64,000 bases of DNA from Williamsia sp. CHRR-6 (GTDB taxonomy: Bacteria > Actinomycetota > Actinomycetes > Mycobacteriales > Mycobacteriaceae), in NCBI RefSeq assembly GCF_018474015.1, contig NZ_JAHCSG010000001.1, forward strand, positions 124,001 through 188,000, read 5' to 3'. Under the pieces are notes generated by a model, which did not search any database, was not told where the DNA came from, and worked only from the letters and a program-made list of their open reading frames with translations. The position numbers and the translations under genes are program-made. Of this stretch, positions 1 to 64,000 are shown one piece after another (position 1 is the stretch's first letter; the number at the start of each line of letters is the position of its first letter).

Positions 1-172
1 CGGTCGCGGCATTCGCACCCCGGGAACCACAGCGTCGAACCCCATGCCCGCAGGTCGACGGCTTCCGGTGGTGTGGAGCCGATGATCACGTCCCCGGTCA
101 CAATAACGGCCCATATGGACTGTGATCCACTCACCGGCGCGGCGCACACACCCGAGGTGGGCCCATCGGCGG

Positions 173-460
173 TCAGCCCGCGGTGGAGACCACCGACATC
201 GCGATGAGGACCACGATCATCGTGATCATCAGCGACAGGTCCAGTCGGACCGGACCCAGCGGGATCGGCGGGATGATCCGACGAAGCGCCTTGATCGGCG
301 GGTCGGTGCTGGTGAACACCGCTTCTATGGCCACCACCGAGGCACCCTTGGGACGCCACTCCCGAGCAAAGGAACGCACGAGCTCGACCACCAATCGCCC
401 GAGCAACAGCAACCAGTAGATGAACAGCAGGGCGTAGAGCACCTCACGAACGATCGTCAC
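173..460 (-). CDS. YggT family membrane protein
   Basis: A 95-aa protein with a hydrophobic segment near each end (about residues 8-28 and 73-93) around a short basic loop, the usual layout and length of YggT proteins. In mycobacteria this gene (Rv2146c) sits between sepF and wag31, and here it is the last gene of the division cluster before the window edge. The family is membrane-bound and linked by context to division and osmotic tolerance; no enzymatic role is known. The start is GTG with a weak ribosome site. Identification rests on topology and position. Confidence 0.9.
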   Translation of the reverse strand: MTIVREVLYALLFIYWLLLLGRLVVELVRSFAREWRPKGASVVAIEAVFTSTDPPIKALRRIIPPIPLGPVRLDLSLMITMIVVLIAMSVVSTAG

Positions 461-529
461 GTCTCAACTCTGCCTGATGGTTGGATGGGCGGTGCAACCC
501 GCATGTCCTCGACAGCGGGTCGCAGCAGG

Positions 530-1282
530 TCAGCTCTGGTTGTAGAACCCGGTCTCGACGATCCGGCGGCGGTCTTCGGGCGAGACGTCGACATCGGCGG
601 GCGAGAGTAGGAACACCTTGGTGGCCACCTTGTCGAATGCGCCGCGCAGCGCGAACGCGAGTCCGGCCGCGAAGTCGACGAGTCGCTTGGCGTCCTCGTT
701 GCTCATCTCGACCAGGTCCATGATGACCGGGCTCCCGTCACGGAACCGCTCACCGATCGTGCGGGCCTCACTGTAGTCACGGGGGCGCAGGGTGGTGATC
801 TTGGCCAGCGGACTGCCCTCCTCGAAGACACGATCGATCGATTCCCGTGGATCCAGGGCCAGGGCGCCCCGGGTCACACGACCTCCCGCTCGCACCGGGC
901 CCGCCGAACGCGCGGCGAGCGGCTCCAGGCGCGCGGGACGCCCGAGGCGCTCCATGGGTGCCGCGGTCCGGTCGGCTGCGCGTGCCGGACCGGCGTAGGC
1001 GTAGTCCGGAACTCGATCGAAATCACCGGCCTCGTCGCGGCTGACGTATTCACGGCCCAGGTAGTCCGGCTCGGCGTACCGGCGATCATGCACGTCGTAC
1101 TCGGTCACCCCGCGCACGTCGTACTCGTCGGCGGCGTACCCGCCCCGCTCGGAGAACTCGTCGCGGCGCGACGATCGTGCGTAGTAGTCGTCACGTTCAC
1201 GGCCGTCGTCGAGATAGTCGTCGTCGTAGTCACCGGGTGGGACCATGCCGAAGTAGGCCTTGAAGCGCTGCATGGTGGTCAT
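530..1282 (-). CDS. sepF: Cell division protein SepF
   Basis: A 250-aa protein with the SepF architecture: an N-terminal membrane-anchoring amphipathic stretch (starts [13 protein letters not shown]), a long disordered linker, and a C-terminal SepF fold from about residue 155 (contains [11 protein letters not shown] and a [19 protein letters not shown]-like core). SepF tethers FtsZ to the membrane and is the main FtsZ anchor in actinobacteria, which lack FtsA. The linker is unusually rich in Asp, Tyr and Arg. The ATG at 1282 is preceded by GGAAGG six bases upstream. It lies downstream of ftsZ, pgeF and yggS in the conserved order. Confidence 0.95.
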
Positions 1283-1367
1283 TGTCTGCCTTCCTCACCT
1301 TCGGCTCCGCCGCAGGACGGTTGTGAAAGCTGGTGTCGCTGGTTCGCATGTGACTCATGTGGTTTAG

Positions 1368-2126
1368 CTAGGGCGAGACTAACGGCCGCGCACCCATGAT
1401 CGCGGTACCGACACGCACGCAGGTGGATCCGTGGCGCACGGCCTCGTCGAGGTCCCCCGACATCCCGGCCGAGAACTCGTCGGCGTCGGGGTGGTGATCG
1501 AGGAAACCCGAACGGATCGCAGCTGCTCGCTCCATCCACATCGCCGGCGTCGATGACTGCGGAGCGATGACCATCAGGCCGCGCAGACGCAGCGCACGCT
1601 TGCTGCGCACGGCGGCGGCCAACGCGTCCAGATCGGTCGGCATCACACCACCTCGATCAGGCGCACCGTCGAGGTTGACCTGCACCAGCACATCCAGCAG
1701 GTCCGATCGCTCGCCCGAGTCCAGGGCGGTGCGCACGGCAACGTCGAGGGCATCGGCCAGCCGGGCGCTGTCCAGTGAGTGCACGACGTCGGCCCAACGA
1801 CCGACCGAGCGGGCCTTGCGTCGCTGAATCTGTCCGATCATGTGAAACGCGATGGGGTCGTCGACCACGGCGCGCACCTGATCGGCCTTGGTGCCCGCCT
1901 CCGGTTCCCGAGACTCACCGAAGGCGCGGCAGCCCAGGTCGTAGAGGGCTAGGACGTCAGCGGCCGGAAAGAACTTGGTGACCACCAGCAGGTCCACCTC
2001 GGCCGGATCACGTGCGGCGCGCGCGCACGCCGCGTCCAGACGCGTGCGCACCTGCTCCAACCGGCCGGCCAGGTCGGCCACCCGCACAGGATCCGGTCGT
2101 CCGGCGCCGGGATCGTGGGCGGTCAT
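1368..2126 (-). CDS. YggS/PLPBP family pyridoxal-phosphate binding protein
   Basis: A 252-aa PLP-homeostasis protein of the YggS family, an alanine-racemase-like TIM barrel without catalytic activity. The PLP lysine is in the motif LLVVTKFFPAADV near residue 50; further family motifs are FGESR, HMIGQIQRRK and a C-terminal region with SGDLDEAVRHGSTCVRVG. The ATG overlaps the stop of the upstream pgeF by four bases, so translation is probably coupled. The same position in M. tuberculosis is Rv2148c. It likely buffers PLP and B6 vitamers in the cytosol. Confidence 0.95.
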   Translation of the reverse strand: MTAHDPGAGRPDPVRVADLAGRLEQVRTRLDAACARAARDPAEVDLLVVTKFFPAADVLALYDLGCRAFGESREPEAGTKADQVRAVVDDPIAFHMIGQIQRRKARSVGRWADVVHSLDSARLADALDVAVRTALDSGERSDLLDVLVQVNLDGAPDRGGVMPTDLDALAAAVRSKRALRLRGLMVIAPQSSTPAMWMERAAAIRSGFLDHHPDADEFSAGMSGDLDEAVRHGSTCVRVGTAIMGARPLVSP

Positions 2127-2875
2127 CGGCCCGAACCGGCCGAGGCTTCCGAGTCGATCCAGATCACCGACGCCAAGCGTCCGGTGGGCGCACCTGCGCG
2201 ATGGCTGAACAGGGTGGGATCGGCGATGGTGCAGCGCGGATCTCGTGCCACCGCAGAGACTCCGGCGTCCACCAGCTGCCGAGTGATCCCGGCCCGCAGA
2301 TCCAGGCCCGGGGTCCCCTTGGTCGTGCGGGTGGCACTGCCGGGCAGGTGGGCCTCGACATCGGCCTGCATATGGGCGGGCACCTCGTAGCGGTCACCAC
2401 CGGCCGCGGGACCCAGCAGCACGCCCATGCGCTCAGGCCGCGCACCCAGTGCGATCATCGCCTCCAGGACCACCGGGATGATCCCGATGCGAGCGCCCAC
2501 CCGTCCGGCATGCGCGGCGGCGATGACCCCGGCCTCGTCGTCGCTGAGCAACACCGGCACGCAGTCTGCGGTGACGACCACCAACGCCAGATCGGGTTGG
2601 GTGGTCACCAGCGCGTCGGTGGCCGGCACCGCGGTGGCACGCGGACCATCGACCACGGTGACGGTGCGACCGTGGATCTGTTCCATCCACACCATTCGGG
2701 ACTCGGCCACACCGATCTGCACGGCCAGACGAGATCGGTTGGCCCGCACGGCTGCTGGGTCGTCGCCCACATGATCGCCGAGATTGAAGGTGTCGTAGGG
2801 CGGGGCCGAGACACCACCGGCGCGGGTGGTGATGACCCGTCGCACCCGCCAGGTGGGGGTCGTGACGGAAGACAC
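2123..2875 (-). CDS. pgeF: YfiH/LACC1-type purine nucleoside phosphorylase (polyphenol oxidase family)
   Basis: A 250-aa member of the Cu-oxidase_4/YfiH family, once called laccase-like and now associated with purine nucleoside phosphorolysis or peptidoglycan-editing functions. The three metal or active-site motifs are visible: MEQIHG (His), TADCVPV (Cys) and AAHAGR (His), plus the terminal TLFSHRAGAPTGR. The residue after AHAG is Arg where Trp is commoner. It starts with GTG seven bases after the ftsZ stop and overlaps yggS by four bases, so it is probably co-expressed with ftsZ. Ortholog by position of Rv2149c. Confidence 0.9.
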   Translation of the reverse strand: MSSVTTPTWRVRRVITTRAGGVSAPPYDTFNLGDHVGDDPAAVRANRSRLAVQIGVAESRMVWMEQIHGRTVTVVDGPRATAVPATDALVTTQPDLALVVVTADCVPVLLSDDEAGVIAAAHAGRVGARIGIIPVVLEAMIALGARPERMGVLLGPAAGGDRYEVPAHMQADVEAHLPGSATRTTKGTPGLDLRAGITRQLVDAGVSAVARDPRCTIADPTLFSHRAGAPTGRLASVIWIDSEASAGSGR

Positions 2876-2882
2876 GGAGAGC

Positions 2883-4043
2883 TCAGCGCTTCATGAACGG
2901 CGGCACGTCCACGTCGTCGTCATCGTCGAGGGTGACAGCGTTGCGACGCGGAGCCGGGCTGTCGGCGAACGGATCACCTGGGGCGGGCCGATCGCCGAAG
3001 ACACTGTCGGTCGAGGTGGGGCTGTTGACCGAGCCGGCACTGGCCGAACCCACCGTCGAGCGGCCCGTGGTGCTTGGTGTGCGCAGCCGCGACGGAGCGC
3101 CCGCGTCGAATCCGGCGGCGATGACGGTGACCCGTACCTCGTCGCCGAGGTTGTCGTCGATCACCGTGCCGAAGATGATGTTCGCGTCCTCGTGGGCCGC
3201 CTCCTGGACCTGGCTGGCCGCGTTGTGGATCTCGAACAGACCCAGGTCGCTACCACCGGCGATGGACATCAGGACACCGCGCGCACCCTCCATCGACGCC
3301 TCGAGCAGGGGCGAGTTGATCGCTGACTCGGCGGCCTTCTTCGCCCGGTCCTCACCGCGGGCGGAGCCGATGCCCATCAGCGCACTACCTGCGTCTTTCA
3401 TGACGCCCTTGACGTCGGCGAAGTCGACGTTGATCAGTCCCGGGGTGGTGATGAGGTCGGTGATGCCCTGCACACCGTTGAGCAACACCTCGTCAGCGCT
3501 GCGGAACGCGTCCATCAGCGTGACTGCCGCGTCACCGAGCTGCAGCAGCCGGTCGTTGGGGATGACGATCAAGGTGTCGCAGGACTCCCGCAGGGAGGCG
3601 ATGCCTGCGTCGGCCTGTCCACCGCGGCGCTTGCCCTCGAAGGAGAACGGCCGGGTCACCACACCGACGGTCAGTGCGCCGAGCTTGCGGGCGATGCTCG
3701 CCACGACGGGCGCACCACCGGTGCCGGTGCCACCGCCCTCGCCTGCGGTGACGAACACCATGTCGGCACCTTTGAGTAGTTCTTCGATCTCGTCCTTGGC
3801 GTCCTCGGCGGCCCGCCGACCCACTTCTGGATCGGCGCCCGCGCCGAGGCCACGGGTGGAGTCGCGACCCACGTCGAGTTTGACGTCGGCGTCGCTCATC
3901 AGCAGGGCCTGGGCGTCGGTGTTGATGGCGATGAACTCGACACCCTTGAGGCCCTGTTCGATCATCCGGTTGACGGCGTTCACGCCACCGCCGCCAATGC
4001 CGACGACCTTGATGACGGCCAGGTAGTTGTGCGGTGGCGTCAT
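2883..4043 (-). CDS. ftsZ: Cell division GTPase FtsZ
   Basis: The tubulin homologue that forms the division ring. I place the start at the ATG at 4043 ([15 protein letters not shown]), giving 386 aa; the open frame extends 40 residues further but those residues do not resemble FtsZ. The N-terminal nucleotide motif [10 protein letters not shown] is at residues 15-24 and the tubulin signature GGGTGTGG at 103-110. A variable linker starts near residue 320, and the C-terminus ends with an acidic run and DVPPFMKR, the conserved tail that binds SepF and other partners. A 271-base gap upstream carries a candidate promoter. Confidence 0.98.
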
Positions 4044-4149
4044 GACACTCGCCTTCTGTGCGTGGTTGTGCGTGTTCAGGGTCCGGCTGCGGCGACCGTC
4101 CGCGCAAAGGCGTTGAGGCACCGAGCCCGCACCCGACTGCTCGGAACCC

Positions 4150-4185
4150 TCGACCTCAACCATAGGGTTAGAGTTATGTCAAGTA
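4150..4185 (-). promoter_or_regulatory. Candidate ftsZ promoter with overlapping inverted repeat
   Basis: On the minus strand, TTGACA (4177-4182) is followed by an AT-richer stretch containing CTCTAACC-CTAT-GGTTGAGG (4154-4173), an imperfect inverted repeat with 6 of 8 matching arm positions. It lies about 110-140 bases upstream of the ftsZ ATG. No perfectly spaced -10 was identified, so the exact start point is uncertain. A private promoter for ftsZ within the division cluster is common in actinobacteria. Confidence 0.4.
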
Positions 4186-4314
4186 GTCGGGCGCTGATGA
4201 GAACGCTAGGCACCCATCGGTCGTCGATCCAGGAGGCTGGCGGCGTGTCGCCGAGATATCGCCGCGCAGACAGGCGAATTCGGTCCTCCGCACGCCCAAG
4301 CGGTGAGCGATCGT

Positions 4315-5226
4315 TCAGCGGTAGGTGGGAAACATCGGGCTGGTGACGTCGTACTGGGTGGCAGGCCGGGTCAGCAGATAGCGCAGGGTGCGCGCCTTCT
4401 CGTCGGTCCGCTCGGCGTCGCCCCACACCACAACTCGCTTGTCGCGCAACGTCAGGCGCACGTCGGCGGGGGTGTTCGCCGCCACCTCGATCACCTGACC
4501 ACGCACCGGATCGGGCAGGCGCGCGGCCACCTCGAGGGCCGATCGTCGCGACGCCTGATCCATCCCCGCCGCGGGCTCGACGAGCCGCGGCAACGCCGGC
4601 AGCACCGCCGCGCGACCTGACGCAGACCTGAGGGGGAGATCTGCGGCCGTGGGCACCCCGAGGTCCACACCGTCGACATCGAACAGATGTGGTGCACCCG
4701 AACGCATCACGAACACCACCGGAACCCGCTCGACGATCGAGACCGCGATCGCCGACGGGTAGGAGCGGGTGACGCGCACAGACTTCACCCGCACGATGCG
4801 CGCGATCCGTTCGGCGGCCGGCCGGGTGTCGACCTGCAGCAGCGGAGTCCCCGGTCGGATTCCCGCGGCGACCCGGATCTGTTGGTCGTCGACGGTGGCA
4901 GCCCCGGTGACCGTGACAGTGCGCACCGACATCAACGGCGAGACGTAGGCCACCACGCCTGCGGCGATCAGCGCCACGACGGCCACCACGGTTGCGATCG
5001 CGGTGCGTGCACCTCGTACTCGGCCCTTGCTCGTGCGAACCCGATCCACGCCCGCGCCACCAGAGCGCGCACGTCCAGACCGGGCACGCCTGGACTCCGA
5101 CCCTCGAGCCGAAGCGGTTCGGGCAGAACCGGTTCGCTGCGCCTCGGGCTCGTCACCGTGATCGCGGTGCGCGGGCTCATCGCGGTCGGGGCGGGTGTCG
5201 CGGTCGATGACGTCGTCTGTGGTCAC
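4315..5226 (-). CDS. ftsQ: Cell division protein FtsQ (POTRA domain)
   Basis: A 303-aa bitopic protein: an Arg/Glu-rich cytoplasmic N-terminus of about 75 residues, a transmembrane helix (about 78-98, [20 protein letters not shown]), then a POTRA domain beginning [12 protein letters not shown], followed by the FtsQ/DivIB region with [16 protein letters not shown]. FtsQ links early and late divisome components and partners FtsL here. The GTG start overlaps the murC stop by four bases. Confidence 0.95.
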
Positions 5227-6776
5227 ATCTGTCCCCGTCGCGTGAGTGCGCTGATGATCTCCGGCCCCTGCATGGTGATGTCACCGGCACCGAGGGTGAT
5301 GATCACATCCCCGGGTCGGGCCAGGTCGGCGACGTGGCCGGCCACCGCCGACAGGTCGGCGACGAACTCGACGTCGACCGACACCAGTGCGGCCACCGTG
5401 CGCCCACTGATCCCGTCGATCGGCTCCTCCCGTGCGCCGTAGACGTCGAGCACCACCACATGGTCGGCGAGGTCGAGTGCCGTGGCGAACTCAGCTGCGA
5501 ATGTCGCTGTGCGCGAATACAGATGCGGCTGGAAGACGGCGACCACCCGACCCCCGGTGGTGGCCTCGGCGAGCTGCCGCGCCGCGATCAGCACCGCGCG
5601 CACCTCCGTCGGGTGGTGGGCGTAGTCGTCATACACCGCCACATCACCCACCCGGCCACGCAGCTGGAACCTGCGGTGAACGCCGGTGAACGACTCCACC
5701 CCGGCGATCACCTCGGCGAGCTCCGCGCCCACCACGAGACCGGCGACCGCGGCGGCAACGGCGTTGCGGGCCATGTGAACACCGGGCACACCGACGGTCA
5801 GAGGCACCGAGGTGTCCAGGCTCAGCGGCGGGTGCAGTGTGACGGTCGCGGTGCTGCCGGCACCTCGCACCCGCCAGTCCGAGAGCACCGCCGCGTGGTG
5901 CACCATCGGCGCCAGATGCGCGAACTCCCCAGTGCCGTACCCGATCACCTGCACTCCGCGAGCGGTCAGCGGGGCATGTGTTCGGGCTGCCAACTCCGCA
6001 GCTCCTGGATCATCGAGGCAGACCACGAATGTGCCACCAGCGGTGAGCCGATCGACGAAGGCGTCGAACACCGCCGTGTAGGCGGCCACCGACCCGAAGT
6101 GGTCGAGATGATCGGCCTCCACGTTGGTCACCACGATCACGTCGGGGCGATATTCCAGCAGCGATCCATCACTCTCGTCGGCCTCGGCCACGAACACCTC
6201 ACCCACACCGTGGTGGGCGTTGGTGCCCGATTCGTTGAGCTCGCCCCCCACCGCGAACGACGGGTCGAACCCACAGTGCTGCAGCGCGACCACGGTCATC
6301 GAGGTGGTCGAGGTCTTCCCGTGAGTGCCGGCGATCAACACGCTGCGATGATCGTTCATCAGCCTGGCCAAGACCGTCGGACGCAACAACACCGGGACAC
6401 CGCGCCGATGTGCTTCCACCAGTTCAGGATTCGACTTCGGGATGGCGGCGTGGGTGGTGATGACCGCAGTGGGTCCACCGGGCAGCAGATCGAGTGCGCC
6501 GGCAGCATGACCGATGGTGATCACCGCACCGCGGGTGCGCAGCGCATGCACCCCACGACCATCCTTGGCGTCTGACCCCGACACCTGTCCGCCCCGAGCC
6601 AACAGGATGCGAGCGAGACCAGACATCCCGGCGCCGCCGATCCCCACCATGTGCACGCGTTCGAGTTCCGGCGGCAGCGCGACCGGCGGACCGACCGGGA
6701 CCGCCGGGGACACTCCGGCGTGCTCGCTGTGCCCGGAACCGGGATTCTCCGGGGAAGGGTTCTCGGGATCGATCAC
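5223..6776 (-). CDS. murC: UDP-N-acetylmuramate--L-alanine ligase MurC
   Basis: Adds L-alanine to UDP-MurNAc with ATP, the first amino-acid step of peptidoglycan precursor synthesis. The 517-aa sequence has the N-terminal nucleotide fold ([19 protein letters not shown], about residues 40-59), the Mur-ligase P-loop [11 protein letters not shown], and a C-terminal domain with [14 protein letters not shown] and LGAGDI. The GTG start overlaps the end of murG by four bases, and the end overlaps ftsQ, so three genes are translationally chained. Confidence 0.97.
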
Positions 6777-7930
6777 GGTGCTGCCGTCCGATCCCGGTAG
6801 ACGCGGGCCAGTTCGAGGCCCGCCTGCGCCACCGCGGCCGCGGCGTCACGGTGGCCCACCGACGCTGCGGCCAGCGACATCTGTGACAGGTGCTCGGCAT
6901 CGGACAACAGCGTGGGAATGGTGTCGGCGACCCACTGCGCGGTGAGTTCGGAGTCGTCCAGCAGGATCCCGCCGCCCGCCGAGACCACCGGCACTGCGTT
7001 GAGCCGCTGCTCGCCGTTCCCGTGCGGAAGCGGGACGTACACCGCCGGCAACCCGGTCGCCGAGATCTCGGCCACCGTCATCGCTCCCGAGCGACAGATG
7101 ACCAGATCGGCTGCGGCGTAGGCGAGATCCATCCGCTTGAGGTAGCCCACCGCCACATAGGGCGGAGCCCCGGCAGGCGAGTCGACCACGATGGAGTTCT
7201 TCGGACCGTGGGCGTGCAGCACCCCGATCCCGGCTGCGCCAAGGGCTCCGGCGGCATCGGCCACCGCGGTGTTGATGGTCCGGGCACCCTGAGATCCACC
7301 GAACGCCAACAGCGTCGGGGCATCGGGATCGAGTCCGAAGTAGTGGCGTGCCTGAGCTCGCAGCGCACCGCGGTCGAGTCCGGTCAACGATCCGCGGACC
7401 GGGATGCCGACCACCGTGGCCTCGATCCCCGATCCGTCCACTGCGGCGAGCACCGTGTCGGCCATGCGCGCACCGATCCGATTGGCCACTCCCGCACTCG
7501 CATTGGCCTCGTGAATCACCACCGGGATGCGGGCGCCGGGCGCCAAGCGCAACCGCGCGGCCAGATAGGCGGGCAACGCGACATACCCTCCGAAGCCGAT
7601 GACCACGTCGGCTCCCACCTCGGCGAGCACCGCTCGCGTGGCGCGTACCGACCGCAGCAGCCGGAAGGGCACGCTGAACAGATCACGATTGACCTTGCGC
7701 GGCAACGGCACCGGCGGGATCATCGCCAGCCGGTACCCGCGTTCAGGGACCAGCGTGCGTTCGAGTCCGCGCTCGGTGCCCAGCGCGGTGATCCGTGCGT
7801 CGGGTTCCAGCAGACCCACCGCGTCGGCCACCGCGAGCGCAGGCTCGATGTGACCGGCCGTGCCACCACCGGCCACCACCACCGACAGCGGTCCACGTGC
7901 CGAGGGGTGCGCAGATCGACGTGTCCTCAT
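6773..7930 (-). CDS. murG: UDP-GlcNAc:undecaprenyl-PP-MurNAc-pentapeptide transferase MurG
   Basis: GT28 glycosyltransferase that converts lipid I to lipid II on the inner membrane face. I use the ATG at 7930 ([10 protein letters not shown]), which overlaps the ftsW stop by four bases, giving 385 aa; the open frame upstream is ftsW sequence in another phase. Motifs: [20 protein letters not shown] near residue 17, [44 protein letters not shown], and the C-terminal [19 protein letters not shown] plus [13 protein letters not shown] donor site. Confidence 0.97.
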
Positions 7931-9552
7931 CGTCTCCCCCACCGTCTCGATGAGCCAGGACCGCGTTCGGCGGCCATCGACTCGGCTGCCCCAGGCCGAC
8001 CGGAGGCAGAGGCGACCCGGCGAACCGGGGTCTGACCCGACGACGACCGGCCTCGGGATGGCTGCGATCGACCGGTGCCTGCTCTGCTGGAGCCGGCGGT
8101 GCCCAAGCGCCCAGACCCGGCGGTGCCAGAACGCCCGGACCCGGCGGTGCCCGAACGCCCGGACCCGGCGGTGCCCGAGCGCCGCGATCCAGCGATGCCC
8201 GGGTTCGAGCGTGACCCGGCGGCGGTCTGCCCCAGCTCGCCGGCGGCACGGGTTCGACGAGTTCGCCACAGCGCGGTCCGATCCGGCTGGTAGGCCCGCG
8301 GGGTCGGAAGCCGCAGCAGGCGGCCGAGGCGACTCTCGCCACCGGCCGACAGAGCGGCCACCGCCTCGGGTTCGTGGCGGGCCGCATTGGCCATCAGGCC
8401 CAACATCACCAGCACCGTGAACGTGGAGGTTCCGCCGGCCGACAGCAGCGGCAACTGGATACCGGTGACCGGGAGTAGTCCGATCACGTAACCGATGTTG
8501 ATCAGGGCCTGCGCGCTGATCAACACTGTGATCGTCGCGGTGAGCAGCCGGATGAACGGGTCGGTGGCGCGAACCGCGATCCGCAGACCGACATACGCCA
8601 GGGCCGAGAACAGCCCGATCACCAGCAGGCCCCCGAGCAGGCCGAGTTCCTCGCCGATGATCGCGAAGATGAAGTCGTTGTGCGCGTTGGGCAGATAGTT
8701 CCACTTGGCCCGGCTCTGGCCGAGGCCCTGCCCGAAGAACCCCCCGTTGGCCAGCGCGTATCGGGCCTGTCGCGCCTGATATCCGGCCCCCAGCGGATCG
8801 TCGATGTTGCCGAGGAAACTCTGCACCCGCTCAGACCGGTAACCCTCGACCATCGCCAACACGATCGCGATGGACGCACCGGCGATGACGAAGCCGGCGA
8901 ACACCCGCAGCTGCAGACCGGCAAACCACAGTTGGGTACCCACGATGATCGCGATGGTGATGGTGGTGCTCAGGTTGGGCTCGAGGATGATCAGGGCGCA
9001 GATCAGGACGGCTACCGGAACCAGCGGCACCAGCAGCTCGCGTAGCGTGGCGCGGTCGCGGATGCGTGAGGCCAGCAGGTGCGAACCCCACAGGCACAGA
9101 GCCACTTTCACCAGCTCCGAGGGCTGCACCGAGAACCCGGCCACCACGAACCACCGCCGCGCGCCACCGCTGAGGTTGCCCAGGCCCGGCACCAAGACCA
9201 GCATCAGCATCACCGTGGTGATCACCAGTGCGGGTGCAGCGATGCGGCGCATGAAGCGCACCGACAGACGTAGCGAGAAATAAAACAGGACGCTGCCGAA
9301 GACCGCGAACACCACCTGCTGGGTGAACAGCCCATACGCCGAACCGTTCTTGGAGTATCCCTCCACCGACGAGGCCGAGAGCACCATGATCAGACCGAAG
9401 ACGGTCAACGCCACCGTCAGCCCGACCACCAGATGAAACGATGCCAAGGGCCGCCGCAGCATCGCACCCAGCGCAGATCGGACCGAAGCGCTCGATCCGG
9501 TCGGCTCGCGACGTTGCGCGTCGACGAGAGTCGAACCGATGTCGCGGGTCAT
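7927..9552 (-). CDS. ftsW: Lipid II polymerase FtsW (SEDS) with repetitive C-terminal tail
   Basis: The SEDS-family peptidoglycan glycosyltransferase that works with FtsI at the septum. The 541-aa protein has about ten membrane segments between residues 40 and 385 and SEDS motifs such as [25 protein letters not shown]-like [19 protein letters not shown] and [13 protein letters not shown]. The last ~130 residues are cytoplasmic, basic and low in complexity, with an 8-residue repeat (RSGTAGSG) at about four copies. It starts at an ATG overlapping the murD stop by four bases. Confidence 0.96.
8093..8188. repeat. 24-base in-frame tandem repeat in the ftsW tail
   Basis: Four consecutive 24-base units, each beginning CCGGCGGTGCC on the plus strand, at 8093-8116, 8117-8140, 8141-8164 and 8165-8188, with a further decayed unit after. 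On the coding strand each encodes one RSGTAGSG-like octapeptide of the FtsW cytoplasmic tail. The units are nearly identical, so copy number may vary between strains. Confidence 0.9.
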
Positions 9553-11117
9553 CGGGGATCGTTCCCGGGCGCAGTACCGTTCTCGCCGACGTGCCGATCA
9601 GCGGCTCGAGCGCTGACCGCCCCGATCGCCACGGCCCCGCGCGCGAACTCATCGCCACGCGCACCGTATCCGTCGAACATGTCCAACGATGCCGCGGCCG
9701 GCGCCAACAGCACCGCCTCGACCGTGGCACCGGCACCCGATGCACGAGCCGCCAGCTGCCAGGCCGTCGCGACCGCTGTCGCCATCACCGCAGCGGCCGG
9801 GTCACCGCCATCGGACCCGATCACCGGCGGCACGGTCAGATCGGACGGGCCGGACGGGCCGATCGCTGTGTTCACCGCACCATCGTCGCCTGTGAACACT
9901 GTGACTATTGGGATTGTTGGGGCGTGTCGCGCAAGAGCAGCGGCGATCACGTCGCGATCGACCCCGATCACCACCGCCGCCACCAGTCGATCGGCCACCT
10001 CCTCGAACAGGTCATCGACCGACGCTCCCTTGAGCTGCCCACCACCCACCCACACGATGTGGCGGTACGCCCGGATCGACACCGCAGCCGCATGCGGGTT
10101 GGTGGCCTTGGAGTCGTCGACGAACAACACCCCATCGCGATGAGCCACCACCTCACCCCGATGCCGCCCCGGCACAAACGCGACGAGCCCCGCCGCGACG
10201 GACTCCGCCGGAATACCGATCGCCAAGGTCAACGCCGCCGCCGCAATCGCATCAGCCCGCCCGGCCGGGCCAGGCGGGACGATCATGTCGATGGCCACGA
10301 TTGAGCGCGGCGCGGACCCGAAAGCACGGTCGACGATCATCCCGTCGGACGTACCGATCTCCCCCGGCCCCGGTTCGGCCAGCCGCGCACGGACCGTACG
10401 GGCCTGCGGGCCGGCCGAGAGCCCCGCCGCGATCGGATCGTCGGCGCCGATCACCCCGATCGGTCCACGCAAGGCACCGGACTTCGCCTCGATGTAGGCC
10501 GCCATCGAGCCGTGCCATTCGAGATGGTCCTCAGCAATGTTGAGCACCACACCAGCATCCGGGGTCACCGACGGCGCCCAGAACAGCTGAAACGACGACA
10601 GCTCCACCGCCAACACCTCGACCCGCGGCTCTCGGCACAACGCATCGAGCACCGGGAGTCCGATGTTGCCGCACGCTGCGCCCGTGCGCGGCGACGCGTC
10701 GAGAATCGCCTCGACCATCGACGTCGTGGTGGTCTTGCCGTTGGTACCGGTGATCACCAGCCAGGTGCGCGGCGGTCCGAGCAGCCCGCAACGGTCGACA
10801 TGCCAAGCGAACTCGACGTCACCCCAGACCGCTGTCCCAGCCGCACGGGCCGCGGCCACCACTGCAGAATCCGGACGAAATCCTGGGGAGACGATCAGCA
10901 GTTCAGTACCGGCGATCGACTCGATCGCCGCGGCGACCCCGATCACCTCGATTCCCGCGGCGCGCACGACCGCCCCCGCACCGGGTCGATCGTCACAGAC
11001 GCGAACCCGGGCACCGCGCTGCGCGAGAAAGACCGCAGTAGACGAACACGCCGTTCCCGCACCCGCGACGAGCACCACCAGGCCATCGAGCTCGGGGAGC
11101 GTTCGCGCACCGGTCAT
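9549..11117 (-). CDS. murD: UDP-N-acetylmuramoyl-L-alanine--D-glutamate ligase MurD
   Basis: Adds D-glutamate to UDP-MurNAc-L-Ala. The 522-aa sequence has an N-terminal Rossmann-like domain (VVLVAGAGTACSSTAVFLAQ), the P-loop ITGTNGKTTTTSM near residue 122, and the C-terminal ligase domain with PGRHRGEVVAHRDGVLFVDD and SKATNPHAAAVSI. At 522 aa it is a little longer than usual (about 450-490), with extra residues in the C-terminal region. Start ATG at 11117; no strong ribosome site, and the upstream 100 bases consist of tandem repeats. Confidence 0.95.
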   Translation of the reverse strand: MTGARTLPELDGLVVLVAGAGTACSSTAVFLAQRGARVRVCDDRPGAGAVVRAAGIEVIGVAAAIESIAGTELLIVSPGFRPDSAVVAAARAAGTAVWGDVEFAWHVDRCGLLGPPRTWLVITGTNGKTTTTSMVEAILDASPRTGAACGNIGLPVLDALCREPRVEVLAVELSSFQLFWAPSVTPDAGVVLNIAEDHLEWHGSMAAYIEAKSGALRGPIGVIGADDPIAAGLSAGPQARTVRARLAEPGPGEIGTSDGMIVDRAFGSAPRSIVAIDMIVPPGPAGRADAIAAAALTLAIGIPAESVAAGLVAFVPGRHRGEVVAHRDGVLFVDDSKATNPHAAAVSIRAYRHIVWVGGGQLKGASVDDLFEEVADRLVAAVVIGVDRDVIAAALARHAPTIPIVTVFTGDDGAVNTAIGPSGPSDLTVPPVIGSDGGDPAAAVMATAVATAWQLAARASGAGATVEAVLLAPAAASLDMFDGYGARGDEFARGAVAIGAVSARAADRHVGENGTAPGNDPR

Positions 11118-11230
11118 CTCAACCGCCTACCGCACGACCCACTCAACCGCCTGCGGCTCCACCCACTCAACCGCCTGCGGCTCCACCCACTCAACCGCCT
11201 GCGGCTCCACCCACTCAACCGCCTGCGGCT
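11118..11230. repeat. 24-base tandem repeat spanning the mraY stop codon and the mraY-murD spacer
   Basis: Unit CTCAACCGCCTGCGGCTCCA plus CCCA (24 bases). Copies: 11118-11141 (degenerate), 11142-11165, 11166-11189, 11190-11213 (identical) and a 17-base partial at 11214-11230. The partial copy is the 3' end of mraY including its TGA, so the array looks like tandem duplication of that gene end. The whole mraY-murD spacer is made of it, including the bases just before the murD ATG, where the degenerate copy offers AGGCGG as the only ribosome-site-like sequence. Confidence 0.95.
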
Positions 11231-12309
11231 AGGAACTCGCTGTAGAACAGCGACAGCCCCAGCGCACACGAGATCGCGGTGAGCAACCAGAACCGGATGA
11301 TCACCGTGGTCTCAGCCCAGCCCGCGAGCTCGAAATGATGATGGAACGGGGCCATGCGGAACACCCGCCGACCCGTCGTCCGGAAGAACGCGATCTGAAT
11401 CACCACCGACACCATCTCGGCGACGAACAACGCGCCGATCACCACCATCAGCAGTTCGGTTCGGGTGGTGATCGAGAGTCCGGCGACCAGGCCACCGAGG
11501 GCCAGAGATCCGGTGTCACCCATGAAGATTTTCGCCGGGGCCGCGTTCCACCACAAAAACCCCAGGCACGCTCCGCCGGCCGCCACCGCGATCAACGCCA
11601 GATCCAGCGGATCGCGTACGTGATAGCAGCCCGAACTCGAGTTGCCGCCGCCGTCCGCCCCGCCGGCGCACGCATTGCGGTACTGCCAAAACGTCACCAG
11701 CACATAGGAACCAAGCACCATCGCCATCGACCCGGCCGCCAGCCCGTCGAGGCCGTCGGTGAAGTTCACCGCGTTGGACCACGCCGCCACGACCAACCAG
11801 CAGAAGACGACGAAAGCCACTGAACCCAAGGACACCGCATCGATGTCGCGGACGTAGGAGAGTTTGTCGCTGGCCGGGCTGTCGCCGTTGGTGTTGCGGA
11901 ACTGCAGCGCCAGGATGCCGAACAACACCGCCGCGGTGAACTGCCCGACCGACTTCGCCGTCTTGGTCAGTCCCAGGTTGCGCTGCTTGCGGATCTTGAT
12001 GAAGTCGTCGAGGAATCCGACCGCACCCAGCGCGGTGGCCAGACCGAGCACCAGCATCCCCGACGCCGACGGACCCACTCCCCCGTTGACCAGTCCGGCC
12101 AGATGAGTGCCCCAGTACCCCGCCCACAGTGCGGCGATGATGGCGACCCCACCCATCGACGGGGTGCCACGTTTGGTCTGATGCCACTGCGGGCCTTCGA
12201 CCCGGATCTCCTGCCCGAATCCCTGCCGCGAGAACACCTTGATCAGCACCGGCGTGAGCAGGATCGACACGGCCAGAGCCACCGCGCCTGCGATGAGAAT
12301 CTGGGTCAC
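11215..12309 (-). CDS. mraY: Phospho-N-acetylmuramoyl-pentapeptide-transferase MraY
   Basis: Polytopic enzyme that moves phospho-MurNAc-pentapeptide onto undecaprenyl phosphate to make lipid I. The 364-aa sequence has about ten membrane helices and the catalytic motifs [16 protein letters not shown]-like [11 protein letters not shown] (Asp pair), [25 protein letters not shown] and the [13 protein letters not shown] histidine loop. GTG start at 12309 with GGAGGG about eight bases upstream. The last five codons and stop belong to the tandem repeat array. Confidence 0.97.
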
Positions 12310-12349
12310 CGTCCGCTCCCTCCCTGTTCACCCACGTGCGTGATGCCGG

Positions 12350-12856
12350 TCATCCCGACGTCGCACCGAAGGTGACTGTGTATCGGTCGCTATCCAACAG
12401 GCTCTGCGCCACCAGCGACAAATCGTCGCGGCCGGTCCCCCCACCCCCAGCGAGCAGCACCACGTCGCCGTCGGCGAGGTCCTCGAGCAGCATCTGCACC
12501 GCAGCCGCAGGATCATCGACCAGGCGGGCCTCGTCGCCCCACGAGCCCTCCATCACCGCCCCTTGATGCAGGGCGCGCACCACGCGGGTGGTACCGACGC
12601 TCACGACGTAGTCGACCGCCAGACGCACCAGGAAACGACCCACTCGGTCGTGCTCCACGGCCCGGGCGTTCTCCGCAGCGCGCACGGCGTCACCGTCATC
12701 GGGCTCACCGCCCGGGCCCGCCAGCTCGCCGAGAACCGCCCAGCACCGCCGCCCCACTCCATCGCGACTGGTCTCCACCAGGTCACGCAGCACCGTACGC
12801 ACGGCGTCGGTGTCCATCGGCCCGGATCGATCGATGACGGTTATCTGTCTGCTCAC
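12350..12856 (-). CDS. MurF-derived Mur ligase C-terminal domain protein (N-terminal and ATPase domains absent)
   Basis: A 168-aa protein at the position of murF. It matches only the C-terminal domain of MurF: VLGELA (41-46), EHDRVGR (68-74) and EGSWGDEA (103-110) are recognisable. The UDP-substrate domain and the GKTTTK-type P-loop domain are absent, and the preceding bases are murE. The DAYNANP motif normally before the helix is replaced by DRSGPMDTD, and the usual VLVKAS segment reads VVLLAGGGG. The GTG start overlaps the murE stop by four bases (GTGA), so it should be translated. Third-position GC is high, as in a maintained gene. It cannot be a MurF ligase alone; a full MurF must be encoded elsewhere, or the step is done differently. 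Confidence 0.85.
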   Translation of the reverse strand: MSRQITVIDRSGPMDTDAVRTVLRDLVETSRDGVGRRCWAVLGELAGPGGEPDDGDAVRAAENARAVEHDRVGRFLVRLAVDYVVSVGTTRVVRALHQGAVMEGSWGDEARLVDDPAAAVQMLLEDLADGDVVLLAGGGGTGRDDLSLVAQSLLDSDRYTVTFGATSG

Positions 12857-14430
12857 TGAGAACTCCCCTGCTCCCGCGCGGTCAACGCCGCGGCCAGCAC
12901 GATGCGGTCGTCGAAGGGTGTGATGGTGCCGGCCACTTCCTGACCGGTCTCGTGTCCTTTGCCTGCGACCACGACGACGTCGCCGGTCCGTGCCCACCGG
13001 ACCGCGTACTCGATGGCCTGTGCCCGATCGCCGATCTCGGCGATCGGTTCTGCTGCGCGGGGACGCTCGTCGAGCGGGACCGCTTGCGCCCCAGCCAGAA
13101 CTGCGGCCCGGATGTCGGCGGGTGGCTCGTCGCGCGGATTGTCGTCGGTGATGACCACCAGGTCGGCGCCACGCGCGGCTGCCTCGCCCATGAGGGGGCG
13201 CTTGCCGGTGTCGCGATTCCCGCCGGCTCCCACCACGACAGCCACCCGCCCCGGTGTGCTTGCGCGCAGAGTGGCCAGGACGGCACCCACCGCTGCCGGC
13301 TTGTGGGCATAGTCCACCACGGCGAGGAACGACTGGCCCCGATCGACCCGTTCCAATCGTCCCGGCACCGACACCCCCGCGATTCCTGTAATCGCCTGTG
13401 CCACATCAATACCCGCACACGTCACCACCGCGACCGCCAGCAGCGCATTGGCCACGTTGTAGCGCCCGGGGATCGCCACCTCCATCGTCTGAGCAGGCTT
13501 GTTCGGTCCGACCACCTGCACCCGCTGGACCCCGGCGGGAGTGGTCACCGCGTCCCCGGCCTGCCAATCTGCCGGGGTGGCAGTGGTTCCCGCCACGGTG
13601 ACCACTCCCGGCCCGACGATGCTCGCCAGTGCGCGCCCCCACTCGTCGTCCACGCAAACCACCGCCTGACGCGCGCGCATTGGCGAATCCGGCTCGAACA
13701 GCCGAGCTTTCGCTGCGAAGTAGGCGTCCATGGTGTGGTGGAAGTCCAGGTGATCCTGCGACAGGTTGGTGAACGCACCGATCGCGAAGTCGGCCCCGGC
13801 CACCCTTCCGAGAGACAACGCGTGGCTGGAGACCTCCATGACAACGGTGTCCACACCCTGCTCCAGCATCGCTGCGAGCAGCCCCTGCAACACCGGCGCT
13901 TCGGGCGTCGTGAGGGAGGTGCGTTGGGCGACGCCGTCGATGCGCGTCCCGACCGTCCCGATGAGGCCGACGGTGCGGCCGGCCGACCGCAGCGCGGATT
14001 CGACGAGGTAACTCGTCGTGGTCTTGCCCGACGTTCCCGTGATGCCGATGAGTTGCAGATGCTGTGACGGATTTCCGTACACCCGCGCACTGAACGTCCC
14101 GAGCACCGCGCGCGGATCCGGGTGGATCACGATCGGGACGTCGAGCCCCGCCATCAGATCGGCCCCGTGCGGGTCGGTCAGCACCGCGCATGCACCCGAG
14201 GTGACCGCATCGGCGGCAAACGTCGCCCCGTGCACGCGGGAGCCGGGTAGTGCAGCGAACACGTCACCGGCGTGGGCATCCTGGGCGCGAAGGGTGATGC
14301 CGGTCGCGACGACCGTCGGGTCACCACGCACCGACGCCCCGATCAGGTCGGCGAGAGCACCGAGCGGGTTCGACACCGGGTGCACCGGACGCAGCGGATC
14401 TGGCTGCGGGGTGTTGCCGCCGTCGACCAT
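12853..14430 (-). CDS. murE: UDP-MurNAc-L-Ala-D-Glu--2,6-diaminopimelate ligase MurE
   Basis: Adds meso-diaminopimelate to the stem peptide. The 525-aa protein carries the Mur P-loop GITGTSGKTTTSYL at about 129-142, the carbamylated-lysine region DAYFAAKARLF, and DDNPRDE at 429-435, the signature that selects meso-DAP over lysine. The C-terminus has VVVVAGKGHETGQE. The ATG has a very strong ribosome site (AAGGAGGTGA). It is complete, so the truncation of the next gene does not affect it. Confidence 0.97.
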   Translation of the reverse strand: MVDGGNTPQPDPLRPVHPVSNPLGALADLIGASVRGDPTVVATGITLRAQDAHAGDVFAALPGSRVHGATFAADAVTSGACAVLTDPHGADLMAGLDVPIVIHPDPRAVLGTFSARVYGNPSQHLQLIGITGTSGKTTTSYLVESALRSAGRTVGLIGTVGTRIDGVAQRTSLTTPEAPVLQGLLAAMLEQGVDTVVMEVSSHALSLGRVAGADFAIGAFTNLSQDHLDFHHTMDAYFAAKARLFEPDSPMRARQAVVCVDDEWGRALASIVGPGVVTVAGTTATPADWQAGDAVTTPAGVQRVQVVGPNKPAQTMEVAIPGRYNVANALLAVAVVTCAGIDVAQAITGIAGVSVPGRLERVDRGQSFLAVVDYAHKPAAVGAVLATLRASTPGRVAVVVGAGGNRDTGKRPLMGEAAARGADLVVITDDNPRDEPPADIRAAVLAGAQAVPLDERPRAAEPIAEIGDRAQAIEYAVRWARTGDVVVVAGKGHETGQEVAGTITPFDDRIVLAAALTAREQGSSQ

Positions 14431-14437
14431 GCTCGTT

Positions 14438-14447
14438 CACCTCCTTG
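14438..14447 (-). promoter_or_regulatory. Strong Shine-Dalgarno site of murE
   Basis: AAGGAGGTGA on the minus strand, an almost full complement of the 16S rRNA 3' end, seven bases before the murE ATG. It supports the start at 14430 and independent re-initiation after the 178-base gap from ftsI. Confidence 0.8.
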
Positions 14448-14490
14448 CCCTCGTCGCCGTGTCACCGCCGCGCCGGAGGCCACCCGTCTC

Positions 14491-14526
14491 CGAGCATTCC
14501 GAACCCAGCGAGCATCCCAAACCTAG
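14491..14526. repeat. Degenerate 18-base direct repeat between ftsI and murE
   Basis: Two adjacent 18-base units, CGAGCATTCCGAACCCAG (14491-14508) and CGAGCATCCCAAACCTAG (14509-14526), identical at most positions. They lie in the ftsI-murE spacer (14431-14608), in which I see no gene. Confidence 0.6.
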
Positions 14527-14608
14527 CGGGCGCAGCGCCGAAACCGACTCCCGGCCCGACGCTTCGTACCTCGAACCGTCCGACGCGCACACGGTGACCG
14601 ACGATCGC

Positions 14609-16546
14609 TCAGTCGGCCTGTAGCACCAGCTTGGGAGTCGCGTTCGCCGACAGCGGGACGCGTTCACGTTGGAGCATCCACGAGGCGATGGTCTCGAAGA
14701 GCGGAGCCGCCGACGCGCCTGCCGATCCGTCGGCACTGCGCGCCGGGTTGTCGAGCATGATCCCGACCACGAACCGTGGATCGTCGGCGGGGGTGATACC
14801 GGCAAAGGTGATGTTGTAGTTCGAGTTGGAGTAGCACCCACAGCTGGGATCGACCTGCTGCGCGGTTCCGGTCTTCGCGCTGACCTGATAGCCCGGGATC
14901 GCACCCTTGGCGCCGGTGCCCTGCTGCACCCCGGTGGGGTCGGACTGCACGATGGCGCGGAACATGTTTCGGACCGTCTTGGCGGTCTGCGGGCTGACCA
15001 CCTGGACACCGCTGGGCGCGGGCTGATCATCCCCACCCGAGACCGACTTGATGATCCGTGGTGGGATTCTCAGCCCATCGTTGGCGATGGCCTGATACAT
15101 GCTCGTCATCTGCAGCAGGGTCATCGAAAGCCCCTGGCCGATGGGCAGGTTGGCGAAAGTGCCGCCCGACCACTGGCTGCGGGCGGGTACGTCACCGGCG
15201 CTCTCGGCCGGCAGACCCACACCGGTGCGGCGACCGAGTCCGAATCGATTGAGCATGTCGGCGTAGCGGGCCTCCCCGATCCGCTGGGCCAGCATCAAGG
15301 TGCCCACATTGGACGACTTCCCGAAGATGCCCGTGGTGGTGTACGGGGCGAGGCCGTGCGACCAGGCGTCGTGCACGGTGACTCCAGCCATGTTGATGCT
15401 GCCCGGGACCTGATGCACCTGGGTGGCAGTGGTGATCCCGTATTCGATTGCCGCCGAGGCGGTCACGAGCTTGTTGACCGATCCGGGCTCAAAAGGAGAG
15501 GTGACCGGCAGGTCACCCAGCTGCGCATCCTGCTGCTGCGCCAACGGCTTCGACGGATCGAAGGTGTTGTCGTTGGCCATCGCCAACACCTCGCCGGTCG
15601 TGGCGTCGAGCACGACCACCGACGCGTTGCGCGCGCCCGAGAGCTCGCGGGCGCGTTGCACCTGGGTCTGCACGAACCACTGGATGTCGGAGTCGATGGT
15701 GAGGGTGACGGTACGACCGTTCTCCGGCGGGTGCACGTTGCGGGTGCTGCCCGGGATGACCGCGCCGTCAGAGCCCTGATCGTAGGTTCGGGAACCGTCG
15801 CGTCCGGCGAGAACCGGCTGCATCGATGACTCCAGCCCGATCAGACCGTTGCCGTCGAAGTCGACGTCTCCGACGATGTTGGCCGCCAGCGGCCCACCCG
15901 GGTAGAGACGGATGTCTTGACGCTCGGCTCCCACCTCGGGGAACTCGTCTCGAATCTTCTGCGAGAGTTCAACACTCACCGATCGAGCTAGGTACACGAA
16001 CGGCTCGGTGCTCGAGAGCTGTTGTAGCAAAGATGATTCGGGCACCGAATCACCGAGCAATCGATGGATACCGGCGGCGATCTCACGCAACCGAGTGTCC
16101 GCGGTCGGCACCGATGGATCCTTGGCGTGCGCCGCATCCATGGCCGCGCGCTCCTTCACCGGCTGAAAGGTCAGCGCGCGCGCTTCGTCGGTGTAGGCGA
16201 TCGGGGTGCCGTTGCGGTCTTCGATGGCGCCCCGCTTGGCGGCGAGCACCTCGACCACGGCGCGTTGCTGAGCTGCCTGCGCCGAAAGGCCACCGGACTC
16301 GACTGTCTGCAGCACCAACAGCTTTCCCGCGACCAGCACCGCTGCGAGTCCGAGAACACCGCCGCCGACCCGCGTCCGGGTGAAGAACTGCCTGGCCCCG
16401 TCGCCACCGGCAGCGCTGCGTCGATCGTCGGTGATGGAACCAGAGTGCGGACGCCGACGTCTGCCGGTGAAGTCGACGCGATTGGGAGGCAACGAAGCGC
16501 GCGACCCTCGACCACCGGTGGGACGACGACGGCTGGACCCGGTCAT
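14609..16546 (-). CDS. ftsI: Septal peptidoglycan transpeptidase FtsI (PBP3/PbpB, class B)
   Basis: Penicillin-binding protein that crosslinks septal peptidoglycan with FtsW. From the ATG at 16546 (MTGSSRRRP), preceded by GAGGGAG, it has 645 aa; an ATG ten codons earlier lacks a ribosome site. After a basic cytoplasmic region there is one transmembrane helix (around 60-78), the PBP dimerisation region, and the transpeptidase domain with SxxK in PGSVNKLV, SxN in KSSNVG and KTG in AKTGTAQQ. A CGCYSN insertion follows the KTG motif. Confidence 0.96.
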   Translation of the reverse strand: MTGSSRRRPTGGRGSRASLPPNRVDFTGRRRRPHSGSITDDRRSAAGGDGARQFFTRTRVGGGVLGLAAVLVAGKLLVLQTVESGGLSAQAAQQRAVVEVLAAKRGAIEDRNGTPIAYTDEARALTFQPVKERAAMDAAHAKDPSVPTADTRLREIAAGIHRLLGDSVPESSLLQQLSSTEPFVYLARSVSVELSQKIRDEFPEVGAERQDIRLYPGGPLAANIVGDVDFDGNGLIGLESSMQPVLAGRDGSRTYDQGSDGAVIPGSTRNVHPPENGRTVTLTIDSDIQWFVQTQVQRARELSGARNASVVVLDATTGEVLAMANDNTFDPSKPLAQQQDAQLGDLPVTSPFEPGSVNKLVTASAAIEYGITTATQVHQVPGSINMAGVTVHDAWSHGLAPYTTTGIFGKSSNVGTLMLAQRIGEARYADMLNRFGLGRRTGVGLPAESAGDVPARSQWSGGTFANLPIGQGLSMTLLQMTSMYQAIANDGLRIPPRIIKSVSGGDDQPAPSGVQVVSPQTAKTVRNMFRAIVQSDPTGVQQGTGAKGAIPGYQVSAKTGTAQQVDPSCGCYSNSNYNITFAGITPADDPRFVVGIMLDNPARSADGSAGASAAPLFETIASWMLQRERVPLSANATPKLVLQAD

Positions 16547-16659
16547 CGCGAATCTCCCTCGGATACAGCCGAACATGGCCTACACATAGCTGAATTGTCC
16601 ACTGTTCTGGTCGATGTGGCGGTATCCGAAGTCGGCGTGGCGCATATCGACCCGGTGCG

Positions 16660-17418
16660 TCACCGTGTCGGCTGCGCCGCGGCGTCGGCCGGTGCCGAAC
16701 CAGGCAGCACGTTGGGGGCAGGCGCTGTCGCCACCTCCACCGGCGGGGCCGCCGGCGGGGCCTGCGCGGTACCCCCGACAGGGGCCGTACCCGGTTGGGG
16801 TGCTGGAGAATTGACGCCCGAGCCGACACCCATGGCTCGATCGGGAGCACCGACGGCTGGACTCGGGGTGCCGACCATCCGGGCGCGTCCGTCGGACCCG
16901 ACCACCACGCGGGGCCGGTCCTTGACCGGGATCATGCCCAGCGCCACCGCCTTGTTGGCGATGGCAACCGGCGAATCACCTGACTCGAAGGCCTTTTTCA
17001 GGGCATCTCGCCGATCGGTCAACGCCTGATTCTGCTTTCGCGCCTCCGACAGCTGATACGAGTCCTGAGCCGAACGAGTGGACAGCCAGAGCGTCAGCGC
17101 CAACCCGAACGCGAGAACGGCGATCACCAACACTGCGAACGGGATTCGCGCCACCAGTTCGGTCGGACGACTCAGCCGGGTCCGAACTCCGGCGGAGGAA
17201 CGTCGGCGATCGACGATGCCGACCGTCGATCGTTGGGTGGCACGACGGCGACGGCGGTCCAGAGCACGCTGTGCGGCAGGAGAACGGTTGGCGCGCGGCC
17301 GATCTGCGGCACCCACCCGGGAGCGTCGAGTGGTCGACCCGCGAGCACCGGGTACGTCGGCGGAATCGCCGGGCTCGTCGACGTCGGACACGCCAGCCTC
17401 CGCCTGGGCTGTACTCAT
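16660..17418 (-). CDS. ftsL: FtsL-like divisome protein (Rv2164c type)
   Basis: A 252-aa bitopic protein: an Arg-rich cytoplasmic N-terminus of ~90 residues, one membrane helix ([21 protein letters not shown], about 91-111), a short coiled-coil-like segment ([20 protein letters not shown]) and a Pro/Ala-rich extracytoplasmic tail. Position between rsmH and ftsI and the topology match mycobacterial FtsL (Rv2164c). FtsL activates FtsI/FtsW through FtsQ. Sequence conservation is low in this family, so the call rests on topology and order. The start overlaps the rsmH end by four bases. Confidence 0.88.
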
Positions 17419-18608
17419 CGGTTCTCCCTGTCGGTCTCGGCGATGCGTTCGATGGCCCGGACCCGGACCGGGGCCGAGCGGGGGTTGGCGGCGATCTCGG
17501 TGTCGTCGGCCCGTTCGGCGCCCCGGGTGACCAGGCGGAACGACGGCGCGGTTCCGGGCAGGTCGAAGGGCAGTCCCGGCGGTGTCGTCGAGGTGACCCG
17601 TTGCGCGAACTCGTGTTTGACGATCCGGTCTTCCAACGACTGGTAGCTCATCACCACCAGTCGACCGTCGAGGTTCAACGCGTCCAACGCGTTCGGTAGC
17701 GCTGCCCGCAGCGAGTCCATCTCGCCGTTGACCTCGATACGTAGGGCCTGAAAAGTGCGCTTGGCCGGATGGCCTCCGGTTCGGCGGGTGGCGGCTGGGA
17801 TGACACGGTAGAGCAGCTCCACCAGGCGTGCGCTGGACTCGAACGGCGCACGATCACGCTCGCGGAGAACGGCAGAGGCGATCTTGCCCGCGAAGCGTTC
17901 CTCGCCGTACGTGGAGAGGACCCGCGCCAACTCGCCGTGCGAGTAGGTGTTGAGCACGTCGGCGGCGGTCATCGGGTCGTCGGGGTTCATCCGCATGTCC
18001 AGCGGGGCGTCCACCGAGTAGGCGAACCCTCGCTCCACCTGGTCGAGCTGCATCGACGACACCCCGAGATCGAACAACCCTGCGGTGAACCCGCTGCATC
18101 CGGCCTCGGCGAGCACGTGATCGACCTCGTCGTATCGCGCCTGTACGGCCTGAAATCGAGATCCGAAGGGGGCCAGTCGTTCTCGAGCAGCTGCGAGGGC
18201 ACGGGTGTCGCGGTCGACACCGATCACGCGGATACCAGGAAACGAGGCGAGGATCAGCTCGGAATGGCCACCGGCACCCAGGGTTCCGTCGAGGAACACG
18301 GCGCCGGATCCGTCGGCCGAGATCGCGGCGACAGCGGGGGCGATCAGCTCCAGGATCCGTTCGGCCATCACCGGGACGTGGCCGTGCGCGCCCGACTTCG
18401 ATTCCACTGCAGGCCCTTTCACACACCACCCGGCTGCGGCGGTGGATCGTGGTCTCTGCCCGAGGCCGCACCTGGCGCTGGGGAAGTGCGCCAGGGTCGG
18501 TTCGGACAGAGGCCGCGTCCCACCGCGGTGGTCCGGGCGTGTCGCCGACGGTCGTGCCGACGAGCGTTGTGGTCCCGCCGCTGGTAGCGACAGCGGGACC
18601 GTGGTCAC
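17415..18608 (-). CDS. rsmH: 16S rRNA (cytosine-1402-N4)-methyltransferase RsmH (MraW)
   Basis: SAM-dependent methyltransferase acting on C1402 of 16S rRNA. I choose the GTG at 18608, which overlaps the mraZ stop as GTGA, giving 397 aa. The first ~80 residues include [14 protein letters not shown], an extension also present in the M. tuberculosis protein, which supports this start over internal ones. Core motifs: [25 protein letters not shown] (SAM site), [19 protein letters not shown], and [17 protein letters not shown]. Confidence 0.95.
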
Positions 18609-19042
18609 AGGATCGCCCCCAGCGCGGGGTTGGTCCCTCGCGAGAAGCTCTCCTCGTGGGCGCGGTTGTACTGCTCCCACATCTGCTCATCCCAAATCTC
18701 GAGATGATCGACGACTCCGTTGACCACGCAGGTCTTGCTCAGGCCGGCGTACTCACGCAGCTTCGGGCCGAGGCTGATCCGACCCTGGGCGTCGGGCACC
18801 AACTCCTCCGTGCCCGAGAACAACAGGCGCAGGTAGCTGCGTGCACCCTCGTCCACCTTGCTGGTGGATGAGGTCGCCTTCAGAGCCACCTCGTTGAAGT
18901 CAGCCGGGAGGTACACCGACAGGCAGCGATCCAGACCTCGTGTGACCATCACGCCTCCCGCCAACTGCTCTCGGAACTTCGCGGGAAGCGTCAGCCTGCC
19001 CTTGTCGTCCATCCGGTGCGTGAAGGAGCCGAGGAACGCCAC
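18605..19042 (-). CDS. mraZ: Transcriptional regulator MraZ
   Basis: A 145-aa protein of two AbrB-like swapped-hairpin repeats, starting [20 protein letters not shown] and repeating as [17 protein letters not shown]. MraZ autoregulates the dcw operon by binding GTGGG direct repeats. The GTG at 19042 has GGGAGG five bases upstream; longer in-frame starts would cover the operator-like boxes at 19093-19147 and add unrelated residues. It is the first gene of the leftward dcw cluster. Confidence 0.95.
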
Positions 19043-19092
19043 GACACCTCCCGCCGACCAGAGATCGGAGTCCGGCACTCCTCCCTCTGCGC

Positions 19093-19147
19093 ACCACAGT
19101 ACCCCACCACGCCCCACTTTCCACCTCTATGAGCCACTTTCCCCCAC
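19093..19147 (-). promoter_or_regulatory. MraZ operator: six phased GTGG-type boxes
   Basis: Reading the minus strand, six pentamers occur at an exact 10-base spacing: GTGGG (19143-19147), GTGGC (19133-19137), GAGGT (19123-19127), GTGGG (19113-19117), GTGGG (19103-19107), GTGGT (19093-19097). MraZ binds direct GTGGG repeats separated by five bases upstream of its own gene in several bacteria. The array ends 50 bases before the mraZ GTG. Confidence 0.85.
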
Positions 19148-19297
19148 CCGGGGGAGCCGTACATGGCCTGAGCTGGCCAGATGCGAATTCGGGATAGCCC
19201 CGAGGTCGCCGGTGTCGCACCGCGAGGGGCGTCCTCGAATACAAATCCATGCGCAGATCGCAGGTCACATGCCGCCGCAGGGCCATCGATGGCGGTT

Positions 19298-19312
19298 GTG
19301 GGGGAAAGTGGG
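19298..19312 (+). promoter_or_regulatory. Second pair of MraZ-like boxes, opposite orientation
   Basis: GTGGG-GGAAA-GTGGG on the plus strand, with the same five-base spacer and the same GGAAA spacer as the first two boxes of the main array. It lies about 150 bases upstream of the main operator in the 361-base gap between mraZ and the DUF3040 gene. A function is inferred only from similarity. Confidence 0.5.
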
Positions 19313-19340
19313 AGACGGCGAAATTGCTGCACATACGACA

Positions 19341-19371
19341 ACCGCCGCGCACCCGATGGGTGCGCGGCGGT
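19341..19371 (-). terminator. Terminator after the DUF3040 gene
   Basis: A perfect 14-base stem (ACCGCCGCGCACCC / GGGTGCGCGGCGGT) with a 3-base loop, 32 bases beyond the stop of the minus-strand DUF3040 gene. It separates that gene from the mraZ promoter region. No long T run follows, as is usual in actinobacteria. Confidence 0.8.
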
Positions 19372-19403
19372 GATTGGACGATTCGCCGATCAGGCGGGTG
19401 GCG

Positions 19404-19805
19404 TCACTCCTGCTCGAAGCGGCGGTTGAAGCGCTCTTCCATACGTTGGCTGAACGAACGTGAGGAGCCACGTCCCGAGCGGGACGACTGCTCGCCACTG
19501 GCAGCGGCTGCCGCGGGTGCGGAGCCGCCACCCGACAGAGCCATCAGGCCGGCGCCGAACATGACGAGGAAACCCACCAGGCTCACGATCGGGAACCCGC
19601 CGATCGTGACGTCGATGATGAGTCCACCGATCAGCAGAGCGAGTCCGATCGCGAACACTGCAGCCGCCTGCAGACGCCGCCGAGCGGTGGAGCCGCCGCG
19701 ACCGATGCGTCGACGACGAACACTCGAGGCGAACTTCGGGTCTTCGGCATACAGCGCGTTCTCGATCTGTTCGAGCATTCGCTGCTCGTGCTCTGAGAGT
19801 GGCAC
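19404..19805 (-). CDS. DUF3040 membrane protein
   Basis: A 133-aa protein starting MPLSEHEQRMLEQIE, the hallmark of DUF3040, followed by ALYAEDPKFAS, a basic stretch, two membrane helices (about 47-64 and 69-90) and a Ser/Arg/Gly-rich tail. Orthologous by position to Rv2169c. Function unknown. GTG start with AAGGAGG eight bases upstream. Confidence 0.9.
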   Translation of the reverse strand: MPLSEHEQRMLEQIENALYAEDPKFASSVRRRRIGRGGSTARRRLQAAAVFAIGLALLIGGLIIDVTIGGFPIVSLVGFLVMFGAGLMALSGGGSAPAAAAASGEQSSRSGRGSSRSFSQRMEERFNRRFEQE

Positions 19806-19964
19806 CGGCCCCCTCCTTCAGCACATTGATCCGGGTCGGATGTCTGTTGACGGCAACCGACCGCGTCGGCACCGAGCTCGCGTCACGAGCCACGCGTTCG
19901 ATGATACGAGGTGAACGACAAGTCGACCACTATTACCCAGGGTGAGTGTCACAGGTCCCACCGA

Positions 19965-20474
19965 TCATGCTGTCCGCCGGGATGTCGCTGTGACAGAAAC
20001 CGATCCCGCGACCTCGGCCCGACCACCTCGGGCGTGGCGCAAGGCGCCGCCCGAGGTGGCCAGACCGGCCTCCTCGCGCTCCCAGGCACCGACGAGCTCG
20101 TCGATGTCGTCGACGAAATCGACCACCCGTCGGCGGAGTTCGGCGACCACCGATTCGGCCACCTCCCCCACCACGCCGATGTCGAGGTCGGCGCACAGCC
20201 GAGCGACCCCGGCGAAATAGGTGGACCAGGTGGTCAGCTCGGGCAGCACGCGCGGAAGCCGAGCCCACGCGCTCGCCGAACCGCGACGGGCCCGCGGCGT
20301 CTCAGCCACTGCGAGTACGGCTCCAGCCGCGCGTAGGGCCGCGAAATAGAGGTCACGCATTGCGTCGGCGCGATCTGTCGCGTCGGCCGAATGGGCGACG
20401 AGGACATCGGCTCGAGCCAGAAGTTCACGTGCTCGCACCAGGTCGCGGCCACGGTGTGCTGTTCGAGTCGCCAT
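19965..20474 (-). CDS. SAV_6107-type HEPN domain protein
   Basis: A 169-aa mostly helical protein resembling the actinobacterial SAV_6107 HEPN family: segments RARELLARADVLV, ATDRADAMRDLYFAALRAAGAVLA and LPELTTWSTYFAG. HEPN proteins include RNases and nucleotide-binding helpers, but no clear R-x4-6-H catalytic motif is seen. I use the ATG at 20474 (MATRTAHRGR), with GGAGAGG eleven bases upstream; a GTG three codons earlier is possible. Divergent from the GNAT-carotenoid operon across a 321-base regulatory gap. Confidence 0.75.
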   Translation of the reverse strand: MATRTAHRGRDLVRARELLARADVLVAHSADATDRADAMRDLYFAALRAAGAVLAVAETPRARRGSASAWARLPRVLPELTTWSTYFAGVARLCADLDIGVVGEVAESVVAELRRRVVDFVDDIDELVGAWEREEAGLATSGGALRHARGGRAEVAGSVSVTATSRRTA

Positions 20475-20541
20475 CTCGCTCACATCCTCTCCAGGTCCGA
20501 TGTTCGGTGGTTGCACCCCGCTCGACGGTGGTTGCACGCGG

Positions 20542-20560
20542 TGACTGATGTGTTCAGTCA
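20542..20560. promoter_or_regulatory. Perfect 7-base inverted repeat (TetR-like operator candidate)
   Basis: TGACTGA-TGTGT-TCAGTCA. A perfect palindrome with a 5-base centre, 68 bases upstream of the HEPN gene and about 170 bases upstream of the LexA box. Arms of this type are typical of dimeric repressors such as the TetR family; no such regulator is encoded nearby. Confidence 0.5.
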
Positions 20561-20720
20561 GCCACAGCGGTACGACATCGCAGTGTCGACGCCGACCCCA
20601 GAGCACCGGTGGTGGTTGATCGGAGTCCGCAGGCCAGGATCGGTCCGACGGGAACGCTTCCCTCGTTCACCGCCGGACCGTCCATCGGTCGTCGGGTCAC
20701 GAATGCACTCGTCGCGGAGG

Positions 20721-20759
20721 TTGAGTTCTCGAACACCCGTTCGACATATTCAATATAAC
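20721..20759 (+). promoter_or_regulatory. LexA (SOS) box within the promoter region of the GNAT-carotenoid operon
   Basis: TCGAACACCCGTTCGA at 20729-20744 is a perfect match to the mycobacterial LexA box TCGAAC-N4-GTTCGA. It sits between a possible -35 (TTGAGT, 20721-20726) and -10 (CATATT, 20745-20750); a second AT-rich -10-like TATAAC is at 20754-20759. The box is 51 bases before the GNAT start codon, a placement suited to repression. The remaining 321-base gap (20475-20795) holds only this and the palindrome at 20542. Confidence 0.75.
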
Positions 20760-20795
20760 CAGAAGTCGCCCTGGTCTCAAGAGGAGTGAACATCC

Positions 20796-21386
20796 GTGCC
20801 CGTCCGCCTGGTCGAACTCACAGCGGACGACGCGCACCGGACCGACGGCGGTGGGTGGTTGTCCCCCGCGCTCGACGTGTACGTGTCCGCCATGAACTAT
20901 CCACGCGGCACCCAGCTGCACCGCGCGCCGCTGTGGCAGGACCACATGACCCGACCCGGTTGGGTGGCGATAGGGGCCGTGCACCAGGCGTCGGCCGAGC
21001 GCCCCGAGACCCTGGTCGGGATCGCCTACGGATATCGCGGTGCCCCCGATCAGTGGTGGAACCAGCAGTTGTGCGCAGGCCTGCGGCTCGGCGGTTACCG
21101 TCGCGAGCAGATCGACGAGATCACCCGGAACTATTTCGAGCTCACGGAATTGCATGTTCATCCCTCCATGCAGGGGACGGGCACCGGCCAACGACTGCTG
21201 CAACGACTGCTGCGCGACCGATCCGAGAACAGTGTGCTGCTCTCGACACCGGAGGTACCCGATGACGACAACCGTGCCTGGCGGCTCTACCGCCGCCTGG
21301 GCTTCACCGACCTGCTCCGACAATTCACCTTCACCGGCGATCCCCGACCCTTCGCCGTGCTCGGGCGCCGACTACCGGTGCAGTGA
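20796..21386 (+). CDS. GNAT family N-acetyltransferase (Rv2170-like)
   Basis: A 196-aa GNAT protein with the family core FELTELHVHPSMQGTGTGQRLLQRLL (acetyl-CoA loop QGTGTG) and the C-terminal NRAWRLYRRLGF motif. Position next to lppM matches M. tuberculosis Rv2170. GTG start at 20796 with AGGAG 11-12 bases upstream. First gene of the plus-strand operon; the next gene begins three bases after its stop. The substrate cannot be read from the sequence. Confidence 0.88.
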   Translation: MPVRLVELTADDAHRTDGGGWLSPALDVYVSAMNYPRGTQLHRAPLWQDHMTRPGWVAIGAVHQASAERPETLVGIAYGYRGAPDQWWNQQLCAGLRLGGYRREQIDEITRNYFELTELHVHPSMQGTGTGQRLLQRLLRDRSENSVLLSTPEVPDDDNRAWRLYRRLGFTDLLRQFTFTGDPRPFAVLGRRLPVQ

Positions 21387-21389
21387 CCG

Positions 21390-23093
21390 ATGACCGCGGC
21401 CGCACCGACGCCCGGGCCCTCACCGACACCCACCGCACCCCGCATCCACGACTGCATCGTCGTGGGCGCCGGTCACAACGGACTGGTGGCCGCCTGTTAC
21501 CTGGCCCAGGCGGGCGAGGACGTCCTGGTCGTGGAGCGTGATTCGATTCCCGGCGGAGCGGTGTCGACGATCGAACGTTTCCCCGGCTACCGCGTGGACC
21601 GCGGCTCGTCGGCGCACATCATGATCCGACACACCACCATCCTCGATGACCTCGAGCTCGACCGGTTCGGGCTGCGCTACCTCGACTGCGATCCGTGGGC
21701 GTTCGCGCCCGCGGACGGTGATTCACCAGGGATCGCGTTTCGGACCGACCTCGACGCAACCTGTCGGTCCATCGAAGCCGCCTGCGGGACAAGGGATGCC
21801 GAGGCATACCGCAGGTTCGTGGAGGTGTGGGGTCCGCGGTCGGCTGCGGTGATGAGCATGTTCACCCGCCAGCCGACGCCCGGACGGTTCGCCCGCGCGT
21901 TCTGGGGCATGCCCACCCGTGACGGCCGCACCGGACGCGCCGCCGGTCCGGAACTGTCCCAGGAGTTCATCCGCTCCGGAGATGCCCTGCTGGACAGCTG
22001 GTTCGAGTCCGAACGTCTCAAGGCAGCCCTGGCCTGGTTCGGCGCTCAGTCCGGGCCCCCGATGAGCGAACCCGGCACCGCCTCGATGGTCGGCATCGCC
22101 GCACTGATGCACCGCATCCCACCCGGCCGAGCCGTCGGCGGCAGCGGCGCCCTGACCGAGGCCCTGGTGGCTCGGTTGCGATCCGATGGCGGCACCCTGC
22201 GGTGTGACGCGCCGGTCACCGCCCTGAGTCGGATCGGCGACCACTGGGAGGTTCGCACCGACGACGGACAGGTCCACCGAGCGCGCTCGGTGGTCGCGGC
22301 CTGCCATGTGTTCACCACCCTGGCCGCCCTGACCGCGGGCGGGTTCGACGCCGACACCGCGGCCCGGTGGCAGAGCCGCACCGATCTGGGACCCGGGATC
22401 GGCAGCGCGATCCGGGTGGCCACCACCGAGCTGCCCCGCTACCCCGGTCTGCCCGACGAGCTACCCGCGCACGGGGTGCACTCGGGGCTGGGACTGCTGG
22501 TGTCCGACCGTGGTCACATGGCGCAGGCGTGCGGCGACTCGCGCGCCGGTGAGCTGCCGCGCCGGCCGGTCGTGCTGGCCATGAGCTTTTCTGCCATCGA
22601 TCCGTCGTTGGCCCCGCCCGAGCATCATCTGATCACCCTGTGGGCGCAGTGGCATCCGCGGCAGCTCTCCGGTGGTCGTGCCTGGTCAGACCACACCACC
22701 GAGGCAACCGACGCTATCCTCGGCGAGATGGACCGCCACGCACCGGGTTTCATCGAGTCCATCGCTCACGTGCACGCACAGACGCCGGATCGACTGGAGT
22801 CGGAGCTGGGCTTGGTCGGCGGCAACGTGATGCATCTGGAGATGTCGATGGACCAGATGTTCCTGTGGCGCCCGCACCCCGACCTGGCCGGTCGGCGTGT
22901 GCCGGGGGCTCCCGCGCTGTATCTGGCCGGCGCCTCGACCCACCCCGGCGGCGGGGTCAGTGGCATCAGCGGCTCGTTGGCCGCAGCGCAGGTCCTTGCC
23001 GATCGACCCGGGCGGTCGCGTCGACTTCTCGCCGGTGCGGCCACCGCCGTGCGGAGCCGGGTCACCGGGGGCTCGAGCGCCGCAGGCCGATGA
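21390..23093 (+). CDS. CrtO-like carotenoid ketolase / phytoene-dehydrogenase-family oxidoreductase
   Basis: A 567-aa FAD-dependent protein. The dinucleotide-binding motif VVGAGHNGLVAACYLAQAG begins near residue 24 and is followed by the ERDSIPGGAVST signature; the C-terminal FAD motif is PALYLAGASTHPGGGVSG. Length and motifs fit the CrtO group of beta-carotene ketolases found in Rhodococcus and cyanobacteria better than desaturase CrtI, which is encoded separately at 28168. Other phytoene-dehydrogenase-like oxidoreductases remain possible. Its stop overlaps the next start by four bases. Confidence 0.75.
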   Translation: MTAAAPTPGPSPTPTAPRIHDCIVVGAGHNGLVAACYLAQAGEDVLVVERDSIPGGAVSTIERFPGYRVDRGSSAHIMIRHTTILDDLELDRFGLRYLDCDPWAFAPADGDSPGIAFRTDLDATCRSIEAACGTRDAEAYRRFVEVWGPRSAAVMSMFTRQPTPGRFARAFWGMPTRDGRTGRAAGPELSQEFIRSGDALLDSWFESERLKAALAWFGAQSGPPMSEPGTASMVGIAALMHRIPPGRAVGGSGALTEALVARLRSDGGTLRCDAPVTALSRIGDHWEVRTDDGQVHRARSVVAACHVFTTLAALTAGGFDADTAARWQSRTDLGPGIGSAIRVATTELPRYPGLPDELPAHGVHSGLGLLVSDRGHMAQACGDSRAGELPRRPVVLAMSFSAIDPSLAPPEHHLITLWAQWHPRQLSGGRAWSDHTTEATDAILGEMDRHAPGFIESIAHVHAQTPDRLESELGLVGGNVMHLEMSMDQMFLWRPHPDLAGRRVPGAPALYLAGASTHPGGGVSGISGSLAAAQVLADRPGRSRRLLAGAATAVRSRVTGGSSAAGR

Positions 23094-23974
23094 TCGAGGC
23101 GAGCAGGTCATCCACACCATCACCGCATCGGCGTCGCCCGGTGGTGATGGTCGGCCTGCTCGCCATCGGGGCGTCCATCGCCGCGCAGATCGTCTACCCG
23201 CTGGTGTCCGGGTCGACCCGCGACGCCGCCACGGTGGTGGTCGTGTGCGCCGCCGCCTTGGCCATGGCCTGCGATGCGGTCGCTCGCCGCGGGCCGGCGG
23301 GGGCTGCGCTGATCATCGTTCCGGTGGCGGCCATCTCCTACGGGGCCGAGGTGATGGGTACGCGGACCGGCTTTCCGTTCGGCGAGTACAGCTATGCGCA
23401 GGGCCGCATCGGCCCGTCCCTGTTCGAGGTCCCGGTGGTCATCACCGCAGCCTGGTTCATGGGCGGCTACGCGGTCTGGCGCATCGCCGCCTTCGCCATC
23501 TCCGGCACCGTGTCTCGGATCGTGATCGCCACCGTGGCCCTGGTGGGCTGGGACCTCTACCTCGACCCGCAGATGGTCGAGGCGGGCCTGTGGCGATGGG
23601 TGCAGACCGACGCGGGTCCGCCGGGGATCGAACAGATCCCGCTGACGAACTTCGCCGGCTGGGCGCTGTTGGGGGTGGTGGTGTTCACCGTCCTGACCTG
23701 GACCGACCCGCCCGACCCGGCGGCGTCGCGGTCGGCGGGGCCAGAAGGCGTTGTCTGGCACAGCTTCCCGCTGATCCCGATGATCTGGTTCGGCTGGACC
23801 TGGCTGGGGTCGGCGCTGGCGCAGTTGGTCCTGCTCTACGACGGTCGGCTCGCCACCGGGGTGCCCTACGCCGTCGTGGCGATGGCTGCGCTCGGTGTCC
23901 CGGCGGCGGCCCGGGCGGCCAGATGTCGCCGATCGGATCACCCACCTGGCACGATGTCGGGGTGCGTGCCATGA
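23090..23974 (+). CDS. CruF-like carotenoid hydratase (DUF422 membrane protein)
   Basis: A 294-aa polytopic protein with about seven to eight membrane helices and DUF422/CruF features: EVMGTRTGFPFGEYSY, VGWDLYLDPQMVEAGLWRW and IPLTNFAGWALLG. This family hydrates the terminal double bond of acyclic carotenoid ends (carotenoid 1,2-hydratase, or bisanhydrobacterioruberin hydratase), producing a hydroxyl that can be glycosylated. ATG overlaps the stop of the upstream gene. A glycosyltransferase follows two genes downstream, consistent with a glycosylated pigment. Confidence 0.8.
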   Translation: MIEASRSSTPSPHRRRPVVMVGLLAIGASIAAQIVYPLVSGSTRDAATVVVVCAAALAMACDAVARRGPAGAALIIVPVAAISYGAEVMGTRTGFPFGEYSYAQGRIGPSLFEVPVVITAAWFMGGYAVWRIAAFAISGTVSRIVIATVALVGWDLYLDPQMVEAGLWRWVQTDAGPPGIEQIPLTNFAGWALLGVVVFTVLTWTDPPDPAASRSAGPEGVVWHSFPLIPMIWFGWTWLGSALAQLVLLYDGRLATGVPYAVVAMAALGVPAAARAARCRRSDHPPGTMSGCVP

Positions 23975-24684
23975 GGACAGACGTTCGCCCATCGCCGACC
24001 CGCCGCAACCGGGGTCGACGCATTCGCTCATACGCAGCGTTGCTGATGGTGATCACGACGCTGTCGCTGACGGCCTGTACCCAGCGATCGCCGTATGTGG
24101 GCGACCGGGTGTGGGGTGAGCTGGTGGTGGCCTCGAAGGTGGCCGCAGGCGAGAAGGGACCCACGGTCGACGTGCCCCAGTCGCTGTCGGGCGTACTGGC
24201 CGCGAGCCCCTACTCCGACAAGGGCACCGGCATGGTCGGCAGCCGAATCGTGTTCACGGCGCTACCGGTCGGTCAGATCGGCGATCTGGCCGACCTGCTG
24301 GTGTCGGCCTTCCCGACGAGTTCGGTGAGCATGGACCTGTCGATCACACGCGACGGCGACGTGGTGCGATTCCGTGGCGCCAGCGACCTGTCATCACTTG
24401 CCCCCGGACAGGACACGGTCGCCCTGAGCATCCGGTTCGCCGGACCGATCAGCGCGACCAACGGCAGGCAGTCCGCCGACGACACCGTGAAGTTCAGCCC
24501 GGAATCAGGCAAATCGACCAACTTCTCCGCCGAAGCCGACTACGCGGATCCGAGCACAGCGGCATTCGGCGACTGGACCTGGATCGTCGCCGGCTTGACG
24601 CTGGTGGTGGTGATCGCGGTGGGGGCCTTGGCGTATCTGGCTCGCGACACCTCTCCGCGGCCGGGCCAACCCGCTCGCAGGTGA
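23971..24684 (+). CDS. lppM: Lipoprotein LppM
   Basis: A 237-aa protein: basic N-terminus, hydrophobic signal with lipobox LTAC (about residues 35-38), a beta-rich exported domain, and a C-terminal membrane helix (WTWIVAGLTLVVVIAVGALAYLA). LppM of M. tuberculosis (Rv2171) has this layout and position and is linked to mannosylated cell-wall lipids. ATG overlaps the cruF stop by four bases and the end overlaps the next GTG. Confidence 0.88.
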   Translation: MRTDVRPSPTRRNRGRRIRSYAALLMVITTLSLTACTQRSPYVGDRVWGELVVASKVAAGEKGPTVDVPQSLSGVLAASPYSDKGTGMVGSRIVFTALPVGQIGDLADLLVSAFPTSSVSMDLSITRDGDVVRFRGASDLSSLAPGQDTVALSIRFAGPISATNGRQSADDTVKFSPESGKSTNFSAEADYADPSTAAFGDWTWIVAGLTLVVVIAVGALAYLARDTSPRPGQPARR

Positions 24685-25901
24685 GCCCCGATCTGCGCAC
24701 GGTGATCGGCCGCGGCGCGTCCGGGGTGACCGTGGGATGGGCAACGCTCACTCTCGGCGTGGCCGTGGCCAACACCGTACACATGCGAGGCCTGGACCCG
24801 GGATCGGAACAGGCCGCCGACCCGGGTGTGTCCGACGCGGCTCCGCCGGTCGTGGTCTGTGTGCCGGCCCGCGACGAGGCACCGCGGATCGGTGCGCTGG
24901 TGGGTGATCTGTGTGCCCAACGCGGCGTGGGAACCCTGCGGGTGGTCGTCGTCGACGACGGGTCCCGCGACGGCACCGCCGACGTCGCTCGCGCGGCCGC
25001 GGCCGGCGATCGACGGGTATCGGTCATCGACGGCGGTGGCGCCGCGGTCCCGCGCGGCTGGACCGGCAAGGCGTGGGCGCTGCACCGAGGAGCACAACAG
25101 GTTCTCGCCGACCTCGACGACCCGGATCGCTGGATGCTGCTGTTCGTCGACGCAGATGTCCGCCTCGGTCCCCACGCCGTGGCGCGCGGCGTGGCGACCT
25201 TCGCCGCACTGAACCGCAGCGGCTCACCACCGGTGGCCCTGTTGTCGGTGTGGTCCAACCAGGTGGCCCGCACGCCGATGGAACGACTACTGCAACCGCT
25301 GTTGTGCTGGTCGTGGTTCGCCACGCTGCCGGTGGCGATCGGCGAACGACAGTTGCGACCGTCCACCGCCCTGGCCAACGGCCAGTACCTGCTGACCCCG
25401 GTGACCGCGTACCGGGCGATCGGCGGGCATCAGGCGGTGGCCGGTGCGCTGACCGACGATCTGGCGTTGGCGCGGGCGTACCGACGTGCCGGCCATCGAA
25501 CGGTGATGCGTTTCGGCCTCGACGACGTGCGGTGTCGGATGTATCGCAGCAGCGCCGAGCTGCGTTCGGGCTATCGCAGGTGGGTGGCCTCAGAGTTCGG
25601 CGGGCCGGTACCGGCCTTGATCGCCGCGACGGTGATCGCCGGGACCGGGACAGCCCCGGTAATCGGGCTGTGCGGACGCCGGCGCCGACGCGCAGGCCTG
25701 CTGTACGCGATGAACGTGACATCACGGCTCCTCACCCGGCGCAGCGAGATCGGTCGGGTGGATGTGGCCGAAGTTGTTGCGGCACTATGCCATCCGTTGG
25801 CCACCGCGGTCGCCGCGGGGGTCATCGTGGACTCCGCGACCCGCACCCGCGCTCATGACCTGCGATGGAAGGGCCGGGTGATGCAGCTCCACACGGACTG
25901 A
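24681..25901 (+). CDS. GT2 family glycosyltransferase, probable carotenoid glycosyltransferase (CruC-like)
   Basis: A 406-aa protein with a short N-terminal hydrophobic stretch and a GT-A domain: VVVCVPARDEAPRIG, VVVVDDGSRDGTAD, the DxD in LLFVDADVRLG, and ALTDDLALARAYRRAGH. The C-terminal part has further hydrophobic segments. Immediately after cruF-lppM it is the best candidate to glycosylate the hydroxylated carotenoid, by analogy with CruC; HpnB-like enzymes are a close alternative. GTG start overlaps the lppM stop. Confidence 0.72.
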   Translation: MSPDLRTVIGRGASGVTVGWATLTLGVAVANTVHMRGLDPGSEQAADPGVSDAAPPVVVCVPARDEAPRIGALVGDLCAQRGVGTLRVVVVDDGSRDGTADVARAAAAGDRRVSVIDGGGAAVPRGWTGKAWALHRGAQQVLADLDDPDRWMLLFVDADVRLGPHAVARGVATFAALNRSGSPPVALLSVWSNQVARTPMERLLQPLLCWSWFATLPVAIGERQLRPSTALANGQYLLTPVTAYRAIGGHQAVAGALTDDLALARAYRRAGHRTVMRFGLDDVRCRMYRSSAELRSGYRRWVASEFGGPVPALIAATVIAGTGTAPVIGLCGRRRRRAGLLYAMNVTSRLLTRRSEIGRVDVAEVVAALCHPLATAVAAGVIVDSATRTRAHDLRWKGRVMQLHTD

Positions 25902-25921
25902 CCATGCAGGCCGCGGCTACC

Positions 25922-26851
25922 TCAGGGGACCAGGACGTCCATGCCGAGACGCTGCAGCACCTCGGTGGTGGCGCGAGCGAAGTTGAGACTGCAGAAGTGC
26001 AGACACGGAGCACCCTCGGCGATGAGACGTTGCGACATCTCGGTGGCGAGATCGATGCCGACCGCCCGGACGGCCTCGCGGTTGACGTCCTCGTCGTCGC
26101 CGGCCGCAGCGGCCAGTCGGGCATCTACATCGGCGGGCAATGTCGAACCAGACAGTTCGACCATGCGCCGGACCGAGGCCAGCGAGGTGATCGGCATGAT
26201 GCCCGGGATGATCGGCTTGGCCCCCTGCTCGGCGTCGGCTGCGACCACCCGGTCACGCAGTCGGAGGTAGTCCTCGACGTCGAAGAACATCTGGGTGATC
26301 GAGTACTCGGCGCCCGCACGCAGCTTGGCCAGCAGATGGCGGGTGTCCTCCTCCAGCGACGGCGACCGATGATGGCCCTCCGGGAACGAGGCGACCCCGA
26401 CCTGGAACTCACCCAGCTCACCGACCAACCGAACGAGCTCTTCGGCGTACTGGACCCCGTCGGGATGTTTGACCCACTCACCCATCGGGTTGCCCGGCGG
26501 ATCGCCACGCAGCGCAAGGACGTTGGTGATGCCCTGATCTGCGTACGAACCGACCATCGCACGCAGCTCGTCGAGACTGTGGTTGACCGCGGTCAGGTGG
26601 GCGACGGTGGTCAACGTGGTCTCGCGGGCGAGCTCCCCGGCGATCCGCACGGTCCGGTCGCGGGTGCCGCCGCCGGCCCCGTAGGTCAACGAGACGAAAG
26701 CCGGACGCAGACGCTCGAACGTGCGCACCGCCCGCCACAGCCGTTCCTCGGCCGGCGCGTCTTTCGGCGGGAAGAACTCGACAGAGAACGGGACAGGACC
26801 GGGATGGGGTTGTGACAGTCGGCCGACCACGGTGCCCTGGGGATCACTCAC
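25922..26851 (-). CDS. metF: Methylenetetrahydrofolate reductase family protein (MetF-like, Rv2172c type)
   Basis: Reduces 5,10-methylene-THF to 5-methyl-THF for methionine synthesis. The 309-aa TIM-barrel sequence has VEFFPPKD, SLTYGAGGGTRDRT, VAHLTAVNHS, NVLALRGDPPG and YSITQMFFDVEDY. In HLTAVNHS the Cys often seen in HLTC is Ala. I choose the GTG at 26851; upstream residues in frame are unlike the family and no strong ribosome site is seen. It lies on the opposite strand inside the carotenoid operon, as Rv2172c does between lppM and idsA2. Confidence 0.87.
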   Translation of the reverse strand: MSDPQGTVVGRLSQPHPGPVPFSVEFFPPKDAPAEERLWRAVRTFERLRPAFVSLTYGAGGGTRDRTVRIAGELARETTLTTVAHLTAVNHSLDELRAMVGSYADQGITNVLALRGDPPGNPMGEWVKHPDGVQYAEELVRLVGELGEFQVGVASFPEGHHRSPSLEEDTRHLLAKLRAGAEYSITQMFFDVEDYLRLRDRVVAADAEQGAKPIIPGIMPITSLASVRRMVELSGSTLPADVDARLAAAAGDDEDVNREAVRAVGIDLATEMSQRLIAEGAPCLHFCSLNFARATTEVLQRLGMDVLVP

Positions 26852-27004
26852 GGGCTCAGCATACGGTCCGTGTCGGTAGCCGCTCGGCCGACGCAGATCG
26901 CCCGTCGAGGGGTGCCGACGCCGCGATCGTCGAGTGGTGAGACCGGTGGCGATCGGTAGTGTTGGCCTCATGCGCAGCACCAACGCTCCCGAGGGCCATC
27001 GGCG

Positions 27005-28171
27005 GTGACCATCGACAGCCCGAATTCTGTTGTCCACGACCACAACCAGGTCCAACAGACTCACCGCGACCCGGTCCCGACGTCGGGTCCCACACCCCGT
27101 TCGCTGGCCGAGGTGCCGGCTGCGGCCAAGGCGCTGCTGCACGGTTACTTCCTCCGGCGCCGCGCCGATGTGGCGCAGATCTCGCCGCAGACCGCCGAAC
27201 TGATCGACCAACTCGAGACGTTCACCCTCGGTGGTGGCAAGCGTGTCCGACCCACCTTCGCGTGGGCTGGTTTCCGCTGTGCCGGTGGCGACCGGACATC
27301 GGTGATCGCCGATCCCGCGTTGCAGGTGTGCTCGGCACTGGAGTTGATACAGGCCTGCGCCCTCATCCATGACGACGTCATCGACCGGTCGGACACCCGG
27401 CGCGGGAACCCGACGGTGCACCGGTCGATCGGCGCCACCCACGGGCAACGACAGTGGTCTGGCGACGGCGACCATTTCGGGGTGTCGACAGCGGTCCTGC
27501 TCGGCGACCTCGCACTCTGTTGGGCCGACGACATGGTGGCCGAGGCAGCGCTTCCCGTCGAGCGGAGTGTGGCGATGCGGCCCATCTGGTCGGCGATGCG
27601 CACGGAGGTCTTGGTCGGTCAGCTGCTCGACATCACCGTCGAGGCATCGGGCAGCGAGTCGGTGGAGGACGCCTTCCAGGTGATGCGCTTCAAGACTGCG
27701 GCCTACACCGTCTCCCGGCCACTGCAACTCGGTGCCGCGTTGGCCGGGGCCGACGATCAGGTGATCGACATGCTGGGCGCCATCGGGGACGGACTCGGGA
27801 TCGCCTTCCAGCTGCGTGATGACCTTCTCGGCGCCTTCGGTGACCCCGCCAAGACCGGGAAACCCTCCGGCGACGATCTCGTCGCCGGCAAACGTACAGC
27901 CCTGCTGGCGTTGGCCCTGAAGTCTGCAGATGAGTCGGACCCCGCCGCGGCACAGTTTCTACGACAGACGATCGGACACCCTATGAACGACGACGAACTG
28001 ACCCGGGTCCGCGCGATCCTGCACGAGGTGGGCGCGGTCCGCGCGGTCGAAGACGACATCGACCGCCTGGTGGAGGAATCGTTGGCCACTCTGGCGCAGG
28101 CTCCGTTCGACGCAGCAGCCCGCACCGATCTGACCGCCACCGCCACCGCCATCGCCGGACGTCAGGCATGA
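27005..28171 (+). CDS. idsA: Polyprenyl diphosphate synthase (IdsA type, probable GGPP synthase)
   Basis: Trans-isoprenyl diphosphate synthase of 388 aa supplying geranylgeranyl diphosphate to phytoene synthase. Motifs: GGGKRVRP (76-83), the first Asp-rich motif IHDDVIDRSDTRRG (121-134), the second Asp-rich motif FQLRDDLLGAFGD. It has the position of M. tuberculosis idsA2. GTG start 153 bases from the divergent metF start; GAGGG lies about ten bases upstream. Its stop overlaps crtI by four bases. Confidence 0.92.
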   Translation: MTIDSPNSVVHDHNQVQQTHRDPVPTSGPTPRSLAEVPAAAKALLHGYFLRRRADVAQISPQTAELIDQLETFTLGGGKRVRPTFAWAGFRCAGGDRTSVIADPALQVCSALELIQACALIHDDVIDRSDTRRGNPTVHRSIGATHGQRQWSGDGDHFGVSTAVLLGDLALCWADDMVAEAALPVERSVAMRPIWSAMRTEVLVGQLLDITVEASGSESVEDAFQVMRFKTAAYTVSRPLQLGAALAGADDQVIDMLGAIGDGLGIAFQLRDDLLGAFGDPAKTGKPSGDDLVAGKRTALLALALKSADESDPAAAQFLRQTIGHPMNDDELTRVRAILHEVGAVRAVEDDIDRLVEESLATLAQAPFDAAARTDLTATATAIAGRQA

Positions 28172-29718
28172 GCGGCATCCGGACCGTCGAGGGCCCGATC
28201 GGTCATGTGGTGGTCGTCGGCGCCGGTCTGGCCGGGTTGTCGGCGGCGTTGCACCTGCGGGGTCAGGGCATCGACGTCACCGTGCTCGAGGCCGGCCCGA
28301 CCCCGGGTGGTCGGGTGCGCACCGAGGAGATCGACGGGCACCTGTTCGACACCGGCGCATCGGTGTTGACCATGCCGTCACTGATCGAGGCGCCGCTGGC
28401 CGCGGCGGGGATGGCGCCCGAACGCACCCGAGAGCTGCTCGACCTGACCGACCTCGACCCGACGTATCAGCTGCGCTACGCCGACGGCACCGATTTCTCG
28501 GTGGCCCGCAATCCCGAACAGCTCGCCGCCAACATCGGGGCCACGTTCGGTCCGGCCCAGGAGGCCGGCTTCCGCAAGTTGCGGACCTGGCTGCAGGAGC
28601 TCTACGACGTCGAGATGGACGACTTCATCGACCGCAACGTCGACGGGATCGCCGACTACCTGACGCAGCCCGATCTGCGAACCGGGGTGAAGAAGTTGGT
28701 GACGATGGGCGCGGTCCGGCGGCTGACACCGGCGATCGCCCGCTTCATCAGCGACACCCGGCTGCAGCGTGCCTTCACCTTCCAAGCCCTCTACGCCGGA
28801 GTGCCGCCGGCCAAGGCACCCGCCATCTACGCGGTCATCTCGCACATGGACATCGGGATGGGCGTCTACTACCCGCGCGGCGGAATGGGACGGGTGGGCG
28901 CGGTGATGGCGCAGGGCCTCGTCGAGGCCGGCGGCGTCATCTCCTACGACACCCCGGCACGTCACATCCGATTCGCCGGCGCCGGCGCCCGTCCGCGTGC
29001 GGTGGCCGTGCAGACCGCGTCCGGGGACATCGCGTGTGACGCCGTCATCGTCACCACCGATCAGCCGGTGACCGAGACCCTGTTGGCCAACGCCCCGGCC
29101 AAGAAGCGCAAGATCCGCTACTCCCCCAGCGCAGTGGTCAGCCACATGGCCGTGCCGGTTGAGCACACACGGTCCTGGCCCGGTGGTCACCACACCATCG
29201 ACTTCGGGGCCGCCTGGGACGAGACGTTCGTCGAGTTGACCTCCCGCCCTGGACAACTCATGTCCGATCCGTCACTGCTGCTCAACCGTCCCGCGCTGAC
29301 CGACCCGGACAACTTCATCCGCGACGGTCTGGAATCGGTCACCGTGTTGGCGCCGTGCCCCAACCTCGAGAGCGCCGATCTGCCCTGGGATCACCTCGCC
29401 GAACCATATGTGGCCGAGGTGTGCGGGGTACTCGAACAGCGCGGGTACACCGGCATCACCGCCGGCCTGACCTCTGGACAGGTCAAGCGGATTGACCACC
29501 CCGGGGTGTGGGCTCAGCAGGGCATGTCGGTGGGCACCCCGTTCGCCGCGGCACACACGCTGTTGCAGACCGGTCCACTGCGCGCCCCCAACCTGTGGCC
29601 CGGTGCGGCCAACGTCGTGATCGCGGGCAGCACCACGGTGCCCGGGGTGGGCATGCCGCCGGTGCTGGTCTCGGGACGGTTGGCCGCCGAACGCATCACC
29701 GGCTCCACTCGCCGGTGA
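28168..29718 (+). CDS. crtI: Phytoene desaturase CrtI
   Basis: FAD-dependent desaturase that converts phytoene to lycopene. The 516-aa protein has the N-terminal motif VVVVGAGLAGLSAALHLRGQG, EAGPTPGGRVRTEE, the substrate region MDIGMGVYYPRGGMGRVG, and the C-terminal VVIAGSTTVPGVGMPPVLVSG. ATG overlaps the idsA stop, and its stop overlaps the next GTG, between two genes that have M. tuberculosis counterparts. Confidence 0.92.
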   Translation: MSGIRTVEGPIGHVVVVGAGLAGLSAALHLRGQGIDVTVLEAGPTPGGRVRTEEIDGHLFDTGASVLTMPSLIEAPLAAAGMAPERTRELLDLTDLDPTYQLRYADGTDFSVARNPEQLAANIGATFGPAQEAGFRKLRTWLQELYDVEMDDFIDRNVDGIADYLTQPDLRTGVKKLVTMGAVRRLTPAIARFISDTRLQRAFTFQALYAGVPPAKAPAIYAVISHMDIGMGVYYPRGGMGRVGAVMAQGLVEAGGVISYDTPARHIRFAGAGARPRAVAVQTASGDIACDAVIVTTDQPVTETLLANAPAKKRKIRYSPSAVVSHMAVPVEHTRSWPGGHHTIDFGAAWDETFVELTSRPGQLMSDPSLLLNRPALTDPDNFIRDGLESVTVLAPCPNLESADLPWDHLAEPYVAEVCGVLEQRGYTGITAGLTSGQVKRIDHPGVWAQQGMSVGTPFAAAHTLLQTGPLRAPNLWPGAANVVIAGSTTVPGVGMPPVLVSGRLAAERITGSTRR

Positions 29719-31316
29719 GCACGGCCGCGGTCGGCACCGATGTGGCCGACCGGTTCTCGGCAGACGCCGAGTTCTCCTGGCGGCGGCCACATCACACACG
29801 GGCCGGACGCACAGTGCTCTGCGGGTTCGCGGGGTCGGTGCTCATCGCGCTCGGCGGGATCGGGGTGGGCGACATCCCACGCGCAGATGATCGGCTGCAA
29901 CGTTGGTCGATGGCGTGGCTCACCTACGGTCACGGCAGGTCGCTGTCGTCGCTGCTCTTCTGGGCCGGCACCGCGTTGTTGGTCGTGTCGTGGATCACGC
30001 TGGGCCGCATCTTGATCGGGCGGTCGACGGCTCCGGTGGCGACGGGGTTGCTGCGGCAGGCGGCGGTGACGTGGAGTCTCCCCCTCCTGGTGACGGTGCC
30101 GCTCTACAGCCGCGACGTCTACGCCTACCTCGCCCAATCCGCCCTGCTGCGTGATGGATTCAACCCCTACGTGGACGGACCCGCCCGCAATCCCGGCCCC
30201 CTGGTCGACAGCATGGCGCAGGTGTGGGCCACCACCACCGCTCCCTACGGGCCGTTCTTCATGGGCGTTGCACGCGGGGTGGTCGAGGTGACCGGCGACG
30301 ACCCCGTCAGCGGCGTGCTCGCGATGCGGCTGGTGTTCCTGCCGGGCTGGCTTCTGGCGATCTGGGCGGTGCCGGCGATCGCAACCCACCTCGGTCGTGA
30401 CCCTCGTGTCGCACTGTGGGTGTCAGTGCTCAACCCGATGCTTCTGGTGCACGACGTCGGTGGCCCACATGTGGAGATGCTGATGTCGGGGGTGCTGGCG
30501 GCCGGGGTGTTGCTGGCCCTGCGCCGGCACCACGTGGCGGGTGTGATCGTGATCGCGGTGGCGATGTCGATCAAGGTCACCGCCGGAGTGGCTTTGCCCT
30601 TCGTCCTGTGGATCTGGTTGGCCCACACGCGTTCTCAGGCTCCACCGAGCCGGCGAGCGGTGCTCAAGACGGTGAGCACGATCGTGGGTGTCAGTGTCGC
30701 AGTCTTCGCGGTGTTCACCGCCGCCCTCGGGCTGGGGCTGGGATGGCTGCACGGCCTGGGTTATGCCGACCGGATCATCAACTACCTCAGCCTGCCCACC
30801 GCGGTGGCGCATCTGGTCACCGTGATCGCCGCCCCCGTCGCTGCGATCCCGCTGTGGCCGGTGGTGACGGTGAGCCGGGCCGTGGGTGCGGTGATCCTGG
30901 GGCTGGCGTTGATCTGGATCTGGTGGACCCGACGCGCCGACGAGCGGTCCGCAGTGACCGGGATCGCCGTCGCGATGCTCGCGGTTCTCCTGCTCGAACC
31001 GTCGACACTGCCCTGGTACTACACGTGGACGTTGATCTTCGCCGGTGCTGCGGTGCTCTCCGCACGAGTGCTGGCGGTGATCGTCGCCGGCGCGGTGTTC
31101 GGCCTGATCGCCTTTCAACCCGACGATTCGATCCTGCTCTACGAGACTTCCGGGGTCCTGAAAACAGTTGCGGCATCCGCGTTCTGCGTGTGGCTGCTGC
31201 TACACCGCGACCGCCGAGGGCCGCTGGTCGGTCAAGTCACGGCAACCCCCACAGCCGACCCGCGTACCACGTGCACACCCGCGGCGACCGAGCCCCGACC
31301 GGAGAAGGACACATGA
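29715..31316 (+). CDS. mptA: Alpha-(1->6)-mannosyltransferase MptA (GT-C)
   Basis: A 533-aa polytopic protein with about 12 membrane segments. The catalytic first loop has LYSRDVYAYLAQSALLRDGFNPY with the Asp typical of polyprenol-phosphate-mannose dependent GT-C enzymes, followed by TTTAPYGPFF and NPMLLVHDVGGPHVEMLM. MptA (Rv2174) elongates the mannan core of lipomannan and lipoarabinomannan on the outer membrane face. I use the GTG at 29715, which overlaps the crtI stop; the stop overlaps crtB. Confidence 0.9.
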   Translation: MSTAAVGTDVADRFSADAEFSWRRPHHTRAGRTVLCGFAGSVLIALGGIGVGDIPRADDRLQRWSMAWLTYGHGRSLSSLLFWAGTALLVVSWITLGRILIGRSTAPVATGLLRQAAVTWSLPLLVTVPLYSRDVYAYLAQSALLRDGFNPYVDGPARNPGPLVDSMAQVWATTTAPYGPFFMGVARGVVEVTGDDPVSGVLAMRLVFLPGWLLAIWAVPAIATHLGRDPRVALWVSVLNPMLLVHDVGGPHVEMLMSGVLAAGVLLALRRHHVAGVIVIAVAMSIKVTAGVALPFVLWIWLAHTRSQAPPSRRAVLKTVSTIVGVSVAVFAVFTAALGLGLGWLHGLGYADRIINYLSLPTAVAHLVTVIAAPVAAIPLWPVVTVSRAVGAVILGLALIWIWWTRRADERSAVTGIAVAMLAVLLLEPSTLPWYYTWTLIFAGAAVLSARVLAVIVAGAVFGLIAFQPDDSILLYETSGVLKTVAASAFCVWLLLHRDRRGPLVGQVTATPTADPRTTCTPAATEPRPEKDT

Positions 31317-32269
31317 CGACGATCAACCCGCTGACCACGATCGACCCGGCCGCCATCGAACGGGGTTACCTGCGGTCGCAGGAGTCGACGGCCCGTCATG
31401 GTCGGACCTACTACCTGGGGACGCGTTTGCTGCCCCTGCACCGACGCCGGGGCGTCTACGCGCTCTACGGGTTCGCCCGGATGGTCGACGACGTTGTCGA
31501 TCTGCCCGGTCACCCCGACCCCGTCGGTGCGCTCGACACCTACGAGAACCAGCTGTTCGACACCCTCGCGGCCAACCCCGAACCTCGTCCGGGGCTCGAA
31601 CCGGTTGAGTTGCAGGCTGATCCCGACACCGACGAGCAGATCCTGGCGCTGGTCGACACGATCCGACGGTTCGACATCCCCGAACCGTACTTTCGCGCCT
31701 TCATGGTCTCGATGCGCATGGATCTACCCGGTAGTTCGGTGTTCAAGACGCGCTACCGGACCATCGCCGAACTCGACGAGTACATGTACGGCTCGGCGTC
31801 GGTGATCGGCCTGCAGATGCTTCCGATCCTGGGCACCCTCGACGACGAGGCCGCGCTGGCTCCGGCCACCGCGCTCGGCGAAGCGTTCCAGCTGACGAAC
31901 TTCATCCGAGACGTCGGCGAGGACCTCGACCGCGACCGCATATATCTGCCCACCGATGAGCTCGCCGCCTTCGGGGTGGACGAGGCGATGCTGTTCAGCG
32001 CGCGCCAGAGCGGCGTCACCCCACCAGAACTCACACGCGCACTGGCCCATTGCATCGCCATCACCCGCCATCGCTATCGACTGGCCGAGCCGGGTGTGGC
32101 CCTGATCGAGCCGCGGAGCCGTCCGGCGATCCGGGCCGCATTCGAGCTCTATCGCGACATCCTCGGCGAGATCGAGGCCGCCGATCACCAGATCATCGGC
32201 CGCCGGGTGTCGGTGGGTGGTCGGCGCCGGCTGCGGCGCGCGGTGGCAGCGGTGGTCACCCGTCGCTGA
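31313..32269 (+). CDS. crtB: Phytoene synthase CrtB
   Basis: Condenses two GGPP to phytoene, the first committed carotenoid step. The 318-aa protein has TYYLGTRLLP, the Asp-rich motif GFARMVDDVVD, YMYGSASVIGLQMLPILG, and the second motif LTNFIRDVGEDLDRDRIYLP. ATG overlaps the mptA stop, with GGAGAAGG seven to eight bases upstream. Last gene of the operon, convergent with the next gene across 31 bases. Confidence 0.94.
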   Translation: MTTINPLTTIDPAAIERGYLRSQESTARHGRTYYLGTRLLPLHRRRGVYALYGFARMVDDVVDLPGHPDPVGALDTYENQLFDTLAANPEPRPGLEPVELQADPDTDEQILALVDTIRRFDIPEPYFRAFMVSMRMDLPGSSVFKTRYRTIAELDEYMYGSASVIGLQMLPILGTLDDEAALAPATALGEAFQLTNFIRDVGEDLDRDRIYLPTDELAAFGVDEAMLFSARQSGVTPPELTRALAHCIAITRHRYRLAEPGVALIEPRSRPAIRAAFELYRDILGEIEAADHQIIGRRVSVGGRRRLRRAVAAVVTRR

Positions 32270-32300
32270 ACTGCACGACAACACGCGGGCACCGAAGCAC

Positions 32301-32669
32301 TCAGAGGGCCAGAGCCTGTGCGCGCCTGATCATCTCGCGCGCGGCATGGCTGTGCAGGGCCCGGGCGGGGTACTCGCCGATGTCATCCTGCGCGGTGAAC
32401 AGCCATCGCATCGCGGAGTTGCGATCGAAACCACCGTCGATGAGCACGTCGATCAGTCCGGTCAGATGTTTAGCCACCTCCGACCCGTCGAGGAACACCT
32501 CGGGGATCATCGGTGTGCCGTCCCGGTTCACGGCGAGCAGGTGGTGTTCGGCGATCAGGTTGCGCACCTTGCCCGCAGAGACACCTAGGCGCCGAGCCAC
32601 CTCGGCGATCTCGAGAACGGCTTCGTCGGAGGGCAGGAGATCGTCAGGCGACATCGGCAGTGAGACCAC
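32301..32669 (-). CDS. DNA-binding protein of the Rv2175c type (winged-helix, PknL substrate in M. tuberculosis)
   Basis: A 122-aa protein with a helix-turn-helix (VLEIAEVARRLGVSAGKVRNLIAE, about 18-41) followed by LAVNRDGTPMIPEVFLDGS. M. tuberculosis Rv2175c has this layout and is phosphorylated by PknL, whose gene starts divergently here about 115 bases away. The start is uncertain: GTG at 32669 or ATG five codons later; neither has a ribosome site, so leaderless translation is possible. Confidence 0.85.
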   Translation of the reverse strand: MVSLPMSPDDLLPSDEAVLEIAEVARRLGVSAGKVRNLIAEHHLLAVNRDGTPMIPEVFLDGSEVAKHLTGLIDVLIDGGFDRNSAMRWLFTAQDDIGEYPARALHSHAAREMIRRAQALAL

Positions 32670-32782
32670 GCACAGACCATACCCAGCGCGCTCGAGCCGT
32701 GCGATCGGATCGCCGGGGCATCGCTAGTCTGGATGTCGACAGACTGCGCTCGCACCGCCGAGCCCGACGGGAGGCAACAGAG

Positions 32783-34150
<1,368 letters not shown>

Positions 34151-34157
34151 GTTCGCC

Positions 34158-35558
<1,401 letters not shown>

Positions 35559-35622
35559 CTAGTGCCTGGCTCGGCGGCGCCCACACCGCCGGTGCTCTCG
35601 GTCGCGACCATCGCAGCCGAGA

Positions 35623-36099
35623 TCAGACCGACAGCATCGCCTGCCACCGCGAAAGGTTGTGGCGGGCATCGGCCAGAGCGTCGTGGGCGTTGGCCGGTGC
35701 GGGCGGCAACTCGGGCCGCCCCACCGACTCCCAGTGCTGCTTGAGTTCGCGGGTGAACCGCGGGATCGGGCGGGGCAACGCAGTCATCGACCCCCACAGC
35801 TGACACAGGGCCACGTGGTCGTAGGCGCCGATCCACGCCCACAACTCGATGTCACCGGGTGTCTCGGTGAGAAACTCCAACAGCCGGTCCCTGATCTGCC
35901 GACGGGACTGCCATGCCTTCGACGCCGGCGACGGCAACTGACCGAGCACGTTGGTCCGCACCCAATCACCGGCCCTGGCCGGATCGAACTCGGTGGACAC
36001 CGCGTAGAACTCGCGGCCGTCCTCGGCGACGACCCCGATGGAGACGAGCTCGATCGTGCGACCGTCCTCGATGAACTCGGTGTCGTAGAAGTAGCGCAT
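35623..36099 (-). CDS. RNase AS-like 3'-5' exoribonuclease (DEDDh, Rv2179c type)
   Basis: A 158-aa DEDD exonuclease fold. The first motif is YDTEFIEDG (Asp6, Glu8), the second is in WIGAYDHVALCQLWG, and the third is NAHDALADARHN with the catalytic His and Asp. M. tuberculosis Rv2179c (RNase AS) is specific for adenylated RNA and matches in length and position. Starts MRYFYDTEFIE at an ATG. Confidence 0.9.
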   Translation of the reverse strand: MRYFYDTEFIEDGRTIELVSIGVVAEDGREFYAVSTEFDPARAGDWVRTNVLGQLPSPASKAWQSRRQIRDRLLEFLTETPGDIELWAWIGAYDHVALCQLWGSMTALPRPIPRFTRELKQHWESVGRPELPPAPANAHDALADARHNLSRWQAMLSV

Positions 36100-36179
36100 G
36101 TCTGCACACTATGCGCCGCCAACGCGGCGACAGGACGCGAGGACTCGGTGCGGCCCGCCCAGACGCAGACGCCGTGAGC

Positions 36180-36884
36180 TCAGGCTGCGGGAGTCTCGCG
36201 ATCTGTGGTCGGCGGAGCGTTCTTGAGGCTGGCCGCGTACACGTCCACGTAGGGCTGGCCGCCGAGCCGCATCAGTTCGTACATGATCTCGTCGGTGACG
36301 GCCCGCTCGATGAAACGGTTGCCCTCCATCCCCTCGTACCGGGAGAAGTCCAGCGGCTTACCGATACGCACTTCCACCCGGGCGAAGCGCGGGATCGTGG
36401 TGCCCGGCGGGTTGAGCTTCTCGGTGTTGATCATCACCACCGGGATGACCGGAACGCCGGTCTCCAGGGCGATGCGCGCAAGCCCGGTCTTGCCCTTGTA
36501 GAGACGACCGTCCGGTGAGCGGGTGCCCTCGGGGTACATACCCATCAGGTCTCCGTGCGCCAACTTGCGCTTGGCCGAGATCATCGCGCCCTCGGCCGCA
36601 CTGGCACCGGAACGATCGATCGGGATCTGACCCGACGAGCGGAAGAACCACCGCTGGAACCTGCCCTTGAGTCCACGACCGGTGAAGTATTCACTCTTGG
36701 CCAGGAAGTAGATCCGTCGCGGCACCATCAGCGGGAGGTAGAACGAGTCGACCACCGCGAGATGGTTGCTGGCCAGGATGGCCGGCCCCTTCTCCGGGAT
36801 GTTGTCGAGACCTTCGACGCGAGGCCGCCCGATCAACGACAGCAGCGGGCCCATCAGCACGTACTTGAACAACCAGTACCACAT
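36180..36884 (-). CDS. 1-acyl-sn-glycerol-3-phosphate acyltransferase family protein (PlsC-like)
   Basis: A 234-aa membrane-associated acyltransferase. The NHx4D motif is ILASNHLAVVDSFYLP near residue 35; the second motif is MYPEGTRSPDGRLYKGKTG; a hydrophobic N-terminus (MWYWLFKYVLMGPLLSLIG) anchors it. It probably acylates lysophosphatidate in phospholipid synthesis. Position equals Rv2182c; counterparts of Rv2180c and Rv2181 are absent between it and the RNase AS gene. Confidence 0.9.
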   Translation of the reverse strand: MWYWLFKYVLMGPLLSLIGRPRVEGLDNIPEKGPAILASNHLAVVDSFYLPLMVPRRIYFLAKSEYFTGRGLKGRFQRWFFRSSGQIPIDRSGASAAEGAMISAKRKLAHGDLMGMYPEGTRSPDGRLYKGKTGLARIALETGVPVIPVVMINTEKLNPPGTTIPRFARVEVRIGKPLDFSRYEGMEGNRFIERAVTDEIMYELMRLGGQPYVDVYAASLKNAPPTTDRETPAA

Positions 36885-36946
36885 TGACCAGCGACTCCGA
36901 TCGACCAGACGCTCCCGAACCTGACGGCTATGACTCTACTCACCGA

Positions 36947-37915
36947 TCAGGATGCGGACACCTGTACAACCCGAGAACGCGCGATCGCTGCGGCCCCGAT
37001 CATCCCGGCGGCCTCGCCGAGCTGAGTGCCGCGGATTCGCGCCAGACGCCGATGGCCCGACCCGGTGAGCAACGCCCCGTAGTGTTCGCGGGCCTCGTCG
37101 AGGAACAGCCCACTCGAGGCGCCGACACCTCCGGCCAGCACGATGAGGTCGGGATCGAAGATGTCGCCGATCATCGCCAGGCCGAGACCCAACCATTGTG
37201 CGAAATCGGCGAATGCGGCCAGCCCTACCGGGTCACCGTCATGAGCTCCGGCCGCGACTCGTCGGCCGGTCAACGAACCCGGGTCATCGGCGATCTCACG
37301 GGCGATCTGACTGAACGGATACTTGCCGTCCGCGACCAACTCGACGACGTTGTCCACCAACGCTGTTCCGCTGCAGTACCGCTCGAAACAGCCGTTCTTG
37401 CCGCAGGCGCACAGCCGCCCCGACGGGACCACCCGCAGATGTCCCAGCTCGGGGGCCACGCCGTGGCTGCCTCGGTAGATCTCGCCGTCGAGCAACAGCC
37501 CGGCCCCGATGCCCGTGCCGATGGCCAGCACCACCACGTTTCGTCCACCCGCTGCCGCCCCGAAGCGACGCTCGGCGATGGCGGCCGCGTTGGCGTCGTG
37601 TTCACACGCCACCGGCAGTCCGATCCGAGCGGTCATGTCGGCGGCCACCGCCGCCTCACGCCAGGGCAGGTGGGGGCTGAAACGCACGCGCGAACAGTCC
37701 GGGGTCAAGAAGCCCGCGATGGCCAGGCCCACCGCCGACACCGACCACCGCGACGCGAGGTCGAACACCAGCCGATCCAGACATTTCTCCAATGCGGGCG
37801 CGGTGGCGGGGGTCTGGGCCCGGACGGTGTCGAGGATCTCCCCGCGCTCGTCGACGACCGCCGCCCGGATACTGGTGCCGCCGATGTCGATGCCGACGGT
37901 GTGGTGGGTGGTCAT
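36947..37915 (-). CDS. ROK family glucokinase
   Basis: A 322-aa sugar kinase. ATP motif VGIDIGGTSIRAAVVDE at the N-terminus, catalytic Asp in ACEHDANAAA, AIGTGIGAGLL, the ROK signature with zinc-binding cysteines in ELGHLRVVPSGRLCACGKNGCFE, and a C-terminal LIVLAGGVGAS. The best guess is glucose phosphorylation for entry to glycolysis. This gene has no counterpart in the M. tuberculosis block between plsC and Rv2183c, so it is a lineage-specific insertion or a loss there. ATG overlaps the stop of the next upstream gene. Confidence 0.88.
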   Translation of the reverse strand: MTTHHTVGIDIGGTSIRAAVVDERGEILDTVRAQTPATAPALEKCLDRLVFDLASRWSVSAVGLAIAGFLTPDCSRVRFSPHLPWREAAVAADMTARIGLPVACEHDANAAAIAERRFGAAAGGRNVVVLAIGTGIGAGLLLDGEIYRGSHGVAPELGHLRVVPSGRLCACGKNGCFERYCSGTALVDNVVELVADGKYPFSQIAREIADDPGSLTGRRVAAGAHDGDPVGLAAFADFAQWLGLGLAMIGDIFDPDLIVLAGGVGASSGLFLDEAREHYGALLTGSGHRRLARIRGTQLGEAAGMIGAAAIARSRVVQVSAS

Positions 37916-38316
37916 CGGTCACCGTCTGCGAGGTCGATGTCGACCTCGATCGTCTGAAATCCCGTGCTCCGACGCGACCCGGATGCAGTGCTCGCCCGCC
38001 GACTGAAGGTCTCGTCGAGAACCGCGGAGATGGCTTCGAGTACCGAGATGATCGCGGCGATGAGGGCGTGGAGGAAATCGCCGATCTCACCGAGGATCGA
38101 CTCGGCGGAGATACGGAAACCGCGATCGCCGACGCGCGGATCGGCCGGGCCGACGGCGAAGCCGTCCACCTCGCCGCGCCCGGACGCACCGCCACGATCC
38201 CGGTCGGCGATGACCGACGTGGCAAATCCCTCGATCCGATCCAGCAGGGAGAGCACCAGAGCGCGAACCGCGTCGGCGTCGGGCACCTGGTCGCGGCTTC
38301 GGGCCGAATCGCTCAT
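37912..38316 (-). CDS. Conserved hypothetical protein (Rv2183c position)
   Basis: A 134-aa protein with no family I recognise. It is acidic, with a predicted helical core IGDFLHALIAAIISVLEAIS and a charged C-terminus (TIEVDIDLADGDR). M. tuberculosis Rv2183c has similar length and position. I take the ATG at 38316 (MSDSARSR), with GAGAGG about five bases upstream; a GTG two codons earlier is possible. The stop overlaps the glucokinase start. Confidence 0.7.
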   Translation of the reverse strand: MSDSARSRDQVPDADAVRALVLSLLDRIEGFATSVIADRDRGGASGRGEVDGFAVGPADPRVGDRGFRISAESILGEIGDFLHALIAAIISVLEAISAVLDETFSRRASTASGSRRSTGFQTIEVDIDLADGDR

Positions 38317-38362
38317 CCTCACCTCTCCGCGGTCGTCGATGGTGCACCCGGGGGTGCGATGG

Positions 38363-39655
38363 TCAGTCGACCGCGCTGCCGTTGCGTGGCCACACGCGCG
38401 GGTCGGGCTGGAACCGAACGCTCAGCATGCCATCCTCCCACCGCGCGTCGTGCACCGTACACCGACGGAGCACCGACGGCAGCGTCACCCGGTGGCGATA
38501 CCCGCACAGTGACACCACGAGGTCATCACCGGATCGACCCATCGACAACGTCCGCGGATCGGGTAGGGGTTGTGGCCAACTCAGCCGGAACGTGGTCGTC
38601 AGCCCGGTGCCGCCGAGTTGCTCGACCCGGGCGGCGCTCGATCCGGCGGCGCGGCGCGGCGCGGTGTCCAAGCGTGCCCCGACCTTGCGCAGCGCAGCCA
38701 CCGTCCGCGGGGGCTGCGGCAGCAGACGAGTTGTGGCCCAGTCGATCTGGCCGGTGGGATCGAGGCGCTTGCGAATCTCGACGGGGAACTCTCGCCCGGA
38801 CACGCCGCTCGGTCCGGTCGGATGACCGTCGGGCGTCCCAGGTGCGAACCCGGCAGGTTCGAGCCCATCGGGATCGAACACGGCAGGATCGAACACAGCG
38901 GATTCGGATCCGATCGGGTTGGCCACCACCGATCCGACCGCGACACCGAGCAGGCTGAGCACCGCGAGTTGCCGTTCGCAGGTCTCCACGCCGTACAGGT
39001 CGGGCCGGTGGACCAGGTGCGCACGGACCACGCTCGGATCGACCAACAGTTCGGCCAGATCCGTGCAGTCGGATACGACGGCATCCACGACAGCCGCGCC
39101 GCCGGTGAGTCGCGGATTCTCGGTCACCCCGGTGAGTCGACGCTGGCGGGGCCAGATCCGTTCTATGTACCCGGCGACCATGGTCGGGACGGCCAGGAAG
39201 GACAACGGATCCGACGCACCCGAGCAGTCGACCACCACCCTTGTCCACCGGCCGGAGACGGCCTCGTCCCGTATCCGTCGCCACGCCAGGAACTGTTCGA
39301 CACCGGGCAGGCCGGTCAGCTCGGCGGGGTCGATGGTGCCCACCTCGCCGAACACCGAACCGCCGGCCACCGCGACGACGCCCCGCAGCGTCGACCACAG
39401 ATCGGCCACCTGGGCGAGGGTGTCGATCTCGAGGAGATCAACATGTTGGGACACCGGGATAGGTTGCCCTGGAGTGGAATACACGCCAAAGGTTCGGGCG
39501 CCCTGGCGAAAGCGATCCAGGGTGACGATCAGGGTCCGCCCCTTCTCGACTGCACTGCGACCACCGTCGAGCGCGACGGCCGCAGATGCGGCCACCGTCG
39601 ACACCCCCGCTCCGCCCGATCCCAGTACGACATGGATGGGCGCCAGATCGATCAG
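38363..39655 (-). CDS. ArsA/MinD-like ATPase-fold protein with degenerate P-loop (Rv2184c position)
   Basis: About 430 aa. The N-terminus PIHVVLGSGGAGVSTVAAS looks like the deviant Walker A of ArsA/MinD proteins, but both lysines of the usual KGGxGKST are missing (S and V). Other remnants: LIVTLDRFRQ, VVVDCSGASDPLSFL. The C-terminal region resembles ArsA HSP20-like tails (DDLVVSLCGYRHRVTLPSVL). No ATG, GTG or TTG precedes the P-loop in frame after the previous stop codon of the upstream gene; the apparent start is CTG at 39655, overlapping that stop as CTGA, with GAGGG seven bases upstream. ATP hydrolysis is doubtful. Confidence 0.72.
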   Translation of the reverse strand: MIDLAPIHVVLGSGGAGVSTVAASAAVALDGGRSAVEKGRTLIVTLDRFRQGARTFGVYSTPGQPIPVSQHVDLLEIDTLAQVADLWSTLRGVVAVAGGSVFGEVGTIDPAELTGLPGVEQFLAWRRIRDEAVSGRWTRVVVDCSGASDPLSFLAVPTMVAGYIERIWPRQRRLTGVTENPRLTGGAAVVDAVVSDCTDLAELLVDPSVVRAHLVHRPDLYGVETCERQLAVLSLLGVAVGSVVANPIGSESAVFDPAVFDPDGLEPAGFAPGTPDGHPTGPSGVSGREFPVEIRKRLDPTGQIDWATTRLLPQPPRTVAALRKVGARLDTAPRRAAGSSAARVEQLGGTGLTTTFRLSWPQPLPDPRTLSMGRSGDDLVVSLCGYRHRVTLPSVLRRCTVHDARWEDGMLSVRFQPDPRVWPRNGSAVD

Positions 39656-40089
39656 CCTTCGACCCTCTTCTTGAGTTCCTTGAGCGCGGCGTCGGTGATC
39701 GCCTTCTCGGCCCGCCGCTTGAGCGCCCCGATGATCGGGATGGCCAGGTCGACCATCAACTCGTAGGTGACCTTCGTCGATCCCGAAGCCTGCTGCACCA
39801 GTGTGTATTTCCCTTGCTGTGCGGTCTGCAGCTCGCTGCTGACCAGGTCCCAGGAGACCTCCCGACCCGATGCCGCCCAACGATAGGCCAGCACGTAGGT
39901 GTCACGCAGCGCGCCGGCGTCGAGGCGGAACCGGACACGGGCGGCCCGCCCGTGCGGGCCGGGCTCGACCACCTCGACGAGGTTGGCCGCCGAGACCCAC
40001 TCCGGGTACCGCTCGAAGTCGGCGATCACAGCCATGATCGCCTCCGGATCGGCGTTCACCACGATCGACTGCTCGGTGCGATCGGCCAT
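39652..40089 (-). CDS. SRPBCC / polyketide-cyclase-like protein (Rv2185c, TB16.3 type)
   Basis: A 145-aa START-like lipid-binding fold: ADRTEQSIVVNADPEAIMAVIADFERYPEWV at the N-terminus and a terminal amphipathic helix RRAEKAITDAALKELKKRV. The family binds hydrophobic ligands; the ligand is unknown. ATG at 40089, the frame before it being unlike the family. Orthologous by position to Rv2185c. Confidence 0.88.
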   Translation of the reverse strand: MADRTEQSIVVNADPEAIMAVIADFERYPEWVSAANLVEVVEPGPHGRAARVRFRLDAGALRDTYVLAYRWAASGREVSWDLVSSELQTAQQGKYTLVQQASGSTKVTYELMVDLAIPIIGALKRRAEKAITDAALKELKKRVEG

Positions 40090-40093
40090 CGGC

Positions 40094-40477
40094 TCAGCTC
40101 CCTGCCACGGCCGGCATCCCGACCTCGCGTCCGAGTTCGAGCCGATCCTTGACCTCGGTGGACATGACCCGCCCCGCGACCCGGCGTCGATGGTTCTCCG
40201 CCGTGAGGTCGACTCCGTCACGGTTCGGTTCGGCATGGAGGAAATAGTGCAACACGAAACCGTCGAGCATCTCCTGCAGCCACAGTTCCATGGTGCCGGT
40301 CAGTCCGCCGGTGACGGTCCATCGGATGCCCTCGGACCCGCGATCTTCCACGACCGTGAGTCGCAGGTCAGGCCACCAGCGACGCCAATGGCCGCGATCG
40401 GCGATCACCTGCGGTGCGGCGAGCGCAGACGCCGCCACGAAGGTCTCGTCAGCCACCTGGATGCTGCTCACGTGCAC
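40094..40477 (-). CDS. SRPBCC-like conserved protein (Rv2186c position)
   Basis: About 127 aa with the pattern of a START-like fold: IQVADETFVAASALAAPQVI, RWWPDLRLTVVEDRG, and a C-terminal helix TEVKDRLELGREVG. It is probably a paralogue of the adjacent SRPBCC gene, and the M. tuberculosis neighbour Rv2186c has almost the same length. The start is uncertain among GTGs at 40486, 40477 and 40471; 40477 is chosen for length and a GAAG just upstream. Confidence 0.75.
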   Translation of the reverse strand: MHVSSIQVADETFVAASALAAPQVIADRGHWRRWWPDLRLTVVEDRGSEGIRWTVTGGLTGTMELWLQEMLDGFVLHYFLHAEPNRDGVDLTAENHRRRVAGRVMSTEVKDRLELGREVGMPAVAGS

Positions 40478-40483
40478 TAGCTT

Positions 40484-40520
40484 CACACACCTGCTGTCGG
40501 CGACCGGCACACACCTGCTG
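40484..40520. repeat. 13-base direct repeat with a 24-base period
   Basis: CACACACCTGCTG occurs at 40484-40496 and again at 40508-40520, exactly 24 bases apart, overlapping the 5' end of the Rv2186c-like gene and its leader. Confidence 0.7.
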
Positions 40521-40536
40521 AGTTGCCCGGTTCCGG

Positions 40537-41655
40537 TCACAACAGCGTGGTCAGACGGTGAGCCATCGTCGGCCACTGCCACCGCGACAGCACCCAGTCC
40601 CGCCCGGCCACACCCATCGCGACACCGGCCGCCCGATCGGCGAGCACCGAACTGATCGCCTCGGCCACCGCGACACGGTCCCGCCCGTCCACGACGTGAC
40701 CGGTCTCGCCTTCTCGGACCGTCTCCGGTGCGCCCCCCGAGGTCCCGGCCACCACCGGGACGCCGCTGGCCGACGCCTCGAGGTAGACGATCCCCAGACC
40801 CTCCACGTCCAAGCCGCCGCCACGGGTGCGCGACGGCATGGCGAACACATCGGCCGCCGCGTGGTAGGCCGGTACGTCCTCGACATCGACCGATCCGGTG
40901 AGTGTCACGTGATCACCCACCGACGAGTCGGCGATCATCGCCTCCAGCGTCGAGCGGTAGGGCCCGCCGCCGACGATGAGCAAGCGGGCGTCGGGTACGC
41001 GTCGCACGATCTGAGGCAACGCGTCGATGAGCACGTCCTGACCCTTGCGGGGAACCAACCGCGACAGACACAGGATGGTCGGGGCGTCGCCAAGACCATG
41101 GCGGTCGCGGATCCGCAGCCGCGCGGCGGCGTCGGGGGCGAATCGGGCTGTGTCCACTCCTGGTGGCAGGTGCTCAAGTGCGGCGTCGCGACCGAACGCC
41201 GAGGCGAATCGCCGCCGGGTGTAGCGGCTGACAAAGGTCACCACGTCGACGTTGTTTCCTATGTGGCGCAATGTGTTTCGCGCGACCGGAAGCATCGACC
41301 AGCCCACCTCGTGGCCGTGGGTGCTCGCCACGATGCGACGCGCGCCCGCCGACCTCAGCGCCGGCGCCAGCACCGCGAGCGGAGCGGCGGCACCGAACCA
41401 GACGGTGTGGATCTCGTGCTCGATGATCAGTCGGCGCGCACGACGCACGACGCTGGGGCTGGGCAGCATCAGAGTCGTGGGGTGGCGATGCACGTCATAG
41501 GCGGCCGCGTGGTCGAACTCCTCGGCGCCGCGCCAGCGCGGGGCGTAGACCACCAGATCGTCGGCCGGCAGACGATCTACCAGACTCTGCAGATACGACT
41601 GGATGCCCCCGGGTCGGGGCGGATAGTCGTTGGTGAGGAGCAGCGTGCGATGCAT
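40537..41655 (-). CDS. pimB: GDP-mannose-dependent phosphatidylinositol mannosyltransferase PimB'
   Basis: A 372-aa GT4 enzyme that adds the second mannose to PIM1 at the cytoplasmic membrane face. N-terminal LLLTNDYPPRPGGIQSYLQ, HGHEVGWSMLP, LSRLVPRKGQDVLI (phosphate-binding), and the EX7E region EGLGIVYLEASASGVPVV. The ATG at 41655 fits the family start (MHRTLLLTND); the frame upstream is unrelated. Orthologous to Rv2188c. Supports a PIM/LAM-bearing envelope. Confidence 0.93.
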   Translation of the reverse strand: MHRTLLLTNDYPPRPGGIQSYLQSLVDRLPADDLVVYAPRWRGAEEFDHAAAYDVHRHPTTLMLPSPSVVRRARRLIIEHEIHTVWFGAAAPLAVLAPALRSAGARRIVASTHGHEVGWSMLPVARNTLRHIGNNVDVVTFVSRYTRRRFASAFGRDAALEHLPPGVDTARFAPDAAARLRIRDRHGLGDAPTILCLSRLVPRKGQDVLIDALPQIVRRVPDARLLIVGGGPYRSTLEAMIADSSVGDHVTLTGSVDVEDVPAYHAAADVFAMPSRTRGGGLDVEGLGIVYLEASASGVPVVAGTSGGAPETVREGETGHVVDGRDRVAVAEAISSVLADRAAGVAMGVAGRDWVLSRWQWPTMAHRLTTLL

Positions 41656-41764
41656 CGGCGACAACGCTACCCAAGCCCGGTTCCCAGCGCGGTTGCGGCG
41701 CCGTTGCCATGACCGCACCGCGCACCGGTGACCCGACCAGTGCGATCCATACCGGAGCTGCGGA

Positions 41765-43108
41765 TCAGAACGAGCGCAGCAACCAGTTCCGCCAGCCGAG
41801 CAACACCGTTCCCGACGGCTGGCCGAGCGCGGCGGTGATGGCCGACTCCTGCGCGCTGACTGTCGTCGGCCCGGCCGACAGAGCCAGATAGAGGCCACGC
41901 AGCCGCACCTCACCCGACGTGGTCGCCACGTACTGGGCGAACGACCAGGCCGTCTGATACGCCATGGCCGATCCAGCCCCGGTCAGGGTGAAGTCGGCGT
42001 CGGTGGGCAGGCCCGGCGGCGGTCGCCCAGTGCGCACGGCCGTCGCCAGATCGGGTGCGGCGTCGGCAGGGCGGGCGAACGTGCCCTTGCGGCCGACGTA
42101 CTCAGCCACGCCCTCGGTGATCCATTTGGCCGCCGTCGCCCCGGTGCGCCCTGCGGCAGCGACATGGAACAGTTCGTGCCGGAGAACCAGGTCGAGGGCG
42201 GGACCGGCCAGGGTGGCGGCTTCGGGGGTGAACACCACCCGCTGTCCCACGGTTGGGCCGTTGCCCGGGGCCGAGATGGTGGCCGCCGCCGCGAACTCCG
42301 ACACCGCTGCGGCACTGCCGGAGAGCGCACCGAACTCCGCGGGCGTGTCGGCGGCGATCACCGCGGCTCGGCGCGGCCACTGAGGTCCCCAGAAAGCGCT
42401 CACCGCTGCTACTGCGCCGGGCAGCGCCGATCCCAGGCGGCGGCCCAGTGCCACCGATCCCGGATAGGACACCACCACCGACTCGCCGCCTGCCGTGGCC
42501 ACCCGAACCGCCGTGGACCCGGGAAAATCCCAGAACTGAGGGGTGGGCGCCGCGAGGCCGGCCTGCTCCCCCACCACCTGCGCAGCATCACCGAGCACTT
42601 TCCAGCGGTCGCCGTAACGGACCATCACCAGGGGGCGGGCGATCGTGATCGGCGACTCCGCGAATCCGGCGAGCGTGTAGGTGATCTCGATTGGGCTCAC
42701 CCAGGAATCGGTGGCGCCCTGGGCGTCCAGGCGATCCTGCACCCCAGCGGGTAACAGGAGTTCGTCGATACCGTCCTCGCGCAGCCTGGTGCCTATTCGA
42801 TAGCCGAAGGCATCGACGCCGACCGACCGGATGGCCTGCGCCTGCAGCAACAGTCCGTCTCGAAACGCAGTCGTCGCCGACGGATCGACGACGGCGTCGA
42901 TCGCGGTGCGGTCGCCGGATCGCTGGGCCGCAGCCAGCGCGGTCAACGCAGCGTTCACCCCACTGGTGCGGGCCTCGTCGTAGTAGTTCGCCGATGACCC
43001 CGCGGCCGGACGAGGGGCGTCGGATCCACAGCCTGCGGCCAGTGCCACGAGAGCGCCGAGGAGGATCGAGGACGCACCGCGCACCAGCGGCCGAGAGAAC
43101 CGGATCAA
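41765..43108 (-). CDS. Lipoprotein with HExxH zinc-peptidase motif (peptidase MA-like)
   Basis: A 447-aa exported protein. The signal ends in lipobox LAAGC (Cys27). The first half (about 40-185) resembles an NTF2-like or adhesin accessory domain; the second half has LRHELFHVAAAG (HExxH at 311-315) and TEGVAEYVG (332-340), where the Glu would be the third zinc ligand as in gluzincins. The start is TTG, overlapping the stop of the NlpC/P60 gene (TTGA), so the two are translationally coupled. A membrane-anchored protease acting near the cell wall is inferred. Confidence 0.82.
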   Translation of the reverse strand: MIRFSRPLVRGASSILLGALVALAAGCGSDAPRPAAGSSANYYDEARTSGVNAALTALAAAQRSGDRTAIDAVVDPSATTAFRDGLLLQAQAIRSVGVDAFGYRIGTRLREDGIDELLLPAGVQDRLDAQGATDSWVSPIEITYTLAGFAESPITIARPLVMVRYGDRWKVLGDAAQVVGEQAGLAAPTPQFWDFPGSTAVRVATAGGESVVVSYPGSVALGRRLGSALPGAVAAVSAFWGPQWPRRAAVIAADTPAEFGALSGSAAAVSEFAAAATISAPGNGPTVGQRVVFTPEAATLAGPALDLVLRHELFHVAAAGRTGATAAKWITEGVAEYVGRKGTFARPADAAPDLATAVRTGRPPPGLPTDADFTLTGAGSAMAYQTAWSFAQYVATTSGEVRLRGLYLALSAGPTTVSAQESAITAALGQPSGTVLLGWRNWLLRSF

Positions 43109-44157
43109 TATCTGCGGGCCGATTGGTAGGGTCCGGCCGCGTCGATGGGCACCACCTTGACCGGCACACCGAAGGTGGACGCGTGCACCACATATCCGTC
43201 GCCGACATACATCCCGACGTGGCTGGCATCGCCGTAGTAGATGATCAGGTCGCCCGGCTGCAGATCCTTGCGATCGACCGGTGTACCCGAGGCCTGCTGG
43301 GCCTCACTGGACCGGGGCAGCGTCTTGCCGGCCTGCTTGTAGGCCCACACCATGAGTCCGGAGCAGTCGAACTGACTCGGCCCGGTGGCGCCCCAGACGT
43401 ATGGGTCACCGATCCGTGAGAGCGCGGCCGTCACCGCCACCGCCGACGCCGAGGTGCCCTTGGGTACGAGCGCGGCGTCGAAGGTGATGGTCGGACCGCG
43501 CAGGGTCCGGAGTTGGGCTCCGGTGAGCGATTCGTAGATCGCCTTGACCTGTGCGATGCGGAACTGGAGGTCGGTTTGTTTGGTTTGCAGTTCACTGCGG
43601 GTCTTGTTGACTGCAGCCACCGCCGCCGACGCCACCGCACCCGCCTTCTCGGCGGCAGTGCGCGCCCGCAGGGCCGACGCGCTCGCCTTGCGGTAGGAAC
43701 GCAGGTCCGACGTCGTCTGCCGGGAGATCTGTTCGAGACCTGACATCTGATCGAGCAGCGCCTGGGGCGAGTCGGCCACCAGCACCGCGTACAAACGGTT
43801 CACCTTGGCTCCGCGATATCCGGCACGCACCAGCGTGTCCACTCGACCCTGGAGATCGTCGAGTCGCGTGCGCAGGCCGTTCAGCGTCGCCGTGGCTGCG
43901 GCGGCATCGGCGGCGGCCTTGGACTGGTCAGCCTTGCGTTTGCCGAGTTCGATCTCAGCATTGTGCATGGCCTCGGCCGACTTCTCGGCCTCTCGACCCA
44001 ATTCCTGATAGCGCGCCAGCAACGCATCGGGGCCGTTCTGCGGGGCGGCCGACACGGGCGGGGCCGCCGCGACGAAGGCGAACGTGCTGACGAGCATCAC
44101 GAGCACGGCCGACACGAGTTCGGGAAGGCTCCGCCTCGACGCACCCACATCGATCAC
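43105..44157 (-). CDS. NlpC/P60 peptidoglycan endopeptidase with coiled-coil domain (Rv2190c-like)
   Basis: A 350-aa secreted hydrolase. Signal segment (SLPELVSAVLVMLVSTFAFVAAAPPVSAA), then a ~150-residue coiled-coil (ELGREAEKSAEAMHNAEIELG and following), then a C-terminal NlpC/P60 domain with catalytic Cys in SQFDCSGLMVWAY, His in DASHVGMYVGDG and the third residue in VVHAST. It should cut D-Glu-mDAP bonds in stem peptides. GTG at 44157 has GGAGA six bases upstream. Coupled to the downstream HExxH lipoprotein. Confidence 0.92.
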   Translation of the reverse strand: MIDVGASRRSLPELVSAVLVMLVSTFAFVAAAPPVSAAPQNGPDALLARYQELGREAEKSAEAMHNAEIELGKRKADQSKAAADAAAATATLNGLRTRLDDLQGRVDTLVRAGYRGAKVNRLYAVLVADSPQALLDQMSGLEQISRQTTSDLRSYRKASASALRARTAAEKAGAVASAAVAAVNKTRSELQTKQTDLQFRIAQVKAIYESLTGAQLRTLRGPTITFDAALVPKGTSASAVAVTAALSRIGDPYVWGATGPSQFDCSGLMVWAYKQAGKTLPRSSEAQQASGTPVDRKDLQPGDLIIYYGDASHVGMYVGDGYVVHASTFGVPVKVVPIDAAGPYQSARRY

Positions 44158-44352
44158 CTGATCTCCACACTTGCCGTATTCAACCCACAGTGGCCACGTC
44201 GACCTCCGGATGCTCGGCCCGAACCGATCCCGTACCCAGCCACCGGACCAGCACACCTTACGTGCTGGTCGAGGCAGACTCGCCGACAATCTTCGGACCG
44301 ACTCCGTGGTCTGCGGACAAGCGACGGGGCCGACGAACCGATCAGAGTCCGG

Positions 44353-44949
44353 TCAGTAGCGGCGGGCCGCGTAGAAGTCCATCACCGAGAGGCTGGCCCG
44401 CTGCACCGGCTGGCCCTCGGTCACCGAATGCACGATCGTTCCGTTGCCGATGTAGATCCCGGCGTGCGAGCCGCCGTTGAAGATCACCACATCGCCAGGC
44501 CGCAGGTCCGCCTTGGCGACCGGAGTACCGCCACCGAGCTGGCCGTAGCTGTCGCGCGGGATGGTGACCCCGACCTGCTTGAACGACCAGTACACCAGGC
44601 CCGAGCAGTCGAATGCCGACGGTCCGGCGGCTCCGTACTGGTAGGGCGATCCGATGCGAGTGATCGCTGCGGAGGCGGCCCGTTGTCCGAGTGCGCCCAT
44701 CTGGCGGTTGATGTCAGGGGTCGCCGACGGCCCTGCGTTGGGGCGCGGCTTGGCCTTGAACTGGGGCGGTATCTGGTTCTCGCTGATGCCCGGGATCTCG
44801 AAGGTGCCGATCCCGGGAATGTTCACCGGAGCGGCGAAAGCCGGGCCGGCTCCCATCGCCACAGTGCCCAGGGTGATGGTCCCTGCGATGACTGCGCCAC
44901 GAGCCGTGCGCAGGCCGGTTCCGGGCTGCTCCAAACGGTGTTTCGCCAC
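44353..44949 (-). CDS. NlpC/P60 family peptidoglycan endopeptidase (RipB-like), riboswitch-controlled
   Basis: A 198-aa secreted C40 peptidase: signal peptide (AVIAGTITLGTVAMGAGPAFAAP), short linker, and NlpC/P60 domain with Cys in SAFDCSGLVYWSF, His in GGSHAGIYIGNG and TIVHSVTEG. The C-terminal YAARRY matches RipA/RipB. It lacks the coiled-coil of its neighbour. GTG start at 44949 with GAGGAG about ten bases upstream. The 300-base leader is a c-di-AMP riboswitch, so expression should fall or rise with c-di-AMP. The gap to the next gene (44158-44352) holds nothing I recognise. Confidence 0.9.
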   Translation of the reverse strand: MAKHRLEQPGTGLRTARGAVIAGTITLGTVAMGAGPAFAAPVNIPGIGTFEIPGISENQIPPQFKAKPRPNAGPSATPDINRQMGALGQRAASAAITRIGSPYQYGAAGPSAFDCSGLVYWSFKQVGVTIPRDSYGQLGGGTPVAKADLRPGDVVIFNGGSHAGIYIGNGTIVHSVTEGQPVQRASLSVMDFYAARRY

Positions 44950-44974
44950 GAAGCGGGTTCTCCTCAGTTCTTCC

Positions 44975-45200
44975 TCGACCGCCGACCGGGTTAGCTGTCG
45001 GGTTCGGGCCGGAAGAATGGCCCTACCCCCAGCGTGCACGACAGAGCGTTGCGCGCAAGGAGGATTCACCCCGATCGGGCCGCAGCCCGAGGTGTTGGTT
45101 CCCCGATTCGCCCGTGCGGGCGATTGAGCGGTGACCTCACGCTCCACGACGCTGTGACGCGGGACTATCCGCAAGGTCTCGGGAAGGTTACGAAACCGAA
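44975..45200 (-). ncRNA. ydaO-type cyclic di-AMP riboswitch
   Basis: The leader of the RipB-like gene contains, in order on the minus strand, CGTAACC (45186-45192), GGGGAACC (45097-45104), GGGGTGAATCC (45062-45072), a GGGGGTAGGGCC segment, and CCCGAACCCGACAGCTAACC with a following GGCGG (44978-45010). These are the hallmark blocks of the ydaO/yuaA class, which in actinobacteria precedes NlpC/P60 and Rpf genes. It occupies most of the 301-base gap 44950-45250. Confidence 0.9.
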
Positions 45201-45250
45201 CGGTGGTCTGTCCACCGGAACACGCCGACGACGGGCCGATCTCGTGCGGG

Positions 45251-45598
45251 TCACACCGCGCGCAACCTTGAGCCTTCGGCCGCTCCAAAATTCCGCTCAG
45301 CAGCCGGTTCCCGAAGGATGGACGCCTCATGCGCCACAACTCCGACCAAACCGGCGCGCACGAACACATCAACCGCGCGATGAAGTCGCTCAGCCTCGCG
45401 AGCTGCCGCGATCTCCTCCTCACGAGCCTTCGCAGAGCCAAACCCCATGGTCGGGGGCTCGAGTAGCACGGTCATCATGCAGCCTGAGCACGCGCGAGGG
45501 CGTCCCGGACAGGTGTCGCAGTCAAGGTCCACTGTGATCTCCGTCTCATTTGTGTGGCGGTGGGCATATCCGACCCGGATCTCGTTGCGATCCGACAT
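45251..45598 (-). CDS. Small conserved protein with four-cysteine cluster
   Basis: A 115-aa protein starting MSDRNEIRVGYAHRH. A cysteine cluster VDLDCDTCPGRPRACSGCMM (C-x2-C-x6-C-x2-C, about 24-43) could hold zinc or a Fe-S cluster; it is followed by TVLLEPPTMGFG and a helical C-terminus (LHRAVDVFVRAGLVGVV). Similar short proteins sit near NlpC/P60 genes in related actinomycetes. Function unknown. ATG at 45598; it is divergent from the DnaQ-UvrC gene. Confidence 0.75.
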   Translation of the reverse strand: MSDRNEIRVGYAHRHTNETEITVDLDCDTCPGRPRACSGCMMTVLLEPPTMGFGSAKAREEEIAAAREAERLHRAVDVFVRAGLVGVVAHEASILREPAAERNFGAAEGSRLRAV

Positions 45599-45699
45599 CG
45601 AGGCGAACGCTAGAACGCACCTCTGACACCTCCCGCGCCAGGCGCACGGCAACACGCTGCAGACGCCGACTGTCAGACCGTCGAACTAGTGTTCGTCAC

Positions 45700-47535
45700 A
45701 TGGGAATCCCCCGTCACACGCGCCACTCGAATCCGCCTGAGCTCATCGGCACCGGGACGCGCATGTCCACCGGATCGCAAGTGCTGCGGGGCCAGAGCAC
45801 CACCGCGACGCAGCTGAGTTTCGACTCCGTTGTCGACTCAGGCTTCGACGCCCTGCTCAGTGAGGTCACCTTCGTGGTGGTGGATCTCGAGACGACCGGT
45901 GGCAGTCCACGAACCGACCGGATCACCGAGATCGGCGCGGTCAAGGTGCGTGGCGGTGAGGTGCTCGGTGAGCTCGCGACGTTGATCGATCCCGGGTGTC
46001 CCATCCCGCCGCATATCGTCTCCCTGACCGGCATCACCGAGGCCATGGTCTATCGGGCTCCCCGCATCGACGAGGTGTTGCCTGCGTTCCTCGAGTTCGC
46101 ACGCGGATGTGTTCTGGTCGCCCACAACGCACGGTTCGACACGGGTTTCCTGCGTGCCGCGGCCGCGGAGTCAGGCCACGCGTGGACCCTGCGACAGGTG
46201 CTGTGCACGGTCACCCTGGCGCGCCGGGTACTGCCACGCGACGAGCTGCCCACGGTCAAGTTGTCGGCGTTGGCCCGCCACTTCTCGGTGCCCACCACAC
46301 CGACCCACCGAGCTCTCGACGACGCACGTGCAACCGTGGAGGTGATGCACGCGCTGTTCGAGCGAGTGGGCAACATCGGCGTGCAGACCTATCGCGAGCT
46401 GCTGGACTACCTGCCGAATCTCACTCGCGCACAACGGGCCAAGCGCGACCTGACCGACGGGCTGCCGGCACGCCCAGGCGTCTACCTCTTCCGAGGTCCT
46501 ACCGACGAGGTGCTCTACGTCGGAACCGCAACCGATCTGCGTCGCCGTACCCGGCAATACTTCTCGGGTTCGGAGACCCGCAGCCGGATGCGCGAGATGA
46601 TCTCGCTGGCCACCCGGGTCGACCACGTCGAATGCGCGCACCGGCTCGAGGCCGGGGTCCGGGAACTACGCCTGCTGGCCGCGCACGCTCCGGCGTTCAA
46701 CCGACGCTCCACCGCACCGCATCGCGCCTGGTGGGTGTCCCTGACCGACGAGGCGTTCCCACGCCTGTCGATCACTCGCCGCCCGACCGAGACCGCAGTC
46801 GGTCCCATCCGATCGCGCGCCGACGCCAGCGCAGTCGCCGGGATCATCACCGCGGCCACCCGATTGCGATCCTGCACCCACCGGATAGGCGTCGCGGGCC
46901 TGCACACGTGCTCGGTCGACGACGGGCGCCGACCGGTGGGCGGCTGCCATGCCGCCGCCGCGGCCCCCCTGGGACCTACGGAGTACGGCGACCGGGTGAC
47001 CGCGGCCGCCGCGGTCATGGCCGGTCACGACGACGCCCCGCTGATCGCGACCCTGCAACGCCTGCACCGACTGTCGGAATCGGAGATGTTCGAGTCGGCG
47101 GCCCGGCTACGAGACCGCATCGACATCACCTTCGCCGCGCTGGGTCGGTGCCAGCTGCTCGCCGGACTGTGCGCAATCGCCGAGCTGGTCGCTGCGGGAC
47201 CGGATGGAACCGGTGGGTGGGAGCTGATCGTGGTGCGTCACGGGCAGCTCGCGGCCGCAGGCACCGCGCGTCGCGGTGTGCCTCCGATTCCGGTGGCCGC
47301 GGCACTGGCCGCATCTGCTCAGACCATCACCCCCGAAGCCGGCCCACTGCGCGGCGCACCCGCCGAAGAGGCCTGGCTGATCTACCGGTGGCTCACCTCT
47401 GGTGACACCCGGATCGTCTGCAGCACATCGGGTTTCACTTCCCCGGTCGGCTCGGCGGCGCGGTGGTCGACCTGGCGTGCGACTGCCGCCGCAGCCCGAT
47501 CGCGCTACCGCGAGCTGTTCGCCCTGGCGAGCTGA
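45700..47535 (+). CDS. DEDDh exonuclease-UvrC-like fusion (Rv2191 type)
   Basis: Two fused nuclease modules. The N-terminal DnaQ-like exonuclease has VVVDLETTGG (Exo I), LVAHNARFDTGFLR (Exo II) and HRALDDARATVEV (Exo III). The second half has a GIY-YIG domain (GVYLFRGPTDEVLYVGTATDLRRRTRQYF) as in UvrC and Cho, then a UVR-like region. About 611 aa from the ATG at 45700; an ATG at 45763 is an alternative and neither has a convincing ribosome site. Probably acts in DNA repair. M. tuberculosis Rv2191 has the same fusion. Confidence 0.88.
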   Translation: MGIPRHTRHSNPPELIGTGTRMSTGSQVLRGQSTTATQLSFDSVVDSGFDALLSEVTFVVVDLETTGGSPRTDRITEIGAVKVRGGEVLGELATLIDPGCPIPPHIVSLTGITEAMVYRAPRIDEVLPAFLEFARGCVLVAHNARFDTGFLRAAAAESGHAWTLRQVLCTVTLARRVLPRDELPTVKLSALARHFSVPTTPTHRALDDARATVEVMHALFERVGNIGVQTYRELLDYLPNLTRAQRAKRDLTDGLPARPGVYLFRGPTDEVLYVGTATDLRRRTRQYFSGSETRSRMREMISLATRVDHVECAHRLEAGVRELRLLAAHAPAFNRRSTAPHRAWWVSLTDEAFPRLSITRRPTETAVGPIRSRADASAVAGIITAATRLRSCTHRIGVAGLHTCSVDDGRRPVGGCHAAAAAPLGPTEYGDRVTAAAAVMAGHDDAPLIATLQRLHRLSESEMFESAARLRDRIDITFAALGRCQLLAGLCAIAELVAAGPDGTGGWELIVVRHGQLAAAGTARRGVPPIPVAAALAASAQTITPEAGPLRGAPAEEAWLIYRWLTSGDTRIVCSTSGFTSPVGSAARWSTWRATAAAARSRYRELFALAS

Positions 47536-47581
47536 GGGATTCACCCCGGCGAGGTCGTCGCGAACGCCTAGAGTTGGACAG

Positions 47582-47857
47582 ATGATCACGGCCATCGTCC
47601 TCATCTCCGCCGACGTGCACACCATCCCCGAGACCGCCCAGGCCGTCGCCGACGTCGACGGGGTCAGCGAGGTCTACTCGTGCGCAGGTGACGTCGACCT
47701 CATCGCGAAGGTGTCGGTTCGTGACCATGAACAGATCGCCACCGTGGTGACCGCGACCATCAACCGACTGCCCGGCGTGCGCCACACCGCCACCCACATC
47801 GCCTTCAAGAGCTATTCGAGCTCCGACATCGAGGCCGGGTTCTCGATCGGCGAGTGA
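47582..47857 (+). CDS. Stand-alone Lrp/AsnC ligand-binding (RAM) domain protein
   Basis: A 91-aa protein made only of the RAM domain: ITAIVLISADVHTIPETAQAVADV, the GDVDLIAKVSVRD motif, and the C-terminal HIAFKSYSSSDIE. It lacks the helix-turn-helix of full Lrp proteins. Such proteins bind amino acids and may modulate a full-length regulator; the neighbour trpD suggests a link to amino-acid metabolism. ATG at 47582; it is convergent with trpD. Confidence 0.88.
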   Translation: MITAIVLISADVHTIPETAQAVADVDGVSEVYSCAGDVDLIAKVSVRDHEQIATVVTATINRLPGVRHTATHIAFKSYSSSDIEAGFSIGE

Positions 47858-47883
47858 CCGCGACGCGGTTCGCCGATCCCGTC

Positions 47884-48996
47884 TCAGGAGAACGCGATCC
47901 ACCGATCCAGCAGCGCCGCCGCCGCACCGGTGTCGAGCACCTTCGCCGCCCGCCGCAGACCGTCGCGCATCCGCTCGTAGAGAACCTCCGAGTGCGGGTT
48001 CTGCTCTGCCGACCCACCCACGAGACCGAGATCTTCCACCGGCGCCGCGGCCATGTCGAAAGCCACGATGGCCGCCGCCGAGTTGAGCAGCACCGCATCT
48101 CGGACCGCACCCGCGCGCCCGGCGAACAGATCGCGCGCCACGTTGGCGTTGACTTCGGCGTCGCCCCCACGCAGGTCGGCCGGATCACACCTGGCGACCC
48201 CGACCCGATCGGGATCGAACGCGACCCGGGTCACCGTGCCTCCCGACGCGATCCACACCACCGAGGTGGTGGTGGTGGTCAGCTCGTCGAGACCGTCGTC
48301 CCCGCGCACCACCAGCGTCGAATCACCCCGTGCGGCAAAGGCTTGCGCCATCACCGCCGCCAGGTCGGCAAAGGCGCAGCCCACCAGTCCCGCAGAGGGC
48401 TGAGCTGGGTTGGTCAGGGGGCCCAGGACGTTGAACACCGTCGGGATCCCGATCTCTTTGCGCGGCGCGGATGCGTAGCGCAGTGCGGGGTGGAACACGG
48501 GTGCGAAACAGAACCCGATACCGATCTCGGCGACCGAGCGGGCGACCGCGCCGGCATCGCGCGTGATGTCGACGCCGAGACTCTCGAGGACATCGGCACC
48601 GCCGCTTCGTGAGGACGCGGCTCGGTTGCCGTGTTTGACCACCGGGACACCGGCGGCGGCCACCACCACCGAGGACATCGTCGAGATGTTGACGGTGTGC
48701 GAGCGATCGCCGCCGGTGCCCACGATGTCGACCGCCGCACCATCGATGTGCACCCGCTGCGCGTGCGCCAACATCTCGGCGGCCAGCGCGTTGAGTTCGC
48801 TCGCGGTGGGACCCTTGATCTTCATCGCCACGCCGAATGCTGCGATCTGGGCGGCGGTGGCGTTGTCGGACATGATCTCGTTCATCGCCCAGCGCGCATG
48901 GGCCTCCGACAGCGCGCCACCGGCGGCCAACTGTCCGATGATCGAGGGCCAGGTGGCCGGCGTGTCCACGTCGTTCGACGACCCCGCACTGTTCAT
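47884..48996 (-). CDS. trpD: Anthranilate phosphoribosyltransferase TrpD
   Basis: Second step of tryptophan synthesis, joining anthranilate to PRPP. The 370-aa sequence has [18 protein letters not shown] (PRPP loop, near residue 90), [45 protein letters not shown], and [12 protein letters not shown]. Not clustered with other trp genes; position matches Rv2192c next to ctaE. Confidence 0.95.
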
Positions 48997-49056
48997 GGGG
49001 TCACAGCGTATTCGCCACCGATCTCCACCCCCGAGTCAGCTCGCCGCCCACGCGAG

Positions 49057-49518
49057 TCAGGGTCGCTGCAGAACCTGCCAGCCCAGAACCTCACCGTCGT
49101 GTCGGGCTCCCAGACCCGCCATCCGCGCACGCTCCTGCGAGCAGTGCAGAGCGTCGACGAGTTGAGCGCGGGCCAGCACCAGCAACACCGACCCCTCGCC
49201 GGCACGCGCACCGGGATCGGAACTCGAGCCCTCGACACGCTCGTATCCGTCCTGTTCGGCAACCGAGACCGCTTCGTCGACACGATCCGGTGGCATCGCC
49301 AGGAAGTGCGCCAGCACCGCCTGCTCCGTGGGCACCCACCTCGACGCCTCCAGGACCGACGAGCTCGCCGCAGCCTGGTCGAAGCTCTCAGCGACCACGA
49401 CGAGATCGGGATCACCGGGGCCCAGGTCCGCATCCGCCGCCGACCCCCGGGAGAAGCGGGCCAGAATCCGCCGAACTGCCCCCTGACGCACCGGTTTTCC
49501 GTTCAGATCGCGTGCCAT
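49057..49518 (-). CDS. Conserved hypothetical protein between trpD and ctaE
   Basis: A 153-aa soluble protein starting [19 protein letters not shown], with core [20 protein letters not shown] and C-terminal [15 protein letters not shown] recognise no family; the layout of a short basic start and alpha/beta core suggests a real gene, and a longer frame on the other strand has biased, non-protein-like composition. Divergent from ctaE across 80 bases. Confidence 0.6.
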
Positions 49519-49585
49519 CGCCGCCCTTTCGAAGAAACGCTCGTGATTTATCCGACCCCGATGGTCAGGAGGTACTACGAACCGT

Positions 49586-49591
49586 CATACT
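49586..49591 (+). promoter_or_regulatory. Candidate -10 element for a leaderless ctaE transcript
   Basis: CATACT ends seven bases before the ctaE GTG, so transcription would begin at or next to the start codon. There is no ribosome site in the intervening bases; an AGGAGG lies about 30 bases upstream. Leaderless mRNAs are common in this order. Confidence 0.4.
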
Positions 49592-49598
49592 CGAACAC

Positions 49599-50210
49599 GT
49601 GACTAGCGCTGTAAGTACCTCGGGCACGGCCATCACCTCGAGAGTGCACTCACTCAACCGACCGAACATGGTCAGTGTGGGCACCATCGTCTGGCTGTCC
49701 AGTGAGCTCATGTTCTTCGCCGGCCTGTTCGCCATGTACTTCGTGGCACGGTCGAACTCCGGCGGCGACTGGCCACCGGAGCCCACCAAGCTCAACCTGT
49801 ACCTGGCCATCCCGGTGACCGCAGTCCTGGTGATGTCGTCAGTCACCTGCCAGATGGGTGTCTTTGCCGCCGAGCGCGGTGACGTCTTCGGTCTGCGTCG
49901 CTGGTACATCATCACCTTCGTGATGGGCGCGTTCTTCGTCGCCGGTCAGGGCTACGAGTACTACCACCTGGTGCACGAGGGCACGACGCTGTCGTCCAGC
50001 GCCTACGGCTCGGTCTTCTACATGGCGACCGGCTTCCACGGGCTGCACGTGATCGGCGGCCTCGTCGCCTTCATCTTCCTGCTGATCCGGACCAAGCTGA
50101 GCAAGTTCACCCCAGCCCAGGCCACCGCCGCAATCGTCGTGTCCTACTACTGGCACTTCGTCGACATCGTGTGGATCGGCCTGTTCGCCACCATCTACTT
50201 CATCCGGTGA
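49599..50210 (+). CDS. ctaE: Cytochrome c oxidase subunit III CtaE
   Basis: A 203-aa membrane subunit of the aa3 oxidase with five membrane helices. The start [28 protein letters not shown] equals the mycobacterial protein, which fixes the GTG at 49599. Conserved FHGLHVIGG and [15 protein letters not shown] helices are seen. First gene of ctaE-qcrCAB, encoding parts of the bc1-aa3 supercomplex. Confidence 0.96.
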
Positions 50211-50278
50211 CCGCCCGGCCGGTCATGACACGGCCAGCCTGGTCACCAGCTCAACAGATTTCGACAGAGAGAGCACAG

Positions 50279-51187
50279 ATGAGTTCACCCACTCCCGCCG
50301 GCCCATCGGAAGACGCCACCGCGCCCGTCCCGGCCACCGACCCGCAGCGGGCCAAGGCTCGGCGCAAGCTGCGTCGGCGCGCGTCCGGCGCGCTGTTGCT
50401 GCTGGCCGGCCTCGTCGTCGCCGGTGGGCTGGCCTCGGTCATCACCCCCACCCCGCAGGTGGCCACCGCAGAGACGCAGAGCAACGCCGCTCTCATCCAG
50501 GACGGCAAGAAGCTCTACGAGACCGCGTGCATCACCTGTCACGGCAAGAACCTCGACGGCGTCGCGCAGCGCGGCCCGTCGCTGGTCGGTACCGGTGACG
50601 CTTCGGTCTACTTCCAGGTGTCCTCCGGGCGCATGCCCGCCGTCCGCGGCGAAGCACAGGTCGCTCGCAAACCACCGAAGTTCACCGAGGCGCAGGTCGA
50701 CCAACTCGGCGCCTACATCCAGTCCGTCGGTGGCGGCCCCCAGGTGGTCTACGCCAAGAACGCAGATGGCTCGGTGAAGATGAAAGACGGCTATCCGGTC
50801 ATCGCACAGGGCGAGTTGCGCGGCACCAACATCGGTCTGGGCAGCGAGCTGTTCCGCCTCAACTGCGCGTCATGCCACAACTTCACCGGTCGCGGTGGTG
50901 CCCTCTCCTCGGGTAAGTACGCGCCTCACCTCGACCCGGCCAACGAGCAACAGATCTACACCGCCATGCTCACCGGCCCGCAGAACATGCCGAAGTTCTC
51001 CGACCGCCAGCTCACCCCGGAGGAGAAGAAGGAGATCATCGGCTACGTGCGCTACGCCAGCGAAACCCACCCGCAGGGCGGCTACGCCCTCGGTGGTTTC
51101 GGCCCCGTGTCCGAGGGAATGGCCATGTGGGTGGTCGGTGTGGTCGCGATCGTCGCATCAGCTATGTGGATTGGATCTCGTTCATGA
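50279..51187 (+). CDS. qcrC: Diheme cytochrome c subunit QcrC of the bc1 complex
   Basis: A 302-aa membrane-anchored cytochrome with two heme-binding motifs, [11 protein letters not shown] (about residue 83) and [11 protein letters not shown] (about 200). An N-terminal helix ([20 protein letters not shown]) and a C-terminal helix ([17 protein letters not shown]) flank the heme domains. In actinobacteria the diheme QcrC passes electrons directly to the aa3 oxidase, replacing soluble cytochrome c. ATG overlap with qcrA at the end. Confidence 0.96.
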
Positions 51188-52359
51188 GTGACGCGCAGCA
51201 GTCTCCGCAGCCCTCGGAGGAAGAACTGCAGAAGATGTCCCACGACGAGCTGGTGAAGCTCGGCACCAACCTCGACGGGGTGGAGATCATCCATCGCCGC
51301 GAGCGATTCCCCGAGCCAGGGACCAAGGCCGAGAAGCGCGCCGAGCGCACTGTCGCGACCTGGTTCGTGATCGCAGGGGTGTCGGCGGTCGCCTGTTTCG
51401 TCATCTTCCTGTTCAACCACTGGGAGTTCGTCCTCCCGGACCAGAAGAACTATCTGCTCTACACGCTCAACACCCCGTTGATCGGGATCACCTTCGGTGT
51501 CTCGATTCTGGCCTTCGGCGTCGGGATCATCCAGTACACCAAGAAGTTCATCCCCGAGGAGATCTCGGTTCAGGACCGTCACGACGGTGGATCCAACGCC
51601 GTCGACAAAGCCACTGCGGCGGCCATGTTCGTCGACGCCGGCACCACCTCCACCTTCGGCCGCCGCAAGATGATCATCGGCTCGGCGGCATTCGGCCTCG
51701 GCGCCTTCGCCGTGACCGGCGTGGTCGCACTGCTTGGCGGCATCGTCAAGAACCCGTGGGCCAAGGGCAAAGACGCCGAGCTCTGGCACACCGGGTGGTC
51801 GCCGATCTACAACGACCCCAAGACGCCGAACGAGACGGTGTACCTGCGTCGCGACACCGGAGACCCGAATCAGGTGGTCCTGGTTCGGCCCGAGGATCTC
51901 GACGCCGGCAGCATGGAGACGGTGTTCCCGTGGCGCAAGTCCGACGGCCTCGGCGAGACCGAGGAGTCGCGTGAGAAGCTTCACAAGGGCCTGAAGCTGG
52001 TGCGTAATCCCGTCATGTTGATTCGCCTACGGTCGTCCGACACTGCCAGGGTGACCAAGCGCAAGGGCCAAGAAAGCTTCAACTACGGCGACTATTTCGC
52101 CTACACAAAGGTGTGTTCGCACCTCGGGTGCCCCACCTCGCTCTATGAGCAGCAGACGAACCGGATCTTGTGCCCCTGTCACCAGAGTCAGTTCAACGCA
52201 CTCGAATACGGCAAGCCGATCTTCGGACCCGCGGCCCGGGCACTGGCGCAGTTGCCGTTGACGGTGGACGATAGGGGATACATGGTTGCAGCAGGTGACT
52301 ACATCGAGCCCGTCGGACCCGCTTTTTGGGAGCGGGGCCAGGGGAAGGACAAGCCATGA
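51184..52359 (+). CDS. qcrA: Rieske iron-sulfur subunit QcrA
   Basis: A 391-aa subunit with three N-terminal membrane helices, as in other actinobacteria (one helix elsewhere). The Rieske domain near the C-terminus has [12 protein letters not shown] and CPCHQSQFN, giving the two Cys-His pairs of the 2Fe-2S cluster. ATG at 51184 overlaps the qcrC stop; its own stop overlaps qcrB. Confidence 0.96.
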
Positions 52360-53984
52360 CCGTAATTGCGGACAGAGTGGCCGTTCAGGCCGAAGAAGTT
52401 GATTCGCGGTACCACCTAGCCGCCGGTGTTCGTCGTCAGATCAACAAGGTCTTCCCGACGCACTGGTCGTTCCTCCTCGGCGAGGTGGCGCTGTACAGCT
52501 TCATCATTCTTCTGATCTCCGGCGTGTATCTCACGCTTTTCTTCGACCCGTCGATGGCCGAGGTGACCTACAACGGGTCCTACCAGCCGCTCGTCGGTGT
52601 CGAGATGAGCAAGGCCTACGCCACCGCGCTGGACATCTCCTTCGATGTCCGCGGCGGACTCTTCGTGCGTCAGATCCACCACTGGGCGGCACTGCTGTTC
52701 GCCGCGGCGATCATCGTGCACATGATGCGCGTGTTCTTCACCGGTGCATTCCGTCGCCCGCGCGAAGCCAACTGGGTCATCGGCTGCTTCTTGCTGATGC
52801 TGGCCATGTTCGAGGGATTCTTCGGCTACTCGCTGCCCGACGACCTGCTCTCAGGTACCGGTGTCCGCGCGGCCATGTCGGGCATCGTGATGGGAATCCC
52901 GGTGGTGGGCACATGGATCCACTGGGCCCTGTTCGGTGGTGACTTCCCCGGCGAGATCATCATCCCGAGGCTCTACATCCTGCACGTGCTGCTGTTCCCG
53001 GGGATCATCCTTGCGCTGATCGGCGCGCACCTGGCACTCGTGTGGTACCAGAAGCACACCCAGTTCCCCGGCCCCGGCCGAACCGAGAACAACGTGGTCG
53101 GCGTGCGCATTCTGCCGGTGTTCGCGACCAAGGCCGGCGCGTTCTTCGCGGTGGTCGTCGGCATCCTGTCGATCATGGCGGGTGTACTGCAGATCAACCC
53201 GATCTGGGTGCTCGGACCGTACAACCCGGCACATGTCTCGGCTGGATCCCAGCCCGACATCTACATGATGTGGACCGACGGCCTGGCCCGGCTGATGCCG
53301 GCGTGGGAGGTCTACTTCGGCAACCGCTACATGATCCCCGCGATCTTCTGGGTCGTCGTGATCATCGGCATCGTCGTGACCGCCATGATCGCCTACCCGT
53401 GGATCGAGAAGCGGCTCACCGGCGACGATGCGCACCACAACCTCCTGCAGCGTCCCCGCGACGTCCCGGTGCGCACCGCGATCGGCGCCATGGCTCTGGC
53501 GTTCTACGTGGTCCTGACGCTGTCGTGCATGAACGACATCATCGCGCTGAAGTTCCACATCTCGCTCAACGCGACCACCTGGATCGGCCGTATCGGCCTG
53601 GTGGTGCTGCCGCCGCTGGTCTACTACATCACCTACCGGTGGGCGTTGGCTCTGCAGCGCAGCGACCGCGCGGTGCTGGAGCACGGCATCGAGACCGGCA
53701 TCATCAAGCGCCTGCCGCAGGGCGAGTACATCGAGGTGCACCAGCCGCTGGGGCCGGTCGACGACCACGGTCACCCGATCCCACTCCCCTACCAGGGTGC
53801 GGCGCTGCCCAAGCGGATGAACAAGCTGGGTTCGGCCGGAGCACCTGGTTCTGGCTCGCTCATGGTGGCCGACTCGCCCGAGGAGCAGGCTCTGAACGCA
53901 CGTCTCGCCCACGAGGCTCACGTTCAGGAGCACGAGGCGCTGTCCAAGCTGCAGGCCAAGGGCGGCAAGATGCTCGAGAAGTAG
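52356..53984 (+). CDS. qcrB: Cytochrome b subunit QcrB
   Basis: The quinol-oxidising core of the bc1 complex, 542 aa with about eight to nine helices. Heme ligands lie in [30 protein letters not shown]-type segments (two short pieces IHHWAALLF and [10 protein letters not shown]) and later helices with [29 protein letters not shown] is the quinol-site signature. The long hydrophilic C-terminus ([16 protein letters not shown]) is typical of actinobacteria. Followed by a terminator. Confidence 0.96.
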
Positions 53985-54006
53985 TCACTTCTCCTACGTC
54001 GACGGC

Positions 54007-54042
54007 ACAGGCCGGTACTTCCGCAAGGAGGTGCCGGCCTGT
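54007..54042 (+). terminator. Terminator after ctaE-qcrCAB
   Basis: ACAGGCCGG...CCGGCCTGT: a perfect 9-base outer stem with an inner partly paired TACTTCC/GGAGGTG extension, about 22 bases after the qcrB stop, followed by TCTGTTG. Confidence 0.8.
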
Positions 54043-54114
54043 TCTGTTGCCGTCGGCGCGTGCGCGAGAAGGTGCTTTCTCGAATCGCCGCTCAGCGTTG
54101 GCGATCACGACCGA

Positions 54115-54627
54115 TCACCACGGATCACCGTCCCGCATATCGGCGATGAGTGTCTGGCCGGGGGCGTCGGGTAGGCCCCACACCATCACGCTTCCCCGAT
54201 CGTCGGGTGTCGGTTCCAGCCCTGCCACGCTCAACGCAACCAGTGTGCCGGTCCACGGCACCCACCCGCGTCGCAAGTACAAACTGCGGCCGGCGTCGCT
54301 GGCCGACAACGCACCGAATTCGTATCCGGTGACGATGATCGCGGCGACGTCGTCCATCACCAACCCACCGATCCCGTTGCGCTGGGCGTCGGGGGCCACG
54401 GCGACGGCCTCGACGTACCCGACACGACGCCATCGGCCTGCGTGGTGTAACCGACGAGCGACCACAGCGGCATGGCCGATCAGCCTGCCCTCGGTGTCCT
54501 CAGCCATCACGTGGATTCCGCCGAGCGCATGGTCGAAGTCGTCGTCGGAAAAGTCGTCGCCGAACACCTCATCGAGCAGCCGTCGGAGATCGCTGAGGGC
54601 TGCCGAACTCAGGTCTGCGGTGTGCAT
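54115..54627 (-). CDS. Aminoglycoside 2'-N-acetyltransferase-like protein, AAC(2')-I family
   Basis: A 170-aa GNAT protein with the layout of mycobacterial AAC(2')-Ic. HTADLSSAALSDLRRLL, FDHALGGIHV, IGHAAVVARRL, GYVEAVAVAPDAQRNGIG (acetyl-CoA loop), FGALSASDAGRSLYLRRGWVPWTG and DDRGSVMVWGLP all correspond to the family. The family acetylates the 2'-amino group of gentamicin-type drugs; the physiological substrate may be different. M. tuberculosis has its aac gene elsewhere, so this position in the cytochrome region is unusual. No ribosome site precedes the ATG, which lies five bases after a hairpin. Confidence 0.85.
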   Translation of the reverse strand: MHTADLSSAALSDLRRLLDEVFGDDFSDDDFDHALGGIHVMAEDTEGRLIGHAAVVARRLHHAGRWRRVGYVEAVAVAPDAQRNGIGGLVMDDVAAIIVTGYEFGALSASDAGRSLYLRRGWVPWTGTLVALSVAGLEPTPDDRGSVMVWGLPDAPGQTLIADMRDGDPW

Positions 54628-54632
54628 ACGAC

Positions 54633-54662
54633 GGAGGGCGGGTGCACCAGCACCCGCCCTCC
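54633..54662 (-). terminator. Hairpin terminator of ctaC-ctaF, ending five bases before the aac(2')-like start
   Basis: GGAGGGCGGGTGC-ACCA-GCACCCGCCCTCC, a perfect 13-base stem with a 4-base loop, about 50 bases beyond the ctaF stop. On the minus strand the only SD-like GGAGGG is in the upstream arm and would be paired when the hairpin folds. Confidence 0.8.
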
Positions 54663-54710
54663 GCGTCGTGTTCTCAGTGCCGTCCGTGCGCGACGGCCGA
54701 CGGTTGTCTC

Positions 54711-55127
54711 TCAGTGCTTCTCTGGTCCCACGTGGTACTCGAAGACGAGTCCACCGACGGCGGTGATGATCGCGACCGCGCCGACGGCAACCAACCAGAA
54801 GTTGGCAGTGGCCAGGGCGACTGCGAACAACGCGGCCGAGGCGGCAATGAGGATCGGCCAGAACGACCCGGGGCTGAAGAAGCCCAACTCACCCGCACCG
54901 TCTTCGATCTCGGCGTCTTCGAAGTCCTCAGGGCGGATGTCGACGCGGCGAGCGACGAATCTGAAGTACGTGCCGATGATCAAGGTCAGTCCGCCGGTCA
55001 TGACGATGCCGGTGACACCCACCCACTCCACGTTGCGGGAGGAGAACCCGGTGAAGATGCCGTAGAGCACGGCAGTCCCGAAAAAGAAGACGGTCAGGAT
55101 CTCGAAGATGCGGGCCTCGATTTTCAC
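54711..55127 (-). CDS. ctaF: Cytochrome c oxidase subunit IV CtaF
   Basis: A 138-aa actinobacterial subunit IV with four membrane helices (starts at about residues 5, 34, 84 and 107) and the acidic loop [20 protein letters not shown]. It is specific to the actinobacterial aa3 oxidase. ATG at 55127 overlaps the ctaC stop by four bases. Confidence 0.95.
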
Positions 55128-56230
55128 TGCTGAACTCCTTGCACCGTGCAGCCCGGGATGGACGTGTTCTGGGTGTCACCGTTCTTCTGCGGGGTGGACT
55201 TACCCGAGGTGGAACGGCGGGTGTCGTATGGGTGCGTGGTCACCGAGACAGGTTGCTCGCAGATCTTCTTCAACGCCTCGGCGTTCGTCAGCGAGGGATC
55301 TTTAGCCCGCATCCGGATGTAGGCCTCGAACTTCTGCGGCGTCACCGCACGAACCTCGAAGTTCATCATCGAGTGGTACGTGCCGCACATCTCCGCGCAG
55401 CGGCCGACAAAGGCCCCCGTGCGGTCGATGGAGCTGACCTGCCAGCGATTGTCCTGGTGGTTCTGCTTGGGGAACGGGAACACGTCGCGCTTGAACAGAA
55501 ATTCCGGCACCCAGAACGAGTGGATGACGTCGGCGGCGGCCTGCTCGAACTCGATGCGCTTGCCGGTCGGCAGCACCAAGACCGGGATCTCGTCCGAACT
55601 GCCCTGAGTCTCGATCTTGTCGAACTTCAGGTAGTTACGGATGTCGTCGTCGCGACCGCCGGCCGGCAGCGGGACTTCCTTGCCCTCGCGCTTCTCACGC
55701 TCGCGTTGGAACTCGAACGGGCTGCCGTTGCGCTCGAAACCGTTGTACTTCTCGCCGTTGTCCATCGTCACCTGGCGGTATCCGAACTTCCAGTTCCACT
55801 GGAACGCGGTGATGTCGACGACCACGGCCGGATCGGCCTGCTTGGCCTCCACCTTGTTCTGGACGATGATTGTGAAGTAGAAGAGCACCGCGACGATGAT
55901 CAGCGGGATCACGGTGTAAGTGAGCTCCAGCGGCACGTTGTAGGCGGTCTGACGGGGGAACTCTTCGTCTGCGGTCAGCGGTCCGCGGCCCTTGCGCCGG
56001 TGGAAGGTGATGGTCCAGAAGGTCAGACTCCACACGATGATCCCCATCAGCAGCGCAGCGACCACCGACCAGGTCCACAGGTGGCGCATGTCCTGCGCTT
56101 CGGGGGTAACACCCTTGGGCCAACCGAAGCGCATGGCTTCGTCCAGGCTGCAGCCCGTCATGAGAAACGAACTGAGCCCCAGAGCCGCAAGCGCTGTGAA
56201 CTGCTTCAGTCGCCGTCCACCGAGTGTCAT
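55124..56230 (-). CDS. ctaC: Cytochrome c oxidase subunit II CtaC
   Basis: A 368-aa lipoprotein subunit: lipobox LMTGC near residue 28, two membrane helices, and the CuA domain with [12 protein letters not shown] and [16 protein letters not shown] (Cys, Glu, Cys, His, Met ligands). An extra loop rich in charged residues ([17 protein letters not shown]) is typical of actinobacterial CtaC. I use the ATG at 56230 with GGAAAGG seven bases upstream; a GTG two codons earlier is possible. Divergent from asnB. Confidence 0.95.
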
Positions 56231-56489
56231 GGTCACGCCTTTCCCGCCTGTTCGTTCACGCTTGTCGCGTACGCGTGCGCACACGCTGCAGAGGGCGACG
56301 CAGCGGGTCCACACGCTAGTACTACAGAGCGTAGACCAACTGGGACCCGCTGTGGCCATCGGGGTTTCCCGAACTCGGCATCGGGGTGCGGCATACTCGT
56401 GGCAGATCCGACCGGGGTCTGAGCTGGCACAACCTGGTCACCCGGAGTCGACGATCTCCCGGGGACCCCGACGAATCGAGGAACTTCGC

Positions 56490-58415
56490 GTGTGTGGCCT
56501 GCTGGGACTGTTGAGCAGCGCTGAATCGGCCGACAGCGCGAGAGACTCGGTGGCCGCCGCACTGCACTGCATGCGCCACCGCGGCCCCGACGACCCGGGT
56601 GTGTGGAACGACACCGATGTGGTGTTCGGCTTCAACCGGCTCTCGATCATCGACATCGCCCATTCCCACCAGCCGCTGCGCTGGGGGCCGCCGGAGTCAC
56701 CGGACCGCTACGCATTGGTCTTCAACGGCGAGATCTACAACTACCTCGAGTTGCGCGCGCAGCTCGCCGCCGACGAGGGTGCCCGGTTCCGCACCGAAGG
56801 TGACGGCGAGGCCATCGTCGCCGCCTTCCACCACTGGGGACCCGGCGCGGTGTCGCGCCTGCGCGGCATGTTCGCCTTCGCGATCTGGGATACCGAGACG
56901 CGCTCGATGTTCCTCGCGCGCGACCCGTTCGGGATCAAGCCGATGTTCATCGCCACCGGTCCCGGTGGCACCGTTTTCGGCAGCGAGAAGAAGAGTCTGC
57001 TCGAACTGCTCGGACAGGTGGGCCTCGGTGATGAACTCGACGCCCGCGCCATCGCCCACTACACCGTGTTGCAGTACGTGCCCGAGCCCGAGACCCTGCA
57101 CGCCTCGATCACCAGGCTGGAGTCGGGGACCTACGCCACGGTGACTCCGGGCACTCGCCCCCGCACGCACCGCTACTTCTCGCCGCAGTTCGAGTCCCGC
57201 CCGGTTCCTGCGGGTGCTGAGCAGCGTGTGTACGACCGGATCGCCGCGGCCCTGTCGGACTCGGTGGCCAAACACATGCGGGCCGACGTGACCGTTGGAT
57301 CGTTCCTGTCCGGCGGCATCGACTCGACCGCCATCGCGGCGCTGGCCATCGGCCACAACCCAGACCTCATCACCTTCACCACCGGTTTCGAACGCGAGGG
57401 CTACTCCGAGGTGGACGTGGCCGCAGAATCGGCGGAGGCGATCGGGGCGCGGCATGTGGTGAAGGTGGTCGGGCCGGCCGAGTTCGCCGCCGCCATTCCC
57501 CAGATCGCCTGGTACCTCGACGATCCGGTGGCCGATCCCGCACTGGTCCCTCTCTTCTTCGTGGCTCGCGAGGCCCGCAAACACGTGAAGGTGGTGTTGA
57601 GCGGCGAGGGGGCCGACGAATTGTTCGGCGGCTACACCATCTACAAGGAGCCGTTGTCGCTCAAGCCTTTCGAGCACCTACCCGCAGGACTACGACGCGC
57701 GGCGGGGCGTCTCTCACAACGGATTCCCGAAGGCACCCGTGGCAAGAGCCTGCTGCACCGCGGTTCGATGACCCTGGAGGAGCGCTACTACGGCAACGCG
57801 CGCAGCTTCGACGACGCACGCCTGCGGGCCGTGTTACGCGACTACCGGCCCGACTGGACGCACACCGACGTGACCGCGGCGATCTATGCGACCACCGTCG
57901 GCTGGGATCCGGTGGCCCGGATGCAGCACCTCGACCTGTTCACCTGGCTGCGCGGCGACATCCTCGTCAAGGCCGACAAGATCACCATGGCCAACTCGCT
58001 GGAGCTGCGGGTGCCATTCCTCGACCCCGAGGTGTTCGAGGTGGCACGGACCCTGCCCACCGATCAGAAGATCGCCGGTGGCACCACCAAGTACGCGCTG
58101 CGGCGCGCACTCGAGCAGATCGTGCCTGCGCATGTTCTGCACCGTAAGAAGCTGGGATTCCCCGTACCGCTTCGACATTGGCTGGCCGGCCCCGAACTGC
58201 ACGACTGGGCTCGAGAGACCATCGCCGCCTCGGGCACCGACCACATCTTCGACAAGTCCGCTGTCGCGACCATGCTCGACGAGCATCGCGCCGGCACGGT
58301 CGACAACAGTCGGCGGCTGTGGACGGTGCTGTTCTTCATGGTCTGGCACGCGATCTTCGTCGAGGGCACCATCACCCCGGACATCGACGAGCCGACCTAT
58401 CCGGTCGAGTTGTGA
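56490..58415 (+). CDS. asnB: Glutamine-hydrolysing asparagine synthetase AsnB
   Basis: A 641-aa class II glutamine amidotransferase. The GTG at 56490 is followed directly by the catalytic Cys2 (MCGLLGLLSS), which fixes the start, with GAGGA eight bases upstream. Glutaminase motifs: RHRGPDDPG, LVFNGEIYNY. Synthetase motifs: PP-loop FLSGGIDSTAIAAL, VLSGEGADELFGGY. By family, related proteins in Corynebacteriales (LtsA) amidate mDAP in peptidoglycan, so that role is possible. Position equals Rv2201. Confidence 0.93.
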   Translation: MCGLLGLLSSAESADSARDSVAAALHCMRHRGPDDPGVWNDTDVVFGFNRLSIIDIAHSHQPLRWGPPESPDRYALVFNGEIYNYLELRAQLAADEGARFRTEGDGEAIVAAFHHWGPGAVSRLRGMFAFAIWDTETRSMFLARDPFGIKPMFIATGPGGTVFGSEKKSLLELLGQVGLGDELDARAIAHYTVLQYVPEPETLHASITRLESGTYATVTPGTRPRTHRYFSPQFESRPVPAGAEQRVYDRIAAALSDSVAKHMRADVTVGSFLSGGIDSTAIAALAIGHNPDLITFTTGFEREGYSEVDVAAESAEAIGARHVVKVVGPAEFAAAIPQIAWYLDDPVADPALVPLFFVAREARKHVKVVLSGEGADELFGGYTIYKEPLSLKPFEHLPAGLRRAAGRLSQRIPEGTRGKSLLHRGSMTLEERYYGNARSFDDARLRAVLRDYRPDWTHTDVTAAIYATTVGWDPVARMQHLDLFTWLRGDILVKADKITMANSLELRVPFLDPEVFEVARTLPTDQKIAGGTTKYALRRALEQIVPAHVLHRKKLGFPVPLRHWLAGPELHDWARETIAASGTDHIFDKSAVATMLDEHRAGTVDNSRRLWTVLFFMVWHAIFVEGTITPDIDEPTYPVEL

Positions 58416-58497
58416 ACCACATCTGACCTACAGTCCGGTGGCGCTCTCCATCGTGCCGCGCCCAGCACCCGGAAGCGCAAAGCATGGTGACGCGTTG

Positions 58498-58530
58498 GAG
58501 TCCCGTCGAGCCGTGAGCTCGACGGGACTC
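58498..58530. terminator. Bidirectional terminator between asnB and adoK
   Basis: GAGTCCCGTCGAG-CCGTGAG-CTCGACGGGACTC: a perfect 13-base stem with a 7-base loop, in the middle of the 121-base gap between two convergent genes. Confidence 0.9.
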
Positions 58531-58536
58531 CGGCGA

Positions 58537-59689
<1,153 letters not shown>

Positions 59690-59717
59690 CAGCACCGACC
59701 CGCGGCCGGCGGAGGTC

Positions 59718-60089
59718 TCAGTTGAACGAGTCGCCGCAGGCGCAGCTGCCGGTGGCGTTCGGGTTGTCGATGGTGAAACCCTGTTTTTCGATGGTGTCGA
59801 CGAAGTCGATCGAGGCGCCCTGCACGTAGGGCGAGCTCATCCGGTCGACGGCGAGCTTGACGCCACCGAAGTCGGTGACGGTGTCGCCGTCGAGGCTGCG
59901 GTCGTCGAAGAACAGCTGATACCGCAGGCCGGCGCAACCGCCGGGTTGCACCGCGATGCGCAGGGCGAGGTCGTCACGACCCTCCTGGTCGAGCAACGCC
60001 TTGGCCTTGCTCGCGGCGGCATCGGTCAGGACCACACCGGTGGCAGTGGCCTCGTTGGTGGTGTCGACGGTCTGGTTCTCAACGGTCAT
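59718..60089 (-). CDS. A-type iron-sulfur cluster carrier (ErpA/HesB family)
   Basis: A 123-aa protein with the three conserved cysteines in GGCAGLRYQL and GSCACGDSF, plus LTDAAASKAKALL at the start of the fold. It delivers Fe-S clusters to target enzymes. Orthologous to Rv2204c. ATG at 60089 with GAGGAG about ten bases upstream. The 176 bases to the next gene hold its promoter region. Confidence 0.93.
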   Translation of the reverse strand: MTVENQTVDTTNEATATGVVLTDAAASKAKALLDQEGRDDLALRIAVQPGGCAGLRYQLFFDDRSLDGDTVTDFGGVKLAVDRMSSPYVQGASIDFVDTIEKQGFTIDNPNATGSCACGDSFN

Positions 60090-60265
60090 GGGGGCAGGTC
60101 TCCTCGCTTGCAGGCTTGCGACTCGTGGGCGGCGACACGGAAAGCATCTGAACGCGACTCGAGTCGTCATGCGTGTACAGACAACGGTACCCCCAGCGGT
60201 TCTGTTCCGCCGCGACCACCGAGGTGAGGCGCCCGAGGTGACCACGCTGTCGGTGTCATCACCCC

Positions 60266-61471
60266 TCACGGGTCCGGGCCCCAGGACCCGGCGATCTCGG
60301 CGGCGAGTCGTTGCAGCAGTTCACCGGCGCTGGTCATGGCGTGGTCGATGGAGTCGGCGACGTCGACGATGGCGTACGCGGCGTGGACACCACTCGCGGC
60401 GATCTCCGCCGACGACAGGGCGATCTGACCCGCCACGACCACGGTGTGCACGTGGTGATCGCGTGCGGTGCCGGCGACAGCGGCAACCACCTTGCCGCTC
60501 AGGGTCTGTCGATCGAACTTCCCCTCCCCGGTGATCACCAGATCGGATCCGGCCACGAGGCCCACGAGCCCGATCGCCTCGGCGATCACCGTGGCCCCGG
60601 ACACCCGCTGCCCGCCCAGTGCCAACAGCGCTGCCCCCAGGCCGCCGGCCGCACCCGCGCCGGGTAGCTGCGCCACATCACGACCGATGACCGCCGCGAT
60701 GGTGGCGCTCCAGCGGTCCAGCCGCTCCTCGAGGCGGGCGACCGTGGGCTCGTCTGCGCCCTTCTGCGGCCCGAACACCACTGCGGCACCGTCGACTCCA
60801 CACAGCGGGTTGTCCACATCCGAGGCCACCACGATGCGCACAGCGCCCATGCGTTCCCGCGCGGCCTGCAGCGCGTGTGCCGCGCGGTCGCCTGGCGGCC
60901 CCGACACCCTGTCGTCTGACAGCCCCGACACCCTGTCGTCTGACAGCCCCGACACCCTGTCGTCTGACAGCCCCGGCACCCTGTCGTCTGACAGCCCTGG
61001 CACATCGTCGACCGACAGTCCGGCGAGTGCGGCCACGGCACCCAGTCCGCCATCGGTGCTCGACGATCCACCCAGACCGACCACCACGCGCTGCACACCG
61101 GCCTCGAGCGCGATCGCGATCAACTCACCAACCCCGAATGTCGTTGCTCGCCAGGCGCTGTCGGGTGTCAGCTGCTCGATCAACGGAAGTCCACAGGCTT
61201 GTGCGCACTCGATGTAGCCAGTGGCGGTGGTCATGTCGAGCAGCCACCGCGCCTGCACCGGCTCCCCCAGCGGCCCGGTGACGCTCGCCGACATCGGGGT
61301 GCCGAGCCGACTGGCGAGGACGTCGACGAATCCCGGACCACCATCGGACAACGGCGCGCACACGATCTCGTCGGCCGGGCGGGCGTGGCGCCATCCCTTG
61401 GCGATCGCCTCAGCCGCAGCCACCGCGGTGAGGGTGTCTCCAAAGGAATCCGGCGCGATCAGGGCCCGCAT
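60266..61471 (-). CDS. Glycerate kinase (GlxK/GarK family) with internal repeat
   Basis: A 401-aa glycerate kinase: start MRALIAPDSFGDTLTAVAAAE, DGGPGFVD, VVGLGGSSSTDGGLGAVAAL, GPQKGADEP, and ITGEGKFDRQTLSGKV. Phosphorylates glycerate into glycolysis. After residue ~165, four to five copies of an 8-residue repeat (VSGLSDDR) enlarge a loop that is short in the family. The frame is intact through the repeat. Position equals Rv2205c. Confidence 0.92.
   Translation of the reverse strand: MRALIAPDSFGDTLTAVAAAEAIAKGWRHARPADEIVCAPLSDGGPGFVDVLASRLGTPMSASVTGPLGEPVQARWLLDMTTATGYIECAQACGLPLIEQLTPDSAWRATTFGVGELIAIALEAGVQRVVVGLGGSSSTDGGLGAVAALAGLSVDDVPGLSDDRVPGLSDDRVSGLSDDRVSGLSDDRVSGPPGDRAAHALQAARERMGAVRIVVASDVDNPLCGVDGAAVVFGPQKGADEPTVARLEERLDRWSATIAAVIGRDVAQLPGAGAAGGLGAALLALGGQRVSGATVIAEAIGLVGLVAGSDLVITGEGKFDRQTLSGKVVAAVAGTARDHHVHTVVVAGQIALSSAEIAASGVHAAYAIVDVADSIDHAMTSAGELLQRLAAEIAGSWGPDP
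60899..61018. repeat. 24-base in-frame tandem repeat in the glycerate kinase gene
   Basis: Unit CCCCGACACCCTGTCGTCTG plus ACAG at 60899-60922, 60923-60946, 60947-60970 and 60971-60994 (one base changed), with a degenerate fifth copy at 60995-61018. Each unit encodes the octapeptide VSGLSDDR or VPGLSDDR. Confidence 0.95.
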
Positions 61472-61583
61472 GGCGTGAGTATAGGAACGCCGTAACGGTT
61501 CGGCAGGGTGTGACGCACCATGTTCATCTCCGCTGTACGCACCGCCGATGTCGGCGAGCGCGGGCATCAAATATCCTGAACAC

Positions 61584-62264
61584 GTGAAGCTGCCCTGGAA
61601 GAACGACGACGCCGTCTCCGACGACCGATCGACGCGCGCCGAGCCCGGCACCTCCGGGTCGAGTGCGGGCACGACGACCGAGACTCGGCCGGGCACCACA
61701 CCGGGCAAAGGGCGCCCGACCCCGACCCGCCGGGAAGCTCAGGGTCGTCGTCGCGGCCCGGTCACCCCGGCGCCCCTGACGCGCGCCGAGGCCCGCGCAC
61801 GGCGCAAGGAACTCGGCAAGGAGAAGTTGACCCGCGAACAGCGCAAGAAGCGTTCCGACGAACGTCGCGCCGCCCGCAACGAGCAGCGCGAACGGATGAT
61901 GGACGGTGACGAGCGCTTCCTGATGCCTCGCGACAAAGGCCCTGTCCGCCGGTTCGCGCGCGACATCGTCGACTCGCGACGCAACCTCGCCGGACTGTTC
62001 ATGCCGTTTGCGGTCCTGCTCATCGTCGTCATGTTCTTGCCCGCCACCCAGGGCATCGCCACCCTGGTCATGCTGGTCTTCACCGTGTTCCTGATCGTGG
62101 ACGGGGTGATCCTGGGCCGCCTGGTCAACAAGCGGGTGCGAGAACGGTTCCCCGACACCATCGACGGGGGGTTCAAGCTCGGCTGGTACGCGTTCAGCCG
62201 TGCCATGCAAATGCGGTTCATGCGCGCGCCCCGCGCCCAGGTCAGCACCGGCGACGCGGTCTGA
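61584..62264 (+). CDS. DUF3043 membrane protein (Rv2206 type)
   Basis: A 226-aa protein starting KLPWKNDDA, with a long basic cytoplasmic region (RAEARARRKELGKEKLTREQ), the DUF3043 motif GDERFLMPRDKGPVRRFARD, two membrane helices (about 144-160 and 165-182), and a C-terminal amphipathic piece. Function unknown. GTG at 61584; it is divergent from the glycerate kinase across 112 bases. Confidence 0.9.
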   Translation: MKLPWKNDDAVSDDRSTRAEPGTSGSSAGTTTETRPGTTPGKGRPTPTRREAQGRRRGPVTPAPLTRAEARARRKELGKEKLTREQRKKRSDERRAARNEQRERMMDGDERFLMPRDKGPVRRFARDIVDSRRNLAGLFMPFAVLLIVVMFLPATQGIATLVMLVFTVFLIVDGVILGRLVNKRVRERFPDTIDGGFKLGWYAFSRAMQMRFMRAPRAQVSTGDAV

Positions 62265-62270
62265 CCCAGC

Positions 62271-64000
62271 ATGCGCACACTGGTGCTGGGTGGCATCCAC
62301 TCGGGCAAGTCGGCTCATGCCGAACACCTGATCGCAACCGCGCTGGCCGAGACCGGTGCGCAGCGGGTCCGATACGTGGCGACCGCTGCGACGCCCCCGA
62401 CCGGCGACCCCGAGTGGTCCCGGCGGATCGACCGCCATCGACGACGTCGACCCGCCTCGTGGTCGACGGTGGAGACCAGCGACCTCGCCGGCGAACTACG
62501 CACCGAACCGTCGGTCCCCACCCTCGTCGACGACCTGGGCAACTGGGTGTCGACCACGGTGGACGGCCTGGGCGGCTGGGATGATCTCGATCTCGACATC
62601 GGAGCGCAGATCGCTTCCGTGGCCGACGCGGTGGCTGCGTTCAGCGGAGAACTGGTCCTCGTCAGCCCCGAGGTCGGCTTGTCGCTGGTGGCTCCGACCC
62701 CGGCGGGGCGACGCTTCCAACAAGACCTCGGATCGCTCAATGCCGCAGTCGCGCAGGTCTGCGATCGTGTGGTGCTGGTGGTGGCCGGCCGGGTCATCGA
62801 GCTGACCGGGCGCGCCGAACAGCAGCTGGTGCTCGCGGACCGCGCGAGGACAGCGCAGGGGCCGCTCACGCCATCACCCGCACCCGCACCCGAGGCGACC
62901 ACGTCGGAGTCGCTCACACCCGAACCGACCCCTGCGGCTGCGGCCACCGCGCCATCTGTGTCGGCGAAATCGGCCGCACCCACAGCAGTCGCCCGCGTCG
63001 GCGATCACCACCGCGCACCCGACGAGTTCGATGTGATCGTGTCGCCGGATTCAGCGGTGGCACAGCAGGCCCGGCAGCGACAGGCGCAGCTCACCAAGCC
63101 AGCCGGGTCGCTGGGGCGTCTGGAGGAGATCTCGATCTGGGCGGCCTCCTGTCAGGGGGCCTGCCCGCCCGCACCGTTCGCCAACCCCACGGTGGTGGTG
63201 TTCGCAGGCGATCACGGTGTCGCCGCCGCGGGCGTGTCGGCCTATCCGCCGGAGGTGACGGCACAGATGGTCGGCGCGGTGGCTGCCGGCGGTGCCGCGG
63301 TGTCGGTGCTGGCCCGGCAGGTCGGTGCTCAGGTCCGGGTCGAGGACCTCGCGGTCGACGCCGACACCCCCGCCGAGCTCAGCCGCTTCAAGGTTCGCCG
63401 TGGGTCCGGCGACCTGCGCGTGCAGGACGCGTTGTCGGCCGACGAGGTCCGAGCAGCGGTGGCCAATGGCCGTGCGATCGCCGACGAACTCGTCGATGCG
63501 GGTGCGGATCTGGTGATCGCAGGCGACCTCGGCATCGGGAACACCACTCCCGCAGCCGTTCTCGTCGGAGTCCTGACCGACACCGAACCGGTGGTCGTGG
63601 TGGGTCGCGGCACCGGGATCGACGATGCGGGCTGGATCCGCAAGACCGCCGCCATCCGTGACGGCATGCGTCGCGGGCGGGCTGTGGTGCGCTCTCCGCT
63701 GGACCTGCTGGCTGCGGTCGCCGGTGCCGACCTTGCCGCCATGGCCGGGTTCTTGGCCCAGGCCGCATCGCGACGCACCCCGGTCATCCTCGACGGCGTG
63801 GTTGTGACCGCAGCCGCCCTGGTGGCCGAGGACCTGGCTCCTGGCGCCGCCCAGTGGTGGCTGGCCGGACACCGATCCGCCGAGCCCGCGCACTCTATCG
63901 CGTTGCGCCAGTTGGGACTCGACCCGGTCCTCGAGTTCGACATGCGACTCGGCGAGGGCAGCGGAGCGGTGCTGGCACTGCCCGTCGTCCAGGCCGCGGT
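62271..64000 (+). CDS. CobU-CobT fusion: adenosylcobinamide kinase and NaMN:DMB phosphoribosyltransferase (3' end beyond window)
   Basis: An uninterrupted frame from the ATG at 62271 to the window edge (576 complete codons). The N-terminal ~185 residues are CobU-like: Walker [13 protein letters not shown] (7-18), [10 protein letters not shown], and [16 protein letters not shown] ~55-residue Ala/Pro/Thr-rich linker follows. The second half is Cob[50 protein letters not shown] and [11 protein letters not shown]. Together they act on adenosylcobinamide and 5,6-dimethylbenzimidazole in B12 nucleotide-loop assembly. In M. tuberculosis cobU and cobT are separate. Starts six bases after the DUF3043 stop. 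Confidence 0.93.

Follow-up and report, generated by a model that had tools for sequence, protein, structure and literature searches.

A MurF C-terminal domain in the dcw cluster of Williamsia and Gordonia, putatively retained as a non-catalytic protein after displacement of the native ligase

The 64,000-nucleotide stretch of the Williamsia sp. CHRR-6 genome analyzed here (the window) carries, in place of a full-length murF, a short gene for the C-terminal domain (CTD) of MurF. The account that we favor, at a probability of roughly 0.6, is that the CTD of a displaced MurF has been kept as a putative non-catalytic docking or regulatory protein. A divergent ddl-murF pair, originating in a different class of the phylum, would have entered an ancestor of Williamsia and Gordonia and would now supply the full-length MurF and usually the sole clear Ddl. 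The native murF between murE and mraY would then have been cut to its CTD, with decay of the universal ligase residues. We regard the foreign acquisition and the reduction of the native gene, taken jointly, as nearly certain. On the evidence of selection rather than of expression, the CTD is very probably still translated, either from its own gene beside murE or, since a single fusion event, within MurE. On balance, it probably retains, in general terms, a second, non-catalytic docking or regulatory function that the CTD of Mycobacteriales MurF would have had before. The remnant would then serve the cytoplasmic synthesis of peptidoglycan precursors as a pseudoenzyme adaptor, with a putative docking or regulatory surface centered on QGAVMEGSWGxE, which is absent from the acquired MurF.

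The remnant (Table 1) is the sole ORF between murE and mraY, and its frame is open. A preliminary description of this DNA had taken it for a murF cut to its CTD between intact neighbors, and profile searches bear this out. The 168-aa protein scores 30.5 bits with Mur_ligase_C (PF02875; gathering cut-off 28.4), and TIGR01143 (murF) aligns to it over positions 313-406 of 418 only, giving 22.8 bits against the 288.6 set for a MurF ligase. Among four other separate remnants scanned with PF02875, a score of 28.5 passes and scores of 28.1 and 25.6 lie just below the cut-off; the scan of remnant L060 returned no listed match. Alignment to MurF, as suggested earlier, gave 48% identity (74/153 aligned columns) with the CTD of Mycobacteroides MurF (L163). 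A BLASTP comparison of the window ORF with the second MurF of the same genome yielded no meaningful match, and a profile of the remnants, when searched against PDB sequences, returned three designed repeat proteins and a weak MurE match (E 0.83), none of them convincing. The coupling to murE through a GTGA overlap, with the first four bases of the open frame in the murE stop, and the alteration of the DAYNANP and VLVKAS sites were likewise read correctly in the preliminary description.

Table 1. Features of the remnant locus in the window.
Feature	Position	Strand	Basis or remark
MurF remnant, stand-alone MurF CTD, 168 aa, GTG start	12350..12856	-	Pfam and TIGR01143 matches; orthologue in 49/49 genomes with distal MurF
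murE, intact; remnant fused to murE in 8/49 clade genomes	12853..14430	-	
mraY, next gene downstream of remnant	11215..12309	-	
GTGA, remnant start overlapping murE stop	12853..12856	-	4-nt overlap
Lost NDAYNANPxS site, residues 9-18, DRSGPMDTDA here	12803..12832	-	Alignment and motif counts
Lost VLVKxS site, residues 133-138, VLLAGG here	12443..12460	-	Alignment and motif counts
Conserved segment, residues 94-110 (RALHQGAVMEGSWGDEA), where the remnant varies least	12527..12577	-	

A full MurF is encoded on another contig of the genome (G000:C3:547607-548941) and scores 379.9 bits with TIGR01143, over the cut-off. This is the complete copy elsewhere that one of the two explanations offered earlier had called for, and distal MurFs of this kind carry the P-loop, NANP and VKGS in 30/30 cases read. 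The other explanation, an unusually organized D-Ala-D-Ala step without full MurF, is ruled out by a MurF over the TIGR01143 cut-off in 8/8 genomes of the window's genus and a full MurF in all 49 genomes of the clade described below. The only Ddl over the family cut-off in the window genome is the neighbor of the distal murF. This ddl adjoins the distal murF on the opposite strand in 30/30 clade loci read, and its product was the best Ddl match in 11/11 clade genomes checked and the sole one over the cut-off in 10 of them. The eleventh, a genome of the Williamsia muralis group (G017), has two Ddls above this cut-off, the additional one at G017:C26:617231-618235 with 271.6 bits.

We then drew 301 genomes from the window's GTDB family. 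A distal-type MurF, defined by at least 62% identity to the distal copy, occurs in 49 of them; the next value below is 48% among the matches listed, and the others all stay at or below 53%. These 49 genomes form a clade of Williamsia and Gordonia lineages in six genus groups (by genus code: g1 8, g7 1, g9 29, g11 9, g13 1, g17 1). The group g1 includes Williamsia maris, herbipolensis, deligens and serinedens, the species of the window's own GTDB genus group, for which the preliminary description had named Gordonia; g11 includes W. muralis, g17 W. sterculiae, g7 Gordonia jinhuaensis, and g9 G. aichiensis and G. desulfuricans. The locus was inspected in relatives, Gordonia among them, as that description had proposed: in all 49 genomes with a distal MurF the dcw locus is CTD-only, as a separate ORF in 41 and as a C-terminal extension of MurE in 8. 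A strain oddity is therefore ruled out, and so is an assembly error, given the same arrangement in independent assemblies. The 4-nt overlap with murE is found in 40 of the 41 unfused remnants, the exception being G. jinhuaensis. Since most full-length murF genes of relatives show the same overlap, the coupling of the remnant to murE is inherited.

Outside the clade, a full murF lies between murE and mraY in 27/27 family genomes whose loci were fetched by coordinates, and 244 of the 252 non-clade genomes have a MurF match at 1e-30. Seven of the remaining eight are less than 90% complete; the eighth, G252, has no such explanation. One g22 genome has, in addition to a complete dcw murF and beside it, a second full-length MurF-like gene (L250, G220:C42, 7018-8427), whose long branch in the tree adjoins the dcw MurFs. 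A search with the remnant profile fetched 80 named loci, 27 of which are remnants in records labelled Williamsia or Gordonia, with one labelled Kitasatospora; the starts of the L100 and L220 remnants were settled by hand. The Kitasatospora record (L185, NZ_JNYV01000005.1), titled Kitasatospora arboriphila, carries a Williamsia muralis-type dcw locus and appears to correspond to G108:C5 in the window's family, so its title looks wrong. Another record, titled Acidobacteriaceae bacterium BOG_194 (L183, CAJCHX010000862.1), has a Mycobacteriales-type murE-murF-mraY order and appears to correspond to G206:C862 in the same family.

The distal pair is foreign to the family. In a phylum sample of 396 genomes, the ten best non-family matches to the distal MurF all come from other classes, with 52-63% identity and 406-502 bits (G670, G430, G388, G577 and G663 are among the best), and the best match within the family outside the clade reached 287 bits. 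The MurF tree joins the distal copies to 15 of 17 outside rows (SH-aLRT 99) and sets the 27 family dcw MurFs apart in a group of their own (98). The clade Ddl, in its tree, falls with G670 (97) among other-class rows and away from four native family Ddls, which share 42-45% identity with the Ddl of the window genome. Both trees were built on reduced sets (61/75 MurF rows and 34/48 Ddl rows), with about half of the clade rows dropped. The divergent ddl-murF pair itself is present in 30/30 clade loci and in 13 of 17 other-class loci; two of the other four lie beside mraY, and two are without ddl in the fetched stretch. The pair of G670 (L125, L270) lies inside or beside the Williamsia and Gordonia copies. 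This genome, in which another, distant ddl is also present, may be close to the donor or be a later recipient. The working copy thus groups with a distant lineage in both trees and in the phylum search, and the ddl-murF gene order is common to that source lineage. The position of the distal murF and ddl among other-class genes with the same divergent pair argues that a foreign pair displaced the native ligase, a conclusion that we regard as shown by the trees and the gene order.

The remnants have lost the residues common to ligases and kept others. YNA, NANP and VK[AG]S are absent from all 49, the window ORF included. NANP and VK[AG]S are each found in 0/49 remnants, 30/30 distal MurFs and 26/27 dcw MurFs. 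On the other hand, QG[AT][VI][MQ]EGSWGxE is present in 49/49 remnants. EGSW occurs in none of the 30 acquired distal MurFs and in 20 of 27 native full-length MurFs, the exceptions being five in g3, one in g5 and one in g24 (EGSF). The counts for full-length proteins come from the 27 genomes fetched by coordinates, the scan patterns behind the 50 named full-length MurFs having included the EGSW motif. The dcw MurFs without EGSW in g3 and g5 are L223, L224, L225, L227, L258 and L259; both groups are also without NamH. Motif counts cover all 49 remnants and the residue alignment 40 (the eight fusions and L100 left out), and in these 40 the invariant positions are D70, G73, R74, V77, R78, L79, G88, R91, Q98, G99, M102-G107, E109 and D131.

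In the alignment the EGSW segment is gapped in the acquired MurF and in 15/17 other-class MurFs. A reading of the motif as a plain insertion had to be corrected, as E. coli MurF (PDB 1gg4) has a stretch at this place with different residues; the aligned region is best described as a segment with a lineage-specific motif. Loss of the universal ligase residues together with retention of this motif suggests that a second function was already present in the ancestral MurF. Seven of the 27 native MurFs are without EGSW, and therefore the function, if any, would not be universal in the family.

In 17 pairs of related genomes dN/dS of the remnant, computed on codons of the alignable core only, ranges from 0.02 to 0.30. 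Over 17 pairs each, mean pN/pS was 0.20 for the remnant, 0.165 for murE and 0.05 for mraY; over 11 pairs each, it was 0.145 for the distal murF and 0.12 for its ddl. The remnant thus evolves like a functional protein, under purifying selection slightly weaker than that on murE. That it is a decaying pseudogene or an assembly artefact, which the loss of the ligase residues and of two domains might suggest, can practically be dismissed: the frame is open and conserved in 49/49 genomes of six genus groups, and the dN/dS values are low. The earlier view that the fragment is kept as a gene holds, and a search for stops or relaxed selection, named there as refuting observations, found neither, with the gap recurring in independent assemblies. 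A role of the DNA or RNA itself, in which the stretch is kept as an internal promoter, an mRNA structure or for the spacing of mraY and the protein is a by-product, would suit the location within a long operon-like cluster. We consider it very improbable, however, because synonymous sites vary (dS 0.11-0.93 over the 17 pairs) while amino acids are kept, and because the reading frame is intact even in the MurE fusions.

A CTD tree places the 40 remnants that have a called start together (support 96), as one truncation would predict; the alignment behind it is short and covers residues 19-135 of the CTD (112 columns, 99 of 114 rows). In eight Gordonia-group genomes (g9) murE reads through into the CTD, and the two fusion proteins read fully have 708 and 724 aa; L154 and L186, which run into contig ends, are not counted as fusions. 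A murE-mraY tree of all 49 genomes is consistent with a single fusion event (support 99). The two Gordonia-group fusions scanned match the bifunctional MurE-MurF model NF008896 in the MurE part only, with 451.5 and 458.2 bits against 1023.

What the retained CTD might do is a more tentative matter. Protein interaction within the Mur complex, as proposed in the preliminary description, could be its specific role, and the MurE-CTD fusion in Gordonia favors such a role. In a two-hybrid study of the M. tuberculosis Mur synthetases, none of them interacted with another one (PMC3605390), which speaks against the simplest form of a Mur-complex interaction. The same study reports that DdlA and the NamH homologue bound MurF only among the Mur synthetases, and that each of the four Mur synthetases interacted with PknA, PknB and division proteins (PMC3605390). 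A docking function in general also has to be weighed against the facts that the fusion is one event, that the murE coupling is inherited and that the remnant evolves somewhat faster than murE and mraY.

The remnant could be a MurE subunit, a special case of the docking account, that binds MurE and modulates its activity, its stability or the hand-over of its product. Adjacent genes and a natural fusion that has stayed intact in eight Gordonia-group genomes since one event fit this, but the adjacency is inherited, the fusion happened once, and Mur synthetases bound no other Mur synthetase in the M. tuberculosis study (PMC3605390); we think this role unlikely, though not negligible.

Somewhat less likely still is that the CTD motif binds the muramic acid N-hydroxylase NamH, so that the remnant would hold NamH at the precursor pathway after loss of the old MurF. 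This idea draws on the binding of NamH to MurF only among the Mur synthetases, as reported in the M. tuberculosis study (PMC3605390), and on gene content. NamH, identified with a reference (L273:64-1656) that carries the Rv3818-like Pfam domain, is present in 49/49 clade genomes and in 234/301 family genomes. A GAxxEGSWG DNA pattern occurs in 221 of the 234 family genomes with NamH and in 22 of the 67 without (20 recorded as such, 47 inferred from their absence from the match table), a comparison that ignores kinship; the reversed pattern, used as a control, gave chance matches in a small share of genomes. Among non-clade loops read, EGSWGxE was counted by eye in 25/25 with NamH and in 7/22 without. 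Against the NamH reading, the association ignores shared descent, and the DNA pattern is a proxy that misses three clade genomes which do carry EGSWG. Moreover, g4 is without NamH in 23/23 genomes and has the pattern in 19, and G049, G111 and G119 also have the pattern without NamH. Strict dependence of the motif on NamH is ruled out by these genomes.

A role as helper in trans, in which the remnant would assist the distal MurF or Ddl to fold or to act, would keep it in the same pathway and recall the MurF-DdlA contact of the M. tuberculosis study (PMC3605390). However, the distal MurF has its own CTD and both NANP and VKGS in 30/30 cases, it works without such a remnant in the lineage to which it belongs, and ddl was replaced too, which makes this role quite improbable. 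No single named partner of the remnant is thus better than unlikely; MurE and NamH are leads. A possible but rather doubtful elaboration of the docking account is that the CTD of Mycobacteriales MurF has an unrecognized docking site, QGAVMEGSWGxE, through which the soluble precursor pathway is linked with N-glycolylation by NamH or with the MurE step, with the remnant as a stand-alone adaptor split from the ligase by gene displacement.

Compared with the native dcw MurF of Mycobacteriales (TIGR01143, CTD PF02875), the remnant shares the place between murE and mraY, the CTD and the EGSWGxE segment, but it is without the N-terminal and ATPase domains, and NANP and VK[AG]S are gone in 49/49. In xenologous gene displacement a foreign gene takes over and the native copy decays; here, unlike in the usual course, the native copy would stay as one domain under purifying selection. 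Pseudoenzymes have lost catalytic motifs and retained sequence constraint, and the remnant differs from them in being a single domain after truncation. Among the matches listed in the open-licence literature, we found no pseudoenzyme derived from a Mur ligase and, for Gordonia or Williamsia, neither a MurF CTD standing alone nor a displaced murF. Bordetella pertussis has a fusion in which MurE is followed by MurF in one polypeptide (PMC6420597), as MurE is by MurF sequence in the eight Gordonia-group fusions. The Bordetella MurF part, however, is complete and active (PMC6420597), whereas the Gordonia-group fusions carry only a CTD without ligase motifs.

An old MurF tail kept as a small protein, and sometimes fused to MurE, suggests a second job. 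Structural or regulatory roles of Mur ligases are hard to test because these enzymes are essential. With ligase activity and the remaining function in separate genes, the putative second function could be removed while wall synthesis goes on. If the docking-site elaboration above is true, the remnant would be an adaptor of its own derived from a Mur ligase, and gene displacement would have provided a natural experiment in separation of function. Since Nocardia, Rhodococcus and mycobacteria have the motif in their working MurF, lessons may apply to them as well. The locus also offers a clear case of an essential step taken over by a foreign ddl-murF pair.

Two tandem arrays lie near the locus in the window. 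One, at 11118-11230 between murD and mraY, has a 24-base unit in 4.7 copies with 95% matches and overlaps the 3' end of the mraY ORF. The second, at 8089-8201, also has a 24-base unit in 4.7 copies and falls in the C-terminal repeat region of an ftsW-like ORF (7927-9552).
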